Shown here one piece after another: positions 1 to 64,000 of a DNA stretch of 64,000 nt. Source of the stretch: Hirudo medicinalis (Eukaryota; Annelida; Clitellata; Hirudinida; Hirudinidae); assembly GCA_011800805.1 (NCBI GenBank), contig MPNW01000035.1, positions 398,003-462,002 on the forward strand. The letters are read 5' to 3'. The notes under the pieces were generated by a model that saw nothing but the letters and a program-made list of their open reading frames with translations, did no database searches and had not been told where the DNA came from. A program made the translations under genes and the position numbers. Each line of letters opens with the position of its first letter. Positions within the stretch are counted from its first letter, which is position 1.

Positions 1-2318
1 TTCAAAACATTTTGAAATGTCAGATCCATTTTCAGGTTTTTAAGTTCTTTCCGCCGAATCATATTTTTATCAAAATGCATTTAATCACGCAAATATTTAC
101 TTTAATTTACCAACATATTTTGATCATCTTAGCTGTTCTTAATGCTCGTTAATTTTCTGAGATAAATTCTTTAATGCTCCTGATATTCTGCCCATGGTAT
201 GATACAAATTAACTATCATATTAAATAAACAATAATAACAACTACTGTCATATATGCATAATATTATTATTGTTAATAATAATAATTAATATTTATATAT
301 TACTAATAATATTTATTAATACTTATAATTTTTAATAATAACAATTATTATTATTAATTTCTATCTTACAGAAAACATTTCTAGCAAACAAATTTAATTG
401 TTCTGCAGCTTCCAATTAATTCCTTGAAAATCGCACGAATAGAGAAGCGTTCGAACCCAAAGCAAATGTAAAAACGTCCCGTGCATAATTAGAGAATATA
501 AATTTTAGCGGGATAAGTGAGGGCATCGTAAGGTAATGTTTCAAGACCTTGAAAATTGGATTGAATGACAACGATAAATAAATGTGCAAAAACAGCGGAC
601 AATTAAACAAAAAAATAATCATTCGCCAAAAAAAGAGTAAGTTTATCTTTAATCTCCAAATGGAAACTAAAATATCCATGAAAGGTTTTCCTTCGCGTGA
701 CTCCGAAGTCATTTTGTTGGGTTGGACACCAGAAATTTCGAAGTAATCATCGACACATTCTGGGACAACTTGAAATGTGCGTATTTTGAACCTTTCTCAA
801 TATTTTGAAACGTACTGTGGATGTCTGTGATAAGAATTGGCTTTATAATGCGTTGAGAACTCACAAACGATAAAATATGAAAGAGTTTAGAAATGAAGTA
901 GGTATTTTGCTTTATGGAATAATTGCCTTCTGAATTTAAATTAACTTTTAAACCTTCGATGGAGAAATATTTCTAAAGTCCGACGAAGAATCCTTTATGC
1001 AAATGAGTCTCGATGTTGAAATTGCCTGGTGTATGACAGCGATCTATCTTAATCATATCACCTTGAATATTTCGGTTCTCTGCCCCTCTTGATGCGCTTA
1101 AATCCTTCGTTTGCCATTTCATTGACACGAAGCTTGTGTTCCGATACAAAAGAAGGTAACATCCTTCTAAATTTATTCATTTTCAAAAGTTGTCATGAAT
1201 TTCAGACTGATCGACCTACTTCTTGCCAGAGGAGACGAACGGAGGGAAAAATTATTTTCAAAGAATCAGGTGACGCTCTTTTTACGTTGGTAATTTATTA
1301 CTATTTTTGGAACTAACGATGACAGACGATAAGAAAATGTGATTAATGACTCGAAGCAGCACTTTAAATTCAATATCACCGCTGCCTATCGCAAATGTGC
1401 CAATTGTCTTCGCTCGAGCACATTCGTTGTGGTAGGTTAATCTTAATAAAACTGGATCAAATAAAAATTGGTTGAGAATTCTTTAACGTTTCATAATTAC
1501 ATTTTCGTTAGACTTTTTCAGCATTTCCCGCATTTTTTATTTAAATTATAACGATCTCAAGATAAAAGAAAAATATATGCTAAACAACGGTAGAAAAGGA
1601 TATTTCCAAATCGGTGCGTTGCATGTTCGTTCAAAAGCCTCACGCATCGACGCAATTACTTCAGGATAAGTGTGATTCAATGAACATTATTTTATAAGTA
1701 CTGGCCATAAAATCGTAATCAAACTAAAGCCGGTTGTTTGGTAGAGGTATAATCTCTTCTGGATAATAAACCGATGTTAATGTCTCATAAAATTATACAC
1801 TGACTAGGGTTCATCCTCAAAAATATGGAAAAGAAATTTTGACTCGGCATTTGTACAGAACTTCTTATCCGACAAAAACTGTAACTGTCTCTTCAGGTTT
1901 ATCTCCTCCAAGCGACTTTATGCCCTTAATATATACCCAACGATTTGATATTTATAACCAAAGTTTTATGTCGGTTGCACTTTGCTATTAGGGGTTAAGT
2001 TTGTTCTTTAAATTCGTAATATTTATGCGGTTAACAATATTAAAAGCAAGTCTGAAAGTTGGAATTTGCACACGTTTCGATGGAAATCATTTAACCGATT
2101 TCTTTGGCGAACCAGATTTCTCAGCTTTTGTTAGTCAGAAAGAAATAATTAGCCACAGGCAATGACTCCGCCGGGAGTGGAACCACGAGTTCAAACGACG
2201 CACATGCCCAAGGCGTAGTAGTCTGCACGTTTTGCGTTTCGGAAGTCTGTGTGTAATTGTTTCGGAAGTGTCGAAGGGTCCCGAATGTTTGCTTGCCGGG
2301 CAATTTTGGGTGGTGTTA
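1..2318. other. AT-rich stretch with no recognisable gene
   Basis: No open frame here resembles a known family. The longest, a 98-codon minus-strand frame at 416-712, is hydrophobic and Ile/Leu/Phe-rich, as expected of chance frames in AT-rich DNA. A simple TAA/AAT-type microsatellite tract runs from about 219 to 360. Part of this stretch may be 5' flank or upstream exons of the gene starting near 2319. Confidence 0.5.
219..360. repeat. Degenerate TAA/AAT microsatellite
   Basis: Nearly pure A/T with repeated TAATAA and ATTATT units over about 140 bases. It is low-complexity DNA with no other visible signal. Confidence 0.8.
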
Positions 2319-3315
2319 ATGTCCCGCGCGCAATCATCCCCGGTACCAAGCCGAATTTCCGACATTCGACAAGCCGAATGGGACATGTTTCAACCGCTTC
2401 ACGATGTAAACCGAGACGAGTGCAAACTGGTCTTCATTAATATCCACGACCTCAGTAAGGATTAAATTCTGACGGTCAATTTAATGGTAAACAATCAGGA
2501 AGCTCAAACAGGGGAATGGAAACCAAACCCATTCAATGATGAAGAGACCTCATATCACACGTGCATACCAGAGGAATGGTGGCCCATCGATGATCTGCTA
2601 GGTTAGAAGACCCTTTGCAACATAGAAGTAAAATAAAACCTCAGAACCATTTTAGGTGTCAACCTTATGACTCAGCCAGACTCTCCTCACAAGCTTCCAC
2701 AGACATCTGATGAACACGAGCCATCAAGTTATCCAAGGTACAAATCTCTGCTCTCAGAAACGAAAGTCTTGCAATTTATACAAAAACCTCCAGCGTCATC
2801 AGGAATAAGAACACTCCCTCACCAGAAACCAAGAACCCACTCAGAGAAAAGCAATGCAGGTTGACGAGTGAGATCCAATCATACTTGAAATTAGTTATTG
2901 TTTTTGTGTTTTTTTTATACCAGATACTCAGCTCAACAACATGGACAAACCAGAACACAGAGAACAACCCAAGAAACACGATATGCATCTATTTTCAGAA
3001 GGTAATGCAAAGCAAGCAGAACTACTCTCACTGCATAAGAGCACAGCAATCTCCAAGGACCATGATTACTGCTTTCAACCTATAAGGAAGGGAGACTTCA
3101 TGAGCGACTCATTCATTGCAAGCTGTCTACTCAACTCTAACCTGGAGGAAGAAGTGCTGAAGGAGACAGAAGTCATGAGGAGGATCAGCAAGCAGGGCCT
3201 TTCAAATGCGACTTCAGGCACTTTGAACTTATTATTTATATTAGACTCAGGACTGACCAAGGCAGACCAAGATCATAATGATTTCACAATGCCAAATTCA
3301 AAGAATATGAACTAA
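2319..3315 (+). CDS. Unidentified spliced gene, polar disordered protein
   Basis: A plus-strand gene of at least four exons, not recognised. The first usable ATG is at 2319 (MSRAQSSPVPSR...), although the frame is open further upstream. One exon carries the acidic and aromatic stretch IPEEWWPIDDLL and ends at a donor after 2600. The next begins after the TTTTAG acceptor near 2655 and is Ser/Pro/Lys-rich. A third begins after ACCAG near 2920 and runs through GGTAATG, spliced or read through, to TAA at 3313-3315. The last part contains a more ordered segment (SDSFIASCLLNSNLEEEVL). The phases of the last three exons join cleanly in one frame; the first junction is less certain. No membrane segment or catalytic motif is visible. 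The gene converges on MCMBP, leaving about 180 bases between the stop codons. Confidence 0.45.
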
Positions 3316-3498
3316 ATGAATCACAAATGATATCAGGTGAAACAACGAAAAGTAATATGTTTGAACATCAGATGGAACAAACATTTACGAATGTACAACC
3401 TCAATGAAGTGGAAAACCCTTAACCCTTCCAGGTCCTGCTTGCACTACTGGCTGATATTGACATGAAATACTTGCAAAACATTTATTATTAATAAGAA

Positions 3499-6400
3499 TC
3501 ATTTGCCATCCTGCAATTTCCTGATTCTTTCCTTTCTTTGCCTCTCCATCTCTTGGGCACATCTCCAAAGGTCAAGGCTGATTACATCTGAACTGTGACT
3601 GAGGGCAACATACCTGGGTAATCAAACATTGAAACTGTAAAATGTTTTATTATTCTGCACTTGTTTCAAATGAGATTGAAGTCTACTTCAAGTAATTCTA
3701 AGCTTTTAAAGCATAAATAACCAACCTGGCTAAAGTGAGAGAAGCATGAAGATCTTCAGGTGCCACTTTGTTGGACCCATTCTTCCGATTCTTGACAAAA
3801 TCTTTCTCAATTTCCTTTTAAACAAACCAAACAAGACAACTCTTTCAAAGCAACCACCTTCTTAGTAAATGGTTGACCAGATGACATCTAATCTCACCTC
3901 CTGAACTTCTTGGGGCATCGTGGGAACAATGTTCTCAGCATGGCAGAGGAAGCTTCTTATGAGGTTCAAGACGGGATTTGTCATGAAACCTCTCAAGTCA
4001 TTAAGCGATTGATTTTCATTGGCTTTCACAAGAGGAACAAGGCAGTCACACTTCATTTCAAAAAAAGTGTGGTGATCAGCATTTCATGCATTCATTCAAT
4101 CAATCATGCCTAAATGCATGCATAAGATGACTTTGGATTACAATGATAATGTCAAAATGAGGACCCAGAACCATTAAATGCCACTTCTCAAATAATGATT
4201 ACTAAATTTCTCACATTCAAAATGGATTTTCCCTCAGATAAGATCAAAACTCTGATGTTGGTCTGATAACTTTGAGTGTGGAACTTGAAGTTGTAACTCA
4301 ACTCCTGCTTTTCAATGACACTTGAGAGTGCAGCCATGTTTAGAACTCCTACAACAAATGTCAAGTTTATAGACAATTATATTGTCATCATAACCTAGCT
4401 AATGTATGAGTAACTAACACATTGTCGTAATATAACCAAGCACAAGAAATAACATTGATGCTTCAAAGTAAACAAAAAGAAATTCAAATTTGATGAGAAA
4501 TATATTAACTATAGGAATTTTGTCAAAATTGTAATTGCAAATAATAAATGAATGATCATAAATGTGTAGTCAAATAAATAGAATCAGGACCCTTCTCTTC
4601 AAGTTTTCCAGGTTGCAAAAGAGTTTCATCGATAATGAGGTGAGTTCTTTCTGAAAGCTGCAGGATTCCTGGTTTCAGTCGATTCTCTTCATAATCCTTG
4701 CTGGGTATCAGGTCCAGTCCATTCATGTTCTCCAGGGTCATCGGAAACAGATGGCTCTTAAAATTTGAATCCATGCATAAATGATTCACAAAAATATAGT
4801 TAAATTGATTTTTAAAATAAATATATGTAACAAATGACAACTATTCAATTAACTCCTCAAACATTTGTGCTATATTTAAAGTCACCTTGTTGAGAATTTG
4901 AGAAAGAACTTGGTAGAAGTCTGCCAAGAAGTTGGATGATGAACAAATGTTGGTGATGTTCAGTGAGAACTTCCCAAGGGCTATCATGTCTCTCCTTGCA
5001 TAGCTAAATAAATAATAAGCTTCTAAAATTGAAGCATTTGTTGCAGAAATTTTTAAAAAATGATAAGACCCACACTCCAGATAAAAGGTGACACAGCAGA
5101 TATTCTGAAGCCAACTCATCTCCATGAAAACAATGGTTGAATATGGTCAGAATTTGTTCTCTGCATCTCCCAAATGAACTAACATCTTGAAAAGAATCAA
5201 TTTATTAAAAATATTAATGAATCCAATAACTTAATAATACAAAAAATTTGCCAACCATTAAAAATTGGTGAAAGATGAAATGGATTATCACTTTCGAGCT
5301 TCCGAACAATCAAAGCATGAAGCCGAGGAACGATGATCGGGTGAGGATTCCTGGCCCTCAATTCCACCAAATCACACTCCATGGCGGCTTCTGTGCCTTC
5401 GCTGATGTAACAGACGTTGTGGAGTTGTTAATGTCACTAAAAAATATCATCAAACCTTGAAAAGTCAGCCAGGTTGGAGTCGAGAGACAAAACTCCGAAG
5501 ACATCAACCGTGTCATTCAGTCCGATCCCCGCATCCGCACCGTACACCTGAATCGTACACAAGTCATGATCATGCTCGCCTCATAATGTGACTTGAATTA
5601 ACAAGTCAATAAGTTATAAAAGTAAATAATTTATTAGAACATGAGGTTTTTGTGTGAACCTTAACAATGGCTGGATATCCAAATTCATTGGGTAGAGGGA
5701 AATTCTCTTTGTAATTGTAACATTTTGTGTCTATGCCTGTATATATAATGAAGGATATAAACTACAGGATGCACTTGAACAATGGAGCAGAAACTACAGG
5801 ATGCAAAATACCAAAAGAAATTGAAACAAACTTTTGAGGTCATCAGATTTCACCCTCTTAGGACAGGAATCATCCCTCATATCAAACTCCAACTCTTCCT
5901 TCATTTCAGTGCTTTCATCATCATCTCCAAGCTTTCTCTTGATTCCATTAGTTGAATCAACAGAACTCAGATTAAACTTGTCAGCGAATTTGTCGTTGTG
6001 GGCAGACTGAAATTGTCAAAAAATAAAGCTTAGCAAAAACTGTCATTTCATGCCTTATTTGAAGATTATTAATTATACAATTACTTTTTCATAAATATAA
6101 ACACTCGTGCATTTTAGGACACTAATATTCTTCAGCAATTCAAATTTAACATTTTTTTTATAAAGTTCATAAATAAAAAAAAATATCACTTTAGCCCAAT
6201 CATTTTCTCCTGGGACAGGAACACAGTACAACACCTGCCTGTCCCCATACTTGTTGTGTGGAGATTCAAATGCAAATACTTCATTGTCCTGCCATCAATA
6301 CAGGATCATCATCATAAATTGTCATTAGCAATATGAAGTATACTTTCATCCAATTTCCAATGACATGTAATGATTTTTAATGATGTAAAAATGGAATAAA

Positions 6401-6861
6401 TCTCACTTTATGCTGAATGATATCCTGATACAATCCACATCTTAAGAAACTGCATCCATTGTCTATGTTACTGATGTTGTAAACTTTGAAAAAGAATTCT
6501 GAATCATACATGTCCTGGACCATGCATCTGAAATGCACCACTTTTCCTGCTTTTAGTTCACTTATTGAAGACTTGTTAAGAGATTGAATCTGTTCAAAAA
6601 GTCATATGCTGTGATAATTCTACAAAAAAGACTATGTATATAAAAAGTGTTTCATACCTTTACAAGTTCACTTGGCTTTGTACAAACATCAAAATATAAC
6701 TTTTCAACAAGTGACGGAGTAAGTGAATTATTTTGCTCTGCGAAATAAATATATCATCAAGATCATCCGTTTCTTAAACAACCTCTACAAAGAAAATGCA
6801 ACAATTTACCAAATTCCTTTCTCACAAATTCAAGGGGTCTTTCAATCATTTCCGAATGCAT
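3499..6861 (-). CDS. MCMBP: MCM complex-binding protein (MCMBP)
   Basis: Minus-strand gene of about ten exons, collinear with animal MCMBP. Order: N-terminal MIERPLEFVRKEFG (start at 6861-6859, with a second in-frame Met four codons on); the FRCMVQDMYDSEFFF exon near 6480-6590; YGDRQVLYCVPVPGENDW near 6200-6290; an acidic linker with KRKLGDDDE near 5830-6000; a 'VDVFGVLSLDSNLADFS' exon near 5460-5560; a PRLHALIVRKLESDNP exon; ALGKFSLNIT; LENMNGLDLIPSKDYEENR and HLIIDETLLQPGKLEE near 4590-4760; and a C-terminal exon ending in a basic tail with TGA at 3499. The family binds MCM3-7, promotes assembly and unloading of the MCM complex, and is nuclear. Introns are mostly 60-300 bases. A possible non-coding upstream exon starts after the TTTTTAG acceptor near 6946. 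Confidence 0.93.
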
Positions 6862-7119
6862 CTGCCCTACGTTCTCTATCGGTCTCGCAAACACAGTCGA
6901 ACTTAAGAATTCCGAATCCTCAACGTAAATAGCGGGAAACCGTGACTAAAAAGAATAGATGCCACCAACTAACCTAATAAATTTTGATTTATAATCCATG
7001 AATTTCAAGTGACGGTTAGCTCACAAAATAATTAAAAAACATAAACTAAATGTTATCTTAATCCCTATAATCAAATGCGACTATTTCATGTAAGGATTAT
7101 CTTCATTTTGTTGCAGCAT

Positions 7120-7530
7120 TAATAATGATAATGATTCAGAGTTTGGTTATAATGGCATATATTCTAACAAAACTTTAAGACCACTTCAATATTGAGGGTA
7201 GCTTTCCCTGAGGAAGAAAGTCTTCAAGGCAGAATGAAACCCGGCTGCTTCATTGTTGTCGGCAGATGACAACGTCTGCAGACATGCCACCCGGCGTCGC
7301 TCGACGAGCTGATTTTACGAGGGAGCCTCTGGCTGCTGATCTGAACCCTCGCCTTCCCGGGATGTGAGTGGCACGTTTGAAAGGCAGGTATGATAATGAC
7401 CTAGGAAGACTTGAAGATTAGTGGTTATTTTAGTCTATTATGTGGCGAATGCGTAGCCCATGGAGGTCGCGGAGAAGTTCAGTGACATGGTCATATTTCC
7501 TTCTGTTGTGGATGATCATTAACTATAACT
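7120..7530 (-). mobile_element. Truncated CR1/L2-like LINE, RT C-terminus
   Basis: The reverse complement encodes a degraded segment with YLPFKRATHIPGRRG and RGSLVKSARRA. It is clearly paralogous to the fragment at 37050-37815 (YLPFTRTAHIPARRG, RGSLVKSSARLA). This is the usual C-terminal end of CR1/L2-clade reverse transcriptase ORFs. The 3' end lies near 7120, next to an imperfect TAATGATAATGAT tail. Frameshifts and stops make it a dead 5'-truncated copy. Confidence 0.75.
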
Positions 7531-9255
7531 GACACATTTGTCTGCAGAACCGCGATTAGATACGTTCTCAATAGTTTAATAGTATTGCCAAATACTTAAA
7601 ACATCTTACGAGATCTCGTAACATTGAAATGCTCGTAAAAGGTTCGAATTGTTTAGAAATCTTATTAACGCTGCAAGCGTCCGATACAAATTCTTTATAT
7701 TACTTCAAATTGAAAAGTTTTAGAGCATAGACAGAGGAGGCAGCATACATTTATTTATTTGCCTCATTCTTTTACGAGCCTACACCTACGGAAATTAATC
7801 ACTTAGCCAGAGTACTGCGGTGATTGTAGCTGAACGTTTCACTTTACTAAAGTAAAAGCAGGTTTACGAATCCCCCTAGAAACTTTAAAGCAACTCAATA
7901 AATAACACATCTGCAGTCATAAAATTAACCCTTCAAATTTTATGGCCAACAGTAAATAATGGCCTGAATTTTGTCTGCTAAAATGCCACACCACAGACAG
8001 TATTCCATTTTAAGAAATTTAAAAAATAAAAATACATTGAAATGTAGGACAATGAAGAAAACACTTTATTCTTCCACAAACTGATGATAAAAATGTGGCT
8101 TCAAGCCCTGGCCTAATAATAATAAATTAAGGTTAGCCACAAAATGTTGCACATGTCCCACCACAATGAAACATGGCATTGAAAAGGAAATGTGAAGCAA
8201 ACAACAAATCACAAGAGAAAGGGCTGATGAGATGTTATGAGGGATTACAGCTCATAATCAGAAGGCTTTATTTACATTGACTTGTCATGTTGATTGATGA
8301 TACAGTGAGACCCTTTTTACTGTACACTGAGCAGTGGTAGCAAATTGCAATGCAGACTGGCATCAGCATCATCAGTCAAGAACTTGGGCTGAGCTTTAAC
8401 GTTAAATCTTATTTACAAAGCACCCGAAAATCACCGACGAACTCGCGTAGCGAGAAAATGATGTTGTAATCAACCAAGACTTTTAACGACAAGGAAACAA
8501 TTTCATTCAAATTGGCGGCAAAAAAAAAGAATCAACTTGAAAGCTACCCCAGAGCTTAAGTGAAGAATGAAAGCCAGTACTAATCCTTTTCCTAGAAATA
8601 TATCAGACAGTACTCTTGAATACAGCTGAAAAGCTTTTCACCCTCAAAAACAAACTGGAAAATAAACTAAAATCACTCGAAGATCGTCAAATTCACGATC
8701 AGAGGAAAGCCATAGAAGGTCGCCGTCTCACTCCTTCGTGTTTATTGCAGGTCTTGCCAGACGCGTCTTGCGTGGGAGGGTGCCCATATGGTAAACCTAC
8801 GAATTAGACAAAAGTTGTTAATTATTAGTAATAATTAAGAAATACTGATAAGGTTTTGCTCAATTCCCATCTGTAATTAAAATTCCACAACAAACAAAAG
8901 AGCTATAGTTCACTTCTAACCAAAACTACAAGAATCACAATTTTTTTGACACACAATTTTTTTTTTATGTGACCGATGTTTGGTTCATTCGCAAGAAGTT
9001 AAAAAAGATTTATGTAAAAATAAATGAATAAAACAAAAATAAAATAAAATTTTGTAAACTTGTTTTATAATATCTTAATATGGTAAACAAGATGCACACA
9101 GTTGGATGTTATGCTCCTCAATTATTCAAACCTCAAAGCCATGATCGGTTTATATAATCAGGGCTCTAAAACCTTATAAAAGTAGGATTTGATTATTTTT
9201 TTCTTACTGGTGCAGGATTCCCAGCTACAACCATTGCGAGAACTGTTACTAGAAC
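7531..9255. other. Intergenic, MCMBP to REEP
   Basis: Mostly AT-rich DNA without recognisable genes. One feature stands out: an open plus-strand frame at about 8585-8807 encoding a basic, helical stretch (KNKLENKLKSLEDRQIHDQR) followed by a Cys-containing segment (SCVGGCPYG). It has no clear ATG in frame and could be an exon of an unrecognised small gene or chance. The rest shows nothing I can support. Confidence 0.35.
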
Positions 9256-12200
9256 TCAACTGACCTCTGTGTGGTCATAATTTTTCTTTGAACGACTTTT
9301 CTTCTCCTTGAATGATGCCACTTCTTCGTGCTCCAGCAACGGATCCAATTCTATTGAAATGAACTATTGTTAAATAAATAGAATAATGAATCATCAATTC
9401 CTCCCCATCCATACTCTTACTGCAGTGAGGGTTACTGCTTAAAAGCATTGAGTTAATTACCTAGAGAGTTAACGAGTGCGTAACGATTACAATTCTACCT
9501 AAATATTGCAATGTCGAGGAGCTTTCAATCTCATGGACACACTGATGACAACAAATATAAATCAATAAAAATAATCTTCAAACAATCTTCCTTTTACACC
9601 GACAAACCTGCACCTCCTTGCTTCACTCTTCTCCTCAGTTTTGTCTGCTTCTCACTTTCGTCGACCTTCTGCTTCCTCTCTGGCTCATCATCATCATCAC
9701 CACCAACTTGTTCTTCATCATTGTCAACTTGGTCATCTGTTTCATCTTCAGTCTGAGGAGCATAATCCAATGAATCTTCTTTTGATAAGTCATTCAAACT
9801 GTAGCTCTTCTTGAGCTGGTCAACGATTGTAGTTTGACCCTAGAAATGTTAATAAATCCATGTGATATAATAGAATTTTCATGGAAGTAATAATAAATAA
9901 ATAATTCAATGACAAATGGAGCATTAATATCATTAACATGCATGGTTTAAGTCACACAATGTCATAAGAAATAGAGCTTGGATGTCAAATATTATCGGCT
10001 TGCAGGTTGGCCGAATGGGTTACGTTCCTGCATATGGCGGTAATGGCAACAGTCGCAATGTGTCAGGTTTGAAACCCAGCCTGCACTGCAGCAAGCGCCC
10101 TTGTTAAGGAGCACTATATAAATGGGTAACAAAAAGCACCTCTGACGCTATGCATACAGCGCTATACAAATGAAGTAAATTTACTTATAGCAGGTTCAAT
10201 TTTGACAGATTAAAATATATTTAAGATATTAAAAAATAACAAATAAATTAAAGTACAGGGTAGCATGTGGCCCATGCATTTGAAAAAATCAATAATTGGC
10301 ATTTAAGTTGTCTGCAAACTGAACGTATGTACATTCATCCATTCAAGCATCAGATGACACACATATGTAAACAATCCATCTTTCACTCCTATTCTTTGCA
10401 TTAGCAACCTCAACACTGTAATTCATAGTCTCATCAAGTGCATATTTACTTTAACAACTCCCTATTACACTAGTTGATTTCATTCGCATTTACCAATTGT
10501 GCATTGTCAATTAAATACTTTAACATTTGAAAGAATGGTAAGTGTGCATGAGTACATAAACCCAACTCTTTTTAATCTCAAACTACTTAAACAAAATTCA
10601 CAAATTTTAGTCACAAGGGAGCTGCCTCGTTGTTTAATTCAAAGCATAAAAGCATGAATGCCAACTGAAACACAGAAACATTTCTTGTCAACTTTGATGA
10701 ACTTAGAAGCAAAACAACATCTCAAAAATCAAATTTTAAAGAATAATTCATTTTAATAATATCATCATCATCATCATAGGCACCTAGCATAAAAATAAGG
10801 TAATTAATCATCCGCTTTTCAGTAATCAACAACATACCTTCAGGGCTGTGGCAAGAACTATGTTAGCGGCATAATTGAAGCTTTTTGTCCCGAGTGCTAG
10901 GAGAGTCGAGTAACCCTGATCAGAAGCTTTTGCAATGCATTTGTCAATGTCCTGCATTTAATATTTAAAGAGATGTGCATAAATCATGGAATTCACACAA
11001 TATTAGGACTCTTTAGCAATTTATCAAATTATGTTTCTATGCTTCTGAGAACCATGATTGCCTTCTTCTCGTCCACTTATCAATGATTACTTAAAATAGG
11101 CAAAGATTTCAAAATTCCAAATAACTTGTCCCTTTATTGTTTTGGAAAACACATGAATAAAATAATCGAGAAATTTTGTCTGCCAAACCCTTAGCTTTGA
11201 TGCAAACTTTGGTCAGATAAGATGGAACTCTTTGTTAATAGCAAGTAAGCCAATATTGCCTATCATCACAAAATACAGTTTATCTATGATCCATACCACT
11301 TCATTAAGTCCAATAACTTTGCAAGGCATTATTACAGTAATCAATAACTTTAGCCACTTCAATAATTTAGTACAATTGCCATACCTTACTCACTGACAAA
11401 TTAAATAAATACTTAACAAAAGTACTTTTTCAAATTAGAAATATGGATCAAAGATGATTACAACTTCAATTAAATTCAACTAAATAGAACATAAGACATC
11501 AAAATAAAAGTTTTTAATATATTTGTCATCATCTCACCTCTTCCCTCCTAGAAAGTTGAGGATGAACAAACTTCCTGTAGATGAGGCTGGCCCCCTTGGT
11601 AGCAGGCAGCATGAGCCATATGACAAAGAGGATTTTTATTTCATAGTAGAATGGCAGCCTGTTGTTGGTGGCACAGAAATATTGTTTAAGTTGTACTTGG
11701 AAGATGTTTATCCTAATGTACTCATTCCAAATTTATAGTATTTAATTCAAATGTTTAAGTGAAACTTCAAGAGCTGAAAATGTAGAAACTTGTTCCACAA
11801 TTTCTTATCATTAAAATTATAAATATTAAGTCAATATTATTAACTCTTATTTCATGTAACTCATTCTGTCATACACATGTAAAATTCTAACCACGAAATG
11901 AAGATATCGGCAAACGTTTCTGCACATGTGAACAAGGCAAAAACAATCCAATACATCATCCATTTTACCTAGAAGAATTTAATGCAGATATAAAAAATAT
12001 ATCTTTTATATGTTTTATGCTATACTCACATATTCCTTCACATTTTTGGTCTTGACTGCTTTGTATGAAGAATAAGCAGGATAAAGTGTTCCAAACAAAA
12101 TTCTGCCAAAAGAATTTATTTGAAATATGTTAAATAACGAATGTTATATGTTTTCCTATGTTCAAAAACTAAACCATTATCTAATTTATCATACTAATTA

Positions 12201-12295
12201 GTCCCAACTCAAAACTAGAAGCATGAGATCTGGCAAGTTAATTAAAAATAAAAAAAAACTAACATAACTACTCGAGACAATATAACAGAAATCAT
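9256..12295 (-). CDS. Receptor expression-enhancing protein (REEP1-4 type)
   Basis: Exons in order on the minus strand give [10 protein letters not shown] (ATG at 12295-12293), then [87 protein letters not shown]...[13 protein letters not shown], an acidic linker exon at about 9610-9840, and a basic C-terminal exon ending at TGA 9256. This is the TB2/DP1/HVA22 fold of REEP1-4: hydrophobic hairpins followed by an amphipathic helix. In animals these proteins shape tubular ER and bind microtubules through the C-terminal tail. The long hydrophobic part and YRKFVHP place it with REEP1-4, not REEP5/6. The acidic Asp/Glu run in the linker is distinctive. An intron near 10 kb carries a SINE. Confidence 0.92.
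10001..10175 (+). mobile_element. tRNA-derived SINE, copy 1 (intronic)
   Basis: The 5' part has pol III promoter-like boxes: an A-box-like GGCCGAATGGG near 10009 and a B-box-like GGTTTGAAACCC near 10070. The 3' part (CACCTCTGACGCTATGCA, then CGCTATACAAATG) matches the tail of the LINE fragment at 44100-44575. Two more copies lie at 37828-37927 (-) and 51283-51456 (-). It sits in a REEP intron. Confidence 0.8.
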
Positions 12296-12839
12296 CGCAG
12301 AAGCCTCATTGGCCCATCGGCTGCAAAATTTCAGTCAAAATAAAACAAAAACGTTTTCAGTCCTGCGTGAAAACAATCTTCAAAGATCAATTTGTCTGTA
12401 AATAATGAGCAGGATTTTTATTTTATAATTTAAAATGTATAAATTATAACTGACAGAAGTGATGGTTTGAAACTGTTTTAATTGTCATAGCAAAATTTTC
12501 AAGATTTAATTGGCTGTTTTATTTTAAATGTTGAACGAATATTTTAAACTTTTTATTACCAGGGCCGCTAACAGAAATGTCAATCAAACAATATTTTTTA
12601 CGAGAAACCTTTTAAAAATCAAGTCATGCCATAATAATATAAGCTCATATTTGGTTATAATAACAAAATATTTCTATACTTATCAAACATTTCTATTTTA
12701 ATAGAAAGAAGACCTAAGACATGGCATTCTTTGGCGAAAAACGTTGTAAACTTGGCTCAAATAAATGGAGGGGATAAACTTAAAAACTTAACAGAACAGG
12801 ATTATCAACTGTTTGTAGGAACCACTTCTCCTTAACTTC

Positions 12840-13320
12840 TTAATAGCCTTCAGACTCTAAGGCAATCTTAAATTCTTCCACCGTTCTGGCCTAAGAACGT
12901 TTGTTTGGGTCCTAAGTTTGTTCCATCTGTCAACAATCCTAGCGCTAAAAAACCTACTACCAAAGCTACCTGCTCGTCTCTTAAACAGCTTGTATTGATG
13001 TCCCCTTGCTCTTGTATCTGTAGCAGCCTCAAAGAACTTTCCTGGATCCATATCTACTTTGCCAGTGATTATTTTGTATGTTTCGATGAGGTCCCCCAGC
13101 GCACCTCTTTTCTAATATAGCCATTCTTGTCCTTCTTAACCTCTCCTCAGATCTCTAAACCCTCTTATCATTTTTGTAGCTCTTCTCTACACTTTTCCTA
13201 GAGCTTCAATATCCTTTGAGATATGGATTCCATGCTGGCACACAAACATTCTAGATAAGGTCTCACTAGTGACTTATATACTCTCAAGATAACATCCTTA
13301 ATGGACACTTTAAGTCAAAT
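12840..13320 (-). mobile_element. Non-LTR retrotransposon RT C-terminal fragment
   Basis: The reverse complement reads YKSLVRPYLE, then, after several stops, MDPGKFFEAATDTRARGHQY and LFKRRAGSFGSRFFSARIVD, RWNKLRTQTNVL. This is the standard C-terminal end of jockey/CR1-type reverse transcriptase ORFs. In-frame stops near 13080-13200 show it is inactive. Confidence 0.75.
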
Positions 13321-13570
13321 TTAAATACCAGCTAACAGATTTGCAGGATAATTTAAATAGTTGAAGACGAATTCGATATGAGCCCAATTTGATACATCTT
13401 ATTTTCATGTAAACACAGTGGTGACGACCAAACTTTAATGCAAACAATCATGTGCCATGCACATGTTACTCTAATAACAGTTGGCCAAATAGTTAAGCAG
13501 GAGAATATATATTTAAACCAATTTAGCTATTCTTGCACTTGATTCATTGCCTTCTTTTCCATCTCTTTGT

Positions 13571-15722
13571 TTAATCTATAGGCACATTGTTTTTATTTCC
13601 ATTGCCATCTTTTTCACCAACACCAGCCCTGATGCCATGATTTCTATTCATAACTTCTTGATCTTCCTCTTCTCTTTTAGTTTTAACATGGAGTGATTCC
13701 GAGCATCCTGAACAATCTTCAATGAGTTAAGTAATTAAGTAATTAGAGAATACGTGAAAATCTAATTTATAGATTAGAAACATTAAACAGAAACAAAATT
13801 ACCTGCTTTCCTTGACTGACTCTTTGTTAATATTAACAACATCATAGAACAAGTCAAACTCTAAAAAATAAATCCATATTTAGAATGTTTACAAAACATT
13901 CATGCAAGTGTATTTCTTGCCTTGATACTCGATGATGATGTTAGAGCCTTCGTAAGGGTCTGGTTTATCTGATTACATCTGCTCATGTTCTCTTACATAT
14001 TTACTGCAGACAAGCAAATGCCACTGAAGTTACAATGTAAAAATTATATATGAATGGCTACCAACCATATGAAGAATCACATCCAAATTCTTTTTTTCGA
14101 ATCCACATTCTTGTTGCAGTGAAGCACAGGACGATGTTTCAAGATGGGACACCTGGAACCATGCCTTTTGCTGAGACATTATTAGACTTAATGTAATTAT
14201 GACTTTCAACTGCATCAAAGACTTTATTCTAGAATCTCATTATCATGTTCCCATACAATCAAAATAATTCTTTGAATCATGGGTCTTGGCATGTGATGCA
14301 TCCATAATGTTTTCCAGAGGAGTTAGTGAGGGACTAAAAGCAGCTTTCCATTGGGCTTATGCAATGTACTATAATGAACCGTTTAATATGATTATTGCTT
14401 TTCCTGATTGATAACAAACATAATATACATTGCAAATGAAAACAATCGTCTATTCTATTAAATCCATGACACATTTGCTGTTTTTATAATTAACTCTCAG
14501 ATCGTAGTTGCACCACAAATCAAACCAAACTGACAAAGTTGATCATGTCTTAAATATTACTTTTTGCTATAATTGTTATTACAGTTTTTCTATAATTATA
14601 TTCATGCAATTGAGGGCTGGAGAACATTTTTCTCAAACTCCCATAATTTAGAAATTATATCTACCCCAGTAGATATCCTATTATCAGATGCTTCTCGATA
14701 AAAATGCAATTTACTTGAACTTCTCCTCTCGAAGTGGGCTTGAACTTTGAAGTCATGACCAAGTCTTTAATGATGAATAGGTGGTACCGTGGTTCCCTGA
14801 ATGGCTTGCCGGTGATTCAATTCGCATTTGGTCAGGTCGGGTGAGAGTCCAATTTCTTGTTGAAGTTGGAATAACATATACCTTTAATTATTTATCAGTG
14901 TAAATCTCATATTATGTTAATTGAACCTCCGATAAGGCTGTGATGATGACAGCATTGTTGCGCGCAACTTCCACCCGACCCTTTGGAAACCCCCAATATC
15001 CATCGTTGAAAGATTTGACAATTAATACCTTAAAATGTAAATACAGGATTCAAAATAACAACTTAACAAAATGTAAAAAGAAAATTTTATGACAATTTTA
15101 GAGCAATTGCCATTTTATTCTAAATTTTTATGTAACAAATGCACTATAAAGGGTACAACGCAGTAAGAAATACAATATAATTTGCTAATGAAATAACAAA
15201 TTTATCACTAAGATTAATTTTGATCAGGCACATGATTGCCAGACCTCTGACAATACCTGGTAAAGCAACAGCAACAAGCCAAAATAAAAATGAAAACATT
15301 TAATTATTAATTTCATGTAGACACTTACAAATCTTCCACCTCCCCCAAATATGATGACACCCGCTCTGTCTGCGTTTTTCTTCCATTTGATGTAGTTGTT
15401 ATAACTTTCGTCAAATCTGTTTTGGATAGGGTTCAGGGATTCACAAGCATTCACAAAGGATCTCTTTAAATTCACTCTTGAATTTAAACTGTCCCAACAC
15501 AAAGTATATACATGTCTACGGCCTCGTAAAATGCCCTTTCAATATTACCCAGATTTGATTCTCATTTGACCGGTCAAACTTGGGATTACCTCTCTAAAGC
15601 AAAATATTTGTGAGACATTGAACGAGAGCCTACAAACTAAATTTAAAAAATCCACTTACTTTTACAATTAGAAAATAATATCCTCTGAATTTGATTCTTT
15701 AAATTTGATTTGGACGTCCATG
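13571..15722 (-). CDS. Divergent Nudix-domain protein, possibly DCP2-like
   Basis: Minus-strand exons join in phase to give FDESYNNYIKWKKNADRAGV, IIFGGGGRFVLIVKSFNDGY, WGFPKGRVE (exon near 14930-15030), then ALSEVQQEIGLSPDLTKCEL. The WGFPKGRV...EVQQEIG pattern and the preceding 'NNYIK...AGVIIF' strand resemble the Nudix fold of Dcp2-like decapping enzymes. However, the Nudix box is altered: where the consensus has GX5EX7REUXEEXGU, the first Glu, the Arg and one metal-binding Glu are replaced (Asn, Ser, Gln). Later exons (VSHLETSSCASLQQECGFEK, FDLFYDVVNINKESVKES) and a polar C-terminal exon ending at TAA 13571 are not recognised. The first exons (upstream of about 15490) are uncertain. It could be a catalytically impaired paralogue or a different Nudix subfamily. 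Confidence 0.5.
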
Positions 15723-15807
15723 GTGCTAGAAACAGTGTTCATAAAAGGTGAGTCGCCACAATGATATTGACATCGACATTTTAGTAATCAATGATAAACC
15801 ACACTAA

Positions 15808-16056
15808 ATGCGAAGGGGAGGTGGAGAAACAGCGTGCTGGTGCAGATGTGCACTCAGGTAAAACGCCGAACGGTACCGGACCGGATTCACACCACAGTTC
15901 CGAGTGCGTTCGAGTTTCCGGCCTCACGGANCCTGATCAAACGGGTGTGGCCCACCCCCCGAGAACGTAAGGAGTTTGGGCCGAAACGTTCGGTGACGGG
16001 GGCACTCCTCTGATGATTCCCTGTCGGTACGCTCCGTGGTAGGAGTTTCTAAGTAC
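15808..16056 (+). mobile_element. RLE-type non-LTR element, 3' tail copy A
   Basis: GC-rich block in AT-rich DNA, with one N at 15931. From about 15950 to 16056 it matches the reverse complement of 16520-16620 and of 35107-35205. Shared blocks include GTAAGGAGTTTGGGCCGAAA and ACTCCTCTGATGATTCCCTG. It is the 3' end of the family represented by the coding copy at 16520-17290, here with no coding part recognised. Confidence 0.7.
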
Positions 16057-16216
16057 CACACCCCCATACTATATAATAAATTATGTTTATAATTAATTAA
16101 AATTAAACAAAAATATTTTCAATTCAAAAAGTTGTGTAATTATTTTGTTTGACCTTTTCATCAAGTTATGCTGAGGACATTAATAAAATCCTACTAGTAA
16201 GATCCTTTGTAATGTG

Positions 16217-16237
16217 CTCCCGCATGGTCTAATGGTT
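16217..16237 (+). repeat. tRNA-Glu-like 5' half relic
   Basis: TCCCGCATGGTCTAATGGTTA resembles the acceptor and D-arm half, with the A-box, of a tRNA-Glu gene. No anticodon arm, T-arm or B-box follows, so it is at most a relic or a chance match. Confidence 0.3.
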
Positions 16238-16519
16238 AAAACTTAAATTAGTAAATTTTATTAAAATACGGTGAATTAATAAAAAGCTGATCTATGATCT
16301 ATAATGCTGATCTATAGCAAGATTTCACAGCCTTTGAAAATTTTTTACACAAATGCAGACATGAATTCACATGTCTATCCAACATTTTAAATAAACAAAT
16401 CGGTCAAGTTAAAGAAGGCATTTGTTGAATTCGATCACGAAGATTTACGAAGAGGCATTTTCTACAAAAGGCAAAAAATGTACGATTGTAAAGTTCAGTT
16501 TTTGTAAAAAAAAAATTAT

Positions 16520-17290
16520 ATGTACTAAGAAACTCCTACCTCGGAGCGCACCGAGTTATCAGAGTGCCCGTCACCGATCGTTTCGGCCCAAACTCCTTAC
16601 GTTCTCATGGGGTGGGCCATAAACACTCAATCGCGTTTCACGTCATTTTGCGAATGCACGCGCCATCTCTTCACCAACCAAACCGCAATCTCCTTTCTTA
16701 GCAACGCTTACGGCCTCTCATCTCCCAAATCCAGCAAGATGCCGCCTCCGCGGCCACCGACATTTTTGTCATAGCCTTAGTTCTTTCCCGGCTCGACAAA
16801 CCGATTTGAGTGAGGAACGTGTAGGCCGACTTCCCAACTAAACCCATCGCACCAACTTCAACGAGCATTAGCTTTACCCGAAAATCGCTACCTTGTAGAT
16901 CTTTCGCTAAAACAGAGTATTTTTTCGTTTTCAGCACATTACTCGCTTCGATCCTATCCTCCCACGGTACCGTCAACTCTACCAAAATGAAAGCGTCTGA
17001 CGACGACGATGCGAGAACAACATCCGGCCTCCTGCCGCTATCCCTAAGCAAGTGTCTCAATCAATCTAGGTCGGCTGCGACGGTCCAATCATTAGCCTCT
17101 GCGAGAATGTCTCTCCTCGGATAGAGTCTGTTTTTCTTGCAGGGTAGTGAAAAGCCCTCTCGCAAGAAATATACCTTCCGCTGCAATATAATCTTGCGAG
17201 AATTTGCTATGGCTTCCTTTAAGTCTGATCGATCCAATGTACAGTTACATCGATGTATGACTTCCCGTAGGCGGACCAACACTTAGTCGT
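16520..17290 (-). mobile_element. RLE-like domain fragment of non-LTR element, copy B
   Basis: The reverse complement has two in-frame open segments separated by one TGA near 17063. The first has a basic segment with REVIHRCNCTLDRSDL. The second has GRRPDVVL, then FILVELTVPWEDR and KTKKYSVLAKDL. The RPDVV-x-ELTVPWE-x-KKY arrangement resembles the PD-(D/E)XK restriction-like endonuclease that closes R2/NeSL/Hero-type ORFs. Its 3' tail (16520-16640) matches copies A and C. It is 5' truncated and stop-interrupted. Confidence 0.6.
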
Positions 17291-17349
17291 AGTATCAACA
17301 ATCTAATGTAATTTGATCTTTCAGTAAAGCAACCAGCTTCTCTTTTGAC

Positions 17350-17670
17350 AGCTTTGCTTTATTGACTATGTTTTTGTTTAACAATATACATACCGTGTAG
17401 TTGCTTCACGCTTTGGTTGAAGGATTGGTATAAGATCAATGAACTCAGGCAGTTCGACGATGTGTAGAGGAAGGACTACTAATGCTTCATAATGCTGTCG
17501 TTGACTGCAGCCTGCGTCACAAGATTGGCATTAAGGAATGACTGGGGTACTGTTGGCTGGTGAATTTTTCTCTTTGACTCATCGTGTTGGGAACTGTCAT
17601 TGACTGCCTTTCGTTTGAACTCATTCTTTGTCAAATTTTCGTATTTCCATACATGTGGTGGAAGCATGCG
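17350..17670 (-). mobile_element. hAT transposase N-terminal fragment
   Basis: The reverse complement gives LPPHVWKYENLTKNEFKRKA and, after a one-base frameshift, LPLHIVELPEFIDLIPILQP followed by KREATTR. The second block follows the usual hAT/ZBED pattern just after the BED finger (PFSIVEDxxFxxLIxxLxPxYxxPSR). It is truncated and frameshifted. Confidence 0.5.
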
Positions 17671-18292
17671 TTCCTTTTTTTAAAACATGTTATTTCAAAT
17701 TAGAATGCGAATTTTTGAATGCTGAACGAGTATTTTTTTAATTTTTTGTTTGCACAGCAATCATGTGAACCTACATTTGTTATCTTATCTTGATTCAAGT
17801 TTGAACATTTCGGCTAAATAAGGCCACGGGAGTTCTTTATTAAATTCGTTGTTCTTCAGCCTATCGACGCCACCGCTGTTCACACTGGCTTCTTCTTGGC
17901 TATGGCTAACAGTTAAAAATAAAAACTAAATCAAATGCTGCTTTAACTTGATAGTAAATATTACCAATTTCAATCCAATTTCAAGAAAAAACCATTGATA
18001 AAAGTCTATCAAATTATCGCCAAACGGTTGTAAAAAACGCTTCGGGTTGAATCAAAATTAAAAAGAAATACTTCTAATTAATCATGAGATACTCTAGATT
18101 TTTGAAATTAATTTAAAATGAATTTAGCGCGATGACCTCTCACAGATAAGTGAAATAAGCGACAACTTCCCGCTTATAAAAAATAGCATATATTTCACCC
18201 AGAATGTAAAGAATTACTTCTAATGAATCGTCATATACTCTACGTTGCCTGTAACCAATCACAATTTTGAAACATAAAGCCTATAATTTTTT

Positions 18293-18802
18293 TTATAACC
18301 AATTTAGGTGGTTGGAGAAGTGACGGGCAAAAGCCAACTCACTGGCAGTGAGTTTCGGTACCCGACACTTCTCCACGGTTTTCCGCGGCCAGGTTGCCTG
18401 CGAGTTGGCCATGAGCCCCAAGAAAATCGGTTTGTCGTATTTGCCATACCAGCCATCCACTTCATTTCCAATTTTGCGTCGATTCCATTTCTTCGATGAT
18501 ACTTGCCAAGCATAATACGAAGGGATATCAGCAGAAAGTATTCTTGCGAATTCGTCCACTTGGCAAATTTAAAAAAAAGCAGTCAATGTCGTTTCCTTTC
18601 CTTCTTCCAGCGTTTGTTGGACAGCTGTTTCAGTGAAGTAGACTCGTTCTCCGTGTTCGAGATGGACATCAAGGTGCGTGACGGCTGGGTCTCGATCGTA
18701 GATGGCAAATCCCAATATTCGCCAAATCGCCTCATTGCTGCTGATGCCCAATTTGGTATTGCTTGACTTCATCGCCACCAACAATACCATCATTGACTTC
18801 AA
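18293..18802 (-). mobile_element. Helitron protein fragment
   Basis: The reverse complement reads SNEAIWRILGFAIYDRDPAV, THLDVHLEHGERVYFTE and TTLTAFF, then in a shifted frame ADIPSYYAWQVSSKKWNRRK. These are hallmark blocks of the Rep-helicase junction in metazoan Helitrons (S-E-A-x-W-R-I, VHLxxGxRVYF, TTLTAxF, IPxYYxW...WxRRK). A frameshift between the blocks and the missing flanks make it a pseudogene fragment. Confidence 0.8.
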
Positions 18803-18830
18803 AATTGCTTGAAAGCTTAGATCTTAAGTA

Positions 18831-19405
18831 TTATCGCGGGTATATCATTAATTTTTCATTAATTAATCTGTTGCAGAGGTAACTCATGCTGAATTCAGTG
18901 ATAACTGCCACGTCAATTGAAAGAGATTTAAGAGGGTATTTCACTTGACTCATGAAACCCAAGACGTTGTGGAACTTCTTTGGTGATTTTGCATTAATAT
19001 TCTTCCAGCTAAGAACATCTCCGTATTTTAAAGATTCTTCAAGATGGATGTGCCATCTCATTTCTCTGCTTTTGTAAATAATTCTCCCAAACAGGCAAGT
19101 AGGAAGTAATTTGTTCTTGGAAATCCCAGCTTCTATAAAATAGGAAATATTTCTGCTCTTGTTTTATGCTTTTTGTGCTACATTTTACATTAAATATATT
19201 ACTCATACATTTCCTCATCTATTCAATTTCTAAACTAAACTAAACTAAACAATTTCTCATCTAAACTAAAATCTAAAACTAACGAAACATTGGAATAATG
19301 TTGAGGATGACAATTGAAAATAACCTTTTATAACACCAGAGTCTATGAACACCTTCCTAAAGTGCATGACAATAAACTCCAGTAGACTTTCTTGTAGGCT
19401 TTTTA
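18831..19405 (-). CDS. Putative exons of an unidentified protein
   Basis: Two or three minus-strand exons can be joined: SLQESLLEFIVMHFRKVFID near 19330-19405, an exon after the TTTTATAG acceptor near 19140 (GISKNKLLPTCLFGR), and a segment with VLSWKNINAKSPKKFHNVLG closed by TAA at 18831. Splice signals look plausible and the frame stays open across the junctions. I do not recognise the protein. It lies between Helitron debris and another orphan exon set, so it could be a gene or a decayed element. Confidence 0.25.
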
Positions 19406-19469
19406 AAATCTCTTTTCAATCAAATTTTGCTTTTAGTGCAAACAATCAAAATAAATTTTAAAATGTAAT

Positions 19470-20130
19470 TTAGTAATCCCCTCCTTCCATTCGAACGACT
19501 CCAACATAAGTGTCAGGCTTAAGGAAGCATAGCATATGCTTCCGCAAAGTGCCGTTGCTGTGATTGAGTTGTGAACCAACTTGGAATATGGTGCCTCCTG
19601 TAAACATCATGAAGAGTAAGGATCCGAAAAACTCGCTTGCGGGAGCCTTCCAGAAAGATTCCTTTTCCACCTCTAAAGACAATTTTTGAAGTTAACAAGA
19701 GTGTCTGGCATTGATTGCTTTGTATCTTTCAGAAGATTGGATGGGCCCCACAGCTTTAATGATGCTACTCTGCCTCATCTTTCTTTCGCAATGTTATAAA
19801 TTTATTAGAGAGTCACGTGATCCAGTTACTTTCCTTTTTATCTTTTCTTTAGATGAGATCAATACAATTTGATAGGTTGTTTATTTTAAGGTGTTACATT
19901 CACTCTGAGAAAAGCTCTTTCTTAGTAATATCCACCAAAACCAACTAAAATTTATTTCTCCATCAATAATTTTATTTAAGTATTTTTTGAGGTCATCAAA
20001 TATTTTGTTTTACCGGTGTTGCACTTCGTATATTTGTCTGGAAAGTTAAAGATTACTCTATGGTCGAGAAGAATTAATGCTAAGTTGCTCGTCAGATATT
20101 CAAAAGTGTCCTCATTATGTTTTATGTTAT
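19470..20130 (-). CDS. Putative exons of an unidentified secreted-type protein
   Basis: One exon near 20012-20130 reads YLTSNLALILLDHRVIFNFP then DKYTKCN, with a GTAAAA donor. The next begins after TTGTCTTTAG near 19675 with EVEKESFWKAPASEFFGSLL and ends PDTYVGVVRMEGGDY, stop at 19470. The last exon has two N-glycosylation-type sequons (NHS, NGT). No family is recognised. Extracellular location is inferred only from the sequons. Confidence 0.25.
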
Positions 20131-20484
20131 GCTTTAAGCTTCAATCACTACTTATTACAATTATAAACGAATTCCTCATCCTTTAAACATTTTTGTGGTT
20201 TTTATAAATAATTGCTTCTAAGTCTGAATTAAACATTTACTCAAAATTAGTAAAAATTTAATAAAACAAAAATTTCTTTATTTAAATTCAAAAATATTTT
20301 TTCTCATCAAAGAAATCTGAGGTTTGAACATAATTATCCAAAAGTTAGATCCTCATTTGGAATCATGAAGATGCAGTAACAGAATTTCAAAACAAACAAA
20401 ACACGGCTCCTGTGTTGCTTGAAACCAATTAATCTTCAAAAATTAATTGGTCTGATAATAAATTATTTTCCAAAGTAATAAATG

Positions 20485-20643
20485 TCAGGTTTTTGTCATT
20501 TTATTCATGAAAATTTCAAATCGTGAAGGCATATTCTTGACTTTAGCGATGCTAAATGCGTTGCAGGATTCATCAATTTTTGGCTCAGAATTCCAGACAT
20601 GTGCATAGAGGAAGATCATAAATGCATAACATAATCGAGCCAT
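20485..20643 (-). CDS. Possible short secreted peptide or first exon
   Basis: The 52-codon frame starts MARLCYAFMIFLYAHVW, which resembles a signal peptide, followed by a polar segment and a stop. It could be the first exon of the orphan exons at 19470-20130, but no convincing donor could be chosen. Unrecognised. Confidence 0.2.
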   Translation of the reverse strand: MARLCYAFMIFLYAHVWNSEPKIDESCNAFSIAKVKNMPSRFEIFMNKMTKT

Positions 20644-20673
20644 CGTCTTCCGGGCACAAAGAAATAGTAACAC

Positions 20674-22243
20674 GTGGCTTTTTAAAAGTCATGGAATGGA
20701 CGTGATGTCAAAAACAAAATGCTCCGCATCCTATAGGCAAGCGAAATTACATATTCATATTAAATGACCATTAAATGACTAAAAGATTAAATGACGAAGT
20801 AAAATCAAGAAGCATTTAGTAAGTGGCTGCAGAGAGATTTTTATTTATTTATTTATTTATATAGCTTCGAACAACACGTATTTTTCTGTTTTTCAATTTT
20901 TTAAAGTCAATCATTGACCTCGGGCCCTGAGTCCACAAATACTTCCAATGACTTAGCATAACTAAATTAAGCTTGCATGCCTTCATCTCCATTAATTCAA
21001 AAATTACATTTTAAAGGTTGTTTTTGTAAGGAATTTTTCGACGTTATACCCCCCTCCCAAATGTCTTCCCTTCGACGCTTTGCTTCTGGAATTCCATAAA
21101 CGCAACTTCTTTTAGGCTTTTAGCGTCAAAGCAAATTCGAAAAAAAGCTGATGCTTACTTTTATGAAATACTGAAAACTTAATGACGCCATTAACTCGGA
21201 AAAATATTTTTTGGTGACGATCAAAGTTTCATCAGCGCTGTTATCACCTGCATTCGTGAAAAAGCACTGTTCCATCGAAAATAATTTAAGGCAGACATTT
21301 TCACCTGGCTCCGACATTAAAGCTTTTAAATGCAATTACATTGCTTTGTTGTTATTCTTTACGCCATTTTTTTGTTTCCCTTTTTAAATTGGTCGCAAAT
21401 AAATTGCTGCAATAAAGGAATTCATCCGTCGTTTAAATTTTTCCTGAACTGAGCATTTATAAAAACCAGCCTGAATGTTTATGGCATCTAAATTAAATTT
21501 TATATAATTAATATTACATACTAAGTGTTAGGAACACTGGGATTTTGAAAACTCAACTGCACTAGCAATTTTCCAGTAGTGTTTTCAAAATTATGGATTG
21601 ACTCTAGTTTTCTGAATTCAACCATTTGAATCGAACCATTTCTGAGGTTTTTTTGTACACAGAAAGTATGGCCGTCGAGTCAGGAATTTACGAAGTTTGT
21701 AAAATAAAATTGGTTGGACTTATAAGTTTAACTGCTCATTTCAAGACATCTAGGCAAACAAATTTAGAGGGAATAATCAGTAAACACTCAGAAATCAATC
21801 GGATTACAAGTCTGGCACTTTAATCTCCTTCAACTTCCATCAGCTGCTCAATAATAAAATTTTACTGGAATCATTTCCAAAATCATTCGAGAACGTTAAT
21901 CCTTCTCTGGTTGCCAACAAATATCTACTAGAGTCCAAACTGAACTAAGTAACACCTCGGAGATTAGTCCAGATAGCCAACAACAATCACTTAAGGCATC
22001 GCTAGAACAGGTCGTTGAGAAGTCCAAATCATCTTAGTTATGCAACGGACTTTAATCAAATAAAAAAATAAATAAATAATAAATAAATACAGGCCGTTGT
22101 TAAACACATCTCAAGAGAAACAACAGCAACACCTGATTCCTGCCTGTATGCGGTTCTGCTGGCCAGTGGATGCAAAGGTGTCCAAAACAGCTGAAAAGGT
22201 GGCGGGGTGTGGCCGAACGTTGCACGGTGCCCGTCAATCGATA
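20674..22243. other. Intergenic, no supported gene
   Basis: AT-rich DNA with a TTTA tetranucleotide run near 20838-20860. A minus-strand open segment at 21155-21318 (LIVTKKYFSELMASLSFQYF) ends at an AAA/GTAAGC donor and might be an isolated exon. Nothing else is supportable. Confidence 0.3.
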
Positions 22244-22517
22244 TCACGTGACTCACGCATCTACCTTTTAGGAGGTAGGTGTCTCGCAAACTGTTAATTG
22301 CTAATTTTTGTCAACAACCAAATCATTTTACAGATAATACATTACGGGAACACAGAAAACAATATGACCGACAACAATATGGCCGCTATCACCATTTCTC
22401 AGACATGTTCTGACACCTGCCGACACCCACAATGTGGAAGTATAAAAGGCGGTCTCTTACGCGGTTCGTGCGTTTGCTCGATGCTTTGTCCTTGTTCAGT
22501 CGGTCATTCATTGACAG
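22244..22517 (+). promoter_or_regulatory. TATA promoter and 5' exon, probably of the peptide gene
   Basis: TATAAAAG at 22441-22448 is followed about 70 bases later by an ideal donor (GACAG/GTAAGTG after 22517). Upstream, an E-box CACGTG at 22245-22250 overlaps an AP-1-type TGACTCA at 22249-22255. The exon contains an ATG near 22480 whose frame, if spliced to 26712, runs in phase into the prepropeptide frame. Assigning this promoter to that gene across a 4.2-kb intron is inference; no other gene lies between. Confidence 0.5.
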
Positions 22518-25500
22518 GTAAGTGATCATTTTCCTGCTTTCTTTGCCCCATCAACTGAGAATCATTGGCATTACTGTTTTCAAGCCTTTCATCACCGCTA
22601 TCATCTAACTTTGAATTAAAAGTCATTCATTCGAATAATCGCCCATTTATTTTTCATCGTCGAGGTAAATAATATCGTGATCCTGTCGTCAAACTGGATT
22701 CAGTGAGCGATGCTATAGAACGGTTGTTTAGTAATGAAATGTAATTGAACACCACAGCAATAAAAGAAGACACTCAATGGGATTAATGTCATTAATGAAA
22801 AAATAAATCCGGCGAAAATATTGCGACCCATTAATCTTTCAAAGAGTCGCACTCAACGTCACGACATGCTTCACTGACTTCTCTCGACCTTTCATGCGCG
22901 TCGCGCCAGTCTATCTTTGAGTGGAAATCAATTCTGGATCCAGTAATCGTTGGATGTGTTCAGGTTAAACTCCATTCAACCCTCCTGGAGAATGCATTAG
23001 GAGATAATTACACGTGCGTTGATGAATGGTTGGCATAATTGACAATGCGATCGGTGATTTGAGCAAACAACTCAGGTGGAACGTAATAATCAACAGCACC
23101 GCATTAAATCTCGAATTAAGCCTTTCTCACCGGTCGAATACATAATGAATATGCAGCTCCATAAAAATATGAGTTCCGCATGACTGGATCAAAAGCCTTT
23201 TAAGACCATGTCACGGTTCACTGATTTCGAGCATATCTAGAGATATGCAGCCAATAGTATACGCTCCACTTGCTTTTATTGTTATACGTTTTGAGACCTG
23301 ACAACAAACTTTTTTTATGTCGAGAAAAAGGTCGCAATTCATTCCTGTGTCCATTTCTTCATCGCTTTAAGTTCCTTATATTTCAATGACTCCCCACCCA
23401 GTCTGAATCAATCAAATCATCTCTATGTCATTTAGTTGTCGATCTCCTTGAAGACAGTGATAAATAAGCAGGCGTCAAAAGAATTTATTCTTAGATGTCC
23501 TTCAAGCTTCTGTCAAACTATCAATTGTTTATGTGTTCTCTAGAGACTTTCTTTTAGACTTCAAAAAGACAATTTATCCTTCTTCCCGAATCAGAATCCA
23601 AAGGACGAGGAACCAGTCATCACCTCTCCTGAGATTTCAGTGTCAAAGAGCATCGCAGAAAGACATGCCTCAAGTTTCCATTCCCAACGCATTTTCAGTC
23701 GACAAAAATAAGGCCACCGTGAAAGATTTCTGACGATTCTTGTCAGGAAGAATTTCATAAATAATTCAAGTCGAATTTAAAATTGAATTTTAAATCCGTG
23801 CTTTCCTTTTTCTTTCGCTTTCATTTTTCAAGCGTGACGTCATTTGCTTCGCATTCGGCAGAAACTTGTCTCCTCCTCACTGAGCATCAAAATTTGCTTC
23901 AATCAATTTTCTACCTTGTACATCCTGCCGACTTTGTTTGGCTTTAGGAGTTCATATTTTTATTTTTATTTATCCAATTCAGAATATTGAAACTAAATAA
24001 TTTAATTTAAAATAAATAGTAAGGCATTAGACTCTAATAATTATTAATGGCAAAATATATGCTAAAAAATTGACGATGTAAATATTATTGGGTAAATTAT
24101 TTTTCAGTTCTTTGATGTTTCTCTTCAGGTTCTTTTAATTCTATGCAATCTTGACATCCCATCAAAGTACTCCAGTAAAATTGATGATTTCATTCAATCC
24201 AAGCATTCTTTCCTCGCGTTACGAGGATTGGATTCGATCAAGTGGACCTCATTCGTTACGTTCTTCACGATGAGTATCAAAAGCAGACTTCACGTTGACT
24301 TCTTTTTAAGGAGAAGCAGATATTTTAAGTAGGAGTTGAAATATTTGAAATATATTCCGACAGAAATATGCCAAACATGGCATCCTCAGCGTGTGCATGC
24401 AAATCAAGTTGGCATCCAAATTTGTCAACTTTTCGAGAATGTTTGCTCTCAGAGTTTATCCACCTTAATTTCTCACACGTCCGTTGTCCTCAGCATGCAT
24501 AAAATGCGTTCAACTACACTTCACTAGGTGCTGCGAAGCCATTGTCGTTGTTTCTATAGTTGCACATCTCGGCTGTGTACTGTTGAAAGCTGTTTTTAGT
24601 ACAGCGCCATTTCTGCTTTAAAATTTCAACCAGAAATTCTCAATTTCATTTCGTTTTCATGACAAGTACGAAAGTAGAAAGATGGAGTGAAGATATGAAA
24701 ATGAAGCATTCATTTTTTAAGAAATCGAATTTTGACAAGTATCATCGGCATCGCGCTCAAATCCTAAGTCACCAGGTATGTTTCTAGGCGGAGATTCCCA
24801 GTAGAATGATCGTTACCAGCTTGTGTTGAATCGAAAGTTGTTATGGCAACAGTAGCGCATCGATTTGTTGGAGGACACATTACTACTATATTCCAGTCCC
24901 CCCCGATCATCAGGTAATGTAAAAAGTGCTATTTGTTTTTGGAACCATGTGAATGCTCAATAGGTTTGAGTGCGTTTCCCTACGTGACGAGCAGCATCGT
25001 CTATGTTTGACCGCAAACTTCCAAACAAAGGATGCGACACCGCATTAACTCATCGGCAAATTATAAGCACTTTCGAAAGACATTAGCATAACTGAAGCGC
25101 CACATTAAAAGATCATTAAGCGAGGATCCTTTCCAAATTCCTTAACATTATACGACGAAGAACAATTTAATACATCATCGTTAAACCACTGTCGAAATGG
25201 AGGACATTTTCGACTTCAACGTATCATAAAACGCCTGCTTCCCACTCGAGTTTAAGTGAAGATGTGAAAGCACTTTCTGTTACGACTTCTCAGTTGTTTC
25301 ATTTTATTCAATTCGAGGGGCCATAAAACGCTCCAAACTCCTGTTTCAGTGAGCCAAATCTTCCTGCTGCGCGGATCCCCGCGATGTCGATGACAGTTCG
25401 CATTTGTTTTGCGAAAAGTGAATTTCCAGTAAATGACGGTTATAAGCAGTTTCATTTCAGAAATTAAATTAATTTTTGGACATAATTTTCAGTTTCATAT

Positions 25501-26711
25501 CTTAAATGAATTGTCGAACTGTCTTAATAACGAATATTAAGCTGTTTCACTGCATGCAAAATATTGTATTGACTTTGAATTTAATCAAACTGTAAGAGTA
25601 ATAACATGAACAATGTCTGTGGTTTTTATTTGTAACCTTCTGGTCCACTGCCGAGAAATTATATGCCCCGGGAGATTTTAGGTCAATTTCATCGCCAGAT
25701 GGCAAAAATCCAGAATTCTGACGTAAGATTATGATATCCTGAAAGTCTCTGCTAAATTACTTAGATTTTTTTGAGAGAAAACATTTTTAATGAAGTAATT
25801 TTCTGAATTGATCCCTCGTGTAACTCAGACCAGAAAAGACCCTACGTTTCTGCCAGATATTCTCATATGTTTTGCAATTCCTTTGTGGGAGGAAATTTTT
25901 ATTCGATGAAACATCATTGATGAGGAACTTTTATGAGTTTTTCGAACCAATCTTTCTAGTCGTGTTCATGAGAATTGATATCTAAATGCAGAAACTGAAA
26001 TGAGAACGGAATGGGGTTGAATTTACTGATCTCAAAGAATGAACATCTGTTTAGATATTTGTTTCGAAAATCATAAAAGTATTCACTCTCCAATTAAACA
26101 ACCGAATGTCAAATTTAGTTTTTTTTTTAGAGAGAATAATGCGAGTTATTTCATAATGCGCAATTTGACTTCAATTGAGACGAATAAATCGATGGTTGTT
26201 AAAAAAATGTCTTCATCTCGAATGCAAAAGTGTAAAAGAAATTTAAAAGTGTTCCAGCATCAACAACTGCTTTTTGTAAGAAAAAAATTGAAAAATCACT
26301 ACAATTAAAAAGAGTTCTGAAAACTAGTAGTAAATGAATTTTAAAGATTAAAGATTACCAAACCGACTGACAAAAAACAGTTCTCCCAAGAAATGTTTTC
26401 TGCAAAAATTACTTGCCATCTCAGCACTTCCAGCACGTTACGAGTTTAATCTAATTATGGAGACTTGAAATGTCACAAGAATAAAACTCTCCAGTTCCAC
26501 AACCACTCGAAATTAATCCCTGCAATGGTGAAACACTGAATCATCATGGAAGATAACTTTGAATAACTTCAAAGCGATATTCCCGTGAGAGGACCCCGTG
26601 AATATTCTAGGAGTTCCAATGAAATTTATGGGGATCTATAAATAATTATATCTTCATCGCTTAAATAATAAATCAGCGAGCAATAAATTCTCATCTGTTA
26701 TTATTCATCAG
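22518..26711 (+). other. Putative long first intron, no recognised content
   Basis: About 4.2 kb between the strong donor at 22518 and the acceptor ending at 26711 (TTATTCATCAG). No coding exon, RNA gene or mobile element could be supported here. Short frames such as 23533-23733 and 26039-26308 lack any family resemblance. Confidence 0.4.
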
Positions 26712-26722
26712 GATGCAAAAAG

Positions 26723-29658
26723 ATGCCTAGGACCAACAAGTTAAGTCTGCTTTTGATACTCATCGTGGCTTGTTGTCAATCTTGGGCTGCTGAATCTCTG
26801 AGGAAGTCGAGAAAGACATCGGTAAGGGAAGGTTAAAGTCGAAATATAATTTAACAGCAAACTTTTATTATAAAATAAATAAATAAATATATTGAGAATT
26901 TCTTAATTTCACTTTCAAAGTAGAATGACGCACTCAATTTGCTAGGCAAAACAAATTAACATAAAAGTAAGCAAAGAAAAATAAAGTAAAGTCAAATAAA
27001 AGAGTTTATATGCTAGTTTTGTGGTTGCAGGATAAGAAATTGAGTTCTCATTTAATTTTAATAATCAGTATTTTTTATTTGTGGTGCTTGTGGATTTTAT
27101 AGGCAGTCAAGAAAAATAATTATTTTAAAATTATAATAAAAATCGCTAATCAGGATTTTAATAAAAAAATATTAAAATTTTACTCGTTTTTAAATAAATC
27201 GTTTTCTTTTTACAAAATTTTCATCGCTGAATGATCGCAATAACTGCCTGACGAAATGTTTCGTAAATACTTTAAGATACTTTAAGATTATGATTCTTTC
27301 AACTCTGAAAATTTAATTCATTACACTTTTTCGTTCTACAGGTCTACGACGGACTGCAAGATTTTGGATACAGCAATCTCGATGATTCGAGTCTGAGGAG
27401 GTTGGAGCACTACCTGAAGATGAGGGACGTGGAGAAACGTCTGGAAAGATTGAAACTCAAGAACTTCATTCAGGTTGGTAACCACGAAAGTTGCCGAACT
27501 TGTTTTACTTTGTGAATAGAGAGGTGAGGCAACAAGGCATGTTTGTATTGTTTCCTAAATGAAATGAATTGCCATCCTAGGGGTGTCGAGAAGTTATCAC
27601 AGATAGATCCTAGGTTTTCATTGAGACATGCAAGACAAACAAAGCTCTCCGGCAGAATTAGTTTTCCAACGGACGCCACTATTTCTGCTCACAATTGATT
27701 ATGAATACTCTGGGTGAAGCAAGCTTTCTACTAGGAAAAAACATTTTTATTCAAATAAAGCGGATCGATAAAATGTAAACATTTAAATAAACACAACAGA
27801 CTAACTTTGAACAAACACTAAACAAAGCGAGCATATGACTGAATTACTTGCTTCATGAAACATAAAAAGTTGGGATGTACCGGATAGCAAAATTTACCGC
27901 ATATCGGATACCAGGATAGTTCCGGATAATTCACCTATTGGATACCGGATTTAACGGTCCATGTGGTTAGGATTTTTTTTACAATCAAAGAAACTCATGT
28001 TTTACATCTTCATATTTTTATTTTATTAATAAAAACTAACTTAAAAAAAAACTACATATTTATTCATGAATCCTGATGATTTTAAGAAATATCCGGTACA
28101 TGCCTAATAAAAACATGTAAGTATCATTTACTTGGTGCAATTTACGACAAAGGAAGCGCTTTCATTGTTCAGCAAATATACATAAAACCGCATAACCATA
28201 TAATTAATGTATTGATTAACTTAATAAAAGGTTTAAACAGTAAAACAGCAAAAAATGAACAATTCATGACACCAGCTACAATGTAGCACATCAGCAATTT
28301 ATTAATCTGTCTCTTCCTGGAAGAGAACAATTATTTCTAAAGATTATAAGTAGCAAATCAGTCCAACGGATTAATTACTGCCGAAAAATAGCCCTGAAAC
28401 TAAATGATGAAATCGACTTAGTCCGAATAGACGGATTGAGTTAATCCAGACTTGAACGCCTCAACAATAATCTGCATGGTAAATGAAGAATCGCTCTCTC
28501 GCTAAAAACGATTTCTGAGGTGAATATCTGCGTTGGAGTTGAAAGCATCATAAATGAAGCCATTCGCGACCTTCACTATCAGCGGTTGAGATCGATGTAA
28601 TTACTTCATTAAAAAATGAGAGAATTGAAAAAAGTGTTGGGATGATTAGCAATCGGCATCGTCCTACCTGTGAGTAACCAACGGATTATGAGCCCTGAAG
28701 GCGTTACTCAAGCGCTGAGAAAGTGCTAAAGCTTTTAATTCCTTCGAGAAAGTTCCCTGAAAGTTAACAGGATGACACATTTTCAATAATAACACCAGTC
28801 AAACGGCTTATTTTGCTAAGATAAAATATGCCAGCATAAAATGTATTGTTTCAACATTTGAAGAATAACATGTTGTTTTTTTTTCGAAATATTTGTAAAA
28901 AACGTTTTAAAATTTACATATTGATCACATTTCCGAAGTGAATTAATAAAGCGGTTAGAAAGGAATTGATAATCTTGGTAATCTCTCGCATTTCGCGTTG
29001 GTCTTCGTGTTACAGACGGCTTCATCCATCAACGGAAGTGTTTGTTGATGTTTCTTAGATGGCCTGTCACATCACATCTTGAAAAGCATTCAGCTTTTGA
29101 TAACCATTGCTAAAAGTGTTTCTTCCATTCTTTTCCCGAAGTCTCTTGTGTTTCTTTTTGCTTAATAAATAAATTCGTTAGGCATATTTTTGTTGTTAAA
29201 AATTTAATATCAGTCATGGGTTTCGATACTAGATGTACATGCATAGGCGGTAACAAATTTAATCCAACACATTGCAAGCAATTATTTCGGAAATCTGTTG
29301 ATCCCCAAGAATGTTACTTCAGAATTTGGATGATGGAGCTCTAGATCCAAAAGATCAATTTTCTGTTGACCAAGAGAGCTACCTAGATGAAGAAATAGGC
29401 AGAGACGATGACGACGATTATGAGATGGATGACAGGGAACTCTCCAACGAGTCAGTCAAAAAACTGCGAGGATCGCTGGAGAAGAGAGGTCGTTGGCAGG
29501 GATTTTGTTTCCGGAGAACTCGAAGTGGAAGAAGACTGCCTTACATTTGCTGGAGAGATTGTGAGAATTTCATTTCCCATAATATTATATAATATAATTT
29601 TATATCAATATTTGTAATTTACTGGGAATATCCAACCATTCACTGATTTCTTTCAGGA
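26723..29658 (+). CDS. Secreted prepropeptide with C-terminal disulfide-ring peptide
   Basis: Three coding exons join in phase 0: 26712-26821, 27342-27473 and 29323-29560. A T/GA split stop is completed by the exon starting at 29657. The product is 156 aa. Residues 1-23 are a signal peptide (MPRTNKLSLLLILIVACCQS). Residues 34-77 are a charged helical segment (LKMRDVEKRLERLKLK). Residues 78-130 are strongly acidic (DDDDDYEMDD). Residues 131-132 are a Lys-Arg site preceded by SLE. The last 24 residues are cationic and contain the only two cysteines after the signal peptide: CFRRTRSGRRLPYICW. The layout (signal, acidic spacer, dibasic cleavage, cyclic C-terminus) fits a neuropeptide hormone or a beta-hairpin antimicrobial peptide. 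If the last donor is not used, the frame runs to TAA at 29589 and adds ten residues including a third Cys. A possible poly(A) signal (AATAAA) lies near 29731. No known family is recognised. Confidence 0.65.
27872..28104. mobile_element. Short inverted-repeat element (hAT-like MITE)
   Basis: The left end GGGATGTACCGGATA (27872-27886) is inverted at the right end TATCCGGTACATGCC (28090-28104), 14 of 15 matching. Interior copies of the same CGGATA motif occur. The 233-bp size and coding-free interior suit a non-autonomous DNA element inside an intron of the peptide gene. No target duplication is evident. Confidence 0.65.
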
Positions 29659-29759
29659 ATCAGCTGAAAACTTGCTCGTTTGAACAATCATTTTACAATC
29701 AATTTCAGCGCATTTATGAAACATGTTTTTAATAAATAAATAAGTAAATAAATAATGCA

Positions 29760-31088
29760 TACCTTGGATTTTTATTTAATGACCAAGAAAAATATTGCAT
29801 ATTAAAACATCAAAGTTTCAAAAAACGTAAATTATTTCCATAAAAAAAAACATATACGTCATTTTAGTTAATGGACAATTCCGAAATACATTTAGCACCT
29901 GAGACGTGTAATAGGTTTTCAGAGCGTTTTTCTATGCTAAAAAATTGAAACTGAAAAGTCAAAATTAACGCTTGTATTTGGATGGTGCAATAATACAACA
30001 TAAACTTACTTCAGAGTCTGACTTTTAAAAACATCGCTGAACTGATTTATTGGCTTTCAAACAAGTCAGAGAGCGCCATGATGCGTTCTTGACAAATATC
30101 TTGAAATTTTAAAGCACTTTGAGCAGTAATTACATGAGGCGGCCATATAATCACCCTCTAGTGCTGTGACAGGATTTTTTAAAAGATAATTTTTTCGAAT
30201 TAAAATCAAATTCCTTGCAATTTCTGAGGCGTCAAAATTCTCTCCAGTGCGTGGAAACCCTTCGTAGAGAAAAAAAATTGCGAACTAATTAATTTAATGG
30301 AGTTTTAGACAAATTACTTTTGAAGACAATCATGTCAACTTATCATGCAAAGTGATCATCTCTTCTTCATCATGTTCACAATTTTATCAATTTTATCAGC
30401 ACGCACTTTGATGTCGAGATTTACAACTACTTGCTATTTACTATTTGAAAACCACTTGCCATGTTCATGAAATTACCTCTTATGGAGTCCTACTCAATTC
30501 ATTTGCTCTGACAGCCACTGTGTTAAATATTGCACGTTGTGGTTGAACCAGCACTTATTTTATTCAGAAAAAGATAATATTTAATAATTCGATTCACATT
30601 GCACTAGTTACACGTTAACCTTAAAATTCTTACGACAAAACACAAGACTCGATGAGTCAAGAACTGCAGCAAATAACCAAGGCATCGGTGATAAAAAAAA
30701 AATAGCATCCATTTCACTTCCAAGTGATTAGGCAAATATGGCAAAGCAGCCAAAAGTCAAAGTTTGTTAGGCTGTTGCTTAATCAGCATCCGTCACACAG
30801 TTGACAGTTGTAGCAGTTATTCTTATTTGGTGCATAAACAAATGTTAAAGAAACATTTGGGAATAATGAGTTAAAAGGGGGAGGTAATACTCCAGCATCA
30901 AAGAATTATTCGGACATCTAACACTTATTCTGAATAATTTGGACATGTAAAAACCTATTCCGAATAATTGCATGCTCCGTAAAGCAGAAACAAAATTGAA
31001 AATCTCATTAACTGTTAATGGTGACCAAAGCAATAATTTATTTTTATTTGTAATATTTTTAGAACATAAACTAAAATACCTTAACTTA
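29760..31088. other. Intergenic, no gene recognised
   Basis: AT-rich sequence downstream of the peptide gene. No conserved coding segment or repeat structure was seen. Confidence 0.5.
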
Positions 31089-31260
31089 TGCAGGGCCGAG
31101 AGGGGAGCAGGGGGAGAGGCAAGTGACCAGGGGCCTTCCCGGGTTTAAAACCTTGTTTAGCCATTACCAAATTGACATAACATAAGGAACCCGTGGCCGC
31201 TATGCCTAGGGGGCCCGACATTTCTGATGGCGGCCCCGAACTTATGTGACGGCATAATTA
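31089..31260. repeat. GC-rich transposon-derived block
   Basis: Abrupt GC-rich island (CAGGGCCGAGAGGGGAGCAG, and GGGGGCCCGACATTTCTGAT) in an AT-rich desert. CAGGGCCG-type ends and GGGCCC/GGCGGCCCC blocks are typical of hAT-like element termini. No coding sequence or partner end is identified. Confidence 0.4.
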
Positions 31261-32637
31261 GCAAAAAAAATTCAAACCATGGTCAAATTACGAAATTATT
31301 TAAGATGGGACCATTCAAATTCCATTTTTTAAACAAAATACAAAACATTTATTAATTTACTTTACTTTATTTATTATTTCTTTTTATTTATCTCATTTAT
31401 TTAATTTTATAAGTGGTTTTTATTAAGCCGAAAAGACAACAGTCTATTAAAGAAAGTGGTTTTCTTAACTACTATAAATAAAAGCTAAGTTAAGAACTAG
31501 ATGATATTTCAAATCCATTCCTAACATGAAATCTTGAAATGATAGAATAAATATTTAATGTTTTCAGCTCACTGAAAAATCCACATCACCGGGAAAAAAG
31601 ATCCCGAACTTGAAGATAGAAAATATTTTTAGTCAACAACATCTTTTTCATTCGTTTCTTGTACTGCAAAACGTTACGTGTTGTTAATTATTAATATTTG
31701 ACATGTTTTAAGAAGACTCAAAACATCAATAAAATAACAATGATTTCAATTAAGCTGATTAAGCGGGATACTGAAAATTCGCAAGTTAATCTGGATTTCC
31801 GCAATACGTTAGTATTTCTAGAATTTTCTGGAGGTGATTAAAACCCCTTTATATCCTAGAATTATCTAAAAGCAAAATTTATTTTTATCCACGAAAAGAA
31901 GATTTTGGTTTTAAATCTCTAACTTTCGGTTCGAATGGATAAATTAATTGTATTAATTATTTATGTATTCTAAAGTAAATGTCTTTTATTGAGTTATTTT
32001 GATGGAGTCCCGCCTAAAGTTCCTAAAGTCGTATCTCTGGGCGGGAAAAGGTATCACAGAGTTTTGATGCGCCTTTGATCGACTTTGGAGCAGATATTAT
32101 TCTCGGTGTCTATTAGAAGTTTCAAATTGATTCATACAAAACATAAGAAAAAGAATTCGCTGCGAAGAAGTTATTGTTAAGTCAGTTATACAAATATGGG
32201 GAAAGGAAAATTTAAAAAAAATGTATTGCTAATTATCTTGGTAAAAACAAAATCATCAAAATTTGATGATGTTCGCATCTGAGTGCTTCTCATCTGCAAT
32301 GATACCAGGACAAAACCAGCAGGGTATTAAATTGTAAACGAGAAGGACTAGCCGGTTGTTTATACGCTAGCTTTCCGAGCATAACAATTACTTCCAACAA
32401 ATTATTGTCCTGAACAACTTTCCATCCCTTTCAATGTTTCAGTCTTGTGAATGCAGTTCCAGAAATTATAGTAAGACGTTCATAAAACATCATAATCGTC
32501 ATCGCTTCTTAAATATGTTATTACCTGCGTAAGCCAGCCAGCTAAAAAAATTCCCATAGTAAAAAGCCTATGTAATTGTGATTAGCCGGTCGTCTTGAGA
32601 ACGCCTTCGAAATTTGACTAAAATTGCATTCAAGATG

Positions 32638-32892
32638 CATTCCTCTTCAAAACATACTTTCTCAAATTTTGAAATATTGCCTTATTATTTAATTATCACT
32701 TGATTTCTGAACCCATGCATTCGCCTTAAGAGAAAATACGGCATTTTCAAGAGCCTTGAGACAACCTCAAATCCATTCAAAACCCTATAAAAGTTATTGA
32801 TTTCCATTCATGATTCATTCCTCTTCAAAACTATCTCAAATTTTGAAATATTGCCTTATAATTTAATTATAACTTGATTTCTGCACCCATGT
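32638..32892 (+). repeat. Local tandem duplication of an ~80-bp unit
   Basis: An approximately 80-bp block (CTCAAATTTTGAAATATTGC, then TTTAATTAT...CTTGATTTCTG) occurs at about 32638-32718 and again at about 32814-32892, 176 bases apart, with small indels. It is followed at about 32900-32937 by a CTCTGACGCTATGCA stretch matching the CR1/L2-like LINE tail. Confidence 0.7.
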
Positions 32893-33058
32893 TTTCGGCT
32901 CTGACGCTATGCATTGACACCTTATAAATTAACTGCACAGGCCCTGCAAAATACGGTTGTGAAATCTGCTGTAACCTGCTTTATTTGAAAAAAATCTAAA
33001 AATTAGATTAAAAATCATCCGCTAAAGATACATATGCAATGCATATTATACTAAATAT

Positions 33059-33125
33059 ATATATTATATTATTAGATTTTTAATCTAATAATTCTAATAT
33101 AATATAATAATTCTAATTCATTATT
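33059..33125. repeat. AT-rich inverted repeat
   Basis: ATTATTAGATT and AATCTAATAAT face each other around TTT, embedded in a larger imperfect ATATAAT palindrome. It probably forms a cruciform-prone hairpin. No function can be assigned. Confidence 0.6.
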
Positions 33126-33164
33126 AGATTTAATAAAAAATATCATTTTTGCAATAGCTTGCAG

Positions 33165-33313
33165 CCTTTTTAAGAGAGCAAGCTAAAAAGAAGGAGAGCG
33201 ACCCAGATTACGAGACATAACTTGAGAATGATAGAACAAATAGATTTGAATATCTTCTCAAGCAGCCAGAGCTTTTTGAGCACTTCATGAACAGAGCTTG
33301 GGATGCTGTGTAA
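33165..33313 (+). pseudogene. Isolated ISWI (SMARCA5/SMARCA1-like) exon, broken
   Basis: Following an acceptor-like TTGCAG (33159-33164) the frame reads FLREQAKKKESDPDYET, a TAA at 33218-33220, then LENDRTNRFEYLLKQPELFE and HFMNRAWDAV, and TAA at 33311. The NRFEYLLKQxELFxHF block is characteristic of the segment before the helicase core in ISWI ATPases. No ATPase exons are visible nearby on either strand. The single stop inside an otherwise open exon suggests a duplicated exon that later decayed. Confidence 0.65.
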
Positions 33314-33689
33314 TAATTCTAATGTAATGTAATGATTCTAATAATGTCTAAATCCAATTAAACTCGCCGAAAATTAATTTTATATATTTAAATACAAATT
33401 GCCGAAAAAAGCAGAAAAATCTATTTTCATTCATCCGATAAAGATATAACTACTGGAAATACTTCACTTTATTGAAAATATTTTATAGCATTAAATTGTA
33501 ATACTTGAAATGTTAATAAAAATAAAATCTTAGATATAAAAACTTAGCTAAATTTCTGCGGACTAGGAAATATTTGCAATACCGTAAAATATTTGTTATG
33601 GTTTTATCTTTATATGGTGAATTTTAATCGATTTTTATGCGATTTTAGACATATTTCACTTACCTATGATTACAGATGTATACATCTAC

Positions 33690-34325
33690 TGGGCTGGCTT
33701 TTGTGTCCGATATGGTTCCATCGTTTGAGCAGCTGGTTAATTTTCTTCCTGAAAATTCCCAACTAAATTAATTCCCAGTTCTAATCTCAAATCTCCTAGT
33801 TTAGTGATATCAAGTCGATTTCATTTCTTCAGTAGCAAATCATTTACAGAACTAAAGCCACATTCAGCTAAGTATGACGATAGGAACTGTAGCAACAGTT
33901 TTCTTGCAAAGTTCATTAAATTTGGGTATTTAGCTTCTGTCTCATCATAGAGCTTGTCATTGTTTCTTTCAAATTGAATAAAATTTTAACCGACTCGTCA
34001 TTTTTATTTCTGAGAGTTCTTGGTACTGCATTGAAGCATCTGACATATCCGCTAGTAATAGCTATTTCACCCATGCTGGAAAATCAACTTCTTTTAAATC
34101 AGAAAATCTTTCTCTAAAATCAGAGGCAAATAACAAAAAATCTTTGCGTTTGCCTCAGCGAGAGTTTTATTCATTCCTTGAAGTTGTTTATTCAGTTTTG
34201 TAAACTATACTGACGTTTGCTGGAATTTTGAAAGTGAAAAACGCTACTGCTACGCAGATTTTCAAATTGCCCTCTAAAAAATCAAATGGTGCCCCTGGGC
34301 GTGGGCCCAACGTTAGGAAACACTG
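33690..34325 (-). mobile_element. hAT transposase C-terminal (dimerisation) fragment
   Basis: The reverse complement reads YLAECGFSSVNDLLLKK, stop, NRLDITKLGDLRLELG, the hATC dimerisation motif of ZBED/SCAND3-like transposases. At 34305-34325 the reverse complement begins CAGTGTTTCCTAACGTTGGG, a typical hAT terminal inverted repeat. Stops within the frame and the short distance between terminus and C-terminus show internal deletion. Confidence 0.75.
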
Positions 34326-34689
34326 CTCTACACCCAATTCGACTAATTCTTGGTCGGTATATCTTTAAGAGCACTGATCTTTTTTTATTGATTTTTTTAC
34401 AATCATTTTTGACTGAATTAATTTTGAAAAACCAAATTTGGCTATTTGGCTTATTTGATATAGAACGTTTATCAAATTTGGAATTTATGATCTGATGATA
34501 AATTCTATAGATATGCGTTAAAATAGTTTTTTCGCATTTGTTATTTTTAAATTTCCTGTAATTTGGGGTAATAATAAAGATTCCGAATCATGTCATTGAT
34601 TCAAATAAAATGTCAATGTGATGTACTGGGTCCGGTCTTTTCTTTGAATTATTTCAAAACGTCTTGATTTTATTGATTCCATTAATTGT

Positions 34690-34990
34690 TCCAGGTATCC
34701 TTTTCGGAAGAATTTCCAGGCTTCAATTATGAAAGTTCTTTCAACTTCATAACAGTTAAATGTTGTTTTACATTATGGTATGCCTGCTATGTCAGAGTCT
34801 CCCAAACATTTTCTATAGAATTTAAGTTCGGAGAACTCGCTGGCCGTTCCATGACACTCACATTTTGCCATCGTCTCCCTTGCATTATATTCGGCGCAAA
34901 AGATGGATAGTAAGGTTGTAGTTTGGCGGTTATCTCGAACAGTTTGATGTAATTTGATATGTACGATCTTCTAATGGTTTTCCTATGTTC
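34690..34990 (-). mobile_element. Tc1/mariner transposase remnant
   Basis: The reverse complement includes SVMERPASSPNLNSIENVWE, the degraded form of the Tc1 block PAxSPDLNPIENLW that carries the third catalytic acidic residue. Neighbouring frames are broken and neither terminus is found. Confidence 0.7.
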
Positions 34991-35106
34991 ACCTCTCCAT
35001 CCAAAATTTTGAGGACACCCCAGGACCACCGGGGATGTTAATCCAAGTGTGACGGCCTCGTCGCATTGATTTGTGATATATTTCGTTCCCCTGACTTTTG
35101 CAAATG

Positions 35107-35205
35107 TAATAAGAATCTCTTACCACGGACCGACAGGGAATCATCAGAGGAGTGCTCTCCTCACCGAAACTTTTCCTCCAAACCCTTTGGGTGTACCCGC
35201 ACCCA
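35107..35205 (-). mobile_element. RLE-type non-LTR element, 3' tail copy C
   Basis: The reverse complement carries ACTCCTCTGATGATTCCCTG, then TCGGTCCGTGGTA, the same terminal segment as the copies at 15.95-16.06 kb and 16.52-16.64 kb. Only the last 100 bases or so are present. Confidence 0.75.
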
Positions 35206-36540
35206 TTGGGTAGGTAGATGCCTCTGTCGGCTAAAAATCTACTCTAAACAACCTTACTTGCTTCTAGCATTGTGTGGCTCATCGATTAAAGAAGACTCGC
35301 GGCGGCTTTTGAATATCGATATCACATAACGCAAGCTGAGCGTTACATTTCTTTTAACGACACATTAAACTTTGAAAATTATGCTCATCTGTCGCGAATA
35401 TAAATCGCATTAAACGTGCAAAATGAAGAAGTGAGATCAATGTTGACCACTTAATAAACTGTCCAATCTTTATTTCAGATGAGGGTTAGCGTAACTGAAG
35501 CTTTCGCGTGGTAAATTTAATTAATGTTAGGAGACAAGTGCTTATTAAATATTTTATTAAACAAGGCTATTGCAAACGACAAACGTTAATACGTTAAACA
35601 ACAAATACGCGCCTTGGTATCCAGCCATGTTGCGAGCTATCTAGGAGAGGACAAGAATTAGTTTTCAAATTCAAATTTTATACATGGTTTCTGTGCCAAT
35701 AGAAATGTGTATTACACTACGTAACTATGCATAAGCGTTTTTATTAAACTCTGGTTTGATGATCTCTTATACTTTCCTTAATTTTTTAAACATAAATTCT
35801 GGATACATTCTCCAAGTTTAATGTAGATGGAACCAGGACGAATGATCATGATGCTTTACTAACGTCCCATTATATTCTACGGGTCGTATTCAAAAAACCG
35901 AAACCGAAATTATATTTCTTTAATTAGTTCAGTTTACCAATTTTTAAACAATATTTTGTTAACTTTGAGAATATCCCTTTGTCCGAAAAAACATCAATAT
36001 ACCAACAATCGGCTATACCTGTTTATTTGCCTAAATATTCATTCTGAACAAGTTGTTAGGACAACCGTTTGCCTAGCACTACATTCCAAGGCTGATAGCG
36101 TGAGCTGGTTTGACACATCAGGAGGTTGTGTCACTCTTTAATCGACGCTTTGAGGCCTGCTAAATTAACTTGCATGCCAAATATTAGTGTCAGACTTTTG
36201 GCTATTATTTTTTTCTTTTGTCCTAGATGCAATGTCAAAGAAGGCAACATTGCATAACTTTTTAAGAGAAATGTGAAATGGAGCTGGATTCAGGCAAAAA
36301 ACCGATCAGTTGATTAAATAACTGCTAAAATGTTCATAGATTCAACTAAAAGACATCTTCTGGAAAATCGCAACATATATTAGTTGGACCAGCATAGTGA
36401 ACGAAGCAATAGGATTTCAAATTGGAGTACCACTGAATATCCACAACTGTAACAGGCCCAAGAGAGCGCAATAGATAAAAAAAACATCCAAGAAGTTATT
36501 CAGCTATTTATTTCGTGCTTTCAACAACTAGTAAGAAGAT
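35206..36540. other. Intergenic, no gene recognised
   Basis: AT-rich sequence with only short chance frames on both strands. Nothing supportable was found. Confidence 0.5.
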
Positions 36541-36549
36541 TATTGAAAC

Positions 36550-36806
36550 TGCTCAGGACAAATGTGATTCAATGCATTCCAGCATCCTCTTTGCATGTGT
36601 AGACAATTTTTTTCTGAATTGGATGCTAGGTTCGCAATCAGGTGCAATGTTTTGAAGTGTGTGTCAGCATTGAATCCAAGTTCCAAACACTTTTTATGCC
36701 CAGATACCGTTAACGAACTAGTGAAACTTAATCCTAGAAATGGCATTGATGAATTTATACTTAATAATCAGCTGTCTACAGCAAAATCCCTTCTACAATC
36801 ATGTTA
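36550..36806 (+). mobile_element. hAT/ZMYM1-like transposase fragment
   Basis: The open plus frame reads CRQFFSELDARFAIRCN, then LKCVSALNPSSKHFLCPDTV and LNNQLSTAKSLLQS, stop at about 36804. The 'ELxxRF...VSALxPSSxxFL' pattern is common in domesticated or transposon-encoded ZMYM1/hAT proteins. Only this internal segment is preserved. Confidence 0.5.
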
Positions 36807-37049
36807 ATAAAACGATTAAAATACTCGTTTTAAAAGCTTCTTAGTGATCTTAATGTGCGTTGCGGAGTTGGAAAAGGTGATGAGAAGCAAAAAAAGGGTC
36901 AACTTATCGGAATAGGTTGAGAGAGGGTTTGCTCCTTGGAAAAAGTTGAAACGTGGGCCTCAGTGTTCGTATTTTTGTATTTTGTAATTTTTTAGCCGAT
37001 CTTTTGAGTGCCTTATATATATCGGTTGTGAATGCACTACAATCGCCCG

Positions 37050-37815
37050 ACCATTATAACGATAACGATAACGATACAGAGTTTGATTAGAGTGGCGCAT
37101 GTTCAGCAGAACTTCAAGACCACTAATGTAGAGGGAAGCTTTTTCTCTGAAGAGGAAGGTTTAGAGGGCGGTGTGAAATCCAGCTGGATCAGTGTTGGTA
37201 ATCGAGGAGGGAGTCTCTTCCAGATCTGAGAACCAACAACATCTACAGACCTGCCATCCAGTGTCGCAAGGCGGGCAGATGATTTGACGAGGGAGCCCCT
37301 GGTTGCTGATGTGAGCCCGCGCCTAGCAGGAATATGTGCAGTGCGAGTGAATGGCAGGTATGACGGTGTATGACCCAGGAGAGACTTGAAAACGAGTGAA
37401 GAGATTTTGTAGTCAATTCTCTGGCAAATGCATAGCCAGTGGAGATCATGGAGAAGAGGAGTGACGTGGTCATGTTTTCTTTTGTTGATTATAATTTTAG
37501 CAGCTGCGTTGATGACACGCTGAAGTTACTCGAGGCGGTAAGCAGGTAGACCGACCAGAGATGAATTGCCGTAATCAATCTTTGATAGGATAAAAGATGT
37601 AATGAGAAGCTTCCGCACATCAGATGAGAGTGGAGCAGCGATGCTACGAATTTCCCTGAGATATGCATAGCAGAAACGAGTTGTTTTGTTGATGTGAGTG
37701 GTCATAGAAAAGTTTGAGTCTAGCCAGATCCCAAGGTTGCGGACAGTTTGTACAGGTTGGATCAGGTCGGAGCAGATGACGACCGATTTGGAAGAGAGTT
37801 CAAGTATAGTATAAT
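37050..37815 (-). mobile_element. CR1/L2-like LINE, 5'-truncated
   Basis: The reverse complement runs from SVVICSDLIQPVQTVRNLGI, WLDSNFSMTTHINKTTRFCY, ITSFILSKIDYGNSSLVGLP, LHWLCICQRIDYK to YLPFTRTAHIPARRG and the ORF end, nearly without frameshift. This covers RT blocks after the YADD motif through the C-terminus. The 3' end is a short TATCGT tandem near 37050-37075, as is usual for this clade. Related fragments lie at 7.1-7.5 kb and 38.2-38.4 kb. Confidence 0.85.
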
Positions 37816-37827
37816 TATAACGACGTT

Positions 37828-37927
37828 AACCCTACCCGAGGGCGCTCCCTGATGGTGAAGGCTGGGTTGCGAACACGACTGTTGCATGTTGCATGCAGGA
37901 ACGCCAGTTAACTCAGTCAATTTGTAC
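37828..37927 (-). mobile_element. tRNA-derived SINE, copy 3 (tail-less)
   Basis: The reverse complement carries the head of the SINE family: TTGACTGAGTTAACTGGCGT, TCCTGCATG, CAACAGTCGTG, TTCGCAACCCAGCC. It matches copies at 10.0 kb and 51.3 kb through the B-box but diverges before the LINE-like tail. It directly abuts the LINE fragment at 37815. Confidence 0.7.
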
Positions 37928-38224
37928 TTGGTTCCATGTGGAGTTATGTCTGTTAAGAGCTATTCACTCGGCTCGCTTTATCGGAGTTTGAGTCAACCTC
38001 CGCCTAGTGGCGCTGTTCAATAAAAAGATCAAATTGCAGAAGTGTTAAGTCATCATTTATATTTTAAACTCCCTCTGTATTGCTGGGGTATCAAGTTTGA
38101 AAATTTTGATGCCATGTAGTTTAAAATTTAGTTAATTATTATTATTATTAATTATTAATTAATATTATTGGCAATAGACATGGGTTCAACAATTACTTTT
38201 TGACTTTATTTCTGTTTGTTGAGA

Positions 38225-38375
38225 CACCCAAACAATACTTCACAGTGCCTTGAAAACGTTTCTCTTCCAGGAAAGCTACCCTCTAACATTGAAGTAGTAT
38301 TAGAGTTCTGTTTGAACATACGCCATTTATTCAAACTCTGATTCATTAATGAATTATCATTATCGTTATCATTTT
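38225..38375 (+). mobile_element. LINE 3'-end fragment, opposite orientation
   Basis: The block around 38270-38370 reverse-complements to the 3' terminus of the LINE at 37.05-37.8 kb (GATAACGATAATGAT tail and CAGAGTTTGA). Only the last 150 bases or so remain, facing the larger copy. Confidence 0.6.
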
Positions 38376-38567
38376 TTGGGAAACGAGCCGGTGTAAATCT
38401 CCTGAAATGTATGTTGAAAGCAAGGGATTTGAAAATATTATAATATCATCATACTTTTATTGATAGAATCAAATTAGCAACACCTCAGAGTTATAAACAA
38501 AAACATGTAGACCAAGCGCTCCTACCATTTGCTGTTTTATTTGCAATTTGTGACTATTTTTTATAGA

Positions 38568-41500
38568 ATGGTTTCAACAGAAGTAAAACTTTTGTATGAT
38601 TTCAAATACATTATTCCTGGTAAAGACGATGAAATTATTCATTTGAAATCTGGCGAGTTTTTTATTCTTCACGAAGAGAAAGGAGAAAGATGGTTGGCTG
38701 TTAAAAAATCTGGTAAGGATGATGTTTACTATGTACCAGTCCATTATGTAGAGCAATTTCGCATCGTTAATGATCCGGACGTTGCCAAAAGATTGACTCC
38801 TCCAAAACCTCCCTATAAACCAAAAAACCTCTTGCAACGGATGCAGAGTGATCACGACGATGAACCGCTTTCTCCTCCCCCTATTGAGGAGGATTCATTT
38901 GTAGAGCTCTACAATCTCCTGCTCAGAAACCCAATCGAATCCACTTCTGCCTCCACTGATAGCAAGCAGAACAGATTTTCCAGTGGTGAAAACCTTAGCT
39001 GTGAAAATCTGCCTCAATATTTTGAAACCAAAACAAGTTTAAATAAAGTTTTGACAAATCAAGACAAAGAGATCGTGGAATCATCACATAGGAAGGTGTG
39101 TTATTTTTCTATCAATATTATGTAATCTATGCATGCATATTGAATATTCAACTGTAGAGCAAAGAACATAACAAGAAAAAAATACCAGTGCCACGCACTG
39201 GGGATGTACCTTTAAAAGTATTTCCAAGTGGTTATGAAATGTACAGAGATGACATATCAGGACAAGTGTACTACTACAACATCAACACTTATGAATCATC
39301 GTGGATCTTGCCACGTGTTGAGCCAAAACCCAGGCACTCTTCATCCAATGCTGCAGTAGATTGTATTTGTATTCATATCATTTAAAGGGGAGATATATTT
39401 CTATTGTTCTACTTGATAGGATCCAACTTCTCTTGCACACAGTAGAACTAAAAGTACTTCTGGTGATTTGTTTCCACACAAGGTTGTTGCTATAACCAAT
39501 GAGAGAATTTTATTGTGAATGCTATTAGTTGGCTTTGGTAACTTTCTTGTTGAGATCTTTTTTAATGTTTAATGGTGTTAAGGCATTATTGTAATAGATT
39601 TTATTTTATCAACTTTGGTCATTATGCTGTAATTGACTCATTGTTTATGAATAAATTTTTGAATAAAGCAAAACCATTGGACAAAATGTGGGTTCTTGAA
39701 AACATTAAAGTTGACAGATAATGGAGGAAAACTGAAGTGATTCATTTTTGTTTGATATATTTCAAAACTTTCCATACCATTCTTTTTTCTTAATAATAAT
39801 TAATCACAAATATGCAAAATGTCTTGAATTTCCCTCTCATTTCAGCAAATATTGGAATCTGGCTTTTGCAGTTTTGGAGGGAACCTTTTTATACTTTTTC
39901 AAAGACCAGAAATCAAGCTCCAATGTAACTAATAATCAGCACCATATATTTCTTATTTTTAAGTATTTATGTACTTCTTACAGAGAGTGAAGTCTGACCT
40001 TGTTGTCGACCTTCAAAATTCTTTTGTTTTGAAAGGAGGGTCTAACAACAAACAAAATCTAATTCATGTAAGTGGAGATGTGAATATATATTTTATGATG
40101 TGCTGTTTGAATATAAATATATTGAATAGTTTACATCTTGTTTGGCTTACAACAAACTACATAGCTTACAAACAAGCTTCAACTTCTTAGATTTCTATCC
40201 AAGGTTTCTCATGCTGAATGCTCATTTATTTCTGCCATTTGGCTTTTTTGAATCATAGCCTAATGGCTTTAACTTTACTTTAAATTACTTTAACTTTAAA
40301 TGTTTTAAATTAATTAGTGTTTTCCCATTCTCAGGTAATAATGTCATCAGGATCTGAATATCTCCTCCACAGTGATTCCATAGATGTTGCCCAACAGTGG
40401 TTTGATGTCCTCTCAGTTGTGGCAAAAAAGGTGATCTCACAATTTTGTGCTTTGTACCTGTGCCATCAAAGTTTTAAATTATTACTGAGATGGTATAATG
40501 TTTTGAGGTAAACTATTTTAAAGGATGGTGGTCCAAGGCAGGATATTACAGGTGAAGGTCTCATAAAATTCAAAAGCATCAGTGAGGAACAGAGTGCAAG
40601 CCTTGAGTTGAATAAAAGTGAACTACTCAAGACAAGGCAGAAAAGTGGTAATAGCAGTTTTGATAATTGCAAATAAATCTAAAAAAAAAACTTTAGAAAT
40701 GACTTTGCTGTTTCTAGGTTCATCAATGGTGTTGGACCAACCTGCAGAGAAAACAACTTTGAAAGAGAAGCTCAAATCTTGGCTCCTGAGAAGACCAACA
40801 CAGGATTCTCTTAGAGAGAGGGGCATATACAAAGGTACTTAATGACCGAATAATAAATATTTCACCCTATAAAATGTTGTATATTAATTCAATTAGATCC
40901 AATTTTTGGCTCTTTTCTCTCTGCAATTTGCAAGCAACACAACAGAAGCATTCCTGCCTTTGTTAGCAATTGCATTGAAATAGTGGAGAGGGACGGTAAG
41001 CTGTTTGCTAATAATTATGTTAGCTCCCTTATGAGTCACAAAGATATTGTTTTAATGAAGGGCTTTCAGTTGATGGAATATACAGAGTAAATGGAAATGC
41101 TGCTGAAATACAAAAGCTCAGATTTGCAGTCAATCAAAGTAAATTTACAGCTTTGTTTTCAAGATTTATTTCGACAAGCCTGTAAACATTTGCAATTTTC
41201 TCACAGATGCCCCATATGACCTTTCAAACATGGACATCCACACAGTAACTGGTGCCTTGAAGCTTTTTTTCAGGGAGCTACGTGAACCTCTCTTCCCATT
41301 TGAGCATTATGAACCTCTCCTGAATGCTTTCAGTAAACATTTGTCAAATTTTTTTCAGCTGTTTTTGTGGTCACTCTTGAAAGATGTTACCATTTTGTAA
41401 TATTTACTTAGGGAACATGGACATTTATTCATACATAGTAGCTGATACTATATTGCAATATTTACTTAGAGAATATGGACATCCATTCAAAAGTAGTAGC

Positions 41501-41920
41501 TCAAATCGAGACATAAAACAGCCATTATGGCCCAGTTTAATCCAAATAATCCATAACATGTCCCACATTTTCAAAAGGTGGGCAAAACAAGCTGGAAGAG
41601 ATTAAAGGTATCTTGGAAAAATTCCCTAAAGAAAATTATTACACCCTGAGGGAACTACTCAGACACCTTCTTAAGTAAGTAAAAATATAGAAAATTGGAA
41701 GCATGCCACCTTATTTTGCTTTTCGTTTTGTAGAGTTGAAGAGCATTCAACCGAGAACCGCATGAGGATCACAAACCTCGCAATAGTTTTCGGTCCTACC
41801 CTATTGTGGCCAAAAGAATCCCATGATTTTGAGAGCCTCGCTCAATCTCTGATGTTGAGAGGGCAGTTAGTGGAGTACCTACTACAGAATTTTGATGCAC
41901 TGATTGCACCAGATCACTGA
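38568..41920 (+). CDS. Rho GTPase-activating protein, SH3-WW-PH-RhoGAP (ARHGAP12/27 type)
   Basis: About twelve exons. The start ATG at 38568 follows a TTTTTATAG acceptor. Domain order: SH3 (TEVKLLYDFKYI...YYVPVHYVEQF), Pro-rich linker, WW (GYEMYRDDISGQVYYYN, ESSW), PH (CGFLKTLKLTDNGGKLK, then KYWNLAFAVLEGTFLYFFKD, RVKSDLVVDLQNSFVLK, HSDSIDVAQQWFDVL), a basic LKEKLKSWLLRRPTQDSL link and RhoGAP (DPIFGS, VDGIYRVNGNAAEIQKLRF with the Arg finger, ALKLFFRELREPLFPF, NRMRITNLAIVFGPTLLWP). Stop TGA at 41918. The family turns off Rac/Cdc42-type GTPases at membranes and junctions. The first WW tryptophan is Tyr here. It converges on ARCN1. Confidence 0.92.
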
Positions 41921-42403
41921 ACAAGCTCATCTGTTGGGAGGGACTGCAGTTATCTATCCTGTTATGATTTTGGCAAAGTTGCAATTAGTTCGAACTTAAC
42001 ACACATCAATCATTCCTAACATGTGATCAAAATTTGAGTTTTCTGTAAGCTGAGTTTGTGCAATGTCCTTTTGTGGCATCTTATTGTCACAAAATTATTA
42101 ATTTTTTAGCTATAGACCATTTGTGAGTTGGCTGCTTCAAAAATCATTTAATAAGTCTGAATCTCATCTACATTTGTTCATCATTCCATTCTTAATTTTA
42201 TGTACTTGAAAATGAAATCTATGTGAGACAGCAATCATTCTCAGGTTGGAAATTTTGAAAAAATTTATTGGCTTGACAGAGTAAAGTGGTGATTACAATT
42301 CAATCTTCCACGTGTCATTAACACAGGAAATATTTAGTAACTGAAATGTCAAGAAGTGATCTCCATTATTTTGTGTATTAGCCAGCAGATGGAATGAATG
42401 TCT

Positions 42404-45400
42404 TTATACAATTTCATATTTCTCAACATAGAATATGATCTCAGATGAGAATTTGACATTAGAATTGTCATCAGCAGAGGTGACAGCATCAACCTGAATA
42501 AATTAATCTTGTTAAAGCTTTAAACGTTACTAAGAAATTGAATCTGCAGAGTACCACTACAGATTTCCGCTTTATGAAATGTTAAAAATTTAGAGTGATA
42601 GATGAGCTTACCTCAAGGTCACAGTAGGGCTTTTTGGACACAAAAGACATGCTGACCGGGAAGAAGTCATTAGACTTTCCAGTCACTGTGAATTCCATAG
42701 TACCAGACTTATTGGTTGTGTCTATCACTGGTAACCTCCATTCCAAAATATTCTTTCTGCTGTCATATTTGTATTCACCATCACAATTATTCACAACTGG
42801 TGGCCCACTTCCAGCACTGTATTGTAATTATTCTGTCAGAATTTGTGAATCGGACGGGATTTTCTTAGGTACTAACGGAGTAGGTATGGAAATTACGACA
42901 TCATTGAGCTCCATGTCTGTCCTCTCAAGCTCATACTCAATATTGACATCACATTTGGATCCAACCTCATTAGGCCAACAGTTAACTTCAAGTCACAAAC
43001 CAATTAGAATGAATTGACATAAATAAAACTATTAGATTAAAGATAATAAAATGCTAGTTAGAAATTAGAATTAGAAAGAGTGGATGGTTGAAAAACTTTT
43101 TAGAAAGGGATGACGATAACAGTAATAAAAAAAAATAATGGTAATGATGACAGACTGCATCATTCCCCATAATAAATAATTATGGGCAGCATTGCAATAT
43201 CAGAAGCACCATGAGGAAGATTTAGCAACAAAAGAAATAATGCAAACAACAAACTCACTCAAGAGAGGCATGAATGAATCCTCCTGAGTTTGGAACCTCC
43301 ACTTAAGCACTCCAACATCTGTGTTCAGGGGGAAGGGTTTTTCAGGATTCTTCAGTCCAATGACGTTTGAAGCCTGATAAAGTCGCTTGTCCACATTTGG
43401 ATGAGTCTGGAAAGGTAAGAGCCCCAATGCCAAACATTAGTAAAGTGAACTCGTGTGAGCAGCTAGGATTTTTGTTCCTAAGGGAGCCATATCGAAGTGA
43501 CATTCATAACCGCTCTGCTGCCGATGCACAAAGATGATTAGTTGGGATGAATTGCCAGCTTACCTGAATTTGCACTCCTTTGTTATCATTGTTTTTCATG
43601 GCAATCTTCACTTTGCCATACTTCTCATTGTTGACCTTGAGAGTCAAGATTCCATGAACCTCGAGGTTTTGCAATCCACCTTCTCTGCCTGCTGTCAAGG
43701 CAATCTTTTCTTCTAGTCTTAAATGGACACTGCAAGATTTATTAAAGATGTTGTTAACATAACAAAATGTAATGTTAAACTTCACAAATTATTTTAATAT
43801 TTTTAGGAATTCTTGAATCATTTGGACAACTTTAATCAAATGAATATTAAAATAGATTACTCACCCTTCTTGATTGTTGGAAGGAGTGGCTGCCTTGACC
43901 ATAAGGGACTGCTTCTCTTGTGAAGTGGGAGATGCCACAGCTGAACAAAAGGAATTACAATAATGCAAAAAAATTTTGGATAATTTTAATAACATGGTTC
44001 ATACAGGAATTTGGAAACTGAGATTTAGGACTTTATTAGGGCCAAAATTATTAACATAAATGCAGGTATTTAAACTTTTTTGTTTTAATAATAATAATAA
44101 TAATAATAATAGTTAATTTATAATGTGCCATTTGCATAGCGTCAGAGGTGCCTTGCGTCTTCATTAGCTTCATGCTTCATGTTGATGTCCTGAAGAGGTG
44201 GGTCTTCAGGTGACGTTTGAAGAGCTCCAGTTATGGTTGAGCTCTTACTTGGGGGGGTAATGAATTCCAGACAGCAGGAGAGGCATACGAGAAGCCTCTG
44301 TTGATGAGGGATGATTTGTGAACTGGTTGATGTAGTTGAATGGTGGAAGATGAGCAAAAACCAGATGCATGGCGGCGGAGAAGGAGGTGACGGAGATAGG
44401 GTGGATTGGATGCCGTGAGAGTTTGATATGTCATGAGGGCGATTTTGAAGATGATGTGATTATGGATCGGTAGCCAGTGCAATTTCTTCAGGCAGTCAGT
44501 GCTATTAAGGGTAGGGTTAAGAAGGACAAGTTTAGCGAGTTTGTTTTGTATGCATTGCAAGGAATCAAAAGAGGATCAAAGAGGTAGATGTTCATAGACT
44601 TCAGATTTGTAATACTAAACTTCAAATACTTGAAGGTTGAAAATATCAATTTATTAACACAAAATTCAATGCTTAAGCTCTTTCTAAATTTGCAAATTTC
44701 TACAGCTTTTGCCTCCTTTTCTTAGGCTATTGGCCTGGACCAATAGATCCACATTCCTGATTGTGAGTGGAAAGTATAACATTAATCTATGAAATTCTTT
44801 GTCTCATAAATCTTGGTCATACTTTAACATCTTCAGTTTCTTTCTCAACCCCATCATTTCGTCTTCTGCTTCTCATTTTTAGCAGCAGCTACATTTCTTC
44901 CTGATCTAATGTGTCCAAACATAAGTAATGCCTCTGCCTTGATGCTTTGCAATGACCAACAACAGATTTATCAATTTTGAAATTACTGACATTTCAAACA
45001 CTGCAGTTAAGCTTCTCTTTTTGAATTTCACAAACAAAGCTCTTGCTTATGGAAAAGCCCCTTTTACGAGATGTCTGACCAGGGCTTAAAATTAATAAAC
45101 TTGCTGACTATTTCTCCGCAGGAATTTGAAATCGTCGTTATTCCCCACAGACAAGAGAAGTATTACCACACTTATTTGAGTGTGTTCCCGTGCACAGCTA
45201 GAACAAAGAGATAGTGAATTACAGATAGTTTTGATTCCCCAATAAAATGTATTAAATTCCAATGAAATTTTAGGACTTTTTAAAAATCTTTTCAGGACTT
45301 CCCTCGTTTTTTTTAAGAGCTTTTTAGTACTAAAAAGTACTAAGTTTCAGAAATTTAGGACTTTTTAGGACATTTTAGGACCTGTACGAACCATGAAATA

Positions 45401-45838
45401 ACGCTTCTGAAACATACTTTCTCCTTCTGACTTAAGTTGGTCAACAAATGAATCAACATTTCTTTTCCCTCCTATCTTTAGAGCATTACTGGTCCCAGTT
45501 GTTCTTCTGCAATAAATTAGGTTTAGCAATGACAAATTCCTAGAACTTGGAAATAATTGACTTAGAAGTCAAGCAAACAATATGTAAATATAAGTACATA
45601 GGAGCAGTATAAGTCTTTGGTTTCTCAGCAGGAGCTGGAGTGATGACAATATCCTTGCCAACATTGGTCATTCCTCCTCCTGCTCCAAAACCAGATGGTC
45701 TGCCAGTTTTGGCTGCCATTTGCCTCAACTTGTCCAACTCTCTGGCTTTGCTCTTACTTCTGTCTATAGCTTCCTTTTCTTGAGTCTAAAACAAGTTTTA
45801 AAATAATTGAATATAATTCTATATTAATTCATTTATAA

Positions 45839-45878
<40 letters not shown>

Positions 45879-48038
45879 GCAATAATAACAATAGTTCATT
45901 TATATGGCACAGTATGCATAGCATACCAGAAGGGAGGAAGCAAGAACTGGGTCATAACAATCAGAGGACAACATGGGGCTTTCCATTCCATTGCTTACAG
46001 AAGAAGAGCAGTCAAATGAATTGATAGAACTAGATTTTTCTGTTCTTTGAGTTACGTTTGATTTTGATTTACGATGAATCATTCACGCACAGTTTAAGTT
46101 ATTTGGTTAAGTTGTATTCACTTTCATAGTTCCCCAGAGAACTAAATCAACTATCAACTAAAGTTGCTAGTATTCGTGTTACAGTCCCTGACCCGTCTGA
46201 GGACCTTAAATATTATGGTGAGGTTTTTGGATGATGGCTTCACAGTGCATGTCTTAGGGCTGAACAAAATGTTTCAAAGTAATAATAATAGTTCACTTAT
46301 ATATGGCACCGTATGCATAGCATCATATGCGTCTTGGTTCTCAGTTTAATCCTGAATAGATGGGTCTTCAAGCGTCGCTTGCAGAGTTCAAGAGTGGGTT
46401 GAGACCGAACTACCTAGAAGCTAGCTGAAGAATTACAGCTCTATTAACTTACTTTTAATCTTTGTGGCATTGATTTTGTTTATTATTGATAATTATTTAA
46501 TTACTGACAATTTAATTAACGATGTAATTTCTTGTTTTTTGGTTCCACCATATTGAATGTTTGTTTTGATATTTGGTCGAGGATATAGAAGTTACTATTG
46601 CTGATGTTAATCTGAGTAACTTGCTTTAGCACCATGGATGAATTTTGCTGTGGTTTAACTCTCAACAACCAGAGCTTTGTACAAATAATATAAATAAATG
46701 TATAATATAAATGATATCATCCATACAATATTTTGGATAACAAAACTGCATTTAACGGCAAAAGCATTTGTAAACTTACTTTTCTGACTGCCTCAAACAC
46801 TCTTTCATCATGAGAATCCATTTCTGTAAAAGTTTTGATCTGAGCCAAGTTGACATTCTCACGGTATCCAAGCGCAACAATTTCATCGAATGCAAAGATC
46901 AATTGAAAAGCTTGCTCTATTATTTCTGATTCCTCAACAACTTTGCAGTATTCAGGGATCTTCAAATGTGAATGAAAATATTAGTAGGTTAAGCTTTCCT
47001 ACATTGATTATTTAATAAGAAAAGCAATTAACATTCATTGTTACATTATTAAAAGCAGAAGTGCTTATAAGTGAAAATAAAAGTTTTTAATCAATTTTCA
47101 ACTGAACATCATGTAAAAGCCTTCTAGTGTTCAGAAGTGTCAACAGAGATGATTTGATGCACACTTTGTAAAGTTAAAGTTCCTGCAAATTTACTTTAAT
47201 ATTTTGATCTGCCATTGCTGATTGTATTCATCATGCCTTTTTTCAGCCTCAGATCTTTAGTCAATTTTAACTGAGTTTTTTGCCTATGCTATAAATTTTT
47301 GATGGCCTCATCAATTCTAATATACTTGACTACCTATGGGGCCACCATAACAAATTAAATTCTGGATGTTGTAAGGTTGTGAGGTTCTTTCCATTTTTGC
47401 AGTTCTTTTGACTACTTACATTTAGATGCTTAATTATTCAAGTTCACATTTATTGAAGTTCACACTTCAAAATGGTGCAGTCTTTCTGTTCTATTACTGC
47501 ATGTTGGTTTTTGTATGTTTCACTACAAATACTATATCATTTATTTGCTCTAGTTTTTGCAGCCTAAGGGCCCTTCTATATGAGAAATGAGTTGATAAAA
47601 ATGAAATAAGTAAATAAAATGAGTTGGCCACTTACAACTCTGGCAAACAATCTCAGGGTTTCTAGGTCTTCTAGAATGTTGCTGGCTTTAGTAGTTATTA
47701 GTAGCATATAGAGCTTTTCGAGAGGCTGATAAACGTATCGCACGCTTTCCGTCTCGACAAAAGTGTGCTGTTTACCAGAGCTCATCAGCTTAGGGAAAGA
47801 AGCCAGTAGCCCTTCTATTCTAGATCTTGTCATTTCAACGAATTGTCGCGAAATGATAGCTACGAATAAGACGTTAAATATAAAATCATAAAAATGAGGT
47901 TATCGCTAATGTCATTAAATACCTTTTCCTCCTTTATTGCACACCGCTGCAGCTAGTAACACCTAAATAACAAAATCATATTGGTATATCATACAAAACC
48001 CGTCTAACAAATAGCCGCTTGAAAAACCGTCCTACCAT
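42404..48038 (-). CDS. ARCN1: Coatomer subunit delta (delta-COP)
   Basis: Minus-strand gene with the N-terminal longin domain ([73 protein letters not shown]), a linker exon ([13 protein letters not shown], near 45605-45740) and the mu-homology domain ([64 protein letters not shown]). Stop TAA is at 42404. The ATG at 48038-48036 is the last codon of its exon, directly followed by a donor GTAGGA. Delta-COP is part of the COPI F-subcomplex for Golgi-to-ER transport. The gene is inflated by two nested mobile elements and LINE tails in its introns. One junction near 42830-42870 needs a very short intron to avoid an in-frame TAA. Confidence 0.93.
43993..45395 (+). mobile_element. TIR DNA element, copy A, with nested LINE
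   Basis: The left end CATGGTTCATACAGG (43993-44007) is inverted at the right end CCTGTACGAACCATG (45381-45395). Subterminal TTTAGGAC repeats occur at both ends. The copy at 50942-51700 has the same two distinct ends in opposite orientation. No transposase is visible and a LINE fragment (44100-44575) is inserted within. It lies in an ARCN1 intron. Confidence 0.75.
44100..44575 (-). mobile_element. CR1/L2-like LINE 3' fragment with (ATT)n tail
   Basis: The reverse complement reads [53 protein letters not shown] and [20 protein letters not shown]. This is the C-terminal RT end of CR1/Rex-type LINEs. Its 3' UTR includes GGCACCTCTGACGCTATGCA and ends in an (ATT)n microsatellite at 44085-44112. 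That UTR is shared with the SINE. Confidence 0.8.
45838..46420 (-). mobile_element. Two short LINE 3'-tail fragments
   Basis: An (AAT)n run at 45840-45878 leads into ATATGGCACAGTATGCATAG at 45902. A second fragment at 46277-46420 repeats this tail with its upstream GGGTCTTCAAGCGTCGCTTG block. Both are 3' ends of the LINE family at 44100-44575, in an ARCN1 intron. Confidence 0.6.
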
Positions 48039-48672
48039 TTTTAATACCGGTGATGATTCAAATTGAGAATCAACTCCCCTTTCTTTCAGCTGAACAAACA
48101 GAAAATCTATGAAATTACTCCCAAAGCAAGAACCAAGCCAACAACACACAATCTCGACACTATGCTATCTAACAATCGACAGCCACGTCAATCTGGCTAA
48201 TATGAATGTTGATATTAACATTATTAGTTTCAAAAGAAATTAATTTTAATTTATTTAAATAAATTTTTGATTTATTCAAATATTTTGATAAATAAAATGA
48301 CAAAAACCGGTATTATTTTAATAATTATAATTGGTTATAGTTTAAATAAAATTATTTAATGAAATAAATATACTACTTTACTTTAAATTTTAACCAAATA
48401 AAAAATTAAAACATTTTCTGCTCACATTCCTACCGTTCACTATTATCGTTCTAGTCCGTGCTCTTGTCCGTTGGTTGACCTGTTGCATCACGTTTGCCTT
48501 TGAATTCGCGCTCTTATTAAGGTAGCATCTTACGTTTATGTTTGGAAGTTTATTCATTGTATCAACGTTTCTGAAGACCTAGCTTTATTTGGCTCATTAT
48601 TCGCTCTAGACACTTCGCTGCGTTGATTAGATTTCGTCATATTAAGCGAGTTATTTTGAATATCAGAAAGTC
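48039..48672. promoter_or_regulatory. Divergent ARCN1/PHB1 promoter interval
   Basis: The 634 bases between the two start codons must hold both promoters and 5' leaders. An AT-rich core (48230-48420) separates more balanced flanks. No TATA box with convincing spacing is visible. Confidence 0.4.
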
Positions 48673-49889
48673 ATGGCTGCTGGGAGAATCTTCAGCGCAA
48701 TTGGAAAACTTGGAGTGGGATTGGCTGTTGCTGGAAGTTTGGCTAGCTCAGCTCTCTATAATGGTTAGGTGTGCATAATTCGTTCTTCAGACGGGCAAAT
48801 GTTTAAAAACTAATTTTTATAGTGGATGGAGGACACAGGGCGGTCATCTTTGATAGATTTGCTGGTGTGAGACAACAAGTTGTTGGAGAGGGAACCCATT
48901 TTATTATACCATGGGTTCAGAAGCCCATTATTTTTGACATTAGGTCCAAGCCAAGGAGTGTACCTACAATCACAGGAAGCAAAGGTAAAGCTGTGATTTG
49001 AATGTACAGCTATTGATTTTCTATATGCCTTCACATTGCATTTTTTTTATATAAGTTTATCATATTGGTTTGTTTTTATGTCTTTGTAAATTGCTGAACC
49101 ACTTGCTAATAGTTTATTAGTTGATGCAATAAAACATGGCAAGAATTGTTGTCTAATTTCAAAGGTTCATAAAGTGTGCATGGTCCATTTTACAGATTTG
49201 CAGAATGTTAATATCACTCTGAGGATTTTGTTTCGACCTCTGGCTGAGCGTCTTCCCCAAATATTTACAAGCCTTGGTTCTGATTATGATGAAAGAGTGC
49301 TGCCTTCAATTGTTAATGAAGTCCTTAAGGCTGTTGTGGTTGGTATTGTTATGATGTTTGTTAACCTTGAGAAGTTAAATAATTGTTAATTATTTCCTAC
49401 CTAGGCACAATATGATGCCAGTGAACTTATCACTCAAAGAGAGGTAGTTTCCCAAAAGGTCAATGAGGAGCTTACGAACAGGGCTGCTCAGTTTGGAATT
49501 ATCCTTGATGATATTTCTCTGACTCATTTGACATTTGGACGTGAATTTACTGAAGCTGTTGAAATGAAACAGGTTGCCCAGCAAGATGCTGAGAGAGCTA
49601 GATACATTGTCGAAAAGGTGCTCTTATCCTTTGTTATTGGTGATTGGATACATATTTATAACTGTCCTATTTTTAGGAGGAGCAATTAAAATTGGCTGCC
49701 ATCATTAGAGCTGAGGGAGACTCCATTGCTGCAGACTTGTTGGCCAAGGCATTTGCTGAATCTGGAGAAGGTCTTGTTGAATTGAGAAAGATTGAAGCTG
49801 CAGAAGATATTGCTGCCCAATTGTCTCAATCACCAAATGTGACATATCTTCCTCAAGGCCAGCAGACATTGTTGTCCCTGCCACATTAA
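48673..49889 (+). CDS. PHB1: Prohibitin 1
   Basis: Exons join as [140 protein letters not shown] and [16 protein letters not shown], ending at TAA 49887. This matches prohibitin-1 from end to end: an N-terminal hydrophobic anchor, the PHB/SPFH domain and a coiled coil. The protein forms ring complexes with PHB2 in the mitochondrial inner membrane and regulates m-AAA protease and cristae. Start and length match the family and no defects were seen. Confidence 0.97.
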
Positions 49890-50197
49890 GGAAGACTATG
49901 TCAAGTCTTTGTACCATCTAACAGTTTTAAATCATGAAAAGTTTCTAGAGTTTGATAAAGTGTTTTGTTTCATGTAGTTTGTTGTGACATTGATCAATTG
50001 TGTGGATGGGAAATTCAAGTCATTAGTTTTATTTTGGGATTTGTCTTCAGTGGAATCAATTTTGAGAATTGCTTCCACTAGTTGGCTGCTTCAATCTCAC
50101 CATCCTGGGGTGTTGCTCTCCCCCAAAGAGATCTGGTTGAATGACTGAAGAGCAACATGAGCGTTAAAGCTGGGTACACGCATAGGCTGGTAGTTAC

Positions 50198-50889
50198 CAA
50201 CGACATATGTGTCCAGTATCGCGTTACTTTACCTAAGCGCAATGGAGTACTTTTTGCTTGTAGCTAAGTACGGAAAATTTTCAGTGCTTTTACTTGTAAC
50301 GAAGTAAGATTTTCGGAAATACTGTTACTTCGTCCGCCATGAAGCGTTACAAAGTAACGTTTTTTCAATCGGTTTTGTGATTTTATAGGAAACTGGAATC
50401 TGCAAAAACATTAAGGAAAATAATCCGCCCATTGCACATCATATAATAATTTGTGAATAAAATGAGCCTACATTCTTTTAAATCTGCAAAGGTTTGATGT
50501 GAAACAGTGGCGCATCCAAGGTTCTTACACTCCAATTTTGATAAATAAATAAAAAAGGATAAGTACTAACTATTAATAACTACTATTTATCAATATTAAC
50601 TAAGTAGTGACATTCTTACTAATGGAAGTGTTTTCCTCAACCAATGTATATAGCATTTAACGGTTTATACATTAGTTCAAACAGTTACGTTTGAAACATG
50701 GTGTATAATCACAATTAAATAGCATAAGATGGTTAAGGAATGACTTGCAAAATCAGCTTCAGTACTTTTACTTTCTAATTTTAAAGTAATTTTGAAGTGC
50801 TGATGCTTTTTACTTTTACTTAAGTACATTTTGGGGTGTTACTTGTACTTTTACTTAAGTACTGAAGAGCAGTACTTTTTACAACACTG
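50198..50889. mobile_element. hAT-type non-autonomous element with perfect TSD
   Basis: GTAGTTAC occurs at 50190-50197 and again at 50890-50897, an exact 8-bp target duplication. The right end, reversed, is CAGTGTTGTAAAAAGTACTG, a widespread hAT terminus, and both ends are rich in AAGTAACG/ACTTAAGTA subterminal repeats. The left terminus has diverged. No transposase is encoded in the 692 bp. Confidence 0.85.
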
Positions 50890-50941
50890 GTAGTTACAAT
50901 CTTTTAGGTGCGCCCATCTTCGTTTGGATCACTACTTTCTT

Positions 50942-51700
50942 CATGCTTTGCACAGGACCTAAAAAGTAATAAATTTCAGAAACTTGGAATTTTAGTACTA
51001 AAATGTCTTTTTAAAAAAATGAGGGAATTACTAAAAAAGTTCCTAAAGTATTAATTAATTTTATTGAGGGCTCAAAAATGACGGGAATTGGTTCTCTTTC
51101 TAGCTGTACACAGGAAGGCATTCAATTAAGCATCGTATTATGTTCTCTTGTTTGTTTGATAACACTGCTAATTATGCCTGGAGTTTGTTCTTTCAATAGT
51201 AACTCCAACAAGCAAATTCTTGGTACCTATAAATACCTAAGAACAAAGAATTGATGTTTTTTAAGGAGAACACGGGAGTAATGTACTCCATTTAGATAGC
51301 ACCACAGACAGGGTTGGAGGCGCTTCTTGTTAGCCATTTATAGCCCTCCTTCCCAAGGGAACTGTGGCAGTGCAGGCTGGGTTTCGAACACGACACATTA
51401 CGACTGTTGCCATTACCGTCGTACGCAGGAGCGAAACTCACTCGGCCAATCTGCACGAGTAATGATGGCTACAAATTCCTGTAGAGAGATATGGTCAGAA
51501 TGGTGCTAACACTCATCACTTGGCAGGCATATCTTTTTATATACTTTTGGCCTTCTTTTTATATTTTGTATTACAAATCTAAAGTCTATAAAAAATAAAC
51601 AACAAAGTCTAAATAACGGTATTTATGTCAATAAATTTGGTCCTAAAATAGTGAATAAAAAGTCCTAAGTCTGAGTTTCCAAATTCCTGAATGAGCCATG
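50942..51700 (-). mobile_element. TIR DNA element, copy B, with nested SINE
   Basis: The left end CATGCTTTGCACAGG and right end CCTGAATGAGCCATG are divergent versions of the termini at 43993 and 45395, with matching interior blocks (e.g. GTACAGCTAGAA versus GCACAGCTAGAA, reversed). The orientation is opposite to copy A. A tRNA-derived SINE is nested at 51283-51456. Confidence 0.7.
51283..51456 (-). mobile_element. tRNA-derived SINE, copy 2
   Basis: The reverse complement has ATTGGCCGAGTGAGTTTCGC (A-box region), GGTAATGGCAACAGTCGTAA, a B-box-like GTTCGAAACCC, then AAGAAGCGCCTC and GTGCTATCTAAATGGAGTA at the tail. It is about full length and aligns with copy 1 throughout. Confidence 0.85.
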
Positions 51701-51917
51701 TATTTTGTTTTGGTTTATGGCAGGGACAAGACAGATATATTTTATGAACATATACATTTCATATATATATGAGGACAGATTTATTTTATGAACATGACAC
51801 AAAATGTTCCAATGGAATTTGAGAGGACATCACTTAAATACCAATATGCTTAAAACTTAACTATTGTCAGCAAAGGTAAAATATTAATCGATAATGATCC
51901 TGATTTCTGTCAAATTG

Positions 51918-53302
51918 TTAGGCTTGTCTTAACTCAGTTTTTCCATTCTTGGTATCTAGTTGCATGAGGCTTCCACTGGCTGGTCTGCCTTCTCCAACAG
52001 ACCACTTAAACAGCAAGCTGGGAGGAATCAAAGTTAATGAATTCAATAATCTTCACTACTTTAATGATGTGATAATATTACCTTGACACTGCCTCAAGTG
52101 ATGTCCAAGAATCAAAGTTAGCCTTTGGCATGAACTTTCTGTTCATTGGTGTATCAAGCGTTGATCTATAATGATGAATGATTAAACCTACATTAATCTT
52201 ATTAGCCATGGTGGTTGAAGAGCAATGCTAACGGCAAGATGGCTGCTATGGTTGATCCGGTAGGAAGGCCCGATTTTGGGGCAGCAAGACTTTTGACTAG
52301 ATGGTGCACAGCTGCTTTTGCGAGCCCATAGCCAATCATGCCTTAACGTAACATAACAATTATTTAGAGTGGTTAAGAAGACCAATGCATATGCAGTAAC
52401 CACTCCTTTTCAATTTCTGATATCTTTATTCTGATGTATTTACTTAGGTTTATCTTGAATTTAGCTGCTGTGTTCCCATTTATTCTATAGAGAAACTACC
52501 CTCATGCAAAAGAAATTGTTTTTTTTTAGGTTTACTGAAGGTTTCTTAAACAACTTACCATCTTCAAGTATATCATGTAAAATTAGGTTTAACAAATTTT
52601 TTATGATTTCTTTTGTTTCACTGTCTTACCTGGACATCCAGATAAGGCACCTTGAGCACCAGTCAAAACAAGTAGTCCACCATCTTTTAAGAACTTTGTA
52701 CTCAAGGACGAGCATATGGTGGATGTCCAAACACTTTGCTTCCAGGTTAAATCAGCATTTTTGATAAAATCTATAAATAAAATAATATTAGCAACTAATA
52801 TCCTGATTTCATTTTGACAAAAGAATACTTGATTAGTCTAAGTTATTTTCACCAAATTTAAACTGTTTTTTAAAGTTTGGTATTGAGTGCCTCTTGAGTC
52901 CAGCATAACTAATATGGGTTTAATTCACCTCATCATAAATTAGTATTCAATGATTTAACCTTCAGAAGCTGCATTTCCCCCAGCCCATCCTCCTGCCACA
53001 CACAAAACTGCATCAAACTTCTCTTCTCCAATAGCCTCTGAAACCTTTTGATGCACATCAGTACTCTGTTCTTGCCATGATTCAGTTGATTTCACAAGAA
53101 TGTTACAATTTGCATCATCATTGGTGGTTAAATCGACGTTTGCAACCCACTGAAAATGATTAATATTAAATTCGATTAAATCAACAATATTTTTTAATGC
53201 AGCAAAACTAACCCAGTGTTTAGAACAGAAATACTTTACGATGTTAGAACCTAACGCTCCTTTGCCACCATAAACCAACACTTTGCCAGCATGTGACGCC
53301 AT
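51918..53302 (-). CDS. QDPR: Dihydropteridine reductase
   Basis: The first exon starts at 53302 ([20 protein letters not shown]) with the NADH-binding GGxGALGS motif. Later exons give [56 protein letters not shown] (YxxxK catalytic pair) and [20 protein letters not shown]. The protein ends near [13 protein letters not shown] at TAA 51918. This short-chain reductase regenerates tetrahydrobiopterin in the cytosol for aromatic amino acid hydroxylases. The frame is open upstream of the chosen Met, but the family start fits MASHAGK. Its 5' end faces LAMTOR3 across about 1 kb. Confidence 0.95.
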
Positions 53303-54304
53303 CCCTCCTCGTCGCAGTAGTATAGCAGTGCCGTTTGCACAACCTTTGGTTAAATACCTAAAGTTCGACTCACTAAATCCAAAATCCAAATTCCATAGGT
53401 CAATGCAGTGGATGCCGAAATGTTCAACTTGTAAAAAATATAACCGTTGTGAAATAAAGAATACAATTAAAGCTATGCTAACCACATGAACAATCTATAA
53501 GTTAAATCTAATTGGGGCGTCTCGGGATCTCAACATAGTGAAATTGAAAAATAATTAAATTAGGGGTTTAGTAATTTTTTATGCAATATATTTAGATGAT
53601 GTTTAAATTTTTTATAATAAGATTTATCCCTTTGTTCTATCTCTATTTGAATCTTATCTCCTTTGCCCCATTCTAGTCTGAAAGATGATATTTTAGACTT
53701 CGTCAGCATATAAATCGCAAACAAAAAATCTTTCCAATTTCAAGCCAGGTAACGGTGAAATTTTAACTAATTTGACGATTTAATCAGAATCTAGAGTGAA
53801 CATCTTAAAGTTGATAAGTTCTGAAGACGATGTTGCAATTTATTTTAAATTTTGTCGTAAATAAAACGACAATCAGAAAGCGAGTTTTTTGGGTGTGATG
53901 AGAAAAAGGTGAATAAAGAATGGTGAAATGCTAACTTATTTGACAGATTATGTAATTGCAATTGGAAAATTAATCTCAGATAATTTATAAGTATGTTGGC
54001 ATAATTTATTTATAATTCTGTCGTAAATAAGTTACAAAGGAAAGCCTGTTATTATAAATGAAGTTCATTAGTGGTCTGGTAATTAATATAAATGCTATAT
54101 AATATAATCTATTATAACTTAAACATTACTTTATGTTTATTGAACATACTCGTGTAATGATAGAAATTTTATATTTTCTAAGACATTAGTCAAATTTCGA
54201 ATTATCATTTAGTCTAATATAATAATTTCTATGCACTTGGATGTTTTTTGTTTTGTTTGGCAGCCATTGTCATGTGAACGTTTGTCGATGATAATAGTAG
54301 AAAA
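53303..54304. other. Divergent intergenic interval QDPR/LAMTOR3
   Basis: AT-rich DNA with no recognisable gene. It must hold the promoters of both flanking genes. No clear TATA box or repeat was found. Confidence 0.45.
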
Positions 54305-55271
54305 ATGATCGAGGTTCGCTTGAAAGATTATTCGGTTCCTCTCTTGCAATTCGTAGATATCTCGACAGATTTCTTGAATGAAGGGTTTATATTATTACGA
54401 TTAATGATGCAATAACTACTTTTGTAATTTAAAAATTTGACAGGATGCAAATCAAAGTTACTTTCATCACTTGTTGAATAGGTTTGAATTATGAAATCAT
54501 TTGTGATTATATGCTAATTATGTTCTACGTAATTTCTTCAGCATTGAGGGGGCTCTTGCCATTGCTATCACTGACAAGGAAGGTGTGCCTCTTATACTAG
54601 GTTCCTGAATTGATTGTTTATGTTATGTTTGATAATTGATTATGTTACGTCATGAATTGCATCACATTAAAAACATTTACGAGAACTTACCCATAATGAT
54701 ATAAACCTCATATTACAAGTGCTTTGCAAAAGCCTTCTTTGTGACAGCACAAATTCAAACCCTGTTTTGGGAGCATTGTCCAAAGCACCTAGTTATGTAA
54801 TGGATGCTAACAAGCATGCCAATTGGAGTCTGAATAACGTGATTAACACCCATCTGCTTTATTTACGAATAGTCGAGAAGACAAAACTTCCCCCCAGCAT
54901 ACTGAAGATCTCGGCGACAATCGATAGTTCATTCGAGCAGTCTAATCGGCTTGGGTTTGGTGACACAAAACATATTACAGCATTCTTTTCAAACTACCAG
55001 GTGGGAACATTGCATTAAGAAGTGCTATAATGCAGGTAACAATCAAACCTGCACCAATTTCAGTTGGTTTGCTTTAATAAGGGGATGCTGTTTGTAACGG
55101 TGATTGCCGATGCCACTTCAAACACTGGTCAGTGCTATCATTGCATCATAATGTTTTGTATATGATATTTTCTTAAACTGTCATGCAGGTCAAATAATAA
55201 ATGCTGAGAAAGACTTATCACCAATCATCCAAAAAGTGGTGGAGGCACTTGAGCATGGACAAATACCCTGA
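54305..55271 (+). CDS. LAMTOR3: Ragulator subunit LAMTOR3 (MP1)
   Basis: The ATG at 54305 gives MIE, spliced (GAG/GTTCGC to TTTGACAG/GAT) to DANQSYFHHLL, then NSIEGALAIAITDKEGVPLI, LVEKTKLPPSILKISATIDS, RLGFGDTKHITAFFSNYQ, LVCFNKGMLFVTVIADATSN and a final exon with a PIIQKVVEALEHGQIP end, TGA at 55269. The five-strand roadblock fold, the VEGLxAIxVxDxxGVP-like block and total length fit LAMTOR3. That protein joins the Ragulator complex on lysosomes, recruits Rag GTPases and mTORC1, and scaffolds MEK1-ERK. All junctions are in phase. The gene converges on the Vasa gene, with 191 bases between stops. Confidence 0.88.
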
Positions 55272-55462
55272 CTCAAGTGGACAATCACAATTGTATTTCT
55301 AACAAGACATGTTCAAATAAAGCACACAACTTTATTTTATTGTCATCAGTACTTAAAATCACTCCAGTTTGGATCCGAGACATAATACTGAGAGGGAGGT
55401 CTGCCACCACACTAAACCAATCCAATGGAAGTCTCCAAACAAAATTCAAGAAAATGTAAAAA

Positions 55463-58400
55463 TCACATCCATTCTTCCTCTGCTGATTGAGTCTGTGAAG
55501 ATGGCCCATTACTGGATCCATTTTCTGCTTCATTTTGAGGTCTCCTTACTGGAAACTGTGTACAGAATTTCTATTATCCACTGACAACACAAGTTCAATT
55601 GAGCTCACTTACCCTGCCATTTCTTCTGCCATCAACCCCCCTAGAGCAGAATTCTCGATTCACAGGGCCACGACCACCTGTGGCCGCAGTCTCCAACCAT
55701 TTTGGAACTTCCTGTTGCGTCTGGAATATCAACAGAAAAATTGCTGGAATTGTGATATTTGTTTAAGTTGGCAGTAAAGACGTCACCTCGCCGAGAACTC
55801 TGACAAGGGGTCCGGCCAGATGTAAGTCATCTTGAAACGAAAAGAAGCTTAGAGCTCTGCCCGAATTCCCACAACGAGCCGTTCGGCCTATGCGATGAAT
55901 GTACTCGTCGACATCTTTTGGTAGATCGTAATTTATGACGTGCTTTATGCCTTGTATGTCGAGTCCTCTTGCTGCCACCGAAGTTGCCATGAGTATCTCA
56001 GCTTTACCTGGGAATCGTGGATCCAATGAGTCATTCTAAAAGCCTAAGGCATTTGTCGACTACTCACCCTCACGAAAGAATTTGATGGCCTCCTCTCTTT
56101 CCTTTTGATTCAGGTCTCTGTAGGAAAAAGTGAAAAGTTACTCTTGCAAAGGAAACATAATTTCGGGGAACACGAACCCGTGTATTGCTGTTATTTTTCT
56201 GTCTAAAAAGTCCCCTAAAGTTATGCATAATGCATCAGCATTCCTCTTGGTTTGAAAAAATACAATAACTTTCTCAGAACCTGTAAAGTTGTTGAAACTT
56301 ATGCAAAAGCACAATCACTCAGAATCTAGACAAAAATAGGAGCTCACCGATTTCTTTTAACACTTCAATGAGCTTCTCCTTTTTATTCTTGTTCTCAACC
56401 TTCCAAACAACCTGTTTTATGTTTTCATTTGCCTGGCCAAGGGTTCCAACAGTAACAAACAGGTAATCTCTTAAGATGTCAAATGCCAGTTTTTGAATTT
56501 CAAGTGGAAAAGTAGCACTAAATAAGAGAGTTTGTCTGTTATTATTTTGCAATCCTCCACACAATGACACCAAATTGACCACTTCATCATGAAATCCCAA
56601 GTCAAGCATTCTATCGGCCTCATCCAAAATGAGGGACTTGACAAATGACAAATCAATCTGAATATGAGAATGAAGATTAGCTAGTGATAGTTTCATTTGT
56701 AATGTCTTGACTAAGTCAAAAATAAATGTTAAGGAGATGTGCTAACATTATCTGAGGCTTTAAAATTGTACCTACATAGGCCACGTTACATATTGTTCCA
56801 ATGATCATGTTGCATTCATTATTTAATCATGTACTTTTGTGATTCCATTAATTCAAAGATGGCAACACAAAATTTGAATATAACCTTCTTATTCCTCACA
56901 AAGTCTTGAAGCCTTCCGACGGTGCCCACGACAATCGCAGCACCCTTTAGCTGCCTCATCTGATAAATCCTATCAAGTCCTCCATAGACGGGTACAGATT
57001 TAATGATAGTTCCATGTGAGAATTTTCTTATTTCTACGTGAATTTGTCGAGCTAGCTCTCTGGTAGGAGCAATTATGAGAACTGCGGGACTGGGGATATC
57101 ACTGTTTGCACAATCCCTCAAGACATTCTCATTGTTCACAAGGTCTGACAGAACTGGCACCAAAAATGCAGCCTTAAATGAATTTAAAATAAACATCAAA
57201 ACAACTCCAGAGCAACGTCTAAAAGCAGTTTGTGAGCCTACGGTTTTTCCCGAACCAGTCTGAGCCGAGGCCATCATGTCTCTTTTCTCCATTATGATAG
57301 GGATAGACCACTTCTGAACAGGAGTGAGAGTGGTATAGCCTAGCTTCTTGATGTTATCCAAAATTCTTGGAGTCAAATTTGCATCCTGAAACCTATAGGC
57401 AAAAAAGTGAATCATTTGGTTAATGCTAATAATTCAAAATAATACTACAAAATGTAGATAACATTAATGGCTTTCATTTAAACCGCTGAGGCTAATAATG
57501 TCTTCTGTTGATGACATGCCTAACTTCCTAACATGCCCACCTCTGAATGGGATCTTTAGGAGCATTTGGCCCAGAAACTTCAACTTTGCAGTTGGTCAAC
57601 TTATCAAAATGTTCACCCTTTTCCAATGCTTCAAAGAACTTCTCATCACTCTCATCAATATCAGGCGGAATGTATGGAGCATGAACAGGCTTGTCAATTG
57701 CTGATAATTTCAAATTTTTCAGTAACAACATTCAAATATCATCAAAGCTTCCTTTTACCTTTCAAGAAGTCCCTTGTATTGTCTTGTGCAGTCACACCTT
57801 TAGTATGTGATGCCCCTTCAGAGTGGTCAAATGAAGTTTTCTTTGGCAATCTGTTTGTCTGATTATTGAAACTCTCAATTTTATCAAAAGTAGTTTTGTT
57901 GCTCCTCAAATTTTCTGGATTGTTGTTGTACTTATTGCTGTTACTAATAATTTTGTCTCCATGTATTACAGATCTCCTGACATTCATCTGAGAATCTTGT
58001 CTGCGATTGATGTTCTCTGAATGACCTTCCTCCCTGTTGACCAAATGCTTAATTTGTGATTCAAAGAAACTTTCCCCTCTCTTCAAATCTTCATTTGTAT
58101 GCTTTGAATAAAGATGTCCTTTGCTGTCTTCTCTATCACCATCATCCCCTTGTTCTCGTGAGTCACAACTACTGAATACTATGTTATGTATTGTGGAGTG
58201 ATCCTGCAATTTGTTATCTTCAGCACAACCTTTCCATTCATTTACCAATGGACTCTCAGGATTATTGAATCTTTCATCCATTAAATTCTCTTCATTATGC
58301 ATCAGGTTTTCTTTTTCTTCCTTTTCACTATTCAGTGTCACTGATGATTTGATGGAATCATCAAGAGAATCATTTAAAATTTCATCAGCCAAACTGTCAT

Positions 58401-58643
58401 CTTTCAGTCTCAAATGAGACAAACCCAATAAACCTAATAAAAAATTAATAATCATTTAATAATGCCTGTAAAAAGTCACAAAAAGTGATAAAGATAAGAG
58501 CAAAGTCTTTTGATGAACCAAGGAATTCAAGAAATTCCCAAAAACAAAAGCACTTGTGGGCTATGCTTATATTGTGAAAATTAACTACTACTATCATTAT
58601 AAAACTCTTAGCAAACCTCACCGAATAAGTCTTTGTTCTCCAT
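55463..58643 (-). CDS. DDX4: Vasa-type DEAD-box RNA helicase (DDX4)
   Basis: The start exon MENKDLF (58643) joins a long acidic, Asn/Ser-rich N-terminal exon. Then come the Vasa signature [61 protein letters not shown]-motif [66 protein letters not shown] and [13 protein letters not shown]. The end, [17 protein letters not shown]...AEEEWM, TGA at 55463, has the acidic-Trp tail typical of Vasa rather than DDX3. Vasa acts in germ granules and piRNA processing. Two core motifs are altered: TPGR is TVGR (56918-56920) and HRIGRTGR is HRIGRTAR. No CCHC knuckle or RGG array is seen at the N-terminus. Confidence 0.93.
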
Positions 58644-60216
58644 ATTAAATGCTACAAATAAAAATCCTTCGTTCAAACAAACCTAAAAATGTATTTTAAT
58701 ATTGAAAACTTCTTCTATTGTACTTGTTTCCTTGAGCATATAAAATACCAATAAGCAAATATACACTATATCATGAGTAATGCATATGAAATAATGACCA
58801 TTTATCTAAGTTCAGCTATCTGCTTTAATAATGTTTTCTTAAATGTTTACAATTCAAACTATCTCAGAACATTTCACATAATAGAACTCCAATTAAATTT
58901 GACACAGTTATTTTGTTTATAATAACCTATATTAGGTGAATGGTCATTTTTGAAATTATGCTTCAAATCAATGCTAAACTAATGTGGCCCCTGTTAAAAT
59001 TATAAATTATGGCAAATGAAATTATGCAGGAAACTATACAAGATCTAGGATAAGTAAAATAAATGTTCACGTTAAATGCTGCCATCCGAAATAAGATGTG
59101 CACATTTTATGCCAGTAAAACATGTCCAATATCTAAAACTTACCAATGCAAATGTCAGTATTTATTTCAAACTTTGAAGTAAATCAATAAGTGAGAGGAC
59201 CGCTAACTTCTGATCTGAGCCGTTGCTTAATTGCCGCCATTCCGCATAAGGGTAACAAAGGGTAAAAATGATTAATTTTCACTTTTTTTAATTGCAAAAT
59301 ACATGTGGTTTCCGATATTTACTTAATTTTTTAAATTATTTGCTTATAAATTGTTAATCTATAGTTTTATTCAAACCACGCGGATGCTTTTGAGTGGTTT
59401 ATCATACAGACATTTAGTCTTCTTAAACCACTATAAATTAATGTTATGAATATTTGGCTCACAAATTGAGATCGCTAAATATAAATCCCTAGATTTAGAT
59501 ACCTAGATATAAAGTAATAGTATAAATTATCCTAAAGCAAAAAAATATAAATTAACTTGAAGTCTTGCAGAAGCTTGTAGGAATCTTGCATGTTACAATA
59601 GGCTAATGTTTTACCAGAATTTTTATAAAATTGATAAGAGACGTTCACTTGTGTTGCCTTACTAGATTTGAAGTCCCAGAGGTAATCTAATGACTTTTTT
59701 GCTTTTCCAAGACCAAATTGAATTACTTTGGTTGCCTGGAGGCTTCCACTTTGATGGGGATGTAGCTATTGGGAGGGGGAAGTAAATGTTAATATGCTAT
59801 CGCGAGTTTCCCATGATGTTAAAACATGAAACATTATCTCATGACAAATAAAGCAAATAAAGGACGCCAGATAATTTCTAAACAATTTTTGAAAGTTGGG
59901 ATAAATGAAATGATGTCCCTGTCTTAAATTATATAATGCCATAAAAATATATTGCAAACAAAACATTTAGAAAATCCTCCATTTAAAGTTTAAAATTGAA
60001 ATATTAGTAAAAAAATCTGCATAATTTTATTAGCTGTGACAATATCATAGAAAGAAAGAACCACGCTAATAAAGCGAATTGTCATCATCAAAAATTCGCA
60101 GGTGTTTCGTGTGGCTGTGCAGTGTGTGGGTTAACTAGAATAAAAGGGTTGCAGGCTCAGCTAACTAATCACGGGCTTTGAAAACGCTTTTGAGTTAGTC
60201 TACCGCTAAGTAGGTG
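58644..60216. other. Intergenic, DDX4 to HTATIP2
   Basis: AT-rich flanks of two head-to-head genes. No mobile element or coding segment recognised. No distinct core promoter motif was identified. Confidence 0.45.
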
Positions 60217-61510
<1,294 letters not shown>

Positions 61511-61747
61511 ACAGTACTTACATTACTGAACATTACACAATTTGTGCTAACTTTACTGCTGTCTGTTAAGTGCTTCTAATGCATATTTGACTGTTGACAC
61601 TGCTGTTGAACACTACTAAAGATATTACTTATAAAAAGCTTCATCTATAAGATGTTCCTAGAGTGCTTTTTATCATGATGTGTGAAACATAATATTAACA
61701 ATGGCTCATGTATAGCGATTGTCAGTGAAGTAACAGTCAGGGCAAGA

Positions 61748-64000
61748 TCAGGGACATTTTTTTTCAACACATCCCTTTCCACCTTCGTCATATTCCTGTT
61801 TTGATATCCACATTTGCTGGAAAGCCCCCTGGAAATTTTATGAAAATAAATACTTGTCCATAACTCTAGTAGAGCTTAATCTCACCAGCGATCCTAGTAT
61901 CGAGCCGCCGATCCAGCTGCTAAACTTTCTTTCGGCAGGAACAGGGGATGATATCATCTTCAATTTCATGCTCTGTTATAAAGCAAAAATATATATAATA
62001 ACAGACAAATAAAACAAATTAGCTTTAGATCAGTCTGAATTTTTCAAGAAAGTTTCATCAAAATAAGCAAGAAATGATCTCAATCAAAGGTATGATTTGT
62101 GTGAGTCCATTGGAGTTAAGAGAATCACTAGATGTTTATTGAAACAACAATTGGCTATAGAACTCACAGGTGGTGTTTTAGTACCCAAATCTCTGTTGAG
62201 GCGTTCAATGAACCCATTGAGGAGTGTATTTCCACCCACGACTATGACACTGTTATATAAATTCTGAATAGAAAAACGTTTCACTACTATGCTGCCCTCT
62301 CTCATTTTTGTTCTTAAATCTACTGAGAAATTATAATGAAACTCACAGGTTTTATATCAATGTCACAGAATCCAACACTGGTTGTGATAATATGGCTCAT
62401 GCTCAGCATGGTACTTCCTCCTTGAATGTCCTGAAGCATGAAGTGTTTTACAAACATCAAATTAATGATAATTTCTTGAACCCCATAAAACTTGTGAATT
62501 AACCATACTTTAATCAGTGAAGGATCAAACAGTCCCTCAGGGATTCGAAATCTTTCTGGTCCAAATACTTGATTATATCCAGTTGAGAATTCATAATTAT
62601 GTGTAGGCATATTTTCAATAATGGTCTCATCATAAGGAGAATCAGACACCTGCAGAGTGGTGGCTGCAAAGTCCCTCAAACCATCCTTCAACATGAAGTT
62701 ATTGAACGATTTTGTCAACTCCGGCAAAATTTTTTTCTTCCACCGGGGTGATTGCCCCTCTCCCACGACTTCCTTTTCAGCAATTGCAAATGGTGGCACA
62801 ATTTCAATATTCATCTCTTCCATCAACTTCTTGCATTCAAGAAGAATAAAGTCACCAGCCAATGGTGATTTCACGATTCCTATAAAATATTGGGTGTTAA
62901 AATTAAAAAATACAAAATCGACAAGCTGCAACCTTGTTGAATGACATATCCATCGTAAACTGGGACAGCAGATGTTAAGGTAGCTCCACTATCTAGCACC
63001 AAGCCTGTAGACCTTCCATTAGCAAATCTAAAATCAGGAGATTATTGCTTAGAATGCACAGTAAAATGAATTCACTGAAACATCATAAAAATCCTAGAAC
63101 AAGATTGTTTTGTTCCTTATCACATACAAATGTGATATTTTAGATGCCTGATTATTTAAGTTGATTTCTAAATTTTTAACACTTTAAAAATTTCCACTTT
63201 GTCTATTACTTTGTACCATCTTTTTGTAAATTTTGTTCTGAACACTAGATCATTTTGTTTTAACCGAACGTTATCATCGGCCTATGGGCCCTTCTATTTG
63301 CAAATCAATTTATACTTCTGTTTTTTGTGAACAGAATAGAAATTTGGTTTGGTGGTCCAATTGACCAATCAGTTTATGTACTAAAATAAATAAAAATAAA
63401 ACAATTTGAAAGCTTAAACTTACGCAGATAAAACTGCATTCTTTGCCAAGAAGAAGGCTGGTATATTATATTTCTCAAACATCAATTCTGTAAGTTTCTC
63501 CCTTTTTGGTCTCATATTCCACTTAGAAAGAAATAGTATATAAAGCAGAGGCAAAAGAAACTAATTAAAAAAAAAACAAATCTTACAGCTGGTTCAGACA
63601 TAAGAACAGGTTGTAACTCTGAGGGTGATCGAACATAATTTTCATAAATATAATCCAGTTGCCTTTCAAACAAGTCCCAGTCTTCAACTAAGCATTTAAT
63701 AATTATTAAACGTTTTATAATATTATTTTAATAAAAATCAAACATTTTTATCAAACAAGATACTAACTCATTCCTTCTTTGAGACACGTCGTCATTTCCA
63801 TACCTTTCCTTGGAACTTTAATATTAACTGTGTCAAAATGAAATTTCTTCTCTGATTTAACATTGTTGGAAGTAGCATCAGTGCTTGGGGTTACATCTTC
63901 TGATTCTACAAACCCCACAGCAGTAGGGAAATCAGCCTGATAATTTTAAAGATAAATATTTATTAATGAATGTAATCATAATGAGGCAAACTCGATAATC
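61748..64000 (-). CDS. Actin-like protein 6 (BAF53), 5' end beyond window
   Basis: Minus-strand exons encode (N to C) ADFPTAVGF near 63925-63940, [76 protein letters not shown] (phosphate loop), [51 protein letters not shown] and [20 protein letters not shown] to TGA 61748. The unbroken match to ACTL6A/B continues to the C-terminus. The subunit belongs to BAF (SWI/SNF), INO80 and TIP60 remodellers. The start exon lies past 64000. The acidic insert [12 protein letters not shown] near 63870-63900 is longer than I expect for the family. Confidence 0.92.

What the first reader, a model, noticed from the sequence alone, without database searches (positions are those of the whole stretch)
26723..29658. 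Undescribed secreted precursor with a cationic, disulfide-ring C-terminal peptide
The exon phases (33 codons, 44 codons, 79 codons plus one base) join without a break into a 156-residue precursor: signal peptide, charged helix, acidic spacer, Lys-Arg, then a 24-residue peptide with two Cys enclosing 13 residues (CFRRTRSGRRLPYICW). The acidic spacer next to a basic peptide is typical of stored antimicrobial peptides (anionic pro-region). A single long ring with a hinge (RSGR) recalls beta-hairpin peptides of the arenicin kind, but the BRICHOS pro-domain is absent. The C-W ending recalls the MCH-type ring, although the loop is longer (13 versus 8). I cannot place it in a known family.
Basis: partly seen in the sequence, partly recalled or inferred. 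Interest (0 to 1): 0.75.

Follow-up and report, generated by a model that had tools for sequence, protein, structure and literature searches.

The report
Second whitnin-type neuropeptide gene, leech
A medicinal-leech gene appears to encode a small secreted ring-shaped peptide, nearly the same as the ring of the known annelid brain peptide whitnin but from a second precursor lacking whitnin's other conserved peptide, so it is most likely a nerve signal rather than an antimicrobial.

Summary
In detail: coding exons 26723-26821, 27342-27473, 29323-29560 and a last exon completing the stop join into a 156-residue secreted precursor ending KR-GRWQGFCFRRTRSGRRLPYICWRD. The interpretation (undescribed, antimicrobial-like, unplaceable) mostly does not. 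The same genome holds a paralogue whose hand-spliced product matches a Hirudo medicinalis 'neuron-specific protein' at 118 of 119 aligned residues, so the window is from a medicinal leech or close kin. That protein groups with Platynereis whitnin and Urechis whitnin-2. Both leech genes have coding-intron phases 0, 0, 1. The ring is nearly frozen across the 151 of 155 sequences that match a ring pattern. In abalone ganglia masses fitting the corresponding ring peptide, disulfide-bonded, were seen (PMC3434067, passages). What is distinctive: the window gene lacks the WL[D/E]T (PKYMDT, proctolin-like) motif found in 123 of 149 ring-bearing fetched relatives, and ends CWRD; the 7 fetched relatives with Arg after the ring Trp also lack the motif. 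Best reading: a neuropeptide precursor of a second whitnin lineage that delivers only the ring. Transcription, disulfide and receptor are not shown.

The parts
22441..22517 (+). candidate core promoter (TATAAAAG at 22441-22448) and non-coding first exon ending at a GTAAGT donor (22518)
   Evidence: seen in the sequence; start of transcription not known; inference
26712..26821 (+). exon with the start codon (coding 26723-26821, 33 codons): signal sequence and first pro-residues
27342..27473 (+). exon of 44 codons: charged, helix-like pro-region at the place where ordinary whitnin has WL[D/E]T; the motif is absent here
29323..29560 (+). exon of 79 codons plus one base: acidic spacer, Lys-Arg and ring peptide
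29482..29487 (+). Lys-Arg cleavage site
   Evidence: cleavage inferred
29488..29559 (+). 24-residue ring peptide; Cys codons at 29506-29508 and 29548-29550
   Evidence: conserved in relatives
29657..29736 (+). last exon: GA completes the stop codon with T29560; first polyadenylation-type signal AATAAA at 29731-29736
   Evidence: the same intron place in the paralogue; 3' end inferred

Best explanation
This is a neuropeptide precursor gene of a medicinal leech: a second, divergent paralogue of annelid whitnin. The precursor enters the secretory pathway, its two Cys close a ring that folds as a beta-hairpin, a prohormone convertase cuts after Lys-Arg, and the free-acid 24-mer GRWQGFCFRRTRSGRRLPYICWRD is released from neurons as a ligand, most likely of a G-protein-coupled receptor shared with or related to that of ordinary whitnin. 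Unlike ordinary whitnin it carries no WL[D/E]T (PKYMDT, proctolin-like) peptide, so the ring is its only conserved product. Shown: gene structure in DNA, homology and paralogy of the ring and of the intron phases, conservation. Predicted: hairpin. Inferred: transcription, cleavage, disulfide, neuronal release, receptor class.
For: Paralogue in the same genome with 67% identity over the ring stretch that equals a Hirudo 'neuron-specific protein' at 118 of 119 aligned residues. Named whitnins of Platynereis and Urechis in the same profile search. Coding-intron phases 0, 0, 1 in both leech genes, the last intron after one base of the third codon past the ring Trp in both. Columns R3, F9, P19, Y20, I21 never vary in 151 ring-bearing sequences. 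Over Lys-Arg plus the 24-mer the two leech genes compare as 14 identical, 5 synonymous and 7 changed codons of 26, four of the seven Arg to Lys. Passages: masses fitting the disulfide-bonded ring peptide in abalone ganglia (PMC3434067); whitnin expressed in Platynereis forebrain (PMC6377233). Hairpin predicted.
Against: No transcript of this gene was seen. The WL[D/E]T part of ordinary whitnin is absent, and the homology of exon 3 rests on position and phase, not on residues. There is no amidation glycine, whereas the mollusc rings are reported as amidated. The ring holds internal Arg-Arg pairs that a convertase might cut. A receptor is unknown. Trees carry long branches, with a warning that long branches meet.
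Confidence: 0.83

Rival explanations
1. A stored antimicrobial peptide: anionic pro-region, cationic beta-hairpin freed by cleavage, acting on microbial membranes; recruited from a whitnin gene or alike by convergence.
For: Peptide charge +6, spacer charge -12; predicted disulfide-size hairpin; the resemblance to arenicin is recalled.
Against: The ring is much more conserved than the pro-region, unlike fast-changing antimicrobial peptides (general knowledge); relatives are named neuropeptides and were found in ganglia or brain (PMC3434067, PMC6377233, passages). Ordinary whitnins, with almost the same ring, do not share the long acidic spacer. Activity itself was not tested, and a dual role is not excluded.
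Confidence: 0.07
2. A decaying or silent duplicate: homologous, but no longer expressed.
For: No transcript seen; long branch of this gene in the trees.
Against: Open frames, GT-AG junctions and a stop at the conserved intron place; in P0001, a near relative, the ring is unchanged and exon 4 differs at 4 of 79 residues; a Helobdella protein of similar make exists (P0041).
Confidence: 0.06
3. A member of another ring family: melanin-concentrating hormone, arenicin or CCWamide.
For: C-W ending and an Arg-rich ring (recalled resemblance).
Confidence: 0.02

Closest known systems
Hirudo medicinalis 'neuron-specific protein' (P91737; P0074), i.e. the leech whitnin, encoded by the paralogue in G000 C297
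   Same: Signal sequence, Lys-Arg, 13-residue ring, intron phases 0, 0, 1
   Different: Has RATWLETR and an ELVY helix, ring residues H, K, K, K, F at variable places, CWKG-EGENDDK tail and a GC-AG last intron; the window gene has neither motif, a long acidic spacer and CWRD
Platynereis whitnin (P0049), Urechis whitnin-2 (P0063), Capitella CAPTEDRAFT_21488 (P0054)
   Same: Ring and dibasic site
   Different: All three carry ATWL[D/E]TR; tails CWKG..
Mollusc whitnin (SPTR/PKYMDT/ERYM precursor)
   Same: C-terminal two-Cys peptide with PY.C close to its end (Haliotis and scallop peptides in PMC3434067 and PMC5996578, passages; alignment)
   Different: 12 residues between Cys, reported amidated; precursor also carries PKYMDT; only printed peptides were compared, no mollusc precursor was fetched
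Helobdella HELRODRAFT_161449 (P0041) and unnamed P0141, P0144, P0145, P0147
   Same: Ring followed by CWR[A/D/E], no WL[D/E]T motif; group with the window gene in the trees (P0041 and P0144 only in the first)
   Different: Pro-regions hardly alignable; Phe instead of Trp before QGFC in the four unnamed ones; the P0041 model lacks a signal sequence; support moderate and branches long

Membership tests
whitnin, ring (ERYM-type) part | C-terminal two-Cys peptide after a dibasic site, with G-F-C-F ... PYICW | tested here: met
whitnin, ring (ERYM-type) part | gene structure as in the leech whitnin gene (coding-intron phases 0, 0, 1; last intron just after the ring) | tested here: met
   compared with one gene only
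whitnin, PKYMDT (proctolin-like) part | WL[D/E]T or PKYMDT peptide between signal sequence and ring | tested here: not met
   absent from the window gene; present in 123 of 149 ring-bearing fetched proteins; hence filed as a ring paralogue, not as a complete whitnin
whitnin | neuronal expression and processing to the free disulfide ring peptide | not testable with these tools
   known for relatives from passages only (PMC3434067, PMC6377233)
arenicin-type antimicrobial | BRICHOS pro-domain | tested here: not met
   Pfam scan at E up to 1: only a sub-threshold FAM75 match
antimicrobial peptide in general | kills or inhibits microbes | not testable with these tools
   bench test proposed
melanin-concentrating hormone | ring with 8 residues between Cys (recalled) | tested here: not met
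   13 residues between Cys
CCWamide / agatoxin-like peptide | eight conserved Cys | tested here: not met
   two Cys in the mature peptide; definition from PMC8557429 passage
proctolin | RYLPT-type pentapeptide (recalled) | tested here: not met
   not present in the 156-residue sequence (by reading)

The most novel reading that the evidence does not exclude
Annelids have an old second whitnin lineage whose precursors dropped (or never had) the proctolin-like peptide and deliver only the ring, in leeches as a free acid ending CWRD. The ring, not the PKYMDT-type peptide, would then be the core ligand of whitnin signalling, with a receptor of its own, against the current label 'whitnin = proctolin orthologue'.
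Probability: 0.4. Interest if true: 0.55.

Novelty: new variant of a known kind. Interest (0 to 1): 0.4.

Why it matters
Whitnin expression has been tied to spawning in abalone (PMC3434067) and its protein level to the moon-phase clock in Platynereis (PMC6377233), yet which of its peptides is the ligand is unsettled, and in 2021 the spiralian proctolin receptor had no known ligand (PMC8557429; passages of all three). A gene that seems to keep only the ring separates the two candidates within one animal that has identifiable neurons, so the question becomes directly testable: two leech ring peptides, one WLETR peptide, one receptor panel.

Tried and rejected
Antimicrobial, MCH, arenicin, CCWamide and proctolin readings were considered and set aside (see rivals and membership). 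Literature: the literal strings LPYICW, GFCFRR, GFCFKK, SGRRLPY, SGRFLPY gave 0 papers; PYICW and RWQGFC gave 3 counted and 1 listed, unrelated. Searches for CCWamide, annelid/leech precursors, whitnin (12 papers, several unrelated), PKYMDT (10 papers), proctolin receptor and Hirudo neuropeptides were read as listings; passages were read in PMC8557429, PMC3890597, PMC6377233, PMC3434067, PMC6425005, PMC7737342, PMC4200219, PMC4408573, PMC5996578, PMC5747525 and PMC12343078; no paper was read whole. In what I saw there was no whitnin receptor and no report of this gene. Not excluded: Veenstra's 2011 Capitella/Helobdella survey (seen only in a reference list) or the source of the name 'whitnin-1' may already list a second gene; most subscription papers are not held.

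Computations that led nowhere: Pfam gave nothing above cut-off for the 7 proteins and the 8, despite a source name 'Somatostatin/Cortistatin C-term..' on two relatives (P0054, P0124); PDB by sequence gave 6 weak unrelated matches; Foldseek on the exon-4 model gave 107 matches with E up to 10 and none at or below 0.001, uninformative for a lone hairpin; Rfam at gathering score and tRNA scans of the window were empty.

Limits of the counts: one search used a narrow motif and left 16 of 133 rows without it, three of them (P0089, P0114, P0119) ordinary whitnins with a changed letter; one search used a wider one: 125 with and 26 without of 151, one of the 125 (P0148) false; one search used a third: 123 with and 26 without of 149 fetched proteins. 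Of the 26, P0006, P0139, P0140, P0142 and P0150 are odd or cut models, and others begin inside the gene, so absence is safest in rows that look full-length by eye (P0025, P0035-P0037, P0042, P0134, P0141, P0144, P0145, P0147, P0148 and the window gene). The ring pattern left out 4 of 155: P0128, which has a ring with other letters before it, and P0151-P0153, which hold no ring. All relatives were found through ring likeness, so ring conservation is biased upward. One search reported 170 proteins and listed 120; one search scored only the 7990 candidates sharing most words. Trees used 48 and 29 chosen rows; the group that I had named beforehand (window gene with the KGS-tail rows) was set off from the CWRDAE rows with only 52/19 support, the drawn tree instead placing the window gene with the latter.

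Full report
What is there. Reading the DNA and joining exons by script (rechecked) gives 26723-26821 (33 codons), 27342-27473 (44 codons), 29323-29560 (79 codons plus one base) and a last exon from 29657 whose first two bases complete T|GA. Each junction has GT and AG. The product is 156 residues: a hydrophobic signal sequence (by eye), a charged helix-like stretch, an acidic spacer, Lys-Arg and GRWQGFCFRRTRSGRRLPYICWRD, net charge +6.

Which animal. The window lies in an unnamed 133-Mb assembly, G000. A second ring-encoding exon sits on contig C297, and a search with that paralogue's ring stretch found only these two places at E up to 10. Splicing the second gene by hand (L005 3659-3754, 4001-4105, 4849-4984, 5277-5299) gives 119 residues, of which 118 equal P0074, named 'Neuron-specific protein ... 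Hirudo medicinalis'; P0074 has two more Val in a Val run. Its last intron starts with GC, and the end of the Hirudo protein (EGENDDK) fits that splice. So the genome is Hirudo or close kin, an inference from one protein.

Family. The first search gave 43 proteins at E up to 10, the weakest at 3.8e-5; one is Helobdella HELRODRAFT_161449. A profile search gave 170 (120 listed), among them Platynereis whitnin, Urechis whitnin-2, Capitella CAPTEDRAFT_21488, Ridgeia and Helobdella HELRODRAFT_126833 and the Hirudo protein. All 133 sequences then in hand (132 fetched plus the window gene) have 13 residues between the ring cysteines. After the third search, 151 of 155 sequences (153 fetched, two leech genes) matched a stricter ring pattern; in these, pattern columns R3, F9, P19, Y20 and I21 do not vary, besides the letters that the pattern itself fixes, while columns 10-14 and 17-18 do.

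Paralogy. The window gene and leech whitnin share coding-intron phases 0, 0, 1, with the last intron after one base of the third codon past the ring Trp. Relatives hint at the same place: P0025 ends ICWKGSNF, while P0024, with the same preceding 50-odd residues, reads on as ICWKGC..., as expected if a T|GT codon marks an intron edge (inference). Over Lys-Arg plus the 24-mer, 26 codons compare as 14 identical, 5 synonymous and 7 changed, four of these Arg to Lys. P0001, a 4.9-Mb contig's open frame, has the same ring and 4 changes in the 79 residues of exon 4.

What is different. Ordinary annelid whitnins carry ATWL[D/E]TR followed by a helix. A scallop paper lists PKYMDT, ELGDMMQELVYNALKELVSKamide and RRHLSYCLRRSGPNFVPYPCYKYGamide from one precursor (PMC5996578, passage); side by side, PKYMDT stands at the ATWLDT place, ELVY.A..EL matches the annelid helix, and the ring matches (my comparison; for the ring). 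The window gene has no such motif. It is present in 123 of 149 ring-bearing fetched proteins and absent in 26; all 7 fetched proteins with Arg right after the ring Trp, as in the window gene, lack it. Among the 26, 13 end KGS.., KGC.. or KG and form what looks like another motif-less group, which includes P0148's tail type as well; 5 are odd or cut models. In a 48-row tree the window gene groups with the Helobdella row P0041 and four unnamed rows (94/80), away from leech whitnin. In a 29-row tree without P0041 its group has 96/93 support, and a clade of the window gene with leech and Helobdella whitnin is disfavoured (p-AU 0.0138). Branches are long, the program warns of long branches meeting, and the tested clade was named after the first tree, so this is suggestive and not proof.

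How it works. In Haliotis ganglia, masses fitting the ring peptide were seen by MALDI in bonded and unbonded forms, and whitnin expression follows the spawning cycle; the same paper notes a whitnin homologue in Hirudo medicinalis (PMC3434067, passages). In Platynereis whitnin is expressed in the medial forebrain and its protein was picked out as changing with circalunar phase (PMC6377233, passages). That paper calls whitnin the mollusc orthologue of proctolin; PMC8557429 (passages) says that the ligand of the spiralian proctolin receptor is unknown and that PKYMDT had no counterpart outside molluscs. For the leech gene I infer secretion from neurons, convertase cutting at Lys-Arg and action on a G-protein-coupled receptor. 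AlphaFold2 on exon 4 with 43 rows gave mean pLDDT 62.8 and pTM 0.28, but 95 and 88 for the last two blocks, with strands 58-65 and 71-78 in exon-4 numbering, a hairpin with its turn at TRSGR. The end RD has no amidation glycine, unlike the mollusc rings.

Against. No transcript of this gene was seen; exon-3 homology to ordinary whitnin is by position, not residues; the window gene fails the PKYMDT part of the family definition. It is therefore filed as a whitnin-ring paralogue, a variant, and not as a complete whitnin. I found no report of it in the searches named under Tried and rejected, which cover open-licence papers only.

Verdict. Interest is moderate: the kind is known, but a precursor that keeps only the ring lets one ask which whitnin product is the signal.

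Noticed in passing
window 26713-26730 +: If the acceptor at 26710-26711 is used, the transcript has an upstream ATG (MQKDA, stop at 26730) that overlaps the main start at 26723 in another frame: a possible brake on translation.
   Followed up: partly
L005 4984-5277: The last intron of the ordinary leech whitnin gene seems to have a GC-AG border, at the place where the window gene has GT-AG.
   Followed up: yes
P0025, P0035-P0037, P0042, P0133, P0134: Unnamed annelid-like precursors with the same ring, KGSNF/KGSD. tails and no WL[D/E]T motif: perhaps a third whitnin group.
   Followed up: partly
P0150: A ring (KRHRWQGFCFAKTRSGRFLPYICW) in an otherwise unlike 177-residue protein with further basic residues after it.
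   Followed up: no
window 41675-41917 +, 49405-49686 +, 56322-57433 -, 62323-62988 -: Exons of ordinary genes near by: RhoGAP, Band 7 (prohibitin-like), DEAD helicase and actin-like (Pfam).
   Followed up: partly
window 34790-35119 -: Weak DDE_3 match (E 0.0027, below the family cut-off), probably a transposon remnant.
   Followed up: no
P0054, P0124: UniRef names these annelid whitnins 'Somatostatin/Cortistatin C-term..', but the Pfam copy used here gives no match for either; the label looks unsafe.
   Followed up: partly
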